DNA of 41,516 bases from a virus. The translations under genes and the position numbers were made by a program. Each line of letters starts with the position of its first letter. Positions within the stretch are counted from its first letter, which is position 1. The DNA lies in the IMG/VR virus record IMGVR_UViG_3300021513_000010, positions 1 through 41,516 of that record. The stretch is one strand, 5' to 3'. Of the stretch, positions 1 through 41,516 are shown in pieces. A model generated the notes under the pieces. It worked only from the letters and a program-made list of their open reading frames with translations. It was not told where the DNA came from and made no database searches.

Positions 1-144
1 TCGTTTATCAATGACGTGCTCACAGCCGTCGCTCAGACGCTCATTCTGAAGGTAGATTTCGATATCCAAAACGATTCTGCGGGTTGGGCTGTGAAATCAG
101 TCAAACGTGACGGCGAGGATTGCCCTCTGGAGTTCGCTATTTAA
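1..144 (+). CDS. Hypothetical protein, 3' fragment (left copy)
   Basis: The reading frame is open from the first base and ends at TAA 142-144, so the start lies outside the window. Its 47 residues match the C-terminal part of the complete 76-residue gene at 39534-39764 almost residue for residue until the last ten positions, which differ. The function is not recognised. It belongs to the end duplication described in the findings and sits just before the small-terminase-like gene in both copies. Confidence 0.75.
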   Translation, partial: SFINDVLTAVAQTLILKVDFDIQNDSAGWAVKSVKRDGEDCPLEFAI

Positions 145-198
145 TACAAAAGATACATTTACTTTCACACAGGTGGTCAATCCCACAGGTGTTTCCCC

Positions 199-840
199 AT
201 GCCCCGCCAGGCAGAAGACCCGGAGATCGCAGCGGCGTTTGAGGCGTATGTAGCGATGGGCACGATCCGGAGCGTCCGCCGGCTGTGGAAGAACTGGGAG
301 CAGTTAGTCCCCACAGGTCGTCCACGTCCAACTTATCAAGCAGTATGCAATTGGGCGAACAAGTACCACTGGCGTGAACGTGCTGCCGAGAGGGATCGCA
401 AATTCTCACAAAAACTTGCCGAGAAAAATGATAATTTAAGATTGCAGACCGCGGAACACATCTTGCAACTCTTGTATGCTCGCATCCGCACCGTCTTTGA
501 CGAGGATGGCAACATCATCCTACCGATCCAGAACTACCAAGACCTCAACGATACCATCAGGTTGGCACTTCAGATCATCGGTGCGTTGAACCAACCTCCT
601 GCACGTGGCCGCCCGCCGAACCAGCAGACGAACATCAAGATCATCAAGGTCGTTGACGGCATGTCGGAGCAATCGCGCTCAAGAGTAGTAGACACCGAAG
701 CCCATGAGGTTGTGGACACGGACACGGACACGGACACAGACTCCGAACAGGAACTCGAACAGGAACTCGAACAGGAACTCGAACCCGAAGCCGAAGCAGC
801 AACATCCGAACCGCAATCCGAGGATTCAAGCCCACCCTAA
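199..840 (+). CDS. Putative terminase small subunit-like HTH protein (left copy)
   Basis: A 213-residue protein. Residues 10-75 contain a helix-turn-helix-like stretch ending in a W..KY.WRERAAERDR motif, which is the look of small terminase subunits that recognise viral DNA before packaging. Residues 76-150 form a conserved helical part, and the tail is low complexity (DTDTDTDS, then repeated EQEL units). The start has only a weak AGGT at 187-190. The right-end paralogue at 39823-40449 is very similar over the first 150 residues and then diverges. TerL is 12 kb away rather than adjacent, so the TerS role is an inference; a DNA-binding regulator is the alternative. Confidence 0.55.
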   Translation: MPRQAEDPEIAAAFEAYVAMGTIRSVRRLWKNWEQLVPTGRPRPTYQAVCNWANKYHWRERAAERDRKFSQKLAEKNDNLRLQTAEHILQLLYARIRTVFDEDGNIILPIQNYQDLNDTIRLALQIIGALNQPPARGRPPNQQTNIKIIKVVDGMSEQSRSRVVDTEAHEVVDTDTDTDTDSEQELEQELEQELEPEAEAATSEPQSEDSSPP

Positions 841-931
841 CCGTTGTTCGCTCTGCTCGTGTGCAGCCCGCAGATGTCGTACAGGTAGCCGTCGGCAGCC
901 GCCGTTGCACGCTTTGCACCCACCCATCCCG

Positions 932-1059
932 GTGGAGGGTTGCGCATAGGTTGCTTGCTTGCTCGCTTGCTTGCCTGCTCGCCGCCATTGCCAGCCAGCC
1001 AGCCGTCCGTCGTTTGCAGTCCTTCGCTGTCTGTGCGTGGTGTGTGCGCAACCCTCCAC
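932..1059. repeat. 15-bp inverted repeat, arms 932-946 and 1045-1059
   Basis: The left arm GTGGAGGGTTGCGCA is perfectly complementary to the right arm TGCGCAACCCTCCAC. The 98-base spacer contains CTTG repeats and AGCC repeats. The same arms recur at 40568-40580 and 41004-41016, but with a 423-base spacer of other content. Confidence 0.85.
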
Positions 1060-1114
1060 GAACATACCAAAGACAGGGGCCCACCACCCGCCCTCAGGCG
1101 CTGCACGCCCGCAT

Positions 1115-1254
1115 GTGCCGGCGGTCATATAATCTGACATTATGATGACACGCTTCGAAGCGTGTCATATAATGAAGATTATAACGCTTAGCAGGCACGC
1201 ACGTAATTTTGATTGTCAGGTATAAGACGTGCCTGCACGCTTGACCGCCGGCAC
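1115..1254. repeat. Nested inverted repeats around a perfect 24-bp palindrome
   Basis: The outer arms are 1115-1127 (GTGCCGGCGGTCA) and 1242-1254. An inner pair is 1191-1199 (GCAGGCACG) and 1228-1236. Between them lies a perfect 24-bp palindrome at 1145-1168 with core GACACGCTTCGAAGCGTGTC. The right-end copy near 41065-41212 keeps this arrangement, with one changed base at the palindrome centre. Confidence 0.85.
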
Positions 1255-1330
1255 GATGCAAGGGGGGCATGCTGGCTGTCTTGCGGTTCTTGCCGGTTGG
1301 TTAGCCAGCCAGCCAGCAGCCCCCCGACAT
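1255..1330. repeat. ATGCAAGGGGGGC...GCCCCCCGACAT hairpin element, copy 1
   Basis: The element starts with ATGCAAGGGGGGC and ends with GCAGCCCCCCGACAT. The inner flanks TGCTGGCTG and CAGCCAGCCAGCAG also pair. Flanks and G/C stem recur at 2814-2860, 3159-3250 and 41213-41287 while the interior varies in length and sequence. Confidence 0.8.
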
Positions 1331-1584
1331 GGTGTAAAGGGTCTGCCGCCATTACTGCTACCATTAGCAGCCTTCCCGCAACGAGCGTGGGCGCGAGGAC
1401 ATCGCCATGAATTGCGTGCCACGCACATGCAATTCATGCCTCTGCCTCAATCGTCCATCGCGCCCTAAATAGTTGCGTCCAGGCTGCCCAATGCCAACAC
1501 CAATCCAAACACTTAGGTCACATCTGCATCCTGGTTCTCTGTTTCTGTTTCTCTTTCTTCTTTTTCCTCCTCCACCACCCCCCT

Positions 1585-2032
1585 GACTTCGCAAGCGAAG
1601 TCAATCCACCCACACCTTTCGATTTGCGGCGTTCCGCAAAGTTATAAACCCCTCGGTAAGCTCTGCAGTCAAGAACCTTTCCGAGAAAGGTTCTGACAGA
1701 CTCCAAAGCGTAATGGAAAACCATTGCAGCCCTCCCGCGGCTCGTTCGGGTGCGGTTGTCTTCCACACGCTTTCCAGGCAGAAGCGTGTGTCAGCAACTT
1801 CCCGCACCCTCTTCTGCCGCGTCCGGGCTGCTTAACGCCTCCATTACATCAAATTCTTCTTTTCTTTCTTTGCGCCGGCGCGTAGCGCCGGCTGATGGCT
1901 GTGATGCGCGCATCTGTCGAGATGCGCTTAGATACGCTTTTTCCTTTTCTTTGAGAAAGAAAAGAAAAAGCTCAGCAAAAAGAAAAGAAACGTGCTGCTC
2001 GCTCGTTCGTCTGCTCACTCGCTCGCAGCACG
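1585..2032. repeat. Train of short-loop hairpins
   Basis: Successive perfect or near-perfect stems with different sequences: 1585-1592/1595-1602, 1623-1629/1634-1640, 1672-1680/1686-1694, 1764-1772/1782-1790, 1874-1881/1885-1892, 1908-1915/1920-1927, 1936-1952/1956-1971 (one bulge) and 1991-1998/2025-2032. Loops are mostly 2-9 bases. Such density without coding capacity is compatible with a structured RNA or with a DNA site read as single strands. Confidence 0.75.
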
Positions 2033-2233
2033 GTCATGTAGGGTCTACGCCTTCTGGCGTCGTAACACGAGCCGCAAAGTTCATACGAACCACACAGTTT
2101 TGAAGCCGTAGCAGGAATCGCATAGCGTAGCAGCAACCGCATAGCGCCCTGTTCGGTAGGTAACAGGAAACGCATATTCCAGCCGCTCCGGCTTTCTTGT
2201 CTTGTGCGCACGTGCTCATTCTTTCTCCGCTCC

Positions 2234-2304
2234 GGTTAAAGCGTTTGAAGTTTTGCTCGCCGAAGCGAGCAAAACCAAGCCCTTCGGGTTCAAACGCCTA
2301 AACC
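2234..2304. repeat. Branched palindrome, copy 1
   Basis: The outer arms GGTTAAAGCGTTTGAA and TTCAAACGCCTAAACC enclose two hairpins: GTTTTGCTCG/CGAGCAAAAC, and GCCC-TTC-GGG. The fold is a three-way junction. One arm lacks a T compared with copies 2-4. Confidence 0.85.
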
Positions 2305-2340
2305 TCCCCGTAGCCTTCCGTTGCCATCTTTTCGCTTTCC

Positions 2341-2415
2341 GGGTTTAAAGCATTTGAAGTTTTGCTCGGCATAGCGAGCAAAACCAAGCCCTTCGGGTTC
2401 AAATGCCTTAAACCC
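2341..2415. repeat. Branched palindrome, copy 2
   Basis: The outer stem GGGTTTAA/TTAAACCC is followed, after one mismatch, by GCATTTGAA/TTCAAATGC. The A/T pair replaces the G/C pair of copies 1 and 3, a compensatory change. The inner hairpin is GTTTTGCTCG/CGAGCAAAAC with a different loop, and the GCCCTTCGGG hairpin is unchanged. Confidence 0.88.
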
Positions 2416-2466
2416 GATCCGTTATCGTCCTTGCCTATTCGCACGTGCGCACATCCACTTCGCCCC

Positions 2467-2533
2467 GGTTTAAAGCGTTTGAAGTTTTACGCAAGCGTAA
2501 AACCAAGCCCTTCGGGTTCAAACGCCTTAAACC
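2467..2533. repeat. Branched palindrome, copy 3
   Basis: The outer stem is GGTTTAA/TTAAACC plus GCGTTTGAA/TTCAAACGC. The inner hairpin is GTTTTACGC/GCGTAAAAC, so both strands of the stem differ from copies 1 and 2 but still pair. The GCCCTTCGGG hairpin is unchanged. Confidence 0.88.
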
Positions 2534-2573
2534 TCTTCCGTCGCCTTTTCACCGTTGACCTCTCGCCCGTTGC

Positions 2574-2641
2574 GGGTTTAAAGCATTTGAAGTTTCGCTT
2601 TACGCGAAACCAAGCCCTTCGGGTTCAAATGCCTTAAACCC
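2574..2641. repeat. Branched palindrome, copy 4
   Basis: The outer stem is GGGTTTAA/TTAAACCC plus GCATTTGAA/TTCAAATGC. The inner hairpin is GTTTCGC/GCGAAAC, a fourth version that still pairs. The GCCCTTCGGG hairpin is unchanged. Confidence 0.88.
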
Positions 2642-2813
2642 GACTCTGATTGCTCCCGTTGCGTTCCAAGAAAGCCTCCGCGGGCTGGAACACACATTTC
2701 CCGTTACCTCCACGCCAGTGCGCCACACGGTCATGCCGCTACGCCACACAATTCCCGCTACTTCGTTCAAAACCGCATAGTTCGTAAGACCCTCACAACT
2801 CGTGTTACGGTCG

Positions 2814-2860
2814 CATGCAAGAGGGGCTGCTGGTCCAGCCAGCCAGCAGCCCCTCGACAT
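2814..2860. repeat. CATGCAAGAGGGGCTG...CAGCCCCTCGACAT hairpin element, copy 2
   Basis: This is the short version of the element at 1255-1330. The stem AGGGGCTGCTGG pairs with CCAGCAGCCCCT. The stem carries compensatory changes (GAGGGG with CCCCTC instead of GGGGGG with CCCCCC), while the outer flanks CATGCAA and CGACAT are kept. Confidence 0.82.
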
Positions 2861-2928
2861 TCACCCACCCGCCCTCGTTGTCTACCCACTCGCCATGCGT
2901 GCGTAACGGTAGACCCGGAGCCGCCCGA

Positions 2929-2980
2929 CGAAGGTTTTAATATTTACGAGCCTCGCGGCTCGCGCAATTTAAAACCTTCG
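2929..2980. repeat. Palindrome with inner hairpin
   Basis: The arms CGAAGGTTTTAA (2929-2940) and TTAAAACCTTCG (2969-2980) pair perfectly. Inside is CGAGCC-TCGC-GGCTCG (2947-2962). A small CCTGCTTCGCAGG hairpin follows directly. Confidence 0.8.
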
Positions 2981-2995
2981 CCTGCTTCGCAGGTT

Positions 2996-3122
2996 GCGGA
3001 ATGGCGGGTCATACGAAAGGCAAAATAATTGCAAGCCTCACGGCTTGTGCATTTTATTGCCTTTCGCCGTTCCGGTTCAGCCCTCCGCTACGCGGACGGC
3101 TGACTCTGACCCGCCATTCCGC
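2996..3122. repeat. 127-base branched palindrome with perfect 16-bp outer stem
   Basis: The outer arms GCGGAATGGCGGGTCA (2996-3011) and its exact complement (3107-3122) enclose two sub-hairpins. The first is CGAAAGGCAA (3014-3023) with TTGCCTTTCG (3057-3066), capped by CAAGCC/GGCTTG. The second is CAGCC/GGCTG plus TCCGC/GCGGA (3078-3102). It is a second three-way junction class, larger than the 2234-2641 family. Confidence 0.85.
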
Positions 3123-3158
3123 AATCGTGCAGCTCCGGCTATGTCCCGTTCCGCACGC

Positions 3159-3250
3159 CATGCAAGGGGGGCTGCCATCGAACCTCAAGTTGCCAACCTT
3201 TGCCAGCCCGCCGCGCCCGCCGCTGCCATTTGCCGGCAGCCCCCCGACAT
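3159..3250. repeat. CATGCAAGGGGGGCTGCC...GGCAGCCCCCCGACAT hairpin element, copy 3
   Basis: The flanks CATGCAA and CGACAT and the GGGGGGCTGCC stem match the copies at 1255 and 2814, but the 60-base interior (TTGCCAACCTTTGCCAGCCC and following) is unrelated to theirs. Confidence 0.8.
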
Positions 3251-3360
3251 TATTCAGCTATAAGCTATCAGGCAATTCATTCTCACTCAACGCTCCAATT
3301 TCAAATCAAAAGCAGAATAGAGAAGATAAGAAAAGATAAGATAAGATTAAGATAGGAGGG

Positions 3361-3528
3361 ATGAGAGGGGAGATGAGAGTGAAGCTGAAGATGAAGGTGC
3401 GTATAAAGCGCTGGTGGAAGCTATCAAAGACCGCACACCTGTTGCGGAAATACGGAGTGATAGAACTGCTGGAGATACTCCTCTTCGGGCTAATCGTAAT
3501 CCTCTTAGCGAGGATATTTGGGTGTTAA
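3361..3528 (+). CDS. Small membrane protein, 55 aa
   Basis: ATG at 3361 follows TAGGAGGG; an alternative start at 3373 follows GAGGGGAG. The first 30 residues are strongly basic (MRGEMRVKLKMKVRIKRWWK) and residues 37-53 form one hydrophobic segment (ELLEILLFGLIVILLARIF), so a single-pass membrane peptide with a basic, probably cytoplasmic, head is expected. It is the first gene after the palindrome region and opens the early-type operon. The stop is directly followed by the tRNA-like element. Its role is unknown. Confidence 0.6.
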   Translation: MRGEMRVKLKMKVRIKRWWKLSKTAHLLRKYGVIELLEILLFGLIVILLARIFGC

Positions 3529-3529
3529 T

Positions 3530-3582
3530 GCCCTCGCGCAGTTATTGGGCGCATCAACCGGGTTCAAATCCCGGTGAGGGCG
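3530..3582 (+). tRNA. tRNA-like element without an anticodon arm
   Basis: A seven-pair acceptor stem forms between GCCCTCG (3530-3536) and TGAGGGC (3575-3581, one G-T pair), followed by an unpaired G like a discriminator base. The T-arm is canonical: CCGGG (3558-3562), loop TTCAAAT, CCCGG (3570-3574). Only 21 bases lie between acceptor and T-arm, and they can form a D-arm-like hairpin (CGC, loop AGTTATTGG, GCG) followed by CATCAA. No anticodon stem-loop is present and no CCA is encoded. It cannot decode. A tRNA mimic, a processing signal or an old attachment site are possible. Confidence 0.55.
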
Positions 3583-3600
3583 ATCGGAGGTGAAGAGAAG

Positions 3601-3882
3601 ATGGAGGAAGCCTTCGGGCATAAGGAAGAAGAAGAGATAGGAGTGGCGGGCAGTGGCGAGCCCGCCACACTTAAGAGGAACGCCATAAAGGGCTATGTGC
3701 GGGGGATAATGATAAGGATATATCCGCCTGCGATTGATGGAGGGTTGGCAACGATAGAGGTCGGCAACGGGTTGCAGATTGTCGGTTGTTGCAGGTTCTC
3801 AAAACCGGTTTTGGTATGGAAGACCGCAGAGCTGTTGCACACGTATCTGAGCTTGCACGAGGTCAAAGGAGGTGCGTGCTAA
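3601..3882 (+). CDS. Hypothetical protein, 93 aa
   Basis: ATG 3601 is chosen because GGAGGTGA at 3586-3593 is correctly spaced; the longer frame starting at 3574 would run from inside the tRNA-like element. The N-terminus is acidic (residues 2-13) and the rest looks like a small beta-rich domain (IMIRIYPPAIDGGLATIEV, VGCCRFSKPVLVWKTAELL). The family is not recognised. The next gene starts two bases after the stop, so translation is probably coupled. Confidence 0.65.
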   Translation: MEEAFGHKEEEEIGVAGSGEPATLKRNAIKGYVRGIMIRIYPPAIDGGLATIEVGNGLQIVGCCRFSKPVLVWKTAELLHTYLSLHEVKGGAC

Positions 3883-3883
3883 G

Positions 3884-4216
3884 ATGAACCTCAATGAGCG
3901 GAACAGATCGATTAAGAAGGCATTAAGCGCAGAATTCGGCAGCAAAAACGTCAGAGTGCGAGGAGGTAGAGGCACAGCCTACGGGTGGGTTGATGTCACT
4001 ATCTTCATATCCGTCCCCGATGAGTTCAAGATTCTTCATGAGGGGCGATATACACACGAAGCGAAAGAAGCTATACACAGGGCACGGAGCAGAGCAACTG
4101 AGATACTGAAACAAAAAGGGCTCTGGGAACAGCTCGGAATTTGGTATGATGATGATCCAGAAGCAACAATGCGGAGGAAAATAACGATTGACGCAAGATT
4201 CGGGGAGGAGTATTAA
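3884..4216 (+). CDS. Hypothetical protein, 110 aa, possibly LPD29-like
   Basis: ATG 3884 follows AAGGAGGTG at 3866-3874. The N-terminal half (IKKALSAEFGSKNVRVRGG, then GTAYGWVDVTIFISVPDEF) recalls the small domain found in many mobile elements in which a pathogen-type KALKxxFP helix precedes a VRxxGGSSxxVxW strand pair (LPD29-type). This likeness is weak. A helical C-terminal half follows. It lies inside the early-type operon and its function is unknown. Confidence 0.65.
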   Translation: MNLNERNRSIKKALSAEFGSKNVRVRGGRGTAYGWVDVTIFISVPDEFKILHEGRYTHEAKEAIHRARSRATEILKQKGLWEQLGIWYDDDPEATMRRKITIDARFGEEY

Positions 4217-4219
4217 AAA

Positions 4220-4366
4220 ATGGTATCCGGCGATATAGAAAACGAATTTGGCGAGATAATCGCGGTGGAATATGCGAAGGCAGACATAGAGACCGGCGAG
4301 GTAGATTATGAGACCCTGGAATTGGGAGAGGATGACTCTCCCACATCCAGGACATACAGGAGGTGA
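4220..4366 (+). CDS. Small acidic protein, 48 aa
   Basis: ATG 4220 lies ten bases after GGGGAGGAG and the TGA is 4364-4366. The protein is rich in Asp and Glu (for example DIETGEVDYETLELGEDD). It has no recognisable domain. The ribosome binding site of the next gene (AGGAGGTGA) overlaps its last codons, typical of the operon. Confidence 0.55.
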   Translation: MVSGDIENEFGEIIAVEYAKADIETGEVDYETLELGEDDSPTSRTYRR

Positions 4367-4374
4367 GAAAAGAA

Positions 4375-4560
4375 ATGGAAGTCAAAATAGGCGATAAGGT
4401 GAAAATCTTCAGGGCGGGTTTTTGGTTCGCTACGGGCGAGGTGGTCTCAGTTCAGAACGAGATAGCCACAGTAGTCTACAAAGGCGCTTTCGGTGTGTGG
4501 CATACTTTGAAAGGGCATGTACGCCATCTTTCAGTCATCAAGGAGGAGGGAGGGTGCTGA
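4375..4560 (+). CDS. Small SH3/KOW-like protein, 61 aa
   Basis: ATG 4375 follows AGGAGGTGA at 4358-4366. The sequence MEVKIGDKVKIFRAGFWFAT, followed by GEVVSVQNEIATVVYKG and then WHTLKGHVRHL, has the alternating strands of a small SH3-like barrel (KOW-type) that often binds nucleic acid or ribosomal partners. This is a fold guess from the GDKV...G.V pattern only. Confidence 0.6.
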   Translation: MEVKIGDKVKIFRAGFWFATGEVVSVQNEIATVVYKGAFGVWHTLKGHVRHLSVIKEEGGC

Positions 4561-4562
4561 AG

Positions 4563-4757
4563 ATGCAGAAAACTCTTTCTTCTTTTCTTTCATTGAAAAC
4601 AGTCAAGTGCGATCACTGCGGTAGAGTGTACACCGGTGAAGAGTTCAATGCGCTGGAGCTCACCGGTCATAACATCATTTGGGACTTCGATTATCGCCGC
4701 TGCGCAGATTGCGGTGAAGAGATCACACCGCTGAAGCTTCGGTATGTTGGAGAGTGA
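4563..4757 (+). CDS. Zinc-ribbon protein, 64 aa
   Basis: ATG 4563 is just after the previous stop, with AAGGAGGAGGG upstream. Two knuckles, CDHCG (residues 15-19) and CADCG (near residue 49), are 30 residues apart, as in treble-clef or zinc-ribbon domains. Such small proteins in viral early regions often bind DNA, RNA or a host enzyme. The target is unknown. Confidence 0.65.
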   Translation: MQKTLSSFLSLKTVKCDHCGRVYTGEEFNALELTGHNIIWDFDYRRCADCGEEITPLKLRYVGE

Positions 4758-4780
4758 GTGAGGAGGTGAGGAGAGAAAAG

Positions 4781-5233
4781 ATGCAGTGCAAATTGACTCA
4801 GTATGTAGTGAAGCGTGACATGAAGTTCATGACCGTCCAGGAGTCCACAGGCGAGAAAATCAATAGCTTCAGGAAGGTCTATGAACTCATGAAGCCGGAG
4901 GCTGCGATTGATCGCGAGTGTGTGTGGGTTCTCCATCTCAACTCGCATCTGGAACTGATCGAGAAGGAGCTTGTCAGCATGGGCGATGTGAGCGCTTCGA
5001 TAGTCCACCCAAGGGAAGTTTTCAAGAAGGCGATCCTCCATTCAAGCAGTCAAATCGTAGTGGTGCATAACCATCCAAGTGGTGACTTTCTGCCATCAGT
5101 TGAAGATAAGGATGTTGCCAAAAGGCTCTACAAAGCCGGCGAGATCATCGGTATCCCACTCGCGGACTTCATGGTAATCAGCACCAAGGGCTTCTTCAGT
5201 TTCGCTAACGAGGGCATGTTAGAACAGCAGTGA
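4781..5233 (+). CDS. radC: RadC/JAB-domain protein
   Basis: A 150-residue single-domain protein. The JAMM metal site is intact: Glu46, then HNHPSGD at 96-102, Ser106 and Asp109 (H-x-H-x7-S-x2-D). The sequence fits the RadC-like MPN domain alone, without the N-terminal helix-hairpin-helix of bacterial RadC (about 220 residues). ATG 4781 follows AGGAGGTGAGG; a GTG at 4754 would overlap the previous gene. RadC-type proteins occur widely in mobile elements near recombination or anti-restriction genes, but their biochemical role is not settled. Confidence 0.85.
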   Translation: MQCKLTQYVVKRDMKFMTVQESTGEKINSFRKVYELMKPEAAIDRECVWVLHLNSHLELIEKELVSMGDVSASIVHPREVFKKAILHSSSQIVVVHNHPSGDFLPSVEDKDVAKRLYKAGEIIGIPLADFMVISTKGFFSFANEGMLEQQ

Positions 5234-5295
5234 GCGCGGCGGGGGCGATGAACCCCGCATTCCTATTCCCCCTCAAAAAATGGAGGTGAAAGAAA

Positions 5296-5472
5296 ATGGA
5301 TGAGCAAATAGAGGAAATAATAGCCGGTGCGTACGAGCTCTTTGATCAAGTTGAGTCTCTGCTGCTTTCTATCTCGCAGCGGCTTGCCGCCCTGGATCAG
5401 CGTGTACGTGCTATCGAGGAGAAGATAGATGCAGCAGGGTCTTCTCTTGTTGATGGAGGTGATGAGGAATGA
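5296..5472 (+). CDS. Small coiled-coil protein, 58 aa
   Basis: ATG 5296 follows TGGAGGTGA at 5281-5289. The whole protein is a heptad-like helix (EQIEEIIAGAYELFDQVESL, then LLSISQRLAALDQRVRAIEE) and probably oligomerises. It overlaps the next gene by four bases (ATGA), which supports translation. The function is not recognised. Confidence 0.6.
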   Translation: MDEQIEEIIAGAYELFDQVESLLLSISQRLAALDQRVRAIEEKIDAAGSSLVDGGDEE

Positions 5473-5939
5473 GTGAAGAGGTTGGAGAGTTCGCATCACA
5501 GCAGCAGATCAGGAAGCTGTATGCTGTGCTGCACTCGCTGGGCATCTCGCCGAAGGAGTTCAAGCAGCAGAAGGGGTTCTCTTCGTATTCCAAGTTAGGA
5601 CGGTTCGAAATATCGGAGATGATCGAAGAATTGGAGCAAAAGGAGGAAGCAGTTGAGAACTCCGTGTTGGAGGAGCTCCAGGAGTCACAGCCGCAGGGGC
5701 AGCAGCAGCAGGAGGTAGCAGCACCGGTCAATCCCATAGAGGCGCGGGTAGAAGCAGCACTCAATGAGGTTGATGTGCTCGCACCCGTCATGCGTGCGTG
5801 CGTACGTACAGCGTCCGAAGCGATCCTCGCATTGCCCGAAGACATCTATGAGGAAGTAGGCGAGGACTCGCTCGGTGAGTTCATTATCCGGCTCGCGGTG
5901 ACCATGTTCATCCAGGTGAGCCGTTGCAGCAGGAGGTGA
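5469..5939 (+). CDS. Hypothetical protein, 156 aa
   Basis: ATG 5469 overlaps the preceding stop; GGAGGTGATGAGG provides the ribosome binding site. Residues 10-50 (QQQIRKLYAVLHSLGISPKE...) resemble the short helical motif at the ends of some viral recombination or ssDNA-annealing proteins, a weak likeness. A Gln-rich linker (QPQGQQQQEV) leads to a helical C-terminus. The gene ends at the AGGAGGTGATG of the next one. Confidence 0.6.
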   Translation: MSEEVGEFASQQQIRKLYAVLHSLGISPKEFKQQKGFSSYSKLGRFEISEMIEELEQKEEAVENSVLEELQESQPQGQQQQEVAAPVNPIEARVEAALNEVDVLAPVMRACVRTASEAILALPEDIYEEVGEDSLGEFIIRLAVTMFIQVSRCSRR

Positions 5940-5944
5940 TGACA

Positions 5945-6310
5945 ATGTCTTCAGCGATCGAGTTACGTCGCGCTCCGGGTACTTGTTGCCCGGAGCCCGG
6001 TTGTGATCATCCAGACTTCGATTATTCCGCTTGCCCTAACTGCTCTCGCCGCTGCATCTTGTGCAAGCGTCAGCCGCACTACGAATATGTCGAAACGCCC
6101 GTCAAGTGTGATGCATGCCATGCGCGCCTATTCGCGCTTGCCCGTGTATTCCAGCGTCATTTACAGCGCCATCGTAAGATCGTATGGTTCATTTGTCCGG
6201 TATGTGATCAGGAGCTGCACTTTGCGCTGCGGCATCTTACTATCGGTGACAGCTCCACGCGAGGCCTCACATCTGTAGAGGTAGAGATAGGAGGTGAGAA
6301 AAGAGAATGA
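5945..6310 (+). CDS. Multi-zinc-ribbon protein, 121 aa
   Basis: ATG 5945 follows AGGAGGTGATGAC. At least four cysteine pairs are visible: CCPEPGC, CPNCSRRCILC, CDAC and CPVC, enough for two or three zinc sites. The region between (ALARVFQRHLQRHRKIVWFI) is basic and helical. A nucleic-acid or protein adaptor is likely. It overlaps the next small gene as ATGA. Confidence 0.65.
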   Translation: MSSAIELRRAPGTCCPEPGCDHPDFDYSACPNCSRRCILCKRQPHYEYVETPVKCDACHARLFALARVFQRHLQRHRKIVWFICPVCDQELHFALRHLTIGDSSTRGLTSVEVEIGGEKRE

Positions 6311-6480
6311 GCCTAAAACTCCGCCGGTTCTTCGCCGGCACGCCGCGGTCTATCGCAGACATCAATGATTTCCTTAGCTTGCCCAACATAGCGATCCGTC
6401 ATATCTTCGTTGCTGCGCACGATGCAAACGATGATGCAGTCTATATCTTTTACGAAGACCAAGCCAACAATAGCGAGTAG
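6307..6480 (+). CDS. Hypothetical protein, 57 aa, last of the early-type operon
   Basis: ATG 6307 overlaps the previous TGA, with GGAGGTGAG at 6291-6299. The product begins MSLKLRRFFAGTPRSIADIN and contains a strand-rich end (IAIRHIFVAAHDANDDAVYIFYED) reminiscent of short viral proteins of unknown role. The coding run ends here and a pyrimidine-rich non-coding stretch follows. Confidence 0.55.
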   Translation: MSLKLRRFFAGTPRSIADINDFLSLPNIAIRHIFVAAHDANDDAVYIFYEDQANNSE

Positions 6481-7355
6481 CCCTATTCTTCCCTCCTTCC
6501 GTCTTCTCTCCCTCTCTCCCGCTTCTTCTTTTTTTTTTGAACTCCCAATTCCCAATCCCAATTCAAGTCCCACCGCCCACCTCCCAGCCTGTTCTGCCCG
6601 CCCGCACTTTTGCCGTTCTTATCTCCCGTTGCCGAAGGCACGCAGCGGCATCGTCTCCATTTCGAGGGCGAATTCCCCCCCCTGAAACGCCCCCCCTCTC
6701 CGCTTCCATAGCTATGAAAGGTTGCGCCAGTCGGCTGAACTGTGCTGCGTGCCTTTCCGTGGAACATCAGAGGGGGGGAATTCGCTTGTGCCCCATTCTT
6801 CGTTGCCGCCGTAGCTCTTGCCGCCCGCAGCTCTCTTCGCTGCTTATCTCTACCGCAGCTCTCAGCTCTTACTATGCCTACCGTTGCTCGTAGCCGCCGT
6901 TGATACTGCTGCTCGTCCTCACCGCTGCTCCAGGACTTCACCATAGCCCTTGTCTAACCTCAGCTCTTGTCCTCCTATGCTTAAGACTGCTTCTTGTCCG
7001 AACCTTAGCTCTTGTCTCCTATGCTTACCGTTGCCTCTTTGCTTATCCTTTGCTGCTGGCATTCACCATATCAAATTCAATTCACCATATCAGAATCACA
7101 AGTCTATCCGCCCCACTTCTCTACTAACTCATGTCATTTTCAGCCGCTATCGAAATTTCGCTCGCCCTCAGGTATAAAACCATTAACCCACATCTTTCAT
7201 TCGCACCAGCGTGATATTTCAGCATGGTCTTTTCCATACCACTCTCTTCTGACATATCCAGCCATCGGACATGTTCATATTCCCGGTTTTTTGTTTTCCC
7301 ACCGTCAGCCTTATCATACCATATCTTCTATCATCATAGCGGAGGTGATATCAAT
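6481..7355. other. Non-coding region with pyrimidine tracts and direct repeats
   Basis: The + strand is almost pure C/T at 6484-6537, ending in nine T, a plausible archaeal terminator for the upstream operon. The interleaved repeat (6635-6785) follows. At 6955-7030 the phrases TAGCTCTTGTC and TCCTATGCTTA repeat, and at 7064-7095 ATTCACCATATCA repeats. No ORF with a ribosome binding site lies here until GGAGGTG at 7341. Confidence 0.65.
6635..6785. repeat. Interleaved inverted-repeat (pseudoknot-like) element, copy 1
   Basis: Arm A AAGGCACGCAGC (6635-6646) pairs with A' (6744-6755). Arm B GCGAATTCCCCCCC (from 6668) pairs with B' GGGGGGGAATTCGC (ending 6785), extended by CTGA/TCAG across a small mismatch. 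The order is A-B-A'-B', so the two stems cross, as in a pseudoknot. A related element with the same order lies at 40699-40851. Confidence 0.8.
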
Positions 7356-7616
7356 ATGGAATATGTACCCTGTAGGTATTTGGATTATGAACCACACTAC
7401 GACGCTGAACTACGAACCGCCGCGCCCGACTTCCCACATGTCAAGTATTGGTATCGAACCAAAGTGCCCTTCGAGGGTGCACCGCGCAACGTCCAGTTCT
7501 GTCGCAAACGCGGGCGCATCGCCGGCATCTTTCAGTGCTATACCGGCGAGCTCGAATGCTATGAACCAGTTGAGAATGCGGAAGCAGGAGGTGAGAAGAA
7601 GAAATGGAAGAAGTAA
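7356..7616 (+). CDS. Hypothetical protein, 86 aa
   Basis: ATG 7356 follows GGAGGTG at 7341-7347. It is rich in Tyr, Arg and acidic residues (YLDYEPHYDAELRTAAPDFP, FCRKRGRIAGIFQCYTGELE) and ends in a Lys-rich tail. No family is recognised. It is the first gene of the second early-type cluster. The following start overlaps its end by 13 bases. Confidence 0.6.
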   Translation: MEYVPCRYLDYEPHYDAELRTAAPDFPHVKYWYRTKVPFEGAPRNVQFCRKRGRIAGIFQCYTGELECYEPVENAEAGGEKKKWKK

Positions 7617-7807
7617 GGTTGGAATTCCAAGGACGTGACCATCAGCATTTTGATGTCTTGGCAACCAGGTCTGGCATCGATATCGAGATGGAGACCGACT
7701 TTGAAACGCAGCGCATCTTCCTCTTCTGGGAGGAATGGGATCGGATCGCCGAGCTCGTTGAGAGTTGCAGAGCGCACAAGGAGGTGACCCTACAATGCCA
7801 AAGGTGA
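7604..7807 (+). CDS. Hypothetical protein, 67 aa
   Basis: ATG 7604 follows GGAGGTGAGAAG. Short beta-rich start (VRLEFQGRDHQHFDVLATRS) and helical end (EEWDRIAELVESCRAHKEV). It overlaps both neighbours by about 13 bases, suggesting translational coupling. The function is not recognised. Confidence 0.6.
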   Translation: MEEVRLEFQGRDHQHFDVLATRSGIDIEMETDFETQRIFLFWEEWDRIAELVESCRAHKEVTLQCQR

Positions 7808-7995
7808 GAGTCATTGAACGCAGCCGTGAGATGTCGCGCAATGCCGCGCTCAACTATCTGGTCTATCATCTGGTTCTTCAGGTGCGCAAGCGGCACCGGC
7901 TGCGGCAGGAGCTCATCGCTATCCAGAACACTATCCAAGCGATCGCCGCGGAGATCAATAAGCGTAAGAAGGAGGTGGAGGATGGCGATGAATGA
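7795..7995 (+). CDS. Small basic coiled-coil protein, 66 aa
   Basis: ATG 7795 follows AAGGAGGTG at 7779-7787. Residues 15-60 form a continuous basic helix (YLVYHLVLQVRKRHRLRQEL, AIAAEINKRKKEVED). The end overlaps the exonuclease gene start. A DNA-binding or scaffold role is possible but not shown. Confidence 0.6.
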   Translation: MPKVRVIERSREMSRNAALNYLVYHLVLQVRKRHRLRQELIAIQNTIQAIAAEINKRKKEVEDGDE

Positions 7996-8764
7996 AGAGC
8001 TGAAGCGAAAAATGAATGACAAGAAAGGAGTCGCTATGCCCAACATCATGCTGGATATCGAGACTCTGGGTACTGTCATCACTCAGATCGGTGCAGTGTA
8101 TTTCGATTGGACTGGAACGACCGGAGAAACTTTCCTTATCAATATCGACATCAATTCCTGTCTGGAAAAAGGCTTGGAGATTAGATCCCAAGAGCTCCAG
8201 TTTTGGCTGAGAAACAAGTCTAAGATCTCTTGGGACAAGGATACCATCGTACTTACCGATGCCATCGAAGAGCTAACGGCTTTTTGCAACCTCAATAAAA
8301 ACAGCGCTATTTGGTCTCACTATTACGATTTGGAAATTATCGATATCGCTTGTCATTCACTCGGTCGAAAGCTCCCATTCCACTATTCACGCTGGAAGGA
8401 CATCAGGACATTGTTATTCCTATCGGGCTTCCAACGAGAAAGTGGTGATGCAGACCCCAAAACACACAATGCATTAGATGATTGCTTTTATCAGGTCGAT
8501 TACTGTTGTTTAGCGTACTCCCAACTTGTCCAACCGGTCAACCCGAAGAGAAAGGCCGGCCGGCCGCAAGAGCGCAAGCGCGGTCGTTATCTGGTCTTCT
8601 GGCTACCTGAGGGTTTCACAAATTGTATCGTTGTAGATGCTGACAGCGAAGATGAAGCTCGCGCACAAGCTCTCCAAGAGCTGGGGCTTACGGCTGATGC
8701 TAAATCTTTGTTGCATGCTGTCAATTTCAATGAGTTCAAGCCTGGATGGCGGTTATGGAGGTGA
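7982..8764 (+). CDS. DnaQ-like 3'-5' exonuclease (DEDDh)
   Basis: A 260-residue protein. Exo I is LDIETLG with Asp25 and Glu27, Exo II contains Asp116 (HYYDLEIID) and Exo III is THNALDD with His162 and Asp167 (H-x4-D). The length and the ELQFWLRN segment fit the small viral 3'-5' exoribonuclease/exonuclease group. Residues 190-260 form a separate domain (GRYLVFWLPEGFTNCIVVDA, EDEARAQALQELG) of the kind that often follows viral enzymes. ATG 7982 is preceded by AAGGAGGTGGAGG. Substrate (DNA or RNA) is not decided. Confidence 0.82.
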   Translation: MAMNEELKRKMNDKKGVAMPNIMLDIETLGTVITQIGAVYFDWTGTTGETFLINIDINSCLEKGLEIRSQELQFWLRNKSKISWDKDTIVLTDAIEELTAFCNLNKNSAIWSHYYDLEIIDIACHSLGRKLPFHYSRWKDIRTLLFLSGFQRESGDADPKTHNALDDCFYQVDYCCLAYSQLVQPVNPKRKAGRPQERKRGRYLVFWLPEGFTNCIVVDADSEDEARAQALQELGLTADAKSLLHAVNFNEFKPGWRLWR

Positions 8765-8771
8765 GCACACT

Positions 8772-9227
8772 ATGATGAACGACCAATCGGTTTTCGTAGT
8801 GGTGAAAGGCCCGCTAACTCGACTCAAACCCGGTGAGAAGGTGCTGCTATCACCGACCGAACAGCTCAGCACACAAGCCATCAAAGAGCTCTCCAACGGG
8901 CTCGATAAAGCGCTATCGCGTGGCGTCAAGTTCATCGTTATTGATAGTAACTGGAAAGTCATCATCGCGCCCGAAAGGGCCCCTATCAAATTCCACCGGC
9001 CAGAGCCCGAACCCGGTAAGGACACCGTCGCGCTTCTCAACGAAGATCATGATCTCTCCGGCGATTCCGATCTGGAGCTCGCGCACATCATGGAGCGTCT
9101 ATGCAACGAATATCAGATGTGCCGCTCCACACTCTCTACCGCTACGCTCGATGTATGGAATTGTATCGTGAGAGTCGCAAAGGAGATATTGAAGCGAGAA
9201 GGAGGTGAAGTAAGTATTGAGCTGTGA
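8772..9227 (+). CDS. Hypothetical protein, 151 aa
   Basis: ATG 8772 follows GGAGGTGAGCAC. Residues 1-65 look like a small alpha/beta domain (VFVVVKGPLTRLKPGEKVLL, KFIVIDSNWKVII). Residues 85-150 are helical with two Cys. No family is recognised. It is followed immediately by a small gene starting with TTG. Confidence 0.6.
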   Translation: MMNDQSVFVVVKGPLTRLKPGEKVLLSPTEQLSTQAIKELSNGLDKALSRGVKFIVIDSNWKVIIAPERAPIKFHRPEPEPGKDTVALLNEDHDLSGDSDLELAHIMERLCNEYQMCRSTLSTATLDVWNCIVRVAKEILKREGGEVSIEL

Positions 9228-9372
9228 AGTTGCAGAACAGTTGTGGCGCGCGGTCATACGTGAACGTGACAAGGCAATTGCTACTGGTGATGTGGATGAT
9301 TTCATACGCGCGGTACATACGTGGGCGGATCATGTCGAAGCGCACGGCTGTTGGAGGTGTGGCACACAATGA
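9217..9372 (+). CDS. Small Cys/His-containing protein, 51 aa, TTG start
   Basis: No ATG is available, but GGAGGTG at 9201-9207 lies nine bases before TTG 9217, the standard distance here. The product (SCEVAEQLWRAVIRERDKAI, then WADHVEAHGCWRCGTQ) ends in a C-W-R-C knuckle. It overlaps the next gene as ATGA at 9369-9372, supporting that it is read. Confidence 0.5.
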   Translation: MSCEVAEQLWRAVIRERDKAIATGDVDDFIRAVHTWADHVEAHGCWRCGTQ

Positions 9373-9605
9373 GCACACATTCTGAGCCCGATGGCATCGT
9401 TACTTCGGTGAAGGGCGAAGCAGGTCACAAATACGTTATCACTATCCTCGATAATGAGCTCTGGATCGAAGACTATGACGAGCTCGGAGTTGAATGCGGC
9501 AAAATAGCGTTTTTAATTTCCGAATTTTTCGCCGTCGTGAAAAATGCCTTTTCCGTTCTCCATAACCATCATCAATCCAGAACAGGAGGTGATCGAAAGG
9601 AATGA
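9369..9605 (+). CDS. Hypothetical protein, 78 aa
   Basis: ATG 9369 is coupled to the preceding small gene and has GGAGGTG at 9353-9359. A beta-rich N-terminus (GIVTSVKGEAGHKYVITILD) suggests a small barrel; a helix follows. It overlaps the next gene by four bases. Function unknown. Confidence 0.6.
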   Translation: MSTHSEPDGIVTSVKGEAGHKYVITILDNELWIEDYDELGVECGKIAFLISEFFAVVKNAFSVLHNHHQSRTGGDRKE

Positions 9606-10492
9606 AGCGTGAAGAGATGTCGGTGCGGCTTGAATGTGGTGAAGACCCGTTGGAACTCTCTATCCAGAAATGGCGTGATATTGTTCACCATCTGGAACAT
9701 ATCAAGTCATTCGATGAGTACGATGACTCACTCGAACGCGGCTCTCTCAATTGCGCGCTCTGCGAAGTTCACAGCTCTTGTCTTGACTGCCCTATTGTCA
9801 CACAGGCGAAGTGCCACACTTCCAATAGTGCAGACGGTCGTAAGTATGGATTATGCCGACACACTCCATACTATGAATTCCTTGCCGCCGTCGCGCGGCA
9901 GGATGTAGATGCCATGCGCGCCACTGCAAAGAAGGAGCTCCAATTCCTCAATCAGTTGCAAACCGAGCTACAGCAGCGTTCTATCCCTACCGATCCTCAG
10001 CTCGCTCCTATGTCCGAGCGTGATATCCGCGCGTACTGCAAAGAATACGCGCGTATAGAACGCACCGCACGTCCGGAACTGAATGCAGTCTCATATACCG
10101 TTGTGCTCAAATTCCCGCTGTTGGTCAATCGTATCGAATGTTCTTCACCGGAGCTCTGGGAGTTCGTACCTGTCTCACAACAGGAGTTGCAAAACGAATC
10201 CGTGCATCTATTCTTCACTTTTGCATTCACCTCGCTCGTACATGCCGATGCCGCTATGCTACCGTTACGCGAGGAGTATGTCATTGATAAGCTCTATGAT
10301 CTTATCAGGCAGGCACTCAATGAAGGCCATATCACTGCCGCGTTCTCCGAAGACCGTGATGGTATCGAAGGCACAGTCACGTTCTATATCTCGGAGCCGC
10401 TGCGTATCGCTGCGAAACATGCACATCGTGCGCACCGGTTCTCCGGTTCTCGCATTCTGGAGAAGGGAGTGGGAGGTGAGTACCGTGCTTGA
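9602..10492 (+). CDS. Cys-rich protein, 296 aa, paralogue of 10991-11425
   Basis: The N-terminal domain (residues 1-100) contains GEDPLELSIQKW, NCALCEVH, CLDCPI and a later Cys before HTPYYEF. This C-x2-C...C-x2-C-P...C...TPYY arrangement is a recurrent small viral domain that probably binds metal. Residues 100-296 form a second domain not shared with the shorter paralogue (LKFPLLVNRIECSSPELWEF...). ATG 9602 follows AGGAGGTGATCG. Role unknown. Confidence 0.68.
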   Translation: MKREEMSVRLECGEDPLELSIQKWRDIVHHLEHIKSFDEYDDSLERGSLNCALCEVHSSCLDCPIVTQAKCHTSNSADGRKYGLCRHTPYYEFLAAVARQDVDAMRATAKKELQFLNQLQTELQQRSIPTDPQLAPMSERDIRAYCKEYARIERTARPELNAVSYTVVLKFPLLVNRIECSSPELWEFVPVSQQELQNESVHLFFTFAFTSLVHADAAMLPLREEYVIDKLYDLIRQALNEGHITAAFSEDRDGIEGTVTFYISEPLRIAAKHAHRAHRFSGSRILEKGVGGEYRA

Positions 10493-10688
10493 ACTCGATA
10501 TCGACAGCATGATCAAGATTACGGAACGGGTCATCACTGAAGAGGGCGCGCTCGGCAAGTTCTTCCGTAAGCGGTTCGATTACAAAGGCTTCTCTATCCA
10601 AGTGGAGGTCGAAGTACGGAAAAAAACAGCAGCCAGTGAACGTGAGTCAGGAGGTGAAAGCAACGTTGATCGCATCAGATATCGGTAG
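10485..10688 (+). CDS. Hypothetical protein, 67 aa, GTG start
   Basis: GTG 10485 is six bases after GGGAGGTG (10471-10478) and overlaps the stop of the upstream gene. The product begins MLELDIDSMIKITERVITEE and ends in a basic tail. No ATG in this frame has a ribosome binding site. The function is not recognised. Confidence 0.52.
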   Translation: MLELDIDSMIKITERVITEEGALGKFFRKRFDYKGFSIQVEVEVRKKTAASERESGGESNVDRIRYR

Positions 10689-11001
10689 GATTATCCAGAT
10701 ATTGAAACAGACTTTCGGTAGGCGCGCTCGGCTGATTATTCAGAGGGGAGCACCAACACCAGAAGCAACCGATGAACTCCGTAAAGAGATCGAAGCGCTT
10801 AAAGCCGATCGGGATGAGCTCCAGTCCTATCAGGATGACATACTGGACAGGCTGGCCGATGCCGAAGACGATATAGTGAATCTTGATCTCAGGATAGACA
10901 AGTTAGAAGTTTCTATCACAGATTTACAGCACGCATTGAACCGCCTCTCATCAAAAGAGCAGACAACAGATGTGGAGGTGAGCGAAGAGGATGACTCGTG
11001 A
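10666..11001 (+). CDS. Coiled-coil protein, 111 aa, probable TTG start
   Basis: GGAGGTG at 10650-10656 is nine bases before TTG 10666, matching the local pattern; a GTG at 10636 is the alternative. Residues 35-100 are a long heptad-repeat helix (ATDELRKEIEALKADRDELQ, LDLRIDKLEVSITDLQHALN) ending in an acidic tail. Probably an oligomerising accessory protein. Confidence 0.58.
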   Translation: MIASDIGRIIQILKQTFGRRARLIIQRGAPTPEATDELRKEIEALKADRDELQSYQDDILDRLADAEDDIVNLDLRIDKLEVSITDLQHALNRLSSKEQTTDVEVSEEDDS

Positions 11002-11425
11002 AGAGATGCTCGCTCGGTTGGAACGCGGCGAAGACCCGTTGCATCTTTCGATCGATAAGTGGTATGACCTCTTTTGCCATCTCATCTCCATCAATTCTAT
11101 CAGTGAATATGATCCATCGTTACAGGACGATGCAAACAATTGCGCGCTCTGTGAAGTCCACAAAGGTTGCCGCGGCTGTCCAATCGCGCGCTATATGAAC
11201 GGTCGGCATTGTTTGGGCACTCCATTCTATGACTACCAGCTCGCATATTCATATCGCAACCTCTATGAGATGCGTGCCGCCGCGCTCGCTGAGATCCACT
11301 TCTTGCTATTCACTGAGTATCTCCGTCATCACCCGTTCCGCAGACTTCTGTATCGGTTAGAACGTTTCGCGCGCCGGTTCGGCTTTCGTAACATCAAGGA
11401 GCTCATATTAGCGTTCTTCATCTGA
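10991..11425 (+). CDS. Cys-rich protein, 144 aa, paralogue of 9602-10492
   Basis: ATG 10991 follows GGAGGTGAG. The first 90 residues repeat the domain of the larger neighbour: RGEDPLHLSIDKW, NCALCEVHKGCRGCPI, then CLGTPFYDY. The C-terminal part is different, basic and aromatic (LLYRLERFARRFGFRNIKEL). Conservation of the cysteines in both copies supports metal binding. Tandem duplication within the operon is likely. Confidence 0.65.
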   Translation: MTREEMLARLERGEDPLHLSIDKWYDLFCHLISINSISEYDPSLQDDANNCALCEVHKGCRGCPIARYMNGRHCLGTPFYDYQLAYSYRNLYEMRAAALAEIHFLLFTEYLRHHPFRRLLYRLERFARRFGFRNIKELILAFFI

Positions 11426-11446
11426 TAAGCTTAGGAGGTGTAAAAA

Positions 11447-11956
11447 ATGAGCAACCCTAAACCCGTATGGCAAAAAGCGCTCAAAAAGCCCGTCGTTGTC
11501 GAGTTCCGGGAAGTCCAGGGTGTTGAACATATCGTCACACTCGAAGGCGTGCTCACTGCCAAGCAGGGCGTAGACTACATCATACGTGGCGTCAATGGTG
11601 AGCTATACCCTATCAAAAAGGACATCTTTCAGCGCACCTATCAGTTCTTTGATCCTCACATCTTGCAGCTCGCTCAGCGCCGGCATAATGAGAACATCCA
11701 ACATGTACGTGATTCTGAACTCGATCTCGAACGTCCATTACTCGAAGCGCTGCTCGTGGCTATCACGTCATCACACACCGATTCTCCTTTTCTCGATGTC
11801 CAAGTCACTCTCGGCTCGGACATCCACGCAGAGCTCTGTCGTACCGGTGACCCTATCAAGCACGCCAACCCGCCCTTTGTCATTTTCACGTTCCAACGTA
11901 TCGGGCTGCAGCTTTTCTTGTACTCGTTCATTATTTATCATCATCAAGAACCATGA
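11447..11956 (+). CDS. Hypothetical protein with PGDYG-like domain, 169 aa
   Basis: ATG 11447 follows TAGGAGGTGTAAAAA. Residues 8-70 ([46 protein letters not shown]) match the pattern of the small phage domain with KPV...V...PGDYI..G..GE.YPI..DIF..TY. Residues 70-169 form an additional alpha/beta domain. The function of this family is unknown. Confidence 0.65.
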
Positions 11957-12237
11957 CCAAGAAAGACCAAAACCAAAACTATGTCCAAGACTCCAGGGTG
12001 CTTATCAATGTAGACTTCGCCACACTCGCATCTATCGTTGACGAGGATGTTCTACGTGCCGCCCTTGAAGCCAATGGCAAGCCCGATGGGTCTTCCATTA
12101 TCATTGCAGCCGACCATATCCTACCTCTCCTCGTAGACGCGCTCAAATGGCGGCAGCAGTTGCAGCTACATCGGCAGAAGCAGAAGCTGCAGCTCAAATG
12201 GCGGCAGTATCGCTATCGGCATTGTGATTCAGATTGA
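11953..12237 (+). CDS. Hypothetical protein, 94 aa
   Basis: ATG 11953 overlaps the previous stop (ATGA). The N-terminal two thirds contain [20 protein letters not shown] and a helical stretch; the last 25 residues are a Gln/Arg/Lys-rich low-complexity tail ([20 protein letters not shown]) encoded by a short DNA repeat. The gene overlaps the radical SAM gene start. Function unknown. Confidence 0.52.
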
Positions 12238-13025
12238 TGATCGCACCAACCAAATCACAATCGGAACACGCAATTATGGTCAATCTCGGCGGTGTCATCC
12301 CGTTCTCTTCGATAGATTGGCGTGGCAAAGCCGCATTAGTACTCTTCTTACGCCGCTGCCCGTTCAGGTGCTGCTATTGCCAGAACTATCAGCTCTTAGA
12401 GGCTGACAATTATGTACCACTTTCCACGATCGAACAGACCATCCGTGATAACGAGCGGTTCATAGATGCCGTTGTCATCTCCGGCGGTGAGCCCTTCATG
12501 CAGCCGCAGGTGCTACGTGCCATCTCCTCTTTCATCCACTCCCGCTCGCTCGCTTGTGCGGTACAATCCAACGGCTATTATCCCAATGCCGTCGAATCTC
12601 TGCTATCTCTCCACGCAATTGACAAGCTCTTCCTCGATATCAAAGCCCCTATGGACGGACGTGCATACGAAGAACTCACCCAAGCCTCCGGCTCGTCCGC
12701 ACGTGTAAAACGTACGCTCCAGCTCGTTCTCGATTATCAGCTCGATACTGAGCTCATCACTACCGTATTCAAACATATCGTCGGCGCGCCGGAAGTCTTA
12801 TCTATCGCTCAATCGCTATTCTCACTCGGCGCCGCTCATCTGCCTTTCATCATACAGCAGGGCAGAATCGAACGTGTGCCGCCCTACTCTAACTTATCCA
12901 AAGCTAACGTCTTCAGTTATGACGAGCTGCTTGAAATTGCTGCGCGGGTACATCATACCGTGAAACTTCAGGACGTCCGTATCCGTACACGTGAAAAGGG
13001 CGAGGAGGTGCTATATCGTTCATGA
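12234..13025 (+). CDS. Radical SAM protein, NrdG-like activase
   Basis: The cluster motif C-x3-C-x2-C is at Cys42, Cys46 and Cys49 (RCPFRCCYC), followed by the SAM-binding GGEP at 84-87 and LDIKAPMDGRAYEEL. The opening NLGGVIPFSSIDWRGK is typical of archaeal anaerobic ribonucleotide reductase activating proteins, which use S-adenosylmethionine to make a glycyl radical on NrdD. Internal ATG 12276 (MVNLGG...) fits family length best; neither start has a strong ribosome binding site. No nrdD is in the window, so it may act on a host enzyme or another substrate. The stop overlaps TerL. Confidence 0.8.
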   Translation: MMIAPTKSQSEHAIMVNLGGVIPFSSIDWRGKAALVLFLRRCPFRCCYCQNYQLLEADNYVPLSTIEQTIRDNERFIDAVVISGGEPFMQPQVLRAISSFIHSRSLACAVQSNGYYPNAVESLLSLHAIDKLFLDIKAPMDGRAYEELTQASGSSARVKRTLQLVLDYQLDTELITTVFKHIVGAPEVLSIAQSLFSLGAAHLPFIIQQGRIERVPPYSNLSKANVFSYDELLEIAARVHHTVKLQDVRIRTREKGEEVLYRS

Positions 13026-14446
13026 CTATCGCTGAGAAGTCTATCGCTTCTATCGAATCGGACACTCTTAAGCTCCATTTCCATCCCGGTCAGCTCCGGG
13101 CATGGAACTCCAAAAAGCGGTTCATATTCATATTGGCGGGGACGCAGAGCGGGAAAACCTCTTTCGGCCCCTGGTGGCTATTACGAGAATTGCAATCACG
13201 TGGCAAGGGCGATTATCTCGCCGTCACTGCTAATTACGATCTCTTCAAACTGAAGATGCTACCGGAGATCCGAAAGGTCTTTGAACACACTCTCAAAATC
13301 GGGCGCTTCTGGACTGCCGAACGTATCCTCGAAATCGCAGACCCCAATGGCAAGTTCCTCGCGTCCTCTTCGTCCGATCCCATGTGGGCGCGCATCATAC
13401 TCCGGTCCGCAGTCGGCGGCTCACGCCGTGCTGATGTCGGTGTATCCTCATTGGAATCCTCAACCGCTAAAGCTGCATGGATTGACGAATGTGGTCTACC
13501 GGACTTCTCCGCAGAGGCTTATGACGCCATCCTCCGGCGGCTCTCACTCTCTCAGGGCAGATTACTTGGTACTACCACGCTCTACAACGTCAATTGGCTC
13601 AAATCCAAAGTCTATATCCCGTTCCTCAAAGGTGATCCCGATATTGACGTTATCCAATTCGACAGCCTCCAGAACCCTGCATTCCCCCGTGAAGAGTACG
13701 AACGTGCCAAACGCGCACTCCCCGCGTGGAAGTTCGATATGCTCTATCGTGGCAGGTTCGCGCGCCCAGCAGGTATGATCTTCGCCGACTTCGATGAGGC
13801 CTTACACATCGTCAAGCCGTTCACTATACCACACGCGTGGCCGCGTTATGTCGGTATTGATCCCGGGCCCCTTCATACCGCTTCCGTATGGCTCGCGGAG
13901 AGACCCGCACCCAAATCCAAAAAGCACCCACCGAAGTTCTATGTCTATCGTGTAACACTCGAAGGCAACCTCACCACGCAGCAGCACGCGCAACTCTTAC
14001 TCGAACGTTCAAAGCATGAGAACATTACCAAATTCGTTGGCGGCGCGCGCTCGGAATTACAGTTCCGGCTTGATTATCGTGCCGCCGGTATCCAAATCGC
14101 ACGTCCGCCATTCACTGATGTCGAAGCGGGTATTGATCGTATAGTCCAGCTCTTACGTGAACGTCGGCTATTCTTCTTCGAGAATTGCGAGCTCAGGTCG
14201 CCTCATTCTTCCACGTCCGTATTGCCTACCATCTTCGATGAGCTCAACCAATACGCTCGTAAGCTCGGCCCCGATGGCGAGCCCACTATCGAGATCGAGA
14301 ACAAGGAGCAGTTCCATAGGATTGATGCACTCCGGTACGCTATCTCCATTGTTTCTCAGCCCGCATCGTCCTGTTTCTTCTCGCTACCTAATCGCCGCCG
14401 ACGCGCCCGCAGCCCATTCGCCGCCGCCGCACCGAAAGCTTTATAA
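13022..14446 (+). CDS. terL: Terminase large subunit
   Basis: A 474-residue packaging motor. Walker A is GTQSGKT (40-46), Walker B is AAWIDE (151-156) and a coupling motif LGTTT is at 182-186. The RNase H-like nuclease starts with GIDPG (Asp280) and a late RIDALRYAI supplies another acidic residue near residue 442. It cuts concatemeric DNA and pumps it into proheads through the portal encoded two genes on. ATG overlaps the radical SAM stop; GAGGAGGTG lies upstream at 13002-13010. Confidence 0.95.
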   Translation: MTIAEKSIASIESDTLKLHFHPGQLRAWNSKKRFIFILAGTQSGKTSFGPWWLLRELQSRGKGDYLAVTANYDLFKLKMLPEIRKVFEHTLKIGRFWTAERILEIADPNGKFLASSSSDPMWARIILRSAVGGSRRADVGVSSLESSTAKAAWIDECGLPDFSAEAYDAILRRLSLSQGRLLGTTTLYNVNWLKSKVYIPFLKGDPDIDVIQFDSLQNPAFPREEYERAKRALPAWKFDMLYRGRFARPAGMIFADFDEALHIVKPFTIPHAWPRYVGIDPGPLHTASVWLAERPAPKSKKHPPKFYVYRVTLEGNLTTQQHAQLLLERSKHENITKFVGGARSELQFRLDYRAAGIQIARPPFTDVEAGIDRIVQLLRERRLFFFENCELRSPHSSTSVLPTIFDELNQYARKLGPDGEPTIEIENKEQFHRIDALRYAISIVSQPASSCFFSLPNRRRRARSPFAAAAPKAL

Positions 14447-14475
14447 CCTCTTAGCTCCTTTCTTCTCCTTATAAC

Positions 14476-14655
14476 ATGGCCACGGCTCGATGCTGCCCTC
14501 GTTGCGGATCCTCGGAATTATTTGAAGAGCCTATCCTTGGACTCGCACCGCTCAACTGTTGGGTAGATATCGTCTGCTCACGTTGTGGCTATCGGTTCTC
14601 TAAAGGCAGCCGCGCCGATGTCATCGCCCGTGAGCTACCTCGGTTCAAGTCATGA
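14476..14655 (+). CDS. Zinc-ribbon protein, 59 aa
   Basis: ATG 14476, with TGA overlapping the portal start (ATGA 14652-14655). Two knuckles, CCPRCG and CSRCG, are about 27 residues apart. A TATA-like CTTTATAA at 14439-14446 is about 33 bases upstream and there is no good ribosome binding site, so a near-leaderless start is plausible. Position between terL and portal suggests a head-assembly or regulatory role, not proven. Confidence 0.62.
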   Translation: MATARCCPRCGSSELFEEPILGLAPLNCWVDIVCSRCGYRFSKGSRADVIARELPRFKS

Positions 14656-16313
14656 AAATACTCCAAACGCTTGCACGAATACCGAAGCAGTTATTACCGC
14701 GATCGCCACCCGCATATTCCGTAGCCTCTACGCAGTCCAACATTTTGCAAGATTTCTCTATCTCCAAAGAAGACCTCAAAACCGCTTATCTCTCCCATCC
14801 TATCGTCAATCGTGCTATACATTTCCGTGCTGATCTCATTATCGCCCGCGGCTTCTCGCTTGAGTTCTCTGATCCTTACACCAAACAAATCATCCTCGAG
14901 TTCCTGCACGATCTCAAACTGAATTCACCTCTCAATTTCGATCTCAAAGCGATCATCAGAAATGCCTGTATTGACTGCGATGTCTTCGGCAATGCGTTCC
15001 ATCAACTCATACCTAACAAGTCGCATTCCAAAATCGTCGCGCTCGCGCCTCTGCATCCTATTGATATGGACTATCAGCGTGATTCTTCTGGCTCTATCCT
15101 CTTCTCGCCGTCCGGTGAGCCGCTCGGCTATATCTTCCGCGCCGGCACACCCGAAGAGCGCACGTTCAATCGTAACGAGATCGCGCATCTCATATTTGAA
15201 ACTATCGGTGATGAATTGCTCGGTATACCGCTACTCTTACCTATGTTCCGAACCCTTGAACGGCTCGCCAATATCGAGTTCTCGATCGCACAAGCGTTAT
15301 ACAAACATGGCTTCCCTACTCGTGACATTTCCGTTGGCGATCCTGACCATCCTCCAACTGCAGAGGACATCGAACAGGTCGCACAGCAAGTGCAGAATCT
15401 CGATAGCGCTTCTGAATACACACACCCTTATTACTTCAAAGTCTCTTCGATCGACCCCAAATTCCCTCAGAATATTCAGAACATACCCGAATTCTTCTTA
15501 TCCCAGATAGTCGCCATCTCAGGCATACCGCGTAGGTTCTTACTCGGTGAGGAGAAGTTCGCAACCACACTGCCGGCATTACAGCGCAACTTGAAGCTCA
15601 TGTTAGAACCGCTCCAGGCGCGTGTGAAGGTTTGGTTAGAGGAGCAAATCTTCCGCCGGGTGCTCGATATTCGTAAATGTGATGGCTCGGTCACCCTCAC
15701 GTGGTCGCCTATACTCGAACAGGCAGACCCTCAGCTCGTACGTGATACTATCTCTTTGGCTACTACTTTCTCAGACGGCAAGCCGCTCATATCTTGGGAG
15801 GAGGCTCGCGATCGGCTCTCATTACCGAAGTCGTTCATGAAGTCGCATCCATCTACGCTCGCTACGCTTCGTACATTATGGCAGCTCGCTGGTCTTTATC
15901 TCGTTGAACCTCATGGTGAACTCATCTGGCTCAGACGTAAAAGAGCAATTATCAAGTCAGTCAAGTTCTCCTCGCATATCGGTGAGCCACTGTATCTTCT
16001 CTCAGGTGAGTATTGCTACGGCATTATCACGCTGGACTCGCCTGTTGAAATCACTCTCAAAGAGTTCCGTGAGCTCGCGCCCAAACATCTCATCACCGAA
16101 GAGGAGCGTGAACGTTGGTGGCCCGATAAGAAGAAGCTGTTCTATTATCCCTTCACGTTCCAAAAGTTCACCACACCACGCAAATGGAAATATGTACACG
16201 GCGTGCAGAACTTCGTGCAGCGTGTTGAGTTCCTTTATTCTGTCGCTACGCCCACGCCTACCGCAGCCGTAGTGGCAGGTGCAAATGACTCAGGCAATGA
16301 GAATGAACCGTGA
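14652..16313 (+). CDS. Portal protein
   Basis: A 553-residue protein beginning the head module after TerL. The segments YLSHPIVNRAIHFRADLIIA, PLHPIDMDYQRD, EIAHLIFETIGDELLGIPLL and IVAISGIPRRFLLGEEKF follow the order of phage portal proteins: N-terminal clip/wing part, central stem helices and a GIP/LLG turn. It should form the dodecameric ring at the capsid vertex through which DNA passes. The last 150 residues are an extra C-terminal domain. The start is coupled to the zinc-ribbon gene. Confidence 0.88.
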   Translation: MKILQTLARIPKQLLPRSPPAYSVASTQSNILQDFSISKEDLKTAYLSHPIVNRAIHFRADLIIARGFSLEFSDPYTKQIILEFLHDLKLNSPLNFDLKAIIRNACIDCDVFGNAFHQLIPNKSHSKIVALAPLHPIDMDYQRDSSGSILFSPSGEPLGYIFRAGTPEERTFNRNEIAHLIFETIGDELLGIPLLLPMFRTLERLANIEFSIAQALYKHGFPTRDISVGDPDHPPTAEDIEQVAQQVQNLDSASEYTHPYYFKVSSIDPKFPQNIQNIPEFFLSQIVAISGIPRRFLLGEEKFATTLPALQRNLKLMLEPLQARVKVWLEEQIFRRVLDIRKCDGSVTLTWSPILEQADPQLVRDTISLATTFSDGKPLISWEEARDRLSLPKSFMKSHPSTLATLRTLWQLAGLYLVEPHGELIWLRRKRAIIKSVKFSSHIGEPLYLLSGEYCYGIITLDSPVEITLKEFRELAPKHLITEEERERWWPDKKKLFYYPFTFQKFTTPRKWKYVHGVQNFVQRVEFLYSVATPTPTAAVVAGANDSGNENEP

Positions 16314-16340
16314 AGAAGAACTCGACAGGAGGTTGAAATA

Positions 16341-17606
16341 ATGAACCAAGACCAAGACCAAGACCAGTTGCAGCAGCAGGAGCAGGAGCTCATACGCAAC
16401 GTTAAGGACTACGATCCCAGCAAGCCTAACAACGCCCAGCTCGCAGACGATATGCGTATCGTCTTTGCATGGTATTCTTCACTCTGCGAAGGTAAGCAGC
16501 TCAAATTCTCCAAAGAAGAAGTCATCAACCTCGCTCGCAAAATCTATCAGGAGATCGAGAAGCGTAAACGCGAAGGCAAGATGAAGCATGAGTGGCAGCC
16601 GGATAAGATGAAGCCGCACTCTCGTGCACTCTTTGAAATCATTTCCGGCGCGCGCTCGTCCTCCTCCTCCGCTTCCTCTCCTTCTTCTGAATCTGAGCTC
16701 CACATACCGTTCTCCACGCTCCCGATTTATCCCGGTCACGTCTCCGCGGAATACGCACCGATAGACCTCGATTCCTTCCTCGCCAACTGGAACTCCTTCT
16801 TCCTCCGTAAGCCGTTCATCATGCTCGTTGGCTCGCTCGCCAATTGGCAGCATACCACGGGCGATATCGACATTCTTGTTAAAGCACGTGACCCCACACC
16901 GCTACTCAATGCGCTCGACCGCGCTATCAACGCCTGTTTCGAACGCGGTGATGAGCAGCTCGCAGACCTGCTTATCCAGGTGCGGCAGTTCATTCATTCC
17001 GATTCTCTTTTCCTGCTCACACGTTGGCGTATTCTCCGTGCATTTCCCGAATACAAAGACCGGCTGCATATCCTCGATGACTCTTTTTCCGGACCGTTCA
17101 CCAACTTCGTTGAACTCTCAGACCTCGCAGCCATCGCACGTCCCAACCCCATTCGGCAGCAGATGTCAACTCCAGACATCGGCATCAAGTTATTCCGATG
17201 GTTTCCCATGTTGAAGCCTATGCACGGGCGGCACAAAGGCGAGATTTACTCGATTGACTCGGTCATTAAGGTACTTAAATCTCGCAAAGAGGATTGGTTC
17301 GATATCGGCATCTACGTCCAAAAGAAGTATGACGGCACGCATTGTCAGGTGCATAAAGGTGGTGACAAGGTCTTCATCTTTACCGAAGATGGCACAGACG
17401 TCACCAACAATTGCCCTACGCTCGTTCAGGAATTCCGGCAGCAGCCTTTCCACAGCTTCATTCTCTGTGGTGAAGTAGAGCTCTGGAAGAATGGTAAGCA
17501 CCAGCCTCGTGCGATTACCGCGGGCATACTCAACGCCAGCAAGCCGCAGCCAGATGAAAAGCATCTCCGGTTCAATGTCTATGACTGCGTTTATTGGGAG
17601 GAATAG
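16341..17606 (+). CDS. Nucleotidyltransferase fused to N-terminal half of an ATP-dependent DNA ligase
   Basis: A 421-residue protein. Residues 1-100 are a helical region after a DQ-rich start; 105-118 is a Ser-rich linker. Residues 155-180 contain GS (164-165) and DID (175-177), the G-S-x10-D-x-D signature of polymerase-beta-type nucleotidyltransferases. Residues 320-421 are the first half of a ligase adenylation domain: motif I KYDG with catalytic Lys329, motif III GEVE (377-380) and IIIa FNVYDCV (411-417). Motifs IV, V and the OB fold are missing and are found at the start of 19727-21733. AGGAGG precedes ATG 16341. Confidence 0.82.
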   Translation: MNQDQDQDQLQQQEQELIRNVKDYDPSKPNNAQLADDMRIVFAWYSSLCEGKQLKFSKEEVINLARKIYQEIEKRKREGKMKHEWQPDKMKPHSRALFEIISGARSSSSSASSPSSESELHIPFSTLPIYPGHVSAEYAPIDLDSFLANWNSFFLRKPFIMLVGSLANWQHTTGDIDILVKARDPTPLLNALDRAINACFERGDEQLADLLIQVRQFIHSDSLFLLTRWRILRAFPEYKDRLHILDDSFSGPFTNFVELSDLAAIARPNPIRQQMSTPDIGIKLFRWFPMLKPMHGRHKGEIYSIDSVIKVLKSRKEDWFDIGIYVQKKYDGTHCQVHKGGDKVFIFTEDGTDVTNNCPTLVQEFRQQPFHSFILCGEVELWKNGKHQPRAITAGILNASKPQPDEKHLRFNVYDCVYWEE

Positions 17607-17613
17607 ATAAAAA

Positions 17614-18309
17614 ATGTCAGCCATTAGAGTCATTGATGATCATCTGGAACTCAAAAATATCGGTACAAAGTCCCATGCAGAGATAGAAGAGCACATCCCC
17701 GGCATCGGAAATTACTCATTTCCCGCTGAGGATGGTGCACCTGACCAGATCCTTGTTACTGACGGCGCTGGCACTCTTTCTTGGGAAGACAAATATACCG
17801 ATGAAAAAGCGGTTGCGGCATGTGATGCAAGTGATAAGTTTATCGAGCGAAACTCAGTAAATGAAGTTACGGACGTGACAACATTTAAGAGAAATAGTTA
17901 CGGCAAAGTGCTGGGGATAGAAGCTGAAAGTGATGATCTTATCGCAGCTTTAGATGTAATGGGCACTAAAATTAAAAACTCATATTTCACGTACCAGCAA
18001 TTATTTGCTGCTATAGGCTTTCCCATTCTAAATGTTCAAGGAACAGATAAAAATGTTCAAATTGGGGGATTTGTATTCCTTAAACCAAATGGTTATCAAT
18101 ATTCATATATGATTTTAAAAACAGCTGATAATAATGGAAATGCCGTTACCAGTCTTGAGGTATATTCTGATAAAATTGATTTAAAAAATCATACCATTAA
18201 AGATATAAAAAACCACGATAACGCTACTCTTTCAGGCACACCCAAAATTTTAGAATTCGATATAGAGGGGACACCATATTATGTTAAGGTGTACCCGACA
18301 AAAAGTTAG
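17614..18309 (+). CDS. Fibre-like structural protein, 231 aa
   Basis: ATG 17614 follows GGGAGGAATAG. The sequence SYSFPAEDGAPDQILVTDG-type phrase (YSFPAEDGAPDQILVTDGAG) is the linker seen in phage tail-fibre and appendage proteins, and the rest is beta-rich with NHTIKDIKNHDNATL. Base composition is visibly more AT rich from about 17930 to 18300 than in the flanking genes. It is the first gene of the cassette that separates the two ligase halves, so recent acquisition is likely. Alternative: capsid decoration protein. Confidence 0.62.
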   Translation: MSAIRVIDDHLELKNIGTKSHAEIEEHIPGIGNYSFPAEDGAPDQILVTDGAGTLSWEDKYTDEKAVAACDASDKFIERNSVNEVTDVTTFKRNSYGKVLGIEAESDDLIAALDVMGTKIKNSYFTYQQLFAAIGFPILNVQGTDKNVQIGGFVFLKPNGYQYSYMILKTADNNGNAVTSLEVYSDKIDLKNHTIKDIKNHDNATLSGTPKILEFDIEGTPYYVKVYPTKS

Positions 18310-18318
18310 GTGGATATC

Positions 18319-18597
18319 ATGGAGTCCAAGTTAGACGAAAAAAAGGCAAATCAAGAACTGATAGCGAAGTATAAAGAGCGCATAGCCGAATTGAAAAAGG
18401 AAATCGAGCAATTCAATTATGAACGCTTAAAACGGATAGAGAGAGCACAGCAGCTTAAGCTTGAACTCCAAGAACAACTCTCACAAATTAATCAAGCTAT
18501 CCTCACTCGTAGAGGTGAAATTATCGGTCTGAAAAGATTGATAAGAGAAGAAGAAGAAAATGAGTCTGACACTCCCGAAAACATGCGCAATGGGTAG
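18319..18597 (+). CDS. Coiled-coil protein, 92 aa
   Basis: ATG 18319 follows TAGGTGG. The product is a charged coiled coil almost end to end (KYKERIAELKKEIEQFNYER, QLKLELQEQLSQINQAILTR). It overlaps the next gene by 38 bases. A fibre stalk or trimerising partner is possible. Confidence 0.62.
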   Translation: MESKLDEKKANQELIAKYKERIAELKKEIEQFNYERLKRIERAQQLKLELQEQLSQINQAILTRRGEIIGLKRLIREEEENESDTPENMRNG

Positions 18598-19726
18598 CAG
18601 CAAGACCGGCTTAGTCGGAACTATCGGTATCACGCTACTCAATCCCGATGGTTCTGTGCATACTCCAAGGACTACTGACGGCATCTATGAAATCGGTGGT
18701 GGGTGTTATGGCAAAGATATAACTTTCCCAGACAACTGGAAAGGCATCATTTTATGGGACACTGGCGGAATTGATCCCGCTTATGCAGTTGAGGACTTCA
18801 ATCTCGAATGGATGATCGATAAGCTCTCCTCCGCAGAAGAAATTGCAGATGCTGTCCTCGATGAGCCGCTTTCTGAGCACACCTCTTCTGACTCACTTGG
18901 TGAGAAGATATCGTCAATCCGTACGAGAGTGCCGCGCTCGCCTTGGACTAAGGAGGATTTAGATAAACTCTTCTCTATTCTCGATGAGATTCTCAAGCTC
19001 TTCGATTCTCTTCCAACCGTTCAGAAATTTCAATCATTTTTCGACTCTATTCAGTCATCATGTAACCAACTCCAAGCTGATTCGGCTGCCCTTCAGTCTA
19101 TCCTCGATCGCCATTCCAAACTCGATAAGAAGTTATCCCAATCCTGCACCACGTCAGAGGCTGTGCACTCCACTCTACAGCAGCTCTCTCGCGATGTCAG
19201 CTCTCTCATGCATCAATTTGCCTCATTCTCCAGCTCTCTTCATTCCACTTGGGAGCAGTTTACCCAATCCACAGATTTCATTCGCTCCTCGTTACCAAAA
19301 TCATTAGCGCATGCTCAGAAAGAGCATACGCAGTTGCTCGATAAACTCCATTCTAATCTTAACCAACTCAGTCAGAATTTCCCAGCTATTATCCAGCAAC
19401 TCAAGCAACTTCAGAACAATATCGATTCGGTCATCAAGAATGAGTCTGCAACATCTGAGGCTGTGCATTCTACTCTACAGCAGCTTTCTGCTATCTCCAC
19501 TCAGGTTGATCGCTCGATGGAGGAATTCCGTCCGCTATTCCAAGCTGTTCTCATCTCTAATCTCTCAACCGATACCATCATTCAACTTCTCGTAGATGGG
19601 CTGCATTCACAAGACGATGTTTCAGAGTTCATGAATCTTATCGATAATCTCGATGACCAATTTCAGGAAACAAAATTATATCCCAATAAAGCCAAAAGTA
19701 ATAATGATGAGTCGAAGGAGGTATAG
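18560..19726 (+). CDS. Structural protein with beta-rich head and long coiled coil, 388 aa
   Basis: Residues 1-90 form a beta-rich domain (GLVGTIGITLLNPDGSVHTP, then GIYEIGGGCYGKDITFP). Residues 95-125 contain AVLDEPLSEHTSSDSLGEKI, a phrase common in phage structural proteins. The remainder is a Ser/Gln-rich helical stalk with an internal repeat, SEAVHSTLQQLS, occurring twice about 100 residues apart. An appendage or fibre is most likely. It ends at GGAGGTAT just before the second ligase-half gene. Confidence 0.66.
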   Translation: MSLTLPKTCAMGSSKTGLVGTIGITLLNPDGSVHTPRTTDGIYEIGGGCYGKDITFPDNWKGIILWDTGGIDPAYAVEDFNLEWMIDKLSSAEEIADAVLDEPLSEHTSSDSLGEKISSIRTRVPRSPWTKEDLDKLFSILDEILKLFDSLPTVQKFQSFFDSIQSSCNQLQADSAALQSILDRHSKLDKKLSQSCTTSEAVHSTLQQLSRDVSSLMHQFASFSSSLHSTWEQFTQSTDFIRSSLPKSLAHAQKEHTQLLDKLHSNLNQLSQNFPAIIQQLKQLQNNIDSVIKNESATSEAVHSTLQQLSAISTQVDRSMEEFRPLFQAVLISNLSTDTIIQLLVDGLHSQDDVSEFMNLIDNLDDQFQETKLYPNKAKSNNDESKEV

Positions 19727-21733
19727 ATGAATAACTCTATTCGCAGCATCTTGCTGCAGGAACTACGAAGGCGTCAGCCTCCACCTCCGCAGCAGCAGAA
19801 GCAGACCAATTCCCCATCCGGTGATATTCATGACCGTCCGTATTCCGAACGCATCAAGTTCTATCAGAAAATCCATGAGACTGAGCATATCAAACTCGCG
19901 CCCTTTACGCTCTGTCATGATGAGCGGTGCGTACGTGAGGCTATCAAGAAGTATTCCGCAGCAGAAGGTTCAGAAGGCGCATATCTCAAACGCGCGGACT
20001 TCCCCTACGAACTCGATGGTAAAACCAGACTCAATCTCAAATATAAGAATGAGCGATCACTCGATGCTCTCGTACTCAAACGCAAAAAGGTCGCCGGTAC
20101 TGAGAAGACGTTCTATTACATCTGTGGCCTCAAAGGCGATTCCGGTATAGTCTATTGCGGCAAGACGTTCAATACCAACATCAAAGCCGAGCCGGGTGAC
20201 ATCATCAAAGTTGTCTTCGTTGATATTTCCGGCTATACCGATCCCAAAACCAAGAAGCGGTGGGTCAATTGGTGGGCGCCGCGCGTGGTTATGCTACGCA
20301 CCGATAAGAAAGAGCCGGACAATATCGAGACCGCGTGGCGTATGGTCAAACAGACCACGGGCAGGTTCGAGGAGAAGCCTATGCCCGATATCGAACATCT
20401 CGAAGAGCTCGCATCTTCAGATGCTGATGCTCACACTCACGAAAAGCGCTTCGTCATCCAGAACCATTTCCGTGGCAGTTCTTCACACGGCGATTTCCGC
20501 GTACAACTCAATCACGTACTCGGTGGCTTCACGCTCGGTTGGCAGCGTGCAGACGAGCTGGAGAAAGAACTGGATAAGCACTGGGAGCTAAAGAAGACCG
20601 CAGACCGTTACGAGATTTATTGGGACGGGCAGTTATTCTATGCACTCGATAAGCGTGAGCGAGTAATCAAAGAGCCGCCGGTCGCACTCAAACGCAAAGT
20701 CTTCGCATTCCACAAGAAGCTCGCATTTGATCCCAAGTACTGGAAAGTGGACATGCAAACCGGTGAGGCGCTCAGTCGTGAGGGCAGCACCGGCACTGCT
20801 GATAAGGTCGAGAAGATATTCTGCGTTCAGAAGACTCGTGAGCCCTATGAGTGGCTTTCGATGGAAGGCATCACTGCACCACGTGAGATTGAACCTGAGC
20901 CCGGCGGCACTCGGTTCTTCCCCGGTATCTTCGTTGAGGTAGATTCCGGTACATATTTCCCCGGCGCTCAGAAGCCGTATTTCAAAGAGTATTTCCTCAA
21001 TGGCAAGAAGTGGAAGGGCAGAGTTGTCTTCCGGCTCGTGGCGGGTCTCAAAGGCACGAAGGCTGTTGCCAACTGGCTCTATTGGAAACCCGATGACCAG
21101 ACTCCATATGTTGTGTCTGCACGTGCGGTACGTGATAACTGGCTGCCAACCGAAGGCAGCGCTATGCCACCCGAATGGGAGCGCAAGCTACCTGAAGAAC
21201 TCCATTTCTGGAAAGCCACTACACGTAAAGAAAAGCTCAAACTCCGTGCGCTGGCTCGTAAATATCTTATTGATTCGCGCCGGCTCGTTGCCGTCAATAG
21301 CAGTTCAGAGAAGCAGGATGAAGCTGAGGGCACTGAGTTCATACTCACACATCGCTACTGGCAGGGTCAGCTCGTTATTCGCGGGCTGCCGGTAGAAGAC
21401 TACCATATCCGTATTGGCGATTACAGATTCCATCTCGATAAAGACCCTACTCACAAATTCCCGGAGCAGGGTATTTCCGCATTACAGTTCTCCGACCGTG
21501 ATGAGTTCTTCGTTGAGGGTAGGAAGAAGCCACAATCGCCCGTCAATCCCAACCGTAAAATCCCGGCGTTCATATCCGTTCTTGATCGTGGTAAGGCTGA
21601 GATAATCGCCGACCAGCCGCTCTATCTTCACGTACGACTCAGCGGTAAGAAGCTCAAAGGCTTATTCTATTTCCGCCGCACATCGCGCGCATCAGAGTTC
21701 TGGACGTTCAAGAAGGGTATGGAGTCTTTCTAA
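19727..21733 (+). CDS. C-terminal half of a DNA ligase fused to LigD-type 3'-phosphoesterase
   Basis: A 668-residue protein. After a Pro/Gln-rich start, residues 32-200 carry ligase motif IV SEGAYLKRA (82-90), motif V NLKYKNE (103-109) and an OB-like domain. Residues 238-450 match the phosphoesterase domain of LigD: FVIQNH (His247) and HGDFR (His254, Asp256, Arg258), ending in GKKWKGRVVFRL. Residues 520-668 look like a second, degenerate copy (FILTHRYWQGQLVIRG ... GKKLKGLFYFRR). Such enzymes clean 3' ends before sealing. Motif I is in 16341-17606, so the two products may associate. Confidence 0.8.
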   Translation: MNNSIRSILLQELRRRQPPPPQQQKQTNSPSGDIHDRPYSERIKFYQKIHETEHIKLAPFTLCHDERCVREAIKKYSAAEGSEGAYLKRADFPYELDGKTRLNLKYKNERSLDALVLKRKKVAGTEKTFYYICGLKGDSGIVYCGKTFNTNIKAEPGDIIKVVFVDISGYTDPKTKKRWVNWWAPRVVMLRTDKKEPDNIETAWRMVKQTTGRFEEKPMPDIEHLEELASSDADAHTHEKRFVIQNHFRGSSSHGDFRVQLNHVLGGFTLGWQRADELEKELDKHWELKKTADRYEIYWDGQLFYALDKRERVIKEPPVALKRKVFAFHKKLAFDPKYWKVDMQTGEALSREGSTGTADKVEKIFCVQKTREPYEWLSMEGITAPREIEPEPGGTRFFPGIFVEVDSGTYFPGAQKPYFKEYFLNGKKWKGRVVFRLVAGLKGTKAVANWLYWKPDDQTPYVVSARAVRDNWLPTEGSAMPPEWERKLPEELHFWKATTRKEKLKLRALARKYLIDSRRLVAVNSSSEKQDEAEGTEFILTHRYWQGQLVIRGLPVEDYHIRIGDYRFHLDKDPTHKFPEQGISALQFSDRDEFFVEGRKKPQSPVNPNRKIPAFISVLDRGKAEIIADQPLYLHVRLSGKKLKGLFYFRRTSRASEFWTFKKGMESF

Positions 21734-21904
21734 TCAATCGCCGGCGCGCGCCCGTCCATAAGATGTACTACACTCCAATGGTTATAACCCACAGCCGCCC
21801 GGACTCTGAATTGAATCTCATACGCACAGCCTCACTCATTTCACGCCGCCACGCTCGTTTATCCATGGTCAGATATTTCACACGCGCTCACACATACGCC
21901 CACA

Positions 21905-22254
21905 TTTTTTCGCGCGCCCCTCGTTCTTCTCTGTCTTCTCATTCCACAGCACCCACTCTCACTCTCACTCTCACAGCTTCCAAACCGCAGCGTCCATTCG
22001 CACGCCACTCTCTGTGCATTTGTATGCACACACTCAGCCCGATCAGATTTTTGCGCGCGCCCTCGCACGTCCATCATTTTTTCCGGCGCGCGCCCAGACT
22101 CCTCTCTCTTTTTTTTCACGCGCGCGCGCTCATACGCCCATCAGATTTTTTCGCGCGCCCTCGTCCAGCTGAAATTTTTTGCCGCGCGCGCCCCCGTGCA
22201 AAAATTTTCGCGCCCCCCCTTTTCCCTGTGGCGATTTTTTTTTCGGCGCGCCCC
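21905..22254 (+). repeat. Eight-copy T-tract plus CGCGCGCC array
   Basis: The units read like TTTTTTCGCGCGCCC and vary in T length and in the GC block. Spacing is 25-65 bases after the first unit. Archaeal RNA polymerase terminates at oligo-T on the coding strand, so the array could be a stacked terminator between the repair cassette and the capsid operon. Binding sites for a protein are an alternative. Confidence 0.65.
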
Positions 22255-22259
22255 TCGCC

Positions 22260-22270
22260 TCTATATATTT
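22260..22270 (+). promoter_or_regulatory. TATA-box-like site before the HTH gene
   Basis: CTATATATTTT follows the T/GC array and is about 95 bases before ATG 22359. It is the only TATA-like site close to that start, giving a leader of about 65 bases if used. Confidence 0.45.
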
Positions 22271-22358
22271 TGTTTACTCCCCCCGGGTTCTCGCCCCTCT
22301 CCAGCCCTCTTTCGTGCTTCCGAACCCACCCTCACCTCCTTAGGATAGAACATAAAAA

Positions 22359-22526
22359 ATGCCCAGCGGCCGTCCCTTAACGGAAACCCAGAAAGAAAAA
22401 ATCCGAAAAGAGATAAGGTACAAATCAAAATGCCAGCTCGCCCAAGAATTAGGCTTACATTACCAGACAGTCTCAAAATTCGTTAAGAAGGAATCACTTG
22501 AGGACGAACCCGAATCCGAGGACTGA
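22359..22526 (+). CDS. Small helix-turn-helix protein, 55 aa
   Basis: ATG 22359 to TGA 22524-22526. Residues 20-42 (YKSKCQLAQELGLHYQTVSK) have the shape of a helix-turn-helix (LAQELGLHYQTVSKF), with a basic start and an acidic tail. The size fits a viral regulator of one HTH. It sits between the T/GC array and the capsid operon promoter, a position that suggests control of late genes. This is an inference from context. Confidence 0.6.
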   Translation: MPSGRPLTETQKEKIRKEIRYKSKCQLAQELGLHYQTVSKFVKKESLEDEPESED

Positions 22527-22543
22527 GCCACAATATCCAAAAT

Positions 22544-22553
22544 CGTTATATAG
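22544..22553 (+). promoter_or_regulatory. TATA-box-like site for the capsid operon
   Basis: CGTTATATAG is centred about 30 bases before ATG 22578, and no strong GGAGG sequence is present, so the first capsid gene may be translated from a leaderless or very short leader mRNA. Confidence 0.55.
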
Positions 22554-22577
22554 GGGGTAACAAAAAATGATTGTATC

Positions 22578-23858
22578 ATGGAGCATAGTATCTCTCTCCG
22601 TGAACTCTACGAGCACCCTCTTGTCGCCGAGATAATCGAAGAGAACCGCAAGCTCCGTGAGTTATCCCAGAAGCCGGAGGTCAAGAACCTCAAGGAAGTG
22701 CCACTGCCCTACACGGTCAAGAACCACATCCTCATCAAGGAGGGTGTCCACAACGGTGTTTTCTATCCCGCGCAGATGTTGCGGTTCGCTGTTGACCAGC
22801 ACGAAGGCTTACAGGTCTTCCTCGACCATCAGGACACCAGGGGTCAGGCAGCGCTCACATGGATCGGTGCGATCCACAACCCGCGCTGGTCAGAGAAGGA
22901 CAAAGCGATCATTGGCGATATAGACATCGTAGACCCCAAGTACGCCATGGCAGTCGCCTACGGTGCGAAGTTCGGACTCTCCGCCACGGTCGATGTAGAC
23001 GTCCAGCAGCTTGACGGCAAAGAAGTCGCCTCGAACCCTATCTTCAAGTCGTACTCCATGGTCGTTGACCCCGCCGTCCGAGAAACTATGCTGAATGAGA
23101 ACCAGACACAGGGCTCAGAACCCGATTCTGACCCCACCCGAAAAATGACGCAACAGGAACTCGATTTTAAGGCCGATTTAGAGCCTGCACTTACGAAATT
23201 AGATGACGCGATCAGGCGCGCGTCCTCTATGCGAGATACCTCGCTCCTCACTACGCTGCAGCAGATCAAGGCGATCGTATCCAAGGTCTGTGGCAAGGAG
23301 TATCCCTATCCTTCGCCACCGCCCGCGGAAAAGCTCTCCGAGCTCGAAGCCAAGATTGCTGCACTGGAGCACATCATAGCATCCACACCCGTCTCTCAGC
23401 CCTCGTCTGAACCCTCAAGCGCACCTGCGGCAACACCGCAGGTCAACGAGCAGCTTGAGGCTGTACTGAAAGAAAATGAGAAGTTAAAGGAGCAGCTCAG
23501 CGCGTTTAAACGCGAAAAGCTCCGTGAGCGTGTGAACAGCATCCTGAACAAGGAGCTGGAGCTCGGTCTAACCTCCGCGTCGGAATCCGAAAACAGACGT
23601 GCCGAGTTAGAGAAGATGGACTCTTCGGCACTCGATGCCGTCGAATTCAATCTCGATCGCACAATCAAAATCCTCGAATCCAACGATGACAACTCCAAGC
23701 CCGCGGAGACCACGCCGAGTTCACCCAAGAAGCAGGAGCTATCAGCATCCGCTTCAGGCTCAGGCTCAGGCACACACCAGAACCTTTCGTCCGCGCGGCT
23801 GCTCAAGATGATGATTGACGAACAGAACAAGGCGTCAATGCCTTATGGAGGTGCATGA
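22578..23858 (+). CDS. Prohead maturation protease fused to scaffold
   Basis: A 426-residue protein immediately before the major capsid protein. Residues 40-180 contain the protease-like part: FYPAQMLRFAVDQHEGLQVF, then FLDHQD with a candidate His, WIGAIHNPRW, AYGAKFGLSATVDV and SYSMVVDPAV, as in HK97-type prohead proteases. Residues 190-426 are Ser/Glu/Lys-rich with coiled coil (LEAVLKENEKLKEQLSAFKR), the expected internal scaffold that is removed during maturation. The catalytic Ser cannot be fixed by eye. Confidence 0.8.
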   Translation: MEHSISLRELYEHPLVAEIIEENRKLRELSQKPEVKNLKEVPLPYTVKNHILIKEGVHNGVFYPAQMLRFAVDQHEGLQVFLDHQDTRGQAALTWIGAIHNPRWSEKDKAIIGDIDIVDPKYAMAVAYGAKFGLSATVDVDVQQLDGKEVASNPIFKSYSMVVDPAVRETMLNENQTQGSEPDSDPTRKMTQQELDFKADLEPALTKLDDAIRRASSMRDTSLLTTLQQIKAIVSKVCGKEYPYPSPPPAEKLSELEAKIAALEHIIASTPVSQPSSEPSSAPAATPQVNEQLEAVLKENEKLKEQLSAFKREKLRERVNSILNKELELGLTSASESENRRAELEKMDSSALDAVEFNLDRTIKILESNDDNSKPAETTPSSPKKQELSASASGSGSGTHQNLSSARLLKMMIDEQNKASMPYGGA

Positions 23859-23865
23859 AGAAAAA

Positions 23866-24834
23866 ATGCGATCCCTAAAAGAGCTACAGGCGGCTAATAT
23901 CACGGACACTTCTACAACGAACGCATCCAACTTCCAAGACACTTTCCTCGACCCCGAAATAGTCAAGTTTGCCGAAGCCCTCCGGTTCTTCCGTCAAGCG
24001 GTAGAGGAGAACGATGTCCTCACGAAGAGCCGTGACAAGACTCTGAGAGTTCCCAAGACCACATCCCACCTTTCGATCACCACAACGCACACCGAAGGTG
24101 CCGAGCGTACCTACACTGAGATGACCAATCTCGACACAGTGGACATCACACCGTCCTTCAAGCTCGGTGCGATCGCGATCTCAAAGGAGTTGGTTGATAC
24201 CACGCGAGTGGATCTCGTAGACACCGCGAAATACATGGTCGCCCAAGACATCGAAGAGGGCATCGAGAAGGCAATCACCGAAGCGATAGACACCAACGTC
24301 ACCACGAACGTCGTTTATGGTGGCGATGCCACCGACCCTTCCCAGCTCGAAACCGGCGATAAGATTACCGTCGATCTCGTTGCGGACGCAATCAAGCTCG
24401 TAAAGGACAACAACTACGTCCCCGCGCTGCTATTCATCAAGCCCGCGCAGGAGAACGTGTTCTATAAGAGCTCGCAATTCACGAACGCTGCGGAATACGG
24501 TTCAAACGAAGTAGTCCTCAATGGCGAAATCGGCAAGTATCTCGGTGTGAAGGTCATCACATCCACACTCACGCAGTCCTATGCCGCAAGTGCCCAGGAC
24601 AAGGGCATCTCAGGCGCCAACGGTGTTTGGGGCGCCGCAGGCACATCTTGTCAGCTCATAGGCTTCACTGCCGGCAAGAAGAAGCCAATCACACTCGCAT
24701 GGAAACAGAAGCCATCAGTCTCGTACGAATATCTGAAGCGCTACGCCACGCACTACATCTACTACGATGCTGCGTACGGAGTTGGAGTAATACAGGAGAA
24801 GGCTTGCTGCCTGATCAAGGTCACAGACGCTTGA
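23866..24834 (+). CDS. Major capsid protein, HK97 fold
   Basis: ATG 23866 is 12 bases after GGAGGTG (23847-23853). The 322-residue product has the order of HK97-fold capsid proteins: N-terminal arm, E-loop region with VPKTTSHLSITTTHTEGAER, A-domain helices (DIEEGIEKAITEAIDTNVTT) and a long beta/helix P-domain (PALLFIKPAQENVFYKSSQF, LGVKVITSTL). The position right after protease-scaffold supports the call. It should form the icosahedral shell. Confidence 0.88.
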   Translation: MRSLKELQAANITDTSTTNASNFQDTFLDPEIVKFAEALRFFRQAVEENDVLTKSRDKTLRVPKTTSHLSITTTHTEGAERTYTEMTNLDTVDITPSFKLGAIAISKELVDTTRVDLVDTAKYMVAQDIEEGIEKAITEAIDTNVTTNVVYGGDATDPSQLETGDKITVDLVADAIKLVKDNNYVPALLFIKPAQENVFYKSSQFTNAAEYGSNEVVLNGEIGKYLGVKVITSTLTQSYAASAQDKGISGANGVWGAAGTSCQLIGFTAGKKKPITLAWKQKPSVSYEYLKRYATHYIYYDAAYGVGVIQEKACCLIKVTDA

Positions 24835-24877
24835 TCTCAGCAAGCTCATCCTTCAACACAGGAGGATCAACGATAAA

Positions 24878-25261
24878 ATGACCGAATATGGGTTCAGAGA
24901 CAATAAGATCACCGCGCAGACCACAGGCATCGTCACCATCCCCATGAGCTTCGAGTCCGGTGAGCAGACCGCAACCAAAATCTATTTCCCTTTCAAAGCT
25001 CGTATAGACAAGATCAGGAGCATCGTCATGGCAGCGATCGCAGGCACAGATGACGGCACTATCACAGGCGCAAACGCAAACGGCAATTCCGCAAACGGCG
25101 TCGTAACAGTCGCCGCATCTTCCGCAGTAAACACCGAAGACTCCGCCACACCAACCTCAAACAACGTCGTCGAAGCCGGCTCGTACTACAAGCTCACTAC
25201 CGCGAAGTCCACAGCCGGTGGTAAAGTCCTCGTAACGCTCGAATTCACACGCATCGCATAG
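24878..25261 (+). CDS. Head decoration protein-like, 127 aa
   Basis: ATG 24878 follows ACAGGAGGATCAACG. The product is beta-rich (KIYFPFKARIDKIRSIVMAA, IAGTDDGTITGANANG, KVLVTLEFTRIA). Small proteins of this pattern following the capsid gene often decorate the shell or form head fibres. The Ala/Thr/Asn-rich centre has no Cys. Function inferred from position and composition. Confidence 0.62.
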   Translation: MTEYGFRDNKITAQTTGIVTIPMSFESGEQTATKIYFPFKARIDKIRSIVMAAIAGTDDGTITGANANGNSANGVVTVAASSAVNTEDSATPTSNNVVEAGSYYKLTTAKSTAGGKVLVTLEFTRIA

Positions 25262-25267
25262 AGAGAT

Positions 25268-25468
25268 ATGACCCCAGACCTCCCCGCACTCATCTCGACG
25301 CTCGGCTTCCCCATAGCCGTCACGTGCTACCTACTCTGGGAACGCCAGAACATCTCCCGCAAGCTCGAACGAGCGATCCGAGAAGACTTAGTCAGCGCGA
25401 TCCACGAGCTCCGTGAGCAGATAATGGTCTTCTCCGAGCGCTGTAACGGAGGGCGAAGGAGAGAATAA
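25268..25468 (+). CDS. Holin-like or YvrJ-like small membrane protein, 66 aa
   Basis: Residues 5-24 (LPALISTLGFPIAVTCYLLW) form one membrane segment, followed by an amphipathic charged helix (ERAIREDLVSAIHELREQIM). This is the layout of YvrJ/BhlA-type phage membrane peptides, some of which act as holins. It lies within the head gene cluster rather than in the minus-strand lysis unit, so its role is open. Confidence 0.6.
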   Translation: MTPDLPALISTLGFPIAVTCYLLWERQNISRKLERAIREDLVSAIHELREQIMVFSERCNGGRRRE

Positions 25469-25471
25469 AAG

Positions 25472-25630
25472 ATGGCTGTCACAGTTGATGCAACTGCCGA
25501 TCCTTACATCCATGCCTATGGCACGACCGCTGAGGTGTTAGGTCATCTCAAAGATCAGAACGTCGCCGCAAGTGATATTATCGCCATCTGGTATAACGGC
25601 ACAAATACCAGCGCAGTCTATCGGAGATAA
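25472..25630 (+). CDS. Small hypothetical protein, 52 aa
   Basis: ATG 25472 follows AAGGAGAG; TAA 25628-25630. The product (MAVTVDATADPYIHAYGTTA, ending IIAIWYNGTNTSAVYRR) recalls short beta-hairpin proteins found next to phage head genes, but no family is recognised. It is the last gene before a 290-base gap. Confidence 0.5.
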   Translation: MAVTVDATADPYIHAYGTTAEVLGHLKDQNVAASDIIAIWYNGTNTSAVYRR

Positions 25631-25920
25631 TTCATGTCCAACATGGATCCACAGCACCAGTTAGATGCGCCAAAAGACGGAGGAAAGTCGGCTTGTTAGG
25701 AACTCGAACCATCTATTTAATTTCATTGCAACTAACCGGAAGGCTTTTATAGTCATGTACCTTTCTTATACCGTGGGCATATACATCCCCTCGATCGGAG
25801 CATCATTGCCTTCCTCCGATGTTGCTCCGCCCCCGCCTTTTCTCTCCCGGCCCGTTGCTTCGCTCGCCCACTCCTCCATCTTTGCCTGGATTTGAGGGGG
25901 GTTGCAGAAGGAGGGAGGTA
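25631..25920. other. Intergenic region with TATA-like sites
   Basis: Two TATA-like stretches occur (CTATTTAATTT near 25714 and CTTTTATAGT near 25743). CGGAGCATC (25796-25804) can pair imperfectly with GATGTTGCTCCG near 25818. The C/T-rich 25825-25880 is followed by GGAGGGAGGT. A 17-codon frame at 25634 has no strong support. Confidence 0.45.
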
Positions 25921-25956
25921 ATGCACACACACATACGCAGGCGTGTATACACATGA
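25921..25956 (+). CDS. Possible 11-residue leader peptide
   Basis: GGAGGGAGGTA directly precedes ATG 25921, and the frame MHTHIRRRVYT ends at TGA 25954-25956, overlapping the next ATG (25953) as ATGA. The real gene lacks its own ribosome binding site, so translation probably reaches it by coupling from this short frame. Confidence 0.45.
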   Translation: MHTHIRRRVYT

Positions 25957-26711
25957 CCGAAAAGAGCACCAAGTTCTTGGTTTTGCGGCCCGAATACCCG
26001 CATGCAGCGGCTGTCAATACCCGATTCAGCATCCGCAAGGGCGAAGTCCTCGAATGTCCCGAAGATTATGTCCCGTCCTCTTCTTTCCTCGTCTTCGAGT
26101 CCCGTGCAGCCGCTGAGAAGTTCGTACGTTCTCACGCTTCGATTTTCTCTTCCTGCCTGCCAGCAGCAGCCAAGCCAGCCTCCACATCTGCGGCGGAAGA
26201 GCGTTCATCTCTCCCACGAAAAAGAGGTCGTTCACCTCCGCCTCTTCACCCGCTCTTCCGCCGCGTGTCTTCTATCAGCGGCGAAGTCGTATGGCAGCTA
26301 TTCAAACGCGATATCCACGTGTTCCTATCGCAGCACGAGTCCGATATCCTGCCCGATCTGCTCAGGCTGAACATCCACAAGAATACTGCGATCAGGCTAC
26401 TCGAACACGAAGAGCAGCACTCCCGCAGACCCGCAGTTATTGAGGCACTCAAGGCCATCATCGCCGGTGAGAAGCCGCGCTTCGCGCCGGACGTCGAAGC
26501 TGAAGACGAAGACGAAGACGAAACCAAAGAAGCCGAAGCCGAGTCCGAAGAAACCGCCGATGCCGCTGAAGACCGCTCTGCATCACAACCAGAACGTGAG
26601 TCCGAGTCGTATTTCAAATCTGAGGAGGAGGATAACAACGAGCCAGAGCCCAAACCTTCAGGCGTGACAACTTCTCAATCACCAGCTATGCAACGACTGC
26701 TGCAACCTTAG
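25953..26711 (+). CDS. Hypothetical virion-region protein with acidic tail, 252 aa
   Basis: ATG 25953 is coupled to a short upstream frame. Residues 1-60 (KFLVLRPEYPHAAAVNTRFS ... EDYVPSSSFLVFESRAAAEK) form a small beta/alpha domain, then a basic Pro/Ser stretch, a helical part (DILPDLLRLNIHKNTAIRLL) and a long acidic tail (AEDEDEDETKEAEAESEE). It lies between the capsid and connector genes, so a head-associated or DNA-mimicking tail role is possible. No family was recognised. Confidence 0.6.
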   Translation: MTEKSTKFLVLRPEYPHAAAVNTRFSIRKGEVLECPEDYVPSSSFLVFESRAAAEKFVRSHASIFSSCLPAAAKPASTSAAEERSSLPRKRGRSPPPLHPLFRRVSSISGEVVWQLFKRDIHVFLSQHESDILPDLLRLNIHKNTAIRLLEHEEQHSRRPAVIEALKAIIAGEKPRFAPDVEAEDEDEDETKEAEAESEETADAAEDRSASQPERESESYFKSEEEDNNEPEPKPSGVTTSQSPAMQRLLQP

Positions 26712-26722
26712 AACCGAATAGA

Positions 26723-26735
26723 AAACTTTATTTTT
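26723..26735 (+). promoter_or_regulatory. TATA-box-like site before connector genes
   Basis: AAACTTTATTTTT is centred about 35 bases before ATG 26764, which has no ribosome binding site; TTATACTTTT at 26739 is an alternative 22 bases upstream. A short-leader transcript is likely. Confidence 0.45.
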
Positions 26736-26763
26736 CTCTTATACTTTTCTCTTTATTGTCATC

Positions 26764-27369
26764 ATGTCATACGCATCGCTCTCCAAGCTGCGGCTGCTCA
26801 CGCATTTCTCAACCGCGGAAATATCCGATGCTGATGTCTCTTCTCTTATCCCCGAAGCCGATCGTGCCATACTCCGGCTCGCGACTATCGAGGTCTACGA
26901 CGAAAAACTCGATGGCGATATTGACGGTACGAACACTATCTTCACGACCAAACACAAGCCGATCGCCGATACCGACTTCGATTCAGATGTAGATGCCGAT
27001 GACGTCACCGTCTATCTCGTTGATTACGATAGCGAGATGAACGAGGTGCACTCACAGACAACGGTATCTTCAGTGAATGCACGTGATGGCATCATTACTT
27101 TAGCCTCCGCACCCACAACGACCGACGTCCGTGTGGGCGTCTTCGCAGACTACCGCTACTACAAAATGCCCGTTGATTATGACGTGCTCAAACTCGCCGC
27201 TAACTATTATCTCGCGCATCTCTGTGAGATGAAAATCAGGACTGAGCGTGCACTCAATTTCACTTTACCCAAGCCACGTGATCTGCCTTCGTTCTCCGCA
27301 CGTTCACGATGGCTCGACCTCGCGCTGGCATCCCTACCTTTCGCCAAGCCGACCCTCATAGGAGTGTGA
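26764..27369 (+). CDS. Head-tail connector-like protein, 201 aa
   Basis: The protein has an N-terminal helical part (LRLLTHFSTAEISDADVSSL, IPEADRAILRLA) typical of gp6-like connectors, then a beta insertion with DGTNTIFTTKHKPIADTDFD and DDVTVYLVDYD, seen in archaeal and bacterial virus structural proteins, then C-terminal helices. The order capsid, decoration, connector is standard. It probably binds the portal ring to complete the head. Confidence 0.7.
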   Translation: MSYASLSKLRLLTHFSTAEISDADVSSLIPEADRAILRLATIEVYDEKLDGDIDGTNTIFTTKHKPIADTDFDSDVDADDVTVYLVDYDSEMNEVHSQTTVSSVNARDGIITLASAPTTTDVRVGVFADYRYYKMPVDYDVLKLAANYYLAHLCEMKIRTERALNFTLPKPRDLPSFSARSRWLDLALASLPFAKPTLIGV

Positions 27370-27376
27370 TTAGCTC

Positions 27377-27736
27377 ATGACTGTAACGTACACCACCGCC
27401 GCAATTGTGAAGAAGCGTGTGAAGAGCATCTCCACTTCGCTCTCCGATACCGATATAGAGGAGAACATCCTTCAGGCTGAGTCTATCATTGATGCTATCA
27501 TGAAGCGTACCGCACGCGGCACGTCGCCCGACTTCACCTTCGATCCCGATAAGCACGGCATCATTCGCGACTGCGCTACCAACTACGCTGCCTATCTCTG
27601 CATCACTTATGACCCTTCGGAGTTCGCCTCTATGGAGACCGCGGAGATGGTTGCCAACCTCTTATGGAACGCTATCCAAAATGAGCTCACCATGCTCACC
27701 GATGCACGCTTCGTTGAATATCTCGCATCTTTATAA
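27377..27736 (+). CDS. Head-tail adaptor-like protein, 119 aa
   Basis: Starts seven bases after the connector stop. TYTTAAIVKKRVKSISTSLS, then DTDIEENILQAESIIDAIMK and the C-terminal helices fit small all-helical adaptor proteins of tailed viruses. It probably stacks under the portal with the preceding protein. Confidence 0.68.
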   Translation: MTVTYTTAAIVKKRVKSISTSLSDTDIEENILQAESIIDAIMKRTARGTSPDFTFDPDKHGIIRDCATNYAAYLCITYDPSEFASMETAEMVANLLWNAIQNELTMLTDARFVEYLASL

Positions 27737-27738
27737 CC

Positions 27739-29037
27739 ATGGATCAAAACCTCTTTCCGCTCCGGAAGCTCGTATGGCGGCAGTTCTTCCATCAGTACAC
27801 CACACCACGCGAGTGGAAAAAGGGTGCTCGTGATATCCCCTTCGGGCTCGGTGCGAAGACCCTTTATGTTGATGGAGATAACGGCAACGACCACAATGAT
27901 GGGCTCTCCTGGAAGACCGCGTTCAAAACTATCCAGCACGCGATTGACGAGGCTGATAGCTGGACTACCATTTTCATCAGATCCGCAACTTACCAAGAAA
28001 ATGTTTCTGTTCCGTCTGACAAGTCTTCTATTTCGCTAATTGGTGAGTCTTGGAAAGGTGTCATTATAGATGGTGGAGATGCAGCTTCATCAGCGCTTAC
28101 TCTCACTTCGTCGTTTAATATCCTTGATAACTTGTATTTCAAATCCTCCCGTCCATTCATTGCCGCCTGCTCGATCGACGGTGATAAGAATATCATCAAG
28201 AACTGCTTCTTCGAGAATTCTGCAACTAATTCCTCCTTTGATTTCAGATTGAATGGTAACGACAATCTCGTTACTAAATGTGAAACTTCAGGTGACGCTA
28301 CTAATGCCTGTTTTACGTTATTTGGGAAGCGCAATGAGATTTCATATTCACGCATCTATGCAGCCAGTGCAGAACGAGCTATTCTTCTCAATGATGGTGT
28401 TGATGAATCGCTCATTCATGACTGCTTTCTTATGAATGCCTCTCTATACGGCATTTCTTGCTCCGTGAACACCAACCATAATTTCTGCTTCCATAATAAT
28501 TTCATTCTCAATGCTACCCATATACGTGACGGTGGTTCTAATAACCTCTTCGTTGAGAATTATTATGATAATCACTCCAACCAGGACAACGGCTTCGGCA
28601 TCGCTACCGAACCATTCACGTTCTCATCAGGCTCCGATCCTCGCCCGGTTATCACACGCAATGGCTGGCTCGCACTTGGACTCGGCACTGACACTATCAT
28701 CTCTTCCGCTGTAGCAGGTACGTATTCACATCCCGATGATACCAGCGAGCATGATGTCCTTGAATTCAGTGCAGCTCTACAAGACATCTCACTTGCACTC
28801 GACCTATCCGCTCTCACACAGCCCGTTGAAATACGTGAATACGAGAAGATTGACGGCACTAACTATCGTCAAGTCTCTTTTAAGTCTTTCCCACAAGATT
28901 TCGATTTCGATACCGATACCGTTCTTATTTATATTCAACAAAGGAATAAAGACTATAAAGTCACGCTAAAATCGACTACCGCCGAAGAGGCATCCAAGAG
29001 CATACCTTATGTCTATCGCTTATCTTCTAAGGAATAA
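27739..29037 (+). CDS. Tailspike-like right-handed beta-helix protein, 432 aa
   Basis: A short head-binding start is followed by KTLYVDGDNGNDHNDGLSWK, the hallmark opening of pectate-lyase-like beta-helix proteins, then many short strands with Asn ladders (NIIKNCFFENSATNSSFDF, NHNFCFHNNFILNATHIRDG). Residues 300-432 are a non-helix C-terminal domain. Such proteins bind or trim host surface polysaccharide. It begins two bases after the adaptor gene, in the place of tail genes. Confidence 0.78.
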   Translation: MDQNLFPLRKLVWRQFFHQYTTPREWKKGARDIPFGLGAKTLYVDGDNGNDHNDGLSWKTAFKTIQHAIDEADSWTTIFIRSATYQENVSVPSDKSSISLIGESWKGVIIDGGDAASSALTLTSSFNILDNLYFKSSRPFIAACSIDGDKNIIKNCFFENSATNSSFDFRLNGNDNLVTKCETSGDATNACFTLFGKRNEISYSRIYAASAERAILLNDGVDESLIHDCFLMNASLYGISCSVNTNHNFCFHNNFILNATHIRDGGSNNLFVENYYDNHSNQDNGFGIATEPFTFSSGSDPRPVITRNGWLALGLGTDTIISSAVAGTYSHPDDTSEHDVLEFSAALQDISLALDLSALTQPVEIREYEKIDGTNYRQVSFKSFPQDFDFDTDTVLIYIQQRNKDYKVTLKSTTAEEASKSIPYVYRLSSKE

Positions 29038-29055
29038 TGTAGGAGATGATTGACT

Positions 29056-30288
29056 ATGCCTATCATCAACTGCACTGAACATAAGCTGCTTTTCCAATAT
29101 TCGATCGATGAGCTCGCTTCACTTTTCGATACTGCTGATCCATCTGTTCTCGCAAGTTACGTTAACCAAGGTGACTATGTTGGGCTCACTGTTAGCGCAC
29201 TTGCAGAGATATTTGACTCTTCCTCCTTTTCTGCGGCTTCAGCCGCAGCTACGCTCGATGATAATAACCTCACTGCTACCAGAGCTGCTACGATACTCGA
29301 TGATGATAATCTCTCAGTTGATAGAGCAGCTTCGATCTTCGATGAAGACAATCTCACAGCCGCGAAAGCTGCCTCGATCATTAGCGATTCTGCGATCTCC
29401 GCTTCTAAAGTCCATTCCATCTTAGAAAACTCAAATCTATCAGGTACGAAATGCCAAGCTATTACTGATCATCCGAATCGCACTCGTTTCTTCCATTTCT
29501 GGATCACCAATGGTGTTGGCGACCTCAGCACCGCACGGCAAGGGCTCGCAGGCTGCGGCTCGCAATCCGCTGGGCTTGCATTTGGTGGTGATACCGGTAG
29601 CCTCTCAGCCTTAACTGAGGAATATGACGGCTCTTCTTGGTCTTCTGGCGGTAATCTCAACACCGCTCGTAAGAAGCTTGCGGGTTGTGGCTCGCAAACC
29701 GCTGGGCTATCCTTCGGTGGCAATGATGGCTCTGTATCTAATGTCACTGAAGAGTATGATGGCTCTTCTTGGTCTTCCGGTGGAAGCCTTAACACTGCAC
29801 GTGAATTACTCGCAGGTTGCGGCACTCAATCCGCCGGGCTTTCTTTCGGTGGCTATGCCAGCTCTTGGTTAGCCACAACTGAGGAATATGATGGCTCTTC
29901 TTGGTCTTCTGGCGGTAATCTCAATTCCGCTCGGTTCGGACTTGCAGGTTGCGGCTCGCAATCCGCTGGCTTGTCCTTCGGCGGCTATGATGGCAACTTC
30001 TCTTCTGTTACCGAAGAGTATGATGGCTCAGCGTGGTCTACTGCCGGCAGCCTCAATTCAGGTCGCATGGGACTCGCCGGTTGTGGCACTCAATCCGCCG
30101 GGCTATCTTCCGGCGGCTATGATGGCAGCCCAATGGCCACCACAGAGGAATATGATGGCTCTTCTTGGTCTTCTGGCGGAAGCCTCAATACCGCTCGATA
30201 TGCTCATGGTGGATGTGGTTCACAATCTGCCGGGCTCGCATTTGGTGGATCCGGCAGCAATCTGGCCTCTTCTGAAGAATACATCTAA
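29056..30288 (+). CDS. Kelch-like repeat receptor-binding protein, 410 aa
   Basis: ATG 29056 follows TAGGAGATG. Residues 55-130 hold about five 19-residue repeats of the type AASIFDEDNLTAAKA. Residues 155-410 hold six Kelch-like repeats of about 43 residues: LNTAR..LAGCGSQSAGLSFGG...TEEYDGSSWSSGG. Six blades would form a beta-propeller. Short near-identical DNA repeats could allow blade gain or loss. It is probably the distal adhesin together with the beta-helix protein. Confidence 0.75.
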   Translation: MPIINCTEHKLLFQYSIDELASLFDTADPSVLASYVNQGDYVGLTVSALAEIFDSSSFSAASAAATLDDNNLTATRAATILDDDNLSVDRAASIFDEDNLTAAKAASIISDSAISASKVHSILENSNLSGTKCQAITDHPNRTRFFHFWITNGVGDLSTARQGLAGCGSQSAGLAFGGDTGSLSALTEEYDGSSWSSGGNLNTARKKLAGCGSQTAGLSFGGNDGSVSNVTEEYDGSSWSSGGSLNTARELLAGCGTQSAGLSFGGYASSWLATTEEYDGSSWSSGGNLNSARFGLAGCGSQSAGLSFGGYDGNFSSVTEEYDGSAWSTAGSLNSGRMGLAGCGTQSAGLSSGGYDGSPMATTEEYDGSSWSSGGSLNTARYAHGGCGSQSAGLAFGGSGSNLASSEEYI

Positions 30289-30296
30289 CAGCTCTC

Positions 30297-31013
30297 ATGA
30301 AAGAAATAGTGAAACAACTCCAAAACATCGAGAAGCTTTCCTTTGAACTCCAACCACTACGGGACATTCCTATTCTCGATAATGCCCAAATCGCGAATCT
30401 ATCCAAAATCTCGCAAGAGCTCTCTACTGCATTCAAGACTTCGCAACTCGGTAGACCGAAATACCTCATGCGAGTCTCAGTCTTAAAGGATATGAAATTC
30501 CCGACGCCTGATGCTAAGTTCTGGCAGGCTATATTAGAACGCAACATACAATTCCAGAATCTGCTCTTCGATGCGCTCGACTTCCAAGAGAAGCTTGCGG
30601 ACTTAGAAGCGCTTGAGGCAGATATTGAAGAGCTCGATGCTATGCCTGCATCTTCTTCTCACGCTGAACGCAAGTTCCGTGCACAGCGTATGAAACTCGA
30701 TGTACAACGTAGGCGGATGCTTCTCCAATTGCTACTCCTGAAGAAGCAGGCGCGAGAACGCTATCGCGAGATAATGGCATGGACGGACATCATCAAGGAG
30801 CTCCAACCGCAGCTCAAATATCCGCCGGATGACCCTGAAGCGCATATGCCCGAATCGTTTCTTCTGCGCTTCGCGCATCAGAGAAAGATAATTGATCAAA
30901 TCGGTGCGGCTGATATGGACGGCGCACTCAACATCTTCGCGCTCGGTCAGTCCGCGGCGCGATATTGGAAACAGCTCAACAAGCAGCAGAAGTCCGACCA
31001 AAAAGTGATATGA
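30297..31013 (+). CDS. Hypothetical helical protein, 238 aa
   Basis: Starts nine bases after the Kelch-like gene. The product is almost entirely helical (QLQNIEKLSFELQPLRDIPI, ALEADIEELDAMPASSS, KLDVQRRRMLLQLLLLKKQA). It is too short for a tape measure of a long tail. Position at the end of the structural operon suggests a virion or assembly protein; the family is not recognised. Confidence 0.6.
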   Translation: MKEIVKQLQNIEKLSFELQPLRDIPILDNAQIANLSKISQELSTAFKTSQLGRPKYLMRVSVLKDMKFPTPDAKFWQAILERNIQFQNLLFDALDFQEKLADLEALEADIEELDAMPASSSHAERKFRAQRMKLDVQRRRMLLQLLLLKKQARERYREIMAWTDIIKELQPQLKYPPDDPEAHMPESFLLRFAHQRKIIDQIGAADMDGALNIFALGQSAARYWKQLNKQQKSDQKVI

Positions 31014-31031
31014 TTCTTCTTACTACCGCAA

Positions 31032-31040
31032 CATATTTAA
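31032..31040 (+). promoter_or_regulatory. TATA-box-like site before the AbrB-like gene
   Basis: CATATTTAA is centred 31 bases before ATG 31067 and there is no ribosome binding site, so a leaderless or near-leaderless transcript is probable. Confidence 0.55.
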
Positions 31041-31066
31041 TCTGTTGATTCTTACTTATCCTCGTT

Positions 31067-31405
31067 ATGTGTGAATATCTACCCGAAGCCGAAGCTATTT
31101 TGCTGCTGCGTGACTATCGGATCACTATCCCATCGAAACTGCAAAAGCAACTCGGTATTAAGCCCGGCGATTACCTGTTTTGCACATTACGCAAAGCTAC
31201 CGAGTTCGAGTTGTGGCGAGCGCGTCAGGAGCAAGCTAATTTCAAACTCAAACAGGCCCTATCGCATACCGCTACCGCCGTGAAGGATGGTAGCGGCACT
31301 GGTATTGTAGTTGAAAATGGAGAGAAAAAGAAAAAGGAGGTGTTAGAACATGAACGAAAGCCGCCAATCGTCTTCCCAGATGCACAATTCTCGTACACGC
31401 CATAA
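31067..31405 (+). CDS. AbrB/MazE-like swapped-hairpin regulator, 112 aa
   Basis: Residues 14-40 (LRDYRITIPSKLQKQLGIKP, GDYL) form the SpoVT/AbrB DNA-binding hairpin. The rest is a charged linker and tail. Such proteins are transcription regulators or antitoxins. The next gene overlaps it by 56 bases, so they are co-expressed. No toxin is recognised beside it. Confidence 0.72.
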   Translation: MCEYLPEAEAILLLRDYRITIPSKLQKQLGIKPGDYLFCTLRKATEFELWRARQEQANFKLKQALSHTATAVKDGSGTGIVVENGEKKKKEVLEHERKPPIVFPDAQFSYTP

Positions 31406-31679
31406 CCGGTTCACCAGGATCAGTGATGAGGCGTATTGCCTATTGCTCACCGCTTCACGGTCACAGTCCAAGTCCATGGCTGAGCTCGCATCTACTGCCA
31501 TTGTCTACTATTTCGACTCACAAAACGATTACCACGCTTGCCTTGCGAAGCTGCATCGGTTGCAGCGTGAACTCGATATCGCTTCACGCTATCAGAAGCT
31601 CTATTCGGCACTTTCGTTTTTATTGCTGCTGGCATTGATCTCTTCGGTCGCTATCTGTCTTGGCTTGCATCTGATCTGA
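31350..31679 (+). CDS. Ribbon-helix-helix-like protein with C-terminal membrane segment, 109 aa
   Basis: ATG 31350 follows AAGGAGGTGTTAG. Residues 20-52 (RFTRISDEAYCLLLTASRSQ, SKSMAELASTAIVYYF) fit a ribbon-helix-helix unit; residues 88-108 (ALSFLLLLALISSVAICLGL) form a membrane anchor. A membrane-tethered regulator paired with the AbrB-like protein is one reading. Confidence 0.58.
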   Translation: MNESRQSSSQMHNSRTRHNRFTRISDEAYCLLLTASRSQSKSMAELASTAIVYYFDSQNDYHACLAKLHRLQRELDIASRYQKLYSALSFLLLLALISSVAICLGLHLI

Positions 31680-31700
31680 TCTGACCTGATCGCAGTTACC

Positions 31701-31800
31701 ATCAATTTTTTTTCTCTCTCTTTTTTTTCCTTATTCCCATCCCTGCATTGCATCACTATCCTCATGGAGTGGGGTCTTCGTTCTTCTTTTTTTTTTTCTC
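31701..31800 (+). terminator. T-tract terminators at the convergent junction
   Basis: Runs of T at 31706-31713, 31721-31728 and 31787-31797 lie after the last plus-strand gene and before the convergent minus-strand gene. Oligo-T on the coding strand is the archaeal termination signal. Confidence 0.55.
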
Positions 31801-31813
31801 CTCCCATGTATCG

Positions 31814-32107
31814 CTATCGCTCGCTGAGCGATTGTATCGCACCGATGAACCCAAACACGATGTTTTGCATCTTCGTCTTCTTGTTTAGCTTGATTATCTT
31901 CGATCGTCCGATGTTCTCTTCCTCCAGTACCCCGATCGCCTTGAGGTCGTCTATTACCGCTCTCAGAGTCTGATATGTCACATGCAGCTCCTGTGTGAGC
32001 ATGCGCATATTCCGCAGCTTTGTAGGGTTCTCATAATAGAGCATCAATAACTGATAGTGCAAGTTTTCCTTTCCAAATAAACATCCTAATCGCTCTTTCA
32101 CGTTCAT
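31814..32107 (-). CDS. Winged-helix regulator, 97 aa
   Basis: Residues 15-75 (LHYQLLMLYYENPTKLRNMR, MLTQELHVTYQTLRAVIDDL, LEEENIGRSKIIKLN) have the helix-helix-recognition helix-wing order of MarR-like or archaeal winged helices. Its start overlaps the protease stop by four bases. As the last gene of the minus-strand unit it may control lysis timing. Confidence 0.7.
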   Translation of the reverse strand: MNVKERLGCLFGKENLHYQLLMLYYENPTKLRNMRMLTQELHVTYQTLRAVIDDLKAIGVLEEENIGRSKIIKLNKKTKMQNIVFGFIGAIQSLSER

Positions 32108-33132
32108 TCTTCCAATTTCGCCTCCACTCTCAATTTCCGGCGCTTGATTATCAGTTCCTGATCGCGCCAGAATCTGAACGTTAGCTCGGTCTCGCGATTG
32201 AAGTCGTAGGGTACATATACCCGCACATGGTTCACACCACGTTCAAGCTGCTTGCGGAAATTCAGTAGCCCCGGTTCTGTGTGCATTTCCATCCTGCTCT
32301 CTGTCAATATCTCCAGCTCCATACGTGCACCGAAGAAAGATTTTTTGATTTTCATGCACCTTATCTTGATCTCCTGTTTCTCTGGACCCGGTTCCGGCTC
32401 AGGGCCCGGCCCAGGTTCAGGCTTCCTCTGGGGCTTCACTAACCACGCTTCAGGGATTGGATAGCTCATTGGCAATGTGCCATAGCCGTTTTTGCCCCAG
32501 TTCACGCCCCAGGAGTTCTTGAATTTCAAGCGCTTCCGCACTAAGTCGTAGCCCACTATCTCGATTGCATGATAGCCCAAAAACTCACCCTCCGGCATAC
32601 CTATCTCGCCACTACTACTCCATGTACGGTAGACCGGGACGGCTGCGAAGATCGGTAGTCGGTTAGCCCATATCGTGCCCGGGATGTCATTGAACACCCG
32701 ATGATACGTACCTATCCGGTAGTCGTCCATCTCAGCCTCGATCCACTGATCTGTGCACACCTTGCGTGCACAGCGCCTTGATAACGGGTAGCAGCCTTCG
32801 GTACATGTGCCCTCTTTCTGCATCAGCTTCAGTGCATCCCTTAGCATCATGCCGTCGCCCTTATTCGCCCTTCGCTTGTATAGCCAGCACTCTGATAGGT
32901 TGGTCGGGTAGTAGAAGTCTTTTGATTCTGCGATGCTGCAGAGCGCGCACGCAACGCATATTGGCTCGCCGCCCTGGTTCATCACCTCGCTCTGCTCGGA
33001 AGTCAAATCAAAACGGTCTGGGAGCTCCTCACGGGGCGCGGTGGTTGCTGCATATCGTCTGTCACGTGGGTCACCAATTGACAGGATTGCACCACATTCA
33101 CGCGCCCGTTGCTCCGCCTCTTCTCGGTTCAT
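32104..33132 (-). CDS. Papain-like (C1A) cysteine protease, 342 aa
   Basis: The catalytic set is visible: oxyanion Gln53 and Cys59 (NQGGEPICVACA, spaced as in papain), His188 (GYHAIEIVGYD) and Asn206 in FKNSWGVNWGKNGYG. Residues 233-255 are a Pro/Glu/Gly linker and 256-342 a beta-rich C-terminal domain, perhaps for binding the target. No signal peptide is seen, so export would need the holin-like protein. In this unit a role in breaking a proteinaceous host envelope is likely. It is not a transglutaminase-type pseudomurein peptidase. Confidence 0.85.
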   Translation of the reverse strand: MNREEAEQRARECGAILSIGDPRDRRYAATTAPREELPDRFDLTSEQSEVMNQGGEPICVACALCSIAESKDFYYPTNLSECWLYKRRANKGDGMMLRDALKLMQKEGTCTEGCYPLSRRCARKVCTDQWIEAEMDDYRIGTYHRVFNDIPGTIWANRLPIFAAVPVYRTWSSSGEIGMPEGEFLGYHAIEIVGYDLVRKRLKFKNSWGVNWGKNGYGTLPMSYPIPEAWLVKPQRKPEPGPGPEPEPGPEKQEIKIRCMKIKKSFFGARMELEILTESRMEMHTEPGLLNFRKQLERGVNHVRVYVPYDFNRETELTFRFWRDQELIIKRRKLRVEAKLEE

Positions 33133-33218
33133 TATCTTACTCCTTTATCCCCTCTCTCTCTTACTCTTTCCTCCTTCTCCTTCCTTCGCCTTCTTTCTCT
33201 TTTCTCCTTTGCGCTCCT

Positions 33219-33947
33219 TCACTCGATTGGGAAGATGTTGCTGTCTCCGTCCTCAAATGCCCATACACAGAGATGCCCGATGCCGTTACCGGGTTTTTTC
33301 ACAGGCGTTATTGTTACCGTTGCTGGTACGTGCCAGTCCACTGCACCCTGCATGACATATCTTCCATCTGCTCGTACCGTCTGCATCATCTCTTCGAGGT
33401 TGGTTCTCAAGCCGGAGCTCGCAGCGCCTATCTCACCGGTGAGGTCGTACATGTGCGCCATGCCCGTTGCATCCACGTTCATCGCCTCTTTCACGTTGAA
33501 CCCCTGCATCGCCTCTCCACGTACACCCGAAACCAGATATTTGCAGCTCGTATTTGTGTGCTCTATTGCCATGCCTATGTTCGTGCGGTACATGCCGCCA
33601 CTCACTATCCTGCCCGGTGCGCTCGTGCCCCTTGAGAGGTTCGTATTCGTTGCGAGGTTCAGTCCATCACGCGTTATTGTGCGCATCATTGTCACCCCGT
33701 CGGCGTTCCATAGTGCCGCTTCGGTATCGTACAGCACTTTAGCGCTGGCATCGCTATTCACTATCTTCAGCGAATCGGATAGCTCGATGCTCGCATCGCC
33801 TGCACCGGCTATCGCTACGGAGTACTCCATCCGCGCCTGCACCGGCGCCAGCATCGCGATCAGCATCATTAAAGTCGCTATCCCGATCGCGAAAATGATT
33901 AGACCAGCTTCTCTCAGGTCTAAGCAGCCGCGGCTGTGCTTACCCAT
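33219..33947 (-). CDS. Membrane-anchored extracytoplasmic protein, 242 aa
   Basis: Residues 1-12 are charged and residues 14-36 (AGLIIFAIGIATLMMLIAML) form one membrane anchor, leaving 200 mostly beta residues outside. The start is like a pilin or signal-anchor protein. It overlaps the holin-like gene by eight bases and precedes the protease, so it may be a spanin-like or surface factor of the lysis unit. No family was recognised. Confidence 0.6.
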   Translation of the reverse strand: MGKHSRGCLDLREAGLIIFAIGIATLMMLIAMLAPVQARMEYSVAIAGAGDASIELSDSLKIVNSDASAKVLYDTEAALWNADGVTMMRTITRDGLNLATNTNLSRGTSAPGRIVSGGMYRTNIGMAIEHTNTSCKYLVSGVRGEAMQGFNVKEAMNVDATGMAHMYDLTGEIGAASSGLRTNLEEMMQTVRADGRYVMQGAVDWHVPATVTITPVKKPGNGIGHLCVWAFEDGDSNIFPIE

Positions 33948-34203
33948 TCCTTATCCTCCGCAATAAACCCTTCAAACCGGTTTCTACCAATACAACTATA
34001 CCCGCGTATGCCAAGAACTGCGTCTTCACTGATTCCTCGGTCAGTGGTGAACCGGTTGCGTATATCGTACCACCAACCAGAGCGCCGACTAAGACCGTCG
34101 CTAAGAACTTCTCCAACTGGAAGTTCTCCATACCGCTGGACTTGAAATAGCCGCCGACTGCATACACTATCGCTGCTAATATCGCTAATATTACCTCATT
34201 CAT
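33940..34203 (-). CDS. Holin-like membrane protein, 87 aa
   Basis: Three hydrophobic segments are visible (residues 4-20, about 33-50 and 62-78) with a basic C-terminus (GLKGLLRRIRNG), as in small phage holins. AGGTGGTG precedes ATG 34203. It is the first gene of the four-gene minus-strand unit with the cysteine protease, which supports a role in permeabilising the membrane at exit. Confidence 0.68.
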   Translation of the reverse strand: MNEVILAILAAIVYAVGGYFKSSGMENFQLEKFLATVLVGALVGGTIYATGSPLTEESVKTQFLAYAGIVVLVETGLKGLLRRIRNG

Positions 34204-34229
34204 TTACACCACCTACAATCATATTCTTA

Positions 34230-34242
34230 TTTTTTATTTATA
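34230..34242 (-). promoter_or_regulatory. TATA-box-like site for the minus-strand lysis unit
   Basis: Read on the minus strand the site is TATAAATAAAAAA, about 33 bases before ATG 34203. It forms a divergent promoter pair with the plus-strand TATA site. Confidence 0.5.
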
Positions 34243-34249
34243 TTTATAT
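34241..34249 (+). promoter_or_regulatory. TATA-box-like site for the Cas4-like gene
   Basis: TATTTATAT is centred 25 bases before ATG 34270 and no ribosome binding site exists, consistent with a leaderless transcript. Confidence 0.58.
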
Positions 34250-34269
34250 CGTTGCTATATTCATTTACA

Positions 34270-35112
34270 ATGTTAGACACAAAAGTCTCTATTTCGGGTG
34301 CAAGTATGCGCGATCGTAATCAGAAGATGAACCAGAAAGTGCTCAAACTGTGGCCCTCTACGCTATCGCTGCTGCATGAGTGCCCACGCTGCTTCTGGCT
34401 ACAGCATCACGCGCACGTGCCGCGGCCGCGTGGGATGTTCTCATCGCTACCCAACGCGCTCGATGCGATCATCAAAGCCAATGTCTACCCGTTCATACCG
34501 CTCAACTCCAAACCGTCATGGCTGCTGCCGGAGCTGAGGGGTGCGTCCGTTGTGAACGTCCCGAAGCTGTTTTATGAGAAGGATGGCGTGACGATGTCCG
34601 GGTCGCTTGATCAGCTACTGCAGCTCGAAGATGGTGAGTATTTCATTGTCGATTACAAGACTTCGAGGCACGTCTACACACCGGAAACCGCAGCGAAGTT
34701 CTATTCGCTACAGATGGATTGCTATGCGCTGCTGTGCGAAGAGAACGGGTTTGAACCCGTTGAGACCGCATATCTCGTGTTCTTCACGCCGGTCTCTATG
34801 CTGTCTGAGGGCGCGCTGCTACCGAAGCCGATGAATATCTTCAGGTTCGAGACTACGGCGATACCTATACCGGTTGATTCAGAGCGCGCTCGGAAGGTCA
34901 TTGCGGAAGCTGTGGAGGTAGTTAAACGTGACGTGCCACCGGAGCCGTCGCCCACGTGCGAATATTGCAACTATGTCGCGAATCTGAACGAGAAGCTAAA
35001 TGAGCTGGATGCGAAGCTAAATGCTAACGCTAACGCCAACACCAACACCGGTGGGCGTTCTGACGCTCCTTCAGATCAGTTGAAAGGAGGAGAGAAAAAA
35101 ATCGTAGAGTAG
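34270..35112 (+). CDS. Cas4/RecB-like PD-(D/E)XK exonuclease, 280 aa
   Basis: The nuclease core has GSLD (Asp114), then IVDYK (Asp128, Lys130) and a downstream Q-M-D-C-Y helix. Cysteines CPRC (38, 41) and CEYC (230, 233) bracket the core and could hold an iron-sulfur cluster. Residues 255-280 are an Asn/Ala-rich tail. Viruses use such nucleases in recombination or end processing. No cas1, cas2 or CRISPR array is present. It heads an operon with an OB-fold protein and PCNA. Confidence 0.82.
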   Translation: MLDTKVSISGASMRDRNQKMNQKVLKLWPSTLSLLHECPRCFWLQHHAHVPRPRGMFSSLPNALDAIIKANVYPFIPLNSKPSWLLPELRGASVVNVPKLFYEKDGVTMSGSLDQLLQLEDGEYFIVDYKTSRHVYTPETAAKFYSLQMDCYALLCEENGFEPVETAYLVFFTPVSMLSEGALLPKPMNIFRFETTAIPIPVDSERARKVIAEAVEVVKRDVPPEPSPTCEYCNYVANLNEKLNELDAKLNANANANTNTGGRSDAPSDQLKGGEKKIVE

Positions 35113-35128
35113 GGGGTGATTGATTGAT

Positions 35129-35767
35129 ATGGGTAAAAAGTCTGAATCGTTTGAGTTAGAAGAAACAGCAGAAGCACAAACAGAGGAACAGATCAGGCAA
35201 GAGCAAGAGCAAGAGCAAGAATTCGATTTGCTCGATCGGCTTGATCAAGATGAGGGTCGGGGTCAGGCTTCTGAGGATTGGAATGGTGGTCTTATAGCGG
35301 ACGCCAATTCGGGAGGTGGGAATGGTATGTCAAATGTAGTGCTGGATGAGGTAGAATTCGATGAGGAAGAAGAGCTCGAAGAGGAGGTCGTACCCGATGA
35401 CTTCATACCGCTTTGGAAACCGTCCGAGCCCGGAGAGTCGCTGGTGGGGATCGTTACTTCTAAATTCGAGTCCGTCTACGGCCCCGCTCTTTCGGTTAAG
35501 ACCCGGTCAGGTGCTCTCTATCAGACGCCGGCACATCAGTCGCTTATCAAACGCATCGAGAAGATACAGCCAGGGGATACCATCAGGATTCTGTACGAAG
35601 GCAAAGTGCGTACCTCTAAAGGGTTCATCGCAGCATCATATCGCGTGTTCCGAGCCGATAGGAAACAGAAAAAGATTGAGGGTGCTGGAACTCAGGCTGA
35701 GGCTGAGGCGCAAGCTGAGGCGCAAGCTGAGGCGTCGGGTGGAAACGCGCGCGAGAGAGATGAGTGA
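35129..35767 (+). CDS. OB-fold, probable ssDNA-binding protein, 212 aa
   Basis: ATG 35129 follows GGGGTGATTG. The first 90 residues are acidic and Glu/Gln-rich; residues 92-180 (IPLWKPSEPGESLVGIVTSK, GALYQTPAHQSLIKRIEKIQ, PGDTIRILYEGKVRTSKGF) follow a strand pattern common to phage OB-fold proteins next to RecB-like nucleases. The C-terminus is an EAQAEA repeat. It probably binds single strands beside the nuclease and clamp. Confidence 0.62.
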   Translation: MGKKSESFELEETAEAQTEEQIRQEQEQEQEFDLLDRLDQDEGRGQASEDWNGGLIADANSGGGNGMSNVVLDEVEFDEEEELEEEVVPDDFIPLWKPSEPGESLVGIVTSKFESVYGPALSVKTRSGALYQTPAHQSLIKRIEKIQPGDTIRILYEGKVRTSKGFIAASYRVFRADRKQKKIEGAGTQAEAEAQAEAQAEASGGNARERDE

Positions 35768-35778
35768 GTGAGGAAGCT

Positions 35779-36564
35779 ATGGAGTCTAAAATCTTTCATG
35801 CGAAAATCGGTAGACACGCACTGCTGGAGGCACTGAATGCTATTCTCGCGGTCACAGACTCCGGGAGGGTCAATATCGCGCCTGATGGAGTCTCTCTTTC
35901 CATGACCGATCCCGCTAATGTTGCGTTCGTACATGCACAACTCAAAACTTCAGCGTTCGATGACTACAACTTCTCTCCGCCGGAAGACCCGCCACATGTC
36001 TCGCAGATCGGGCTTGATTTCGAGCGGCTCGTGGGGGTGCTTTCTATTGCGCGTGCTCAGTCCGCTACGCTGTCGCTTGCATATCGGGCGCATAAGCTGG
36101 AGCTGGATATGGAGGGGCTCTCATATTCCGTTGAGTTGATTGAACCGTCGCTGCTGCGGAAACAGCCGCGAGTGCCGAAGCTTGAACTGCCGGTTGCAGC
36201 TACTACGTTCTTTAAAGAATGGTATAGGGCGGTCAGAGCTGCAGAGATGGTGGGTGACGTCGCGATTCTTGCCGCTGATGACGCTGGACTATCTATCGAA
36301 GTGCAGGGGGATTCGGATTCGCTACGGGTTGCGTTCCCGAAGCTGACGCTGCTACAGTTCACGCCGCCACCGCCGGAGTTGGGTCAGACTGTCGTAGCTC
36401 GGTTCGCGCTATCGTTCCTCGCACAGCTCTCAAAGGCGGCTCGGAATGCGTCCGGAGATGAGATCACTATTGCGTTCGGGAATGATCTGCCTGTTAGAAT
36501 CCAGTTCAAAATTGCGGGAGGTGAAGGTGATGTCACGTTCTTGCTCGCACCAAGGGTCGAATGA
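35779..36564 (+). CDS. pcn: PCNA-like sliding clamp, 261 aa
   Basis: The two-domain clamp pattern is clear: IFHAKIGRHALLEALNAILA, GVSLSMTDPANVAFVHAQLK in the first half, LDFERLVGVLSIARAQSATL and LELDMEG in the middle, then a second domain with DVAILAADDAGLSIEVQGDS. Length is as for archaeal PCNA. ATG 35779 gives the usual start; GTG 35764 is the alternative. It would tether host or viral polymerase, ligase and nuclease to DNA. No polymerase is encoded here. Confidence 0.85.
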   Translation: MESKIFHAKIGRHALLEALNAILAVTDSGRVNIAPDGVSLSMTDPANVAFVHAQLKTSAFDDYNFSPPEDPPHVSQIGLDFERLVGVLSIARAQSATLSLAYRAHKLELDMEGLSYSVELIEPSLLRKQPRVPKLELPVAATTFFKEWYRAVRAAEMVGDVAILAADDAGLSIEVQGDSDSLRVAFPKLTLLQFTPPPPELGQTVVARFALSFLAQLSKAARNASGDEITIAFGNDLPVRIQFKIAGGEGDVTFLLAPRVE

Positions 36565-37096
36565 AGAACCCAATCGGGACCCTGAGCTCGGATTGGAGGT
36601 TGCCTCTGTTTCTTGCATACCCGGCGGCGGGCGCAACTGCCTGCAGGATGCGCTATATCACTCGCTACTCAGAGGCGTAGATCGCACCCGACCACGGTTC
36701 GGGGACTTCGTTGATTTTCTGTCCGTTACGCTCGATGAGCTGCCGCCATCTTCGTCGTATTCCGATGGATACCGCATCAGGCTGAGGTTCGATTGCGAGC
36801 TGCAGCAAATTATTACCCGTGAAGCGCTATCTACGGCTAATTTCGATCTGTTCGCTGAGATCGGTGCGGTGATGGCTGAACGGCTCTTGAAGACTATCCG
36901 GAAGGTCGTACTTCAAGGGAATGCCGGCGCGCCTGGACCCAGTCTCGGCCCGGTTGAGACCCGGTTGGACTCCTCCGTGCCTCAAGGCGTTGTGCTGATG
37001 CATCCTCAAACGTTCTATGAGCTCGTGTCCGCGCAGCATGATCCAGAAACGGGTACTACCACTACACACACTATAACGTCTGACTCCTCGCACTGA
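36530..37096 (+). CDS. Hypothetical protein, 188 aa
   Basis: ATG 36530 follows GGGAGGTGAAGG and overlaps the end of the clamp gene by 35 bases. Parts read SVSCIPGGGRNCLQDALYHS, VDFLSVTLDELPPSS and a helical segment (FAEIGAVMAERLLKTIRKVV). The middle and end segment (GVVLMHPQTFYELVSA) recalls capsid-type A-domain phrases, but no family can be assigned. Last gene of the replication operon. Confidence 0.55.
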   Translation: MSRSCSHQGSNEEPNRDPELGLEVASVSCIPGGGRNCLQDALYHSLLRGVDRTRPRFGDFVDFLSVTLDELPPSSSYSDGYRIRLRFDCELQQIITREALSTANFDLFAEIGAVMAERLLKTIRKVVLQGNAGAPGPSLGPVETRLDSSVPQGVVLMHPQTFYELVSAQHDPETGTTTTHTITSDSSH

Positions 37097-37100
37097 GCTC

Positions 37101-37142
37101 TTCCTCTTTTTCTCCCTTCTTCTTTTTTTTCTATCTTTTTTC
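37101..37142 (+). terminator. T-tract terminator region
   Basis: Four T-tracts (around 37107, 37122, 37136 and between) follow the replication operon and precede the convergent regulator gene. Confidence 0.5.
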
Positions 37143-37184
37143 CGTCTACGTAGCTCTCCGTATAGCTATAGCGTCTACTTACTG

Positions 37185-37727
37185 CTATGTTGCACTACGT
37201 TGGAGTATGTTGTCTCCCGTCTTACGCTTTTCGCTACTCGCTTCATACCGATGCTCAAAGCGCGTGAGAAGCTTTCCTTTGCTTGCGCCCAGTTGCTTCG
37301 CCCTCGTCTCTATCCAGATGAGGCCTCGCTCTCTCGTATATCTCAAATTGTGCGCCTCTAAACCCCGGCGCCAACGCTCGTAATCGCGATAAAAACGCGA
37401 CTCGTCGCTACGGGCGCGGTGCGCGGCGGGGTCTGAGCCGCTGGTGTCTGCGGCGTCTACTTCGGAAGACGTCCCGGTAGCTCGCAAACGCGACTCGAGG
37501 CGCGCCAGCTTCGCGATCAGACGCTTAATCTCCCCTTTTAACTCACGATTCTCACGCTCTAACTCCATAGCCCGCTCTAACGCCCGTCCGTCCATGTTCT
37601 GGATCAACCACCTTATCACGGCTGACCTGTTATGCACTACTGTAATACGATCTAACTCCCTTATCTGCTCTTCTTCGAGCACAATATCGATGTGCCGGGG
37701 TTCTTTTAATTCCCTCCTTCTACCCAT
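37185..37727 (-). CDS. Ribbon-helix-helix regulator with coiled coil, 180 aa
   Basis: ATG 37727 follows TGGAGGTATACACG on the minus strand. Residues 11-45 (RHIDIVLEEEQIRELDRITV, VHNRSAVIRWLIQN) form the ribbon-helix-helix. Residues 48-85 form a coiled coil (ALERAMELERENRELKGEIK), and a basic C-terminal domain follows. The perfect palindrome 37792-37809 upstream may be its operator. Confidence 0.72.
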   Translation of the reverse strand: MGRRRELKEPRHIDIVLEEEQIRELDRITVVHNRSAVIRWLIQNMDGRALERAMELERENRELKGEIKRLIAKLARLESRLRATGTSSEVDAADTSGSDPAAHRARSDESRFYRDYERWRRGLEAHNLRYTRERGLIWIETRAKQLGASKGKLLTRFEHRYEASSEKRKTGDNILQRSAT

Positions 37728-37791
37728 CGTGTATACCTCCACTTTTTCCGAGGGTCTATCTCTCTATGTTGAGAGATTTTGCCCTTCTTTC

Positions 37792-37809
37792 TTTACATAT
37801 ATATGTAAA
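37792..37809. promoter_or_regulatory. 18-bp palindrome, candidate operator
   Basis: TTTACATATATATGTAAA is a perfect palindrome about 65 bases before the minus-strand regulator start and includes a TATA-like core. Binding by the RHH protein would repress its own gene. Confidence 0.55.
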
Positions 37810-37837
37810 AAATCCTTATAAATTAATCTAAATTTTC

Positions 37838-37886
<49 letters not shown>

Positions 37887-37952
37887 AGAGCGAAATCTGA
37901 GCTTATTTAGGCTTTCTTTTGGCTTATAAAGCGTTCTTTGGGCTCGGTTTTT

Positions 37953-37980
37953 GTATAACATTCTGTCTTCTATGTTATAC
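37953..37980. promoter_or_regulatory. Inverted repeat GTATAACAT/ATGTTATAC, candidate operator
   Basis: Nine-base arms separated by ten bases lie about 40 bases before the TATA box of the plus-strand regulator. The intergenic region 37728-38061 otherwise contains a TTATAAAG site at 37924 and the tetranucleotide repeat. Confidence 0.55.
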
Positions 37981-38021
37981 ATCTTTTGAGTTGGCCTTCT
38001 ATGTGCCACTTTGTCGTATGC

Positions 38022-38031
38022 TTTTTATATT
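38022..38031 (+). promoter_or_regulatory. TATA-box-like site
   Basis: TTTTTATATT is about 35 bases before ATG 38062; the leader would be about 10 bases. Confidence 0.5.
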
Positions 38032-38061
38032 ACAATGTCATATCTGTTATTGTGGTTTGCC

Positions 38062-38595
38062 ATGAAAAAGGTAACAGGCATTCGGTTGGAAGAAGAGGAG
38101 CTCGCATTTTTGAAACAGTTGGGCTCCGGTAATGTGAGTCAAGCAGTTAGGTCGCTTATCGCAGAGAAGAAGAAACTTTTAGATGGAGAGCCCGATCGTG
38201 CGATGACACCGGAAGAGATGTTTTTTGATAGCTTACTTCTGCCGGCTGATTCACGGCTACGCGAAACGTATTGCTCGTATGTAGAGATGTGTATTGAATC
38301 AGGGGTGCTTCATGCGTCCCTTGATTATCTCGCGCCCGCACTCACAGGGCGTACAGGCTTCGATGAGAGTACTATCCGGAAGCACTTCCGAAAGCTGACC
38401 ACTCTGAAATTTATCAAGTCCGAGGGGCTGCTGTTTCGTCCAACGCTAAGGTTGAAGCAGGAGTTATCAATCCCTGCACTTAAGAAGCTAATTCGGGAAT
38501 TTGCTGACTTTCTCCATACGCGCGGAAACTATCGGGATGTTGTTGGTGATGTTTGGGACGTGAATTCTCCTATTAGCCAAGACACTTCCAAATGA
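38062..38595 (+). CDS. Ribbon-helix-helix plus winged-helix regulator, 177 aa
   Basis: ATG 38062 (MKKVTGIRLEEEELAFLKQL) is chosen from the TATA position; a frame from 38011 would begin before the promoter. Residues 1-36 are ribbon-helix-helix-like (VTGIRLEEEELAFLKQLGSG, NVSQAVRSLIAE). Residues 75-150 look like a winged helix (FDESTIRKHFRKLTTLKFIK). It overlaps the next gene by four bases and probably controls the resolvase/methyltransferase operon. Confidence 0.65.
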   Translation: MKKVTGIRLEEEELAFLKQLGSGNVSQAVRSLIAEKKKLLDGEPDRAMTPEEMFFDSLLLPADSRLRETYCSYVEMCIESGVLHASLDYLAPALTGRTGFDESTIRKHFRKLTTLKFIKSEGLLFRPTLRLKQELSIPALKKLIREFADFLHTRGNYRDVVGDVWDVNSPISQDTSK

Positions 38596-38939
38596 CAGCC
38601 AACAGCACATGGAAAAAGTTAGAGCAAAGGGTGTGCGAGCAGTTCGGCGGTAGGCGAAACCCACTCTCCGGTAGTAATTCACAGCATGGCACGTCCGCCG
38701 ACTGCATTCAGACCGCCTATCCAGAGCTCTATGTGGAGATAAAGCTCCGGGCATCTTTTGCGCACCATACGCTCTTCAGGTCAGTAGTGGAGGAAGCCGC
38801 CCGTGAGCAGCGGATACCCATCTTAGTTACCCATGAGAAGCACCATGCAGGGTCGCTCGTTACTCTCAGGCTTGATGACTTCCTTAAACTGATATCCAAA
38901 CCGGGAGGTGAAAAAAGTGAGAGTTCTTGTAGCGTGTGA
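38592..38939 (+). CDS. Holliday-junction-resolvase-like PD-(D/E)XK nuclease, 115 aa
   Basis: Residues 8-52 (KLEQRVCEQFGGRRNPLSGS, SADCIQTAYPELYVEIKLR) give the core: Asp37, then Glu49 and Lys51 in VEIK. The size and the GGRRNPLSG start fit archaeal Hjc-like or phage nucleases of this fold. It would cut branched DNA before packaging. The end overlaps the methyltransferase start. Confidence 0.72.
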   Translation: MTANSTWKKLEQRVCEQFGGRRNPLSGSNSQHGTSADCIQTAYPELYVEIKLRASFAHHTLFRSVVEEAAREQRIPILVTHEKHHAGSLVTLRLDDFLKLISKPGGEKSESSCSV

Positions 38940-39528
38940 ATTCTCCGGTATTGTCAGGGATGCATTTGCTAAGTGTGGGCATGATGCCTGGAGTTGTGAT
39001 TTACTTCCTTCAGAAAAGCCCGGGAAACATATCCAAGATGATGTGCGAGATGTGCTCGATGATGGTTGGGACTTGATGATAGCGTTCCCACCATGCACTT
39101 TTCTCGCCAATAGTGGAGTCAGATGGTTATGGGAAGATAGCAACTACATGCTGGCGTCAGAAAGGTGGGAAAAGCTCTGTGAGGCGGCAAAATTCTTCAA
39201 AAAGTTACTCTTCTTTAATGGCATCCCTCATATCGCTATCGAGAATCCTATTCCTCACAAATATGCTCTCGCAATGATCGGTATCAAATATGATCAGGTG
39301 ATCCAACCGTATCAGTTTGGAGAGCCATATTCAAAAGCAACATGCTTGTGGCTGAGGAATCTTCCGAAACTTAAACCCACAAAGTTCATACCGAAAAACA
39401 GGGTGTTGCAACAAGTATGGAAAGAACCACCATCGAAAGAACGCTGGAAAAACCGAAGTCGTACGTATCCGGGAATCGCAATGGCTATGGCCGAGCAGTG
39501 GGGCCAAGCACTTGAGAGCGGGAGGTGA
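38917..39528 (+). CDS. Cytosine-C5 DNA methyltransferase-like protein, 203 aa
   Basis: GTG 38917 follows GGGAGGTG. MRVLVACEFSGIVRDAFAKC is the SAM-binding start, PPC at 58-60 holds the catalytic Cys, and IENP (108-111) stands for the ENV motif. It is shorter than typical C5 methyltransferases and matches the compact viral type. It may modify viral DNA against host restriction; target sequence unknown. Confidence 0.75.
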   Translation: MRVLVACEFSGIVRDAFAKCGHDAWSCDLLPSEKPGKHIQDDVRDVLDDGWDLMIAFPPCTFLANSGVRWLWEDSNYMLASERWEKLCEAAKFFKKLLFFNGIPHIAIENPIPHKYALAMIGIKYDQVIQPYQFGEPYSKATCLWLRNLPKLKPTKFIPKNRVLQQVWKEPPSKERWKNRSRTYPGIAMAMAEQWGQALESGR

Positions 39529-39533
39529 AAAAG

Positions 39534-39764
39534 ATGAGTCTTGACGTCACCTTCGGGGTGTGGGTGAAAGAGCTCGAAGCTGAGGTCACGTTCTTCGATG
39601 TGCACCTACCAGAGGACAAGCTATTTATCAATGACGTGCTCACCGCCGTCGCTCAGACGCTCATTCTGAAGGTAGATTTTGATATCCAAAACGATTCTGC
39701 GGGTTGGGCTGTGAAATCAGTCAAACGTGATGGTAGAGACTGCCAACTGGAGGTTTCTATTTAA
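39534..39764 (+). CDS. Hypothetical protein, 76 aa (right copy)
   Basis: ATG 39534 follows GGGAGGTGAAAAAG; a GTG at 39525 is inside that site. The beta-rich product (SLDVTFGVWVKELEAEVTFF, LILKVDFDIQNDSAGWAVKS) is the complete version of the left-end fragment. No family is recognised. Confidence 0.65.
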   Translation: MSLDVTFGVWVKELEAEVTFFDVHLPEDKLFINDVLTAVAQTLILKVDFDIQNDSAGWAVKSVKRDGRDCQLEVSI

Positions 39765-39773
39765 CTGAAAAAA

Positions 39774-39783
39774 TCTATTTATG
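39774..39783 (+). promoter_or_regulatory. TATA-box-like site before the right TerS-like gene
   Basis: TCTATTTATG is 45 bases before ATG 39823, and CAGGAG at 39809-39814 is a usable ribosome binding site. The left copy has a weaker sequence at this place. Confidence 0.4.
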
Positions 39784-39822
39784 ACCACGTAGGTACTAAA
39801 ACCTCTCACAGGAGTTTTTCAC

Positions 39823-40449
39823 ATGTCGCACCCGGTAGAAGACCCGGATATAGCAGCGGCTTTTGAGGCGTATGTAGCCATGGGCACGATCCGAAGCGTC
39901 CGCCGCTTGTGGAAGAATTGGGATGCGTTGGTGCATACAGGTCGCCCCCGTCCAACCTACCAAGCAGTATGCAAGTGGGCGAAGCGGTACAATTGGCGTG
40001 AGCGTGCCGCCGAGCGCGACCGCAAGTTTTCGAAGAAGCTCGCCGAGAAAAACGACGCCATGAGGCTGCACACTGCGGAGCACATCTTGCAACTCCTGTA
40101 TGCCCGTATCCGCACGGTCTTCGATGAGGACGGTAACACCATCCTACCGATCCAGAACTACCAAGACCTCAACGACACGATCAGGTTGGCGCTCCAGATA
40201 ATCGGCGTAACGAACCAACCCGCTGCTGCACGTGGCCGCCAGCCGAGCCACCAGACGAACATCAAGATAATCAAGGTAGTTGATGGCATGTCGGAGCAAT
40301 CGCAATCAAACGCAGTTGACACCGAAGCCCAGGAGGTTGTGGACACGGACACAGACATAGATGAAGCCATCGACGCCAAGGCTGAGGCTGAGGCGGAACT
40401 CAACTTAAAACCCGAGCCAAGCCCAGAGCCAGAGCAAGAGCAAGAGTAA
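39823..40449 (+). CDS. Putative terminase small subunit-like HTH protein (right copy)
   Basis: A 208-residue paralogue of 199-840. The HTH part (AYVAMGTIRSVRRLWKNW ... WAKRYNWRERAAERDR) and the helical middle (TAEHILQLLYARIRTVFDED) are nearly identical. The tail is different but equally acidic and repetitive (AEAEAELNLKPEPSPEPEQE). The many silent or conservative changes between copies mean both have been under selection for protein function. Confidence 0.58.
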   Translation: MSHPVEDPDIAAAFEAYVAMGTIRSVRRLWKNWDALVHTGRPRPTYQAVCKWAKRYNWRERAAERDRKFSKKLAEKNDAMRLHTAEHILQLLYARIRTVFDEDGNTILPIQNYQDLNDTIRLALQIIGVTNQPAAARGRQPSHQTNIKIIKVVDGMSEQSQSNAVDTEAQEVVDTDTDIDEAIDAKAEAEAELNLKPEPSPEPEQEQE

Positions 40450-40567
40450 GAGCCAGAGCAAGAGCTGCAAGAGTCCGCACCTTAGCGCCGTCTAAGTAAG
40501 CGGGCCCGCCCTAACCATTGCCGCTGCGATGCCGTAGCCGTTGCACGCTTCGCACCCACCCATCCCG

Positions 40568-41016
40568 GTGGAGGGTTGCGTGCACGTGCACAGTCAGCTT
40601 CAGCTCGCTCACTCGCTCACTCGCTCGGCTGCTATTTGCGTACTCGTCCGTCACCTGCCCACCGTTATCGTTCCATAGCTTTCACACCATCCCCGCGGAA
40701 GGCACGCAGCGCCCTTGCCGCCATTTCGAGGGCGAACGCCCCCCCTCTGAAACTCCCCCCCACTCAGCTCCCACCGCTATGAAATTCAAGCGCCATTCGG
40801 CTGATTTGTGCTGCGTGCCACCTCCGTAGACGTCAGAGGGGGGGCATTCGCAAGCGCCCGTCTGCCGTCCGTCGCATTTTCAGCTCTGCCGTCCGCAGCC
40901 TTTTCCATGTTGCCCCACCTTCGCCTCCCACAGCACCCGTTTGCCACTCTGCCCGTGCGCGCTCGCTTCGACCGTTATCGGTTACCATTGTCTTCCGCTA
41001 CTGCGCAACCCTCCAC
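40568..41016. repeat. 13-bp inverted repeat, arms 40568-40580 and 41004-41016
   Basis: The arms GTGGAGGGTTGCG and CGCAACCCTCCAC are the same as at 932-1059, but the spacer is 423 bases. Confidence 0.82.
40699..40851. repeat. Interleaved inverted-repeat (pseudoknot-like) element, copy 2
   Basis: A GGCACGCAGC (40701-40710) pairs with 40810-40819; B (40732-40750) pairs with B' (40833-40851) over 19 positions with one G-T-type mismatch. The order A-B-A'-B' is the same as in copy 1, while loops and several stem positions differ. Confidence 0.8.
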
Positions 41017-41064
41017 GAACATAGCAATGGCAAGGGCCCACCACCCGCCCTCAGGCGCTGCACG

Positions 41065-41212
41065 CCCCGCATGTGCCGGCGGTCATATAATCTGACATTA
41101 TGATGACACGCTTCAAAGCGTGTCATATAATGAAGATTATAACGCTTAGCAGGCACGCACGTCTTTTAGACCGCGGGTATAAGACGTGCCTGCACGCTTG
41201 ACCGCCGGCACT
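41065..41212. repeat. Nested inverted repeats, right copy
   Basis: This is the counterpart of 1115-1254, with core GACACGCTTCAAAGCGTGTC (one mismatch at the centre) and the flanking GCAGGCACG/CGTGCCTGC pair. The segment between the arms of that pair has changed (TTTTAGACCGCGGG instead of AATTTTGATTGTCAG). Confidence 0.78.
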
Positions 41213-41287
41213 ATGCAAGGGGGGCATGCTGGCTGTCTCGCAGTTCTTGCCGGTTGGTTAGCCAGCCAGCCAGCAGCCCCCCGACAT
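41213..41287. repeat. ATGCAAGGGGGGC...GCCCCCCGACAT hairpin element, copy 4
   Basis: Almost identical to copy 1 at 1255-1330, as part of the end duplication. Confidence 0.8.
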
Positions 41288-41516
41288 GGTGTAAAGGGTC
41301 TGCCGCCATTACTGCTACCATTAGCAGCCTTCTATCCTCGCAACGAGCGTGGGCGCGAGGACATCGCCATGAATTGCGTGCCACGCACGTGCAATTCATG
41401 CCTCTGCCTCAATCGTCCATCGCGCCCTAAATAGTTGCGTCCAGGCTGCCCAATGCCAACACCAATCCAAACACTTAGGTCACATCTGCATCCTGGTTCT
41501 CTGTTTCTGTTTCTCT

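Follow-up and report, generated by a model that had tools for sequence, protein, structure and literature searches.

A palindrome-dense noncoding locus with tandem three-way-junction units in a tailed virus: a candidate large structured RNA

Introduction

Few giant structured noncoding RNAs are known. GOLLD and ROOL, which are found in phages and prophages and have unknown functions, form multi-copy RNA cages, with many GOLLD members exceeding 800 nt (PMC12286853), and are often located near tRNA islands. The noncoding locus described here, which spans ~2.2 kb of a tailed virus genome, would by analogy work most like GOLLD and ROOL: it is large, elaborately folded, virus-borne, devoid of a protein product and rich in hairpins, while its RNA status is predicted. 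Since it has no Rfam match, does not lie beside tRNA genes (as judged by ARAGORN) and is of greater length, the locus was not filed as a member of either family. Unlike GOLLD and ROOL, it furthermore contains three-way-junction units that recur in varying number and is probably placed on the minus strand beside a small-terminase gene. OLE and other ornate large noncoding RNAs resemble it as long folded RNAs with extensive conserved pairing, but no covariance-model match to them was obtained.

The window analysed here is the whole of virus record IMGVR_UViG_3300021513_000010 (41,516 bases). No Rfam family reached its gathering score in this window, a permissive Rfam search of positions 850-3370 returned chance matches only (best E 0.18, a miRNA family), and no match was obtained by BLAST against phage and plasmid collections, in agreement with the original prediction, which knew of no named family like this one. 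The accessible text of a paper on ANME-1 viruses describes no noncoding region of such a kind (PMC9894754).

Results and discussion

Genome context of the locus

The virus encodes a large terminase, a portal, an HK97-type capsid protein, a PCNA-like clamp, a DNA ligase and a small terminase, in addition to a PD-(D/E)XK (Cas4-like) nuclease and a Holliday-junction resolvase-like protein. It represents a tailed virus from metagenomes, the near relatives of which derive from Guaymas deep-sea sediment. The ends of the record were shown to be diverged direct copies of one locus (4-730 versus 39624-40357, 82.7% DNA identity), with a second overlap identified by blastn self-match (1045-1554 versus 41002-41516, 95.5% identity). 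The simplest reading of such copies is a probable circular or terminally redundant genome of ~39.6 kb, with assembly ends derived from two strains.

The noncoding region is flanked by a small-terminase-like gene on the plus strand (199-840), which is homologous to 39823-40449 (82.7% DNA identity), the product of the latter matching the terminase small subunit family (E 4e-13). A search with the small terminase as query found no relatives. MAG contigs with the labels Thorarchaeota (94% amino acid identity) and Omnitrophota (71%) are among the terminase relatives; both carry Guaymas scaffold names and may be misbinned. The PCNA-like clamp hints at an archaeal host. Host searches based on CRISPR spacers and shared DNA returned only a TerL-bearing MAG contig, one 31-nt match outside any repeat array and weak matches of 34-50 nt, three of which lie over a CTAT microsatellite.

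Four tandem units fold as three-way junctions

The array (2234-2642) consists of four units of 67-77 nt, each of which folds at minimum free energy (-29 to -41 kcal/mol) as a three-way junction whose outer stem carries both a variable and a CCC/GGG hairpin. The paired parts extend over 2234-2304, 2340-2416, 2467-2533 and 2573-2642, with starts ~107-125 nt apart and arms reading GTTTAAAGC...GCCTTAAAC. When assigned to the minus strand, unit 1 (2230-2308; model E 1.4e-20) carries an inner hairpin closed by C(UUCG)G, unit 2 (2339-2417; E 1.3e-23) an outer stem of 18-19 bp with one G.U pair, unit 3 (2464-2536; E 2.2e-22) an inner G(CUUG)C loop and unit 4 (2572-2643; E 1.2e-22) an inner GUAAA loop. 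A covariance model built from the four units matched only these four places on both strands of the window, with best E values of 1e-20 to 1e-23.

The folds and model matches bear out the original prediction with regard to the positions and three-way-junction shape of the four units. Likewise as described, G-C alternates with A-T in the outer stem (at column 14), and the inner hairpins differ in sequence yet still pair. Unit 1 is an exception to the outer-stem claim, its stem being imperfect as one T is missing from each arm, which leaves mismatches. The hairpin that had been called constant varies in relatives, where its stem changes from GCCC/GGGT to GTCC/GGAT and its plus-strand loop reads TTC, TCC, TTCC or TTGC. 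The spacers had been called unrelated, which does not hold for those before units 1 and 3, as both contain CGCACGTGC. Together with the alternating GCG/GCA arms, this shared sequence suggests that a two-unit block was duplicated to give four units; relatives have just two. The units singled out by that prediction are thus real, but constitute one module family inside a ~2.2-kb folded noncoding locus.

Several known palindromic elements are similar to the units, in shape only. REP/BIME and attC elements also form small arrays of short palindromes in which the arms are conserved and the inner stems vary, but the present units are branched three-way junctions that are nested in a larger folded region. 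The REP-associated Y1 (IS200-like) transposase, which could act in trans, had no Pfam match among ~30 window proteins; the attC core sites GTTRRRY and RYYYAAC were not seen in the unit arms by eye, and an integron integrase was absent from the scanned proteins. The T-shaped terminal hairpins of the AAV type exhibit the same topology, with one long stem carrying two short hairpins, whereas the units are internal and tandem, and belong to a tailed dsDNA virus with a terminase in which no Rep initiator was found.

Paired base changes among related units

The proposed check, a search with a covariance model built from the four units, recovered two more units at the same place in each of two near-relative viruses (G001 and G002). 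Across the eight units of the three viruses 94.6% of cells pair, and seven of 30 pairs change on both sides (13 cells), which was reached by 0/500 shuffles, while sliding the partners abolished the signal. No pair was observed to change on one side only while still paired; all 13 changed cells represent Watson-Crick to Watson-Crick double changes without a G.U intermediate, and the inner hairpins change as whole blocks. Two non-canonical positions are invariant in 8/8 units, these being A.C at columns 11/70 of the outer stem and G.T at columns 50/61 of the short hairpin.

The original prediction regarded coupled change as indicative of a selected fold. Paired changes beyond those of shuffled sequences are indeed present, but selection does not follow from the eight units alone, because Watson-Crick-only double changes could also arise from arm-to-arm templated copying in a DNA palindrome; the case for selection is carried mainly by whole-region conservation and strand-specific loops. 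Under such copying (template switching), the units could be neutral or selfish palindromic repeats, spread by duplication and without a selected function, for which the double changes without any single-sided change, the whole-block change of inner hairpins, the difference in copy number between close viruses and the duplicated appearance of the two-unit block would all speak. We consider this improbable: copying should erase the mismatches that are conserved in all eight units, G...A loop ends are retained on one strand, conservation of the surrounding region far exceeds that of third codon positions, and no unit copies were found elsewhere in the virus genome.

The unit covariance model found nothing outside the three closely related viruses, including in 77 more distant terminase relatives and in a virus (L097) with 71% terminase identity, so that covariation depth is low. 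A stricter 19-nt arm pattern matched 11 contigs, among which the model confirmed only the two relatives in the subset checked, and loose pattern scans of viral contigs gave, among the matches listed, mostly chance ones beside known relatives. With regard to a possible dispersed repeat of the host, units were also absent from six MAGs with related terminases and from 195 genomes of the phylum of one MAG contig (L099).

Modules and constraint across the surrounding region

According to the predicted folds, the noncoding region at ~1045-3260 (~2.2 kb) consists almost throughout of branched modules that pair with themselves. The unit array lies between the arms of a long-range inverted repeat (2061-2199 versus 2667-2809; blastn self-match of 72%). 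In the consensus fold, these arms form an imperfect stem of ~107 bp (2061-2195 with 2672-2809; 43+21+37+6 pairs) that includes variable pairs; in the minus sense, 2667-2809 would supply its 5' arm and 2061-2199 its 3' arm.

Module families with conserved ends and variable stems surround the array, all of which are described here for the minus strand. Family C follows the pattern AUGUCG-[variable stem]-CUUGCAU, with copies at 1256-1331, 2815-2860 and 3160-3250, the last being near the proposed 5' end; it also occurs in both near relatives and, by sequence, in L097 at ~225-289 and 295-331. Family D copies are hairpins with GNRA loops (GCGA at 2929-2980 and GUGA at 3014-3066), the first of which displays two compensated pairs in G001, while the second lies with a GC hairpin inside a branched domain (2994-3124) with a perfect 18-bp closing stem. 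Family B includes a branched copy at 1710-1847 (GCAGCCCTCCCGC...GCGTCCGGGCTGC on the plus strand), the helices of which are present in the consensus fold, and a copy at 1355-1490 (GCAGCCTTCCCGCAACGAGC...GTTGCGTCCAGGCTGC on the plus strand) with a counterpart in L097. A further branched palindrome (1117-1254; closing stem CCGGCGGTCA/TGACCGCCGG) is also present in the strain copy at the other end of the record. At ~1367-1379, TCCCGCAACGAGC was observed, which is identical to a conserved stretch of bacterial 16S rRNA; it also occurs in L097, possibly by chance.

At 1937-1990, four viruses carry a pyrimidine-purine hairpin and, after it, a further tract that mirrors it exactly, and on the minus strand these could form a U.A-U/C+.G-C triple helix. 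Its homologue in L097 is 83% identical (E 7e-11), and the pattern was found only in these viruses. This arrangement is reminiscent of the MALAT1/PAN ENE triple helices, with a U-rich tract, a U-A hairpin and a mirror-matched third tract, but the resemblance is one of sequence; the tract can alternatively pair with a purine tract at 1856-1873 (consensus fold) and is not positioned at an RNA 3' end.

The best-conserved block (1613-2060) exhibits, with indels counted, 98.9% identity to G001 and 92.2% to G002, compared with 61-90% at third codon positions in genes for which the frame was followed. Frame-breaking indels in the alignment with relatives indicate that the region is not protein coding. 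Fold energies of the region were 15-46 SD below those of dinucleotide shuffles on both strands, compared with -0.7 and -1.6 for the coding control, these z-scores being rough as they are based on 16 shuffles. Fragments of the region survive in the 71% relative, which also has a comparable palindrome-dense block, whereas none is seen in long TerL relatives at ~50% identity.

The main alternative for such a region is a DNA-level site at a replication origin or packaging start, where cruciforms or hairpins would be extruded (along with purine-tract triplex H-DNA) and where viral proteins, for instance the small terminase, the PCNA-like clamp or the Holliday-junction resolvase, would bind the palindromes. 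The presence of resolvase-like and PCNA-like proteins in this virus agrees with such a site, as do the exclusively Watson-Crick changes in the units, which are expected of DNA palindromes. GNA loops are very stable in single-stranded DNA as well, which also counts in its favour. Proximity to the small-terminase gene, which the region adjoins, was the only sign of membership of the origin or pac classes. Usual origins or pac sites are, however, far smaller than the 2.2-kb constrained region with its loops, no simple GC-skew origin pattern was observed, and an HUH Rep initiator, an integrase and a transposase were absent among the ~30 proteins scanned. As strand-asymmetric wobble and tetraloop signs (see below) moreover favour one strand, a DNA site is judged to be rather unlikely; if it were one, the region would rank as an origin or packaging site of unusual size and ornateness.

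Strand preference

Since a perfect palindrome reads the same on either strand, only imperfections can reveal the strand in use. Among hairpins of at least 5 bp, loops of the stable GNRA, UNCG and CUUG classes were present in 5/25 hairpins in the window on the minus strand (two GNRA, one C(UUCG)G and two G(CUUG)C) and in none on the plus strand. The short unit hairpin loops on the minus strand (GAA, GGA, GGAA and GCAA) always have the form G...A, while the inner unit hairpin loops of 3-5 nt read UUCG, CUUG, GUAAA, GAA, GGA and GGA. For helices predicted on both strands, four constant wobble-type positions are G.U on the minus strand and none on the plus strand; two of these four come from the units, and single-sided variable pairs are split 3:3. 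The A.C mismatch of the units on the plus strand corresponds to G.U on the minus strand, leaving the outer stem unbroken in 7/8 units. A loose count of mismatches under Watson-Crick-only pairing favoured A.C on the plus strand by 5:0, but it draws on few independent helices and was set aside. The energy gain over shuffles was larger on the minus than on the plus strand in three viruses (252 versus 224, 229 versus 181 and 220 versus 178 kcal/mol), although the z-score was not lower on the minus strand in one of the three sequences.

Jointly, these signs favour the minus strand in the predicted folds without amounting to proof, being modest in number and partly non-independent. The plus-strand reading of the original prediction (GCCCTTCGGG) is thus probably not the acting one. 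The corresponding alternative is a structured plus-strand leader or 3' region of the terminase transcript or of a rightward early-gene transcript. The flanking genes are on that strand, the region lies upstream of a ribosome-binding-site-like GATAGGAGGGATGAG at ~3350, and the plus strand also folds well below shuffles; nevertheless, given the absence of stable loop classes and of constant G.U pairs in shared helices, and a unit of a relative (a1, GTCC..GGAT) in which the stem under the plus-strand C(UUCG)G loop is broken, such a leader is considered very improbable.

A proposed minus-strand noncoding RNA

The preferred reading, to which we assign roughly even chances, is that the locus encodes a large (~2.2 kb) structured minus-strand noncoding RNA, in which the units, as recurring three-way-junction modules, would form a multivalent docking array. 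A multi-copy structured RNA was one of several explanations offered by the original prediction and is favoured here as a candidate. The RNA would be encoded in the interval that separates the small-terminase gene from the first rightward genes, with its 5' end at ~3260 and its 3' end at ~1050, which would place it in convergent orientation to the small terminase and in divergent orientation to the rightward genes. The unit array would be located on the end of the ~107-bp imperfect stem, with each unit displaying two short hairpins, most of which carry sheared G...A or other stable loops that may offer a protein, or further copies of the RNA, a series of docking surfaces. Copy number varies between four units in this virus and two in the relatives, probably because a two-unit block was duplicated, and the RNA may act as a multivalent scaffold or decoy during infection. 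No convincing archaeal TATA box was found on the minus strand near 3260, nor any clear promoter. The minus-strand reading is further tempered by the G-richness of that strand, which folds better by composition alone, by the ease with which CUUG loops arise in perfect palindromes and by the lack of G.U intermediates among the unit double changes.

More tentatively, and at somewhat less than even confidence, the locus may represent a new class of giant (~2.2 kb) modular RNA of tailed viruses that infect deep-sea sediment microbes, possibly archaea, characterized by a variable unit number, a candidate triple helix and repeated module families, and longer than GOLLD. If so, the existence of a longer, modular and unrelated RNA would point to more than one origin of such RNAs, and the variable unit number and fast-changing module stems would constitute a natural experiment on giant RNA function.

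Other elements in the window

A tRNA-like reading, prompted by the T-arm resemblance of GGTTCAAAYGCC, was rejected as ARAGORN identified no tRNA in the 41.5-kb window. An intergenic element at 6631-6793 and 40695-40859, the two copies of which are 80% identical, is also present in both near relatives and contains complementary arms that cross (a-b-a'-b'; GGCACGCAGC/GCTGCGTGCC and GCGAATTCCCCCCC/GGGGGGGAATTCGC), representing a candidate pseudoknot in which both sides of one arm pair differ from copy to copy. A 15-bp inverted repeat (GTGGAGGGTTGCGCA...TGCGCAACCCTCCAC) at 932-1059 brackets 98 nt in one strain copy, while in the other, similar arms at 40567-41016 bracket ~420 nt, the pseudoknot-like element among them; judging from this comparison, the site appears to be a variable insertion spot. 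A tandemly repeated coding segment (29523-30248) was observed in a Gly/Ser-rich ORF (29050-30288), which perhaps encodes a tail fibre. Finally, an intergenic stretch at 21763-22350, upstream of the capsid gene cluster, was found to contain repeated CGCGCGC...ATTTTTT motifs.
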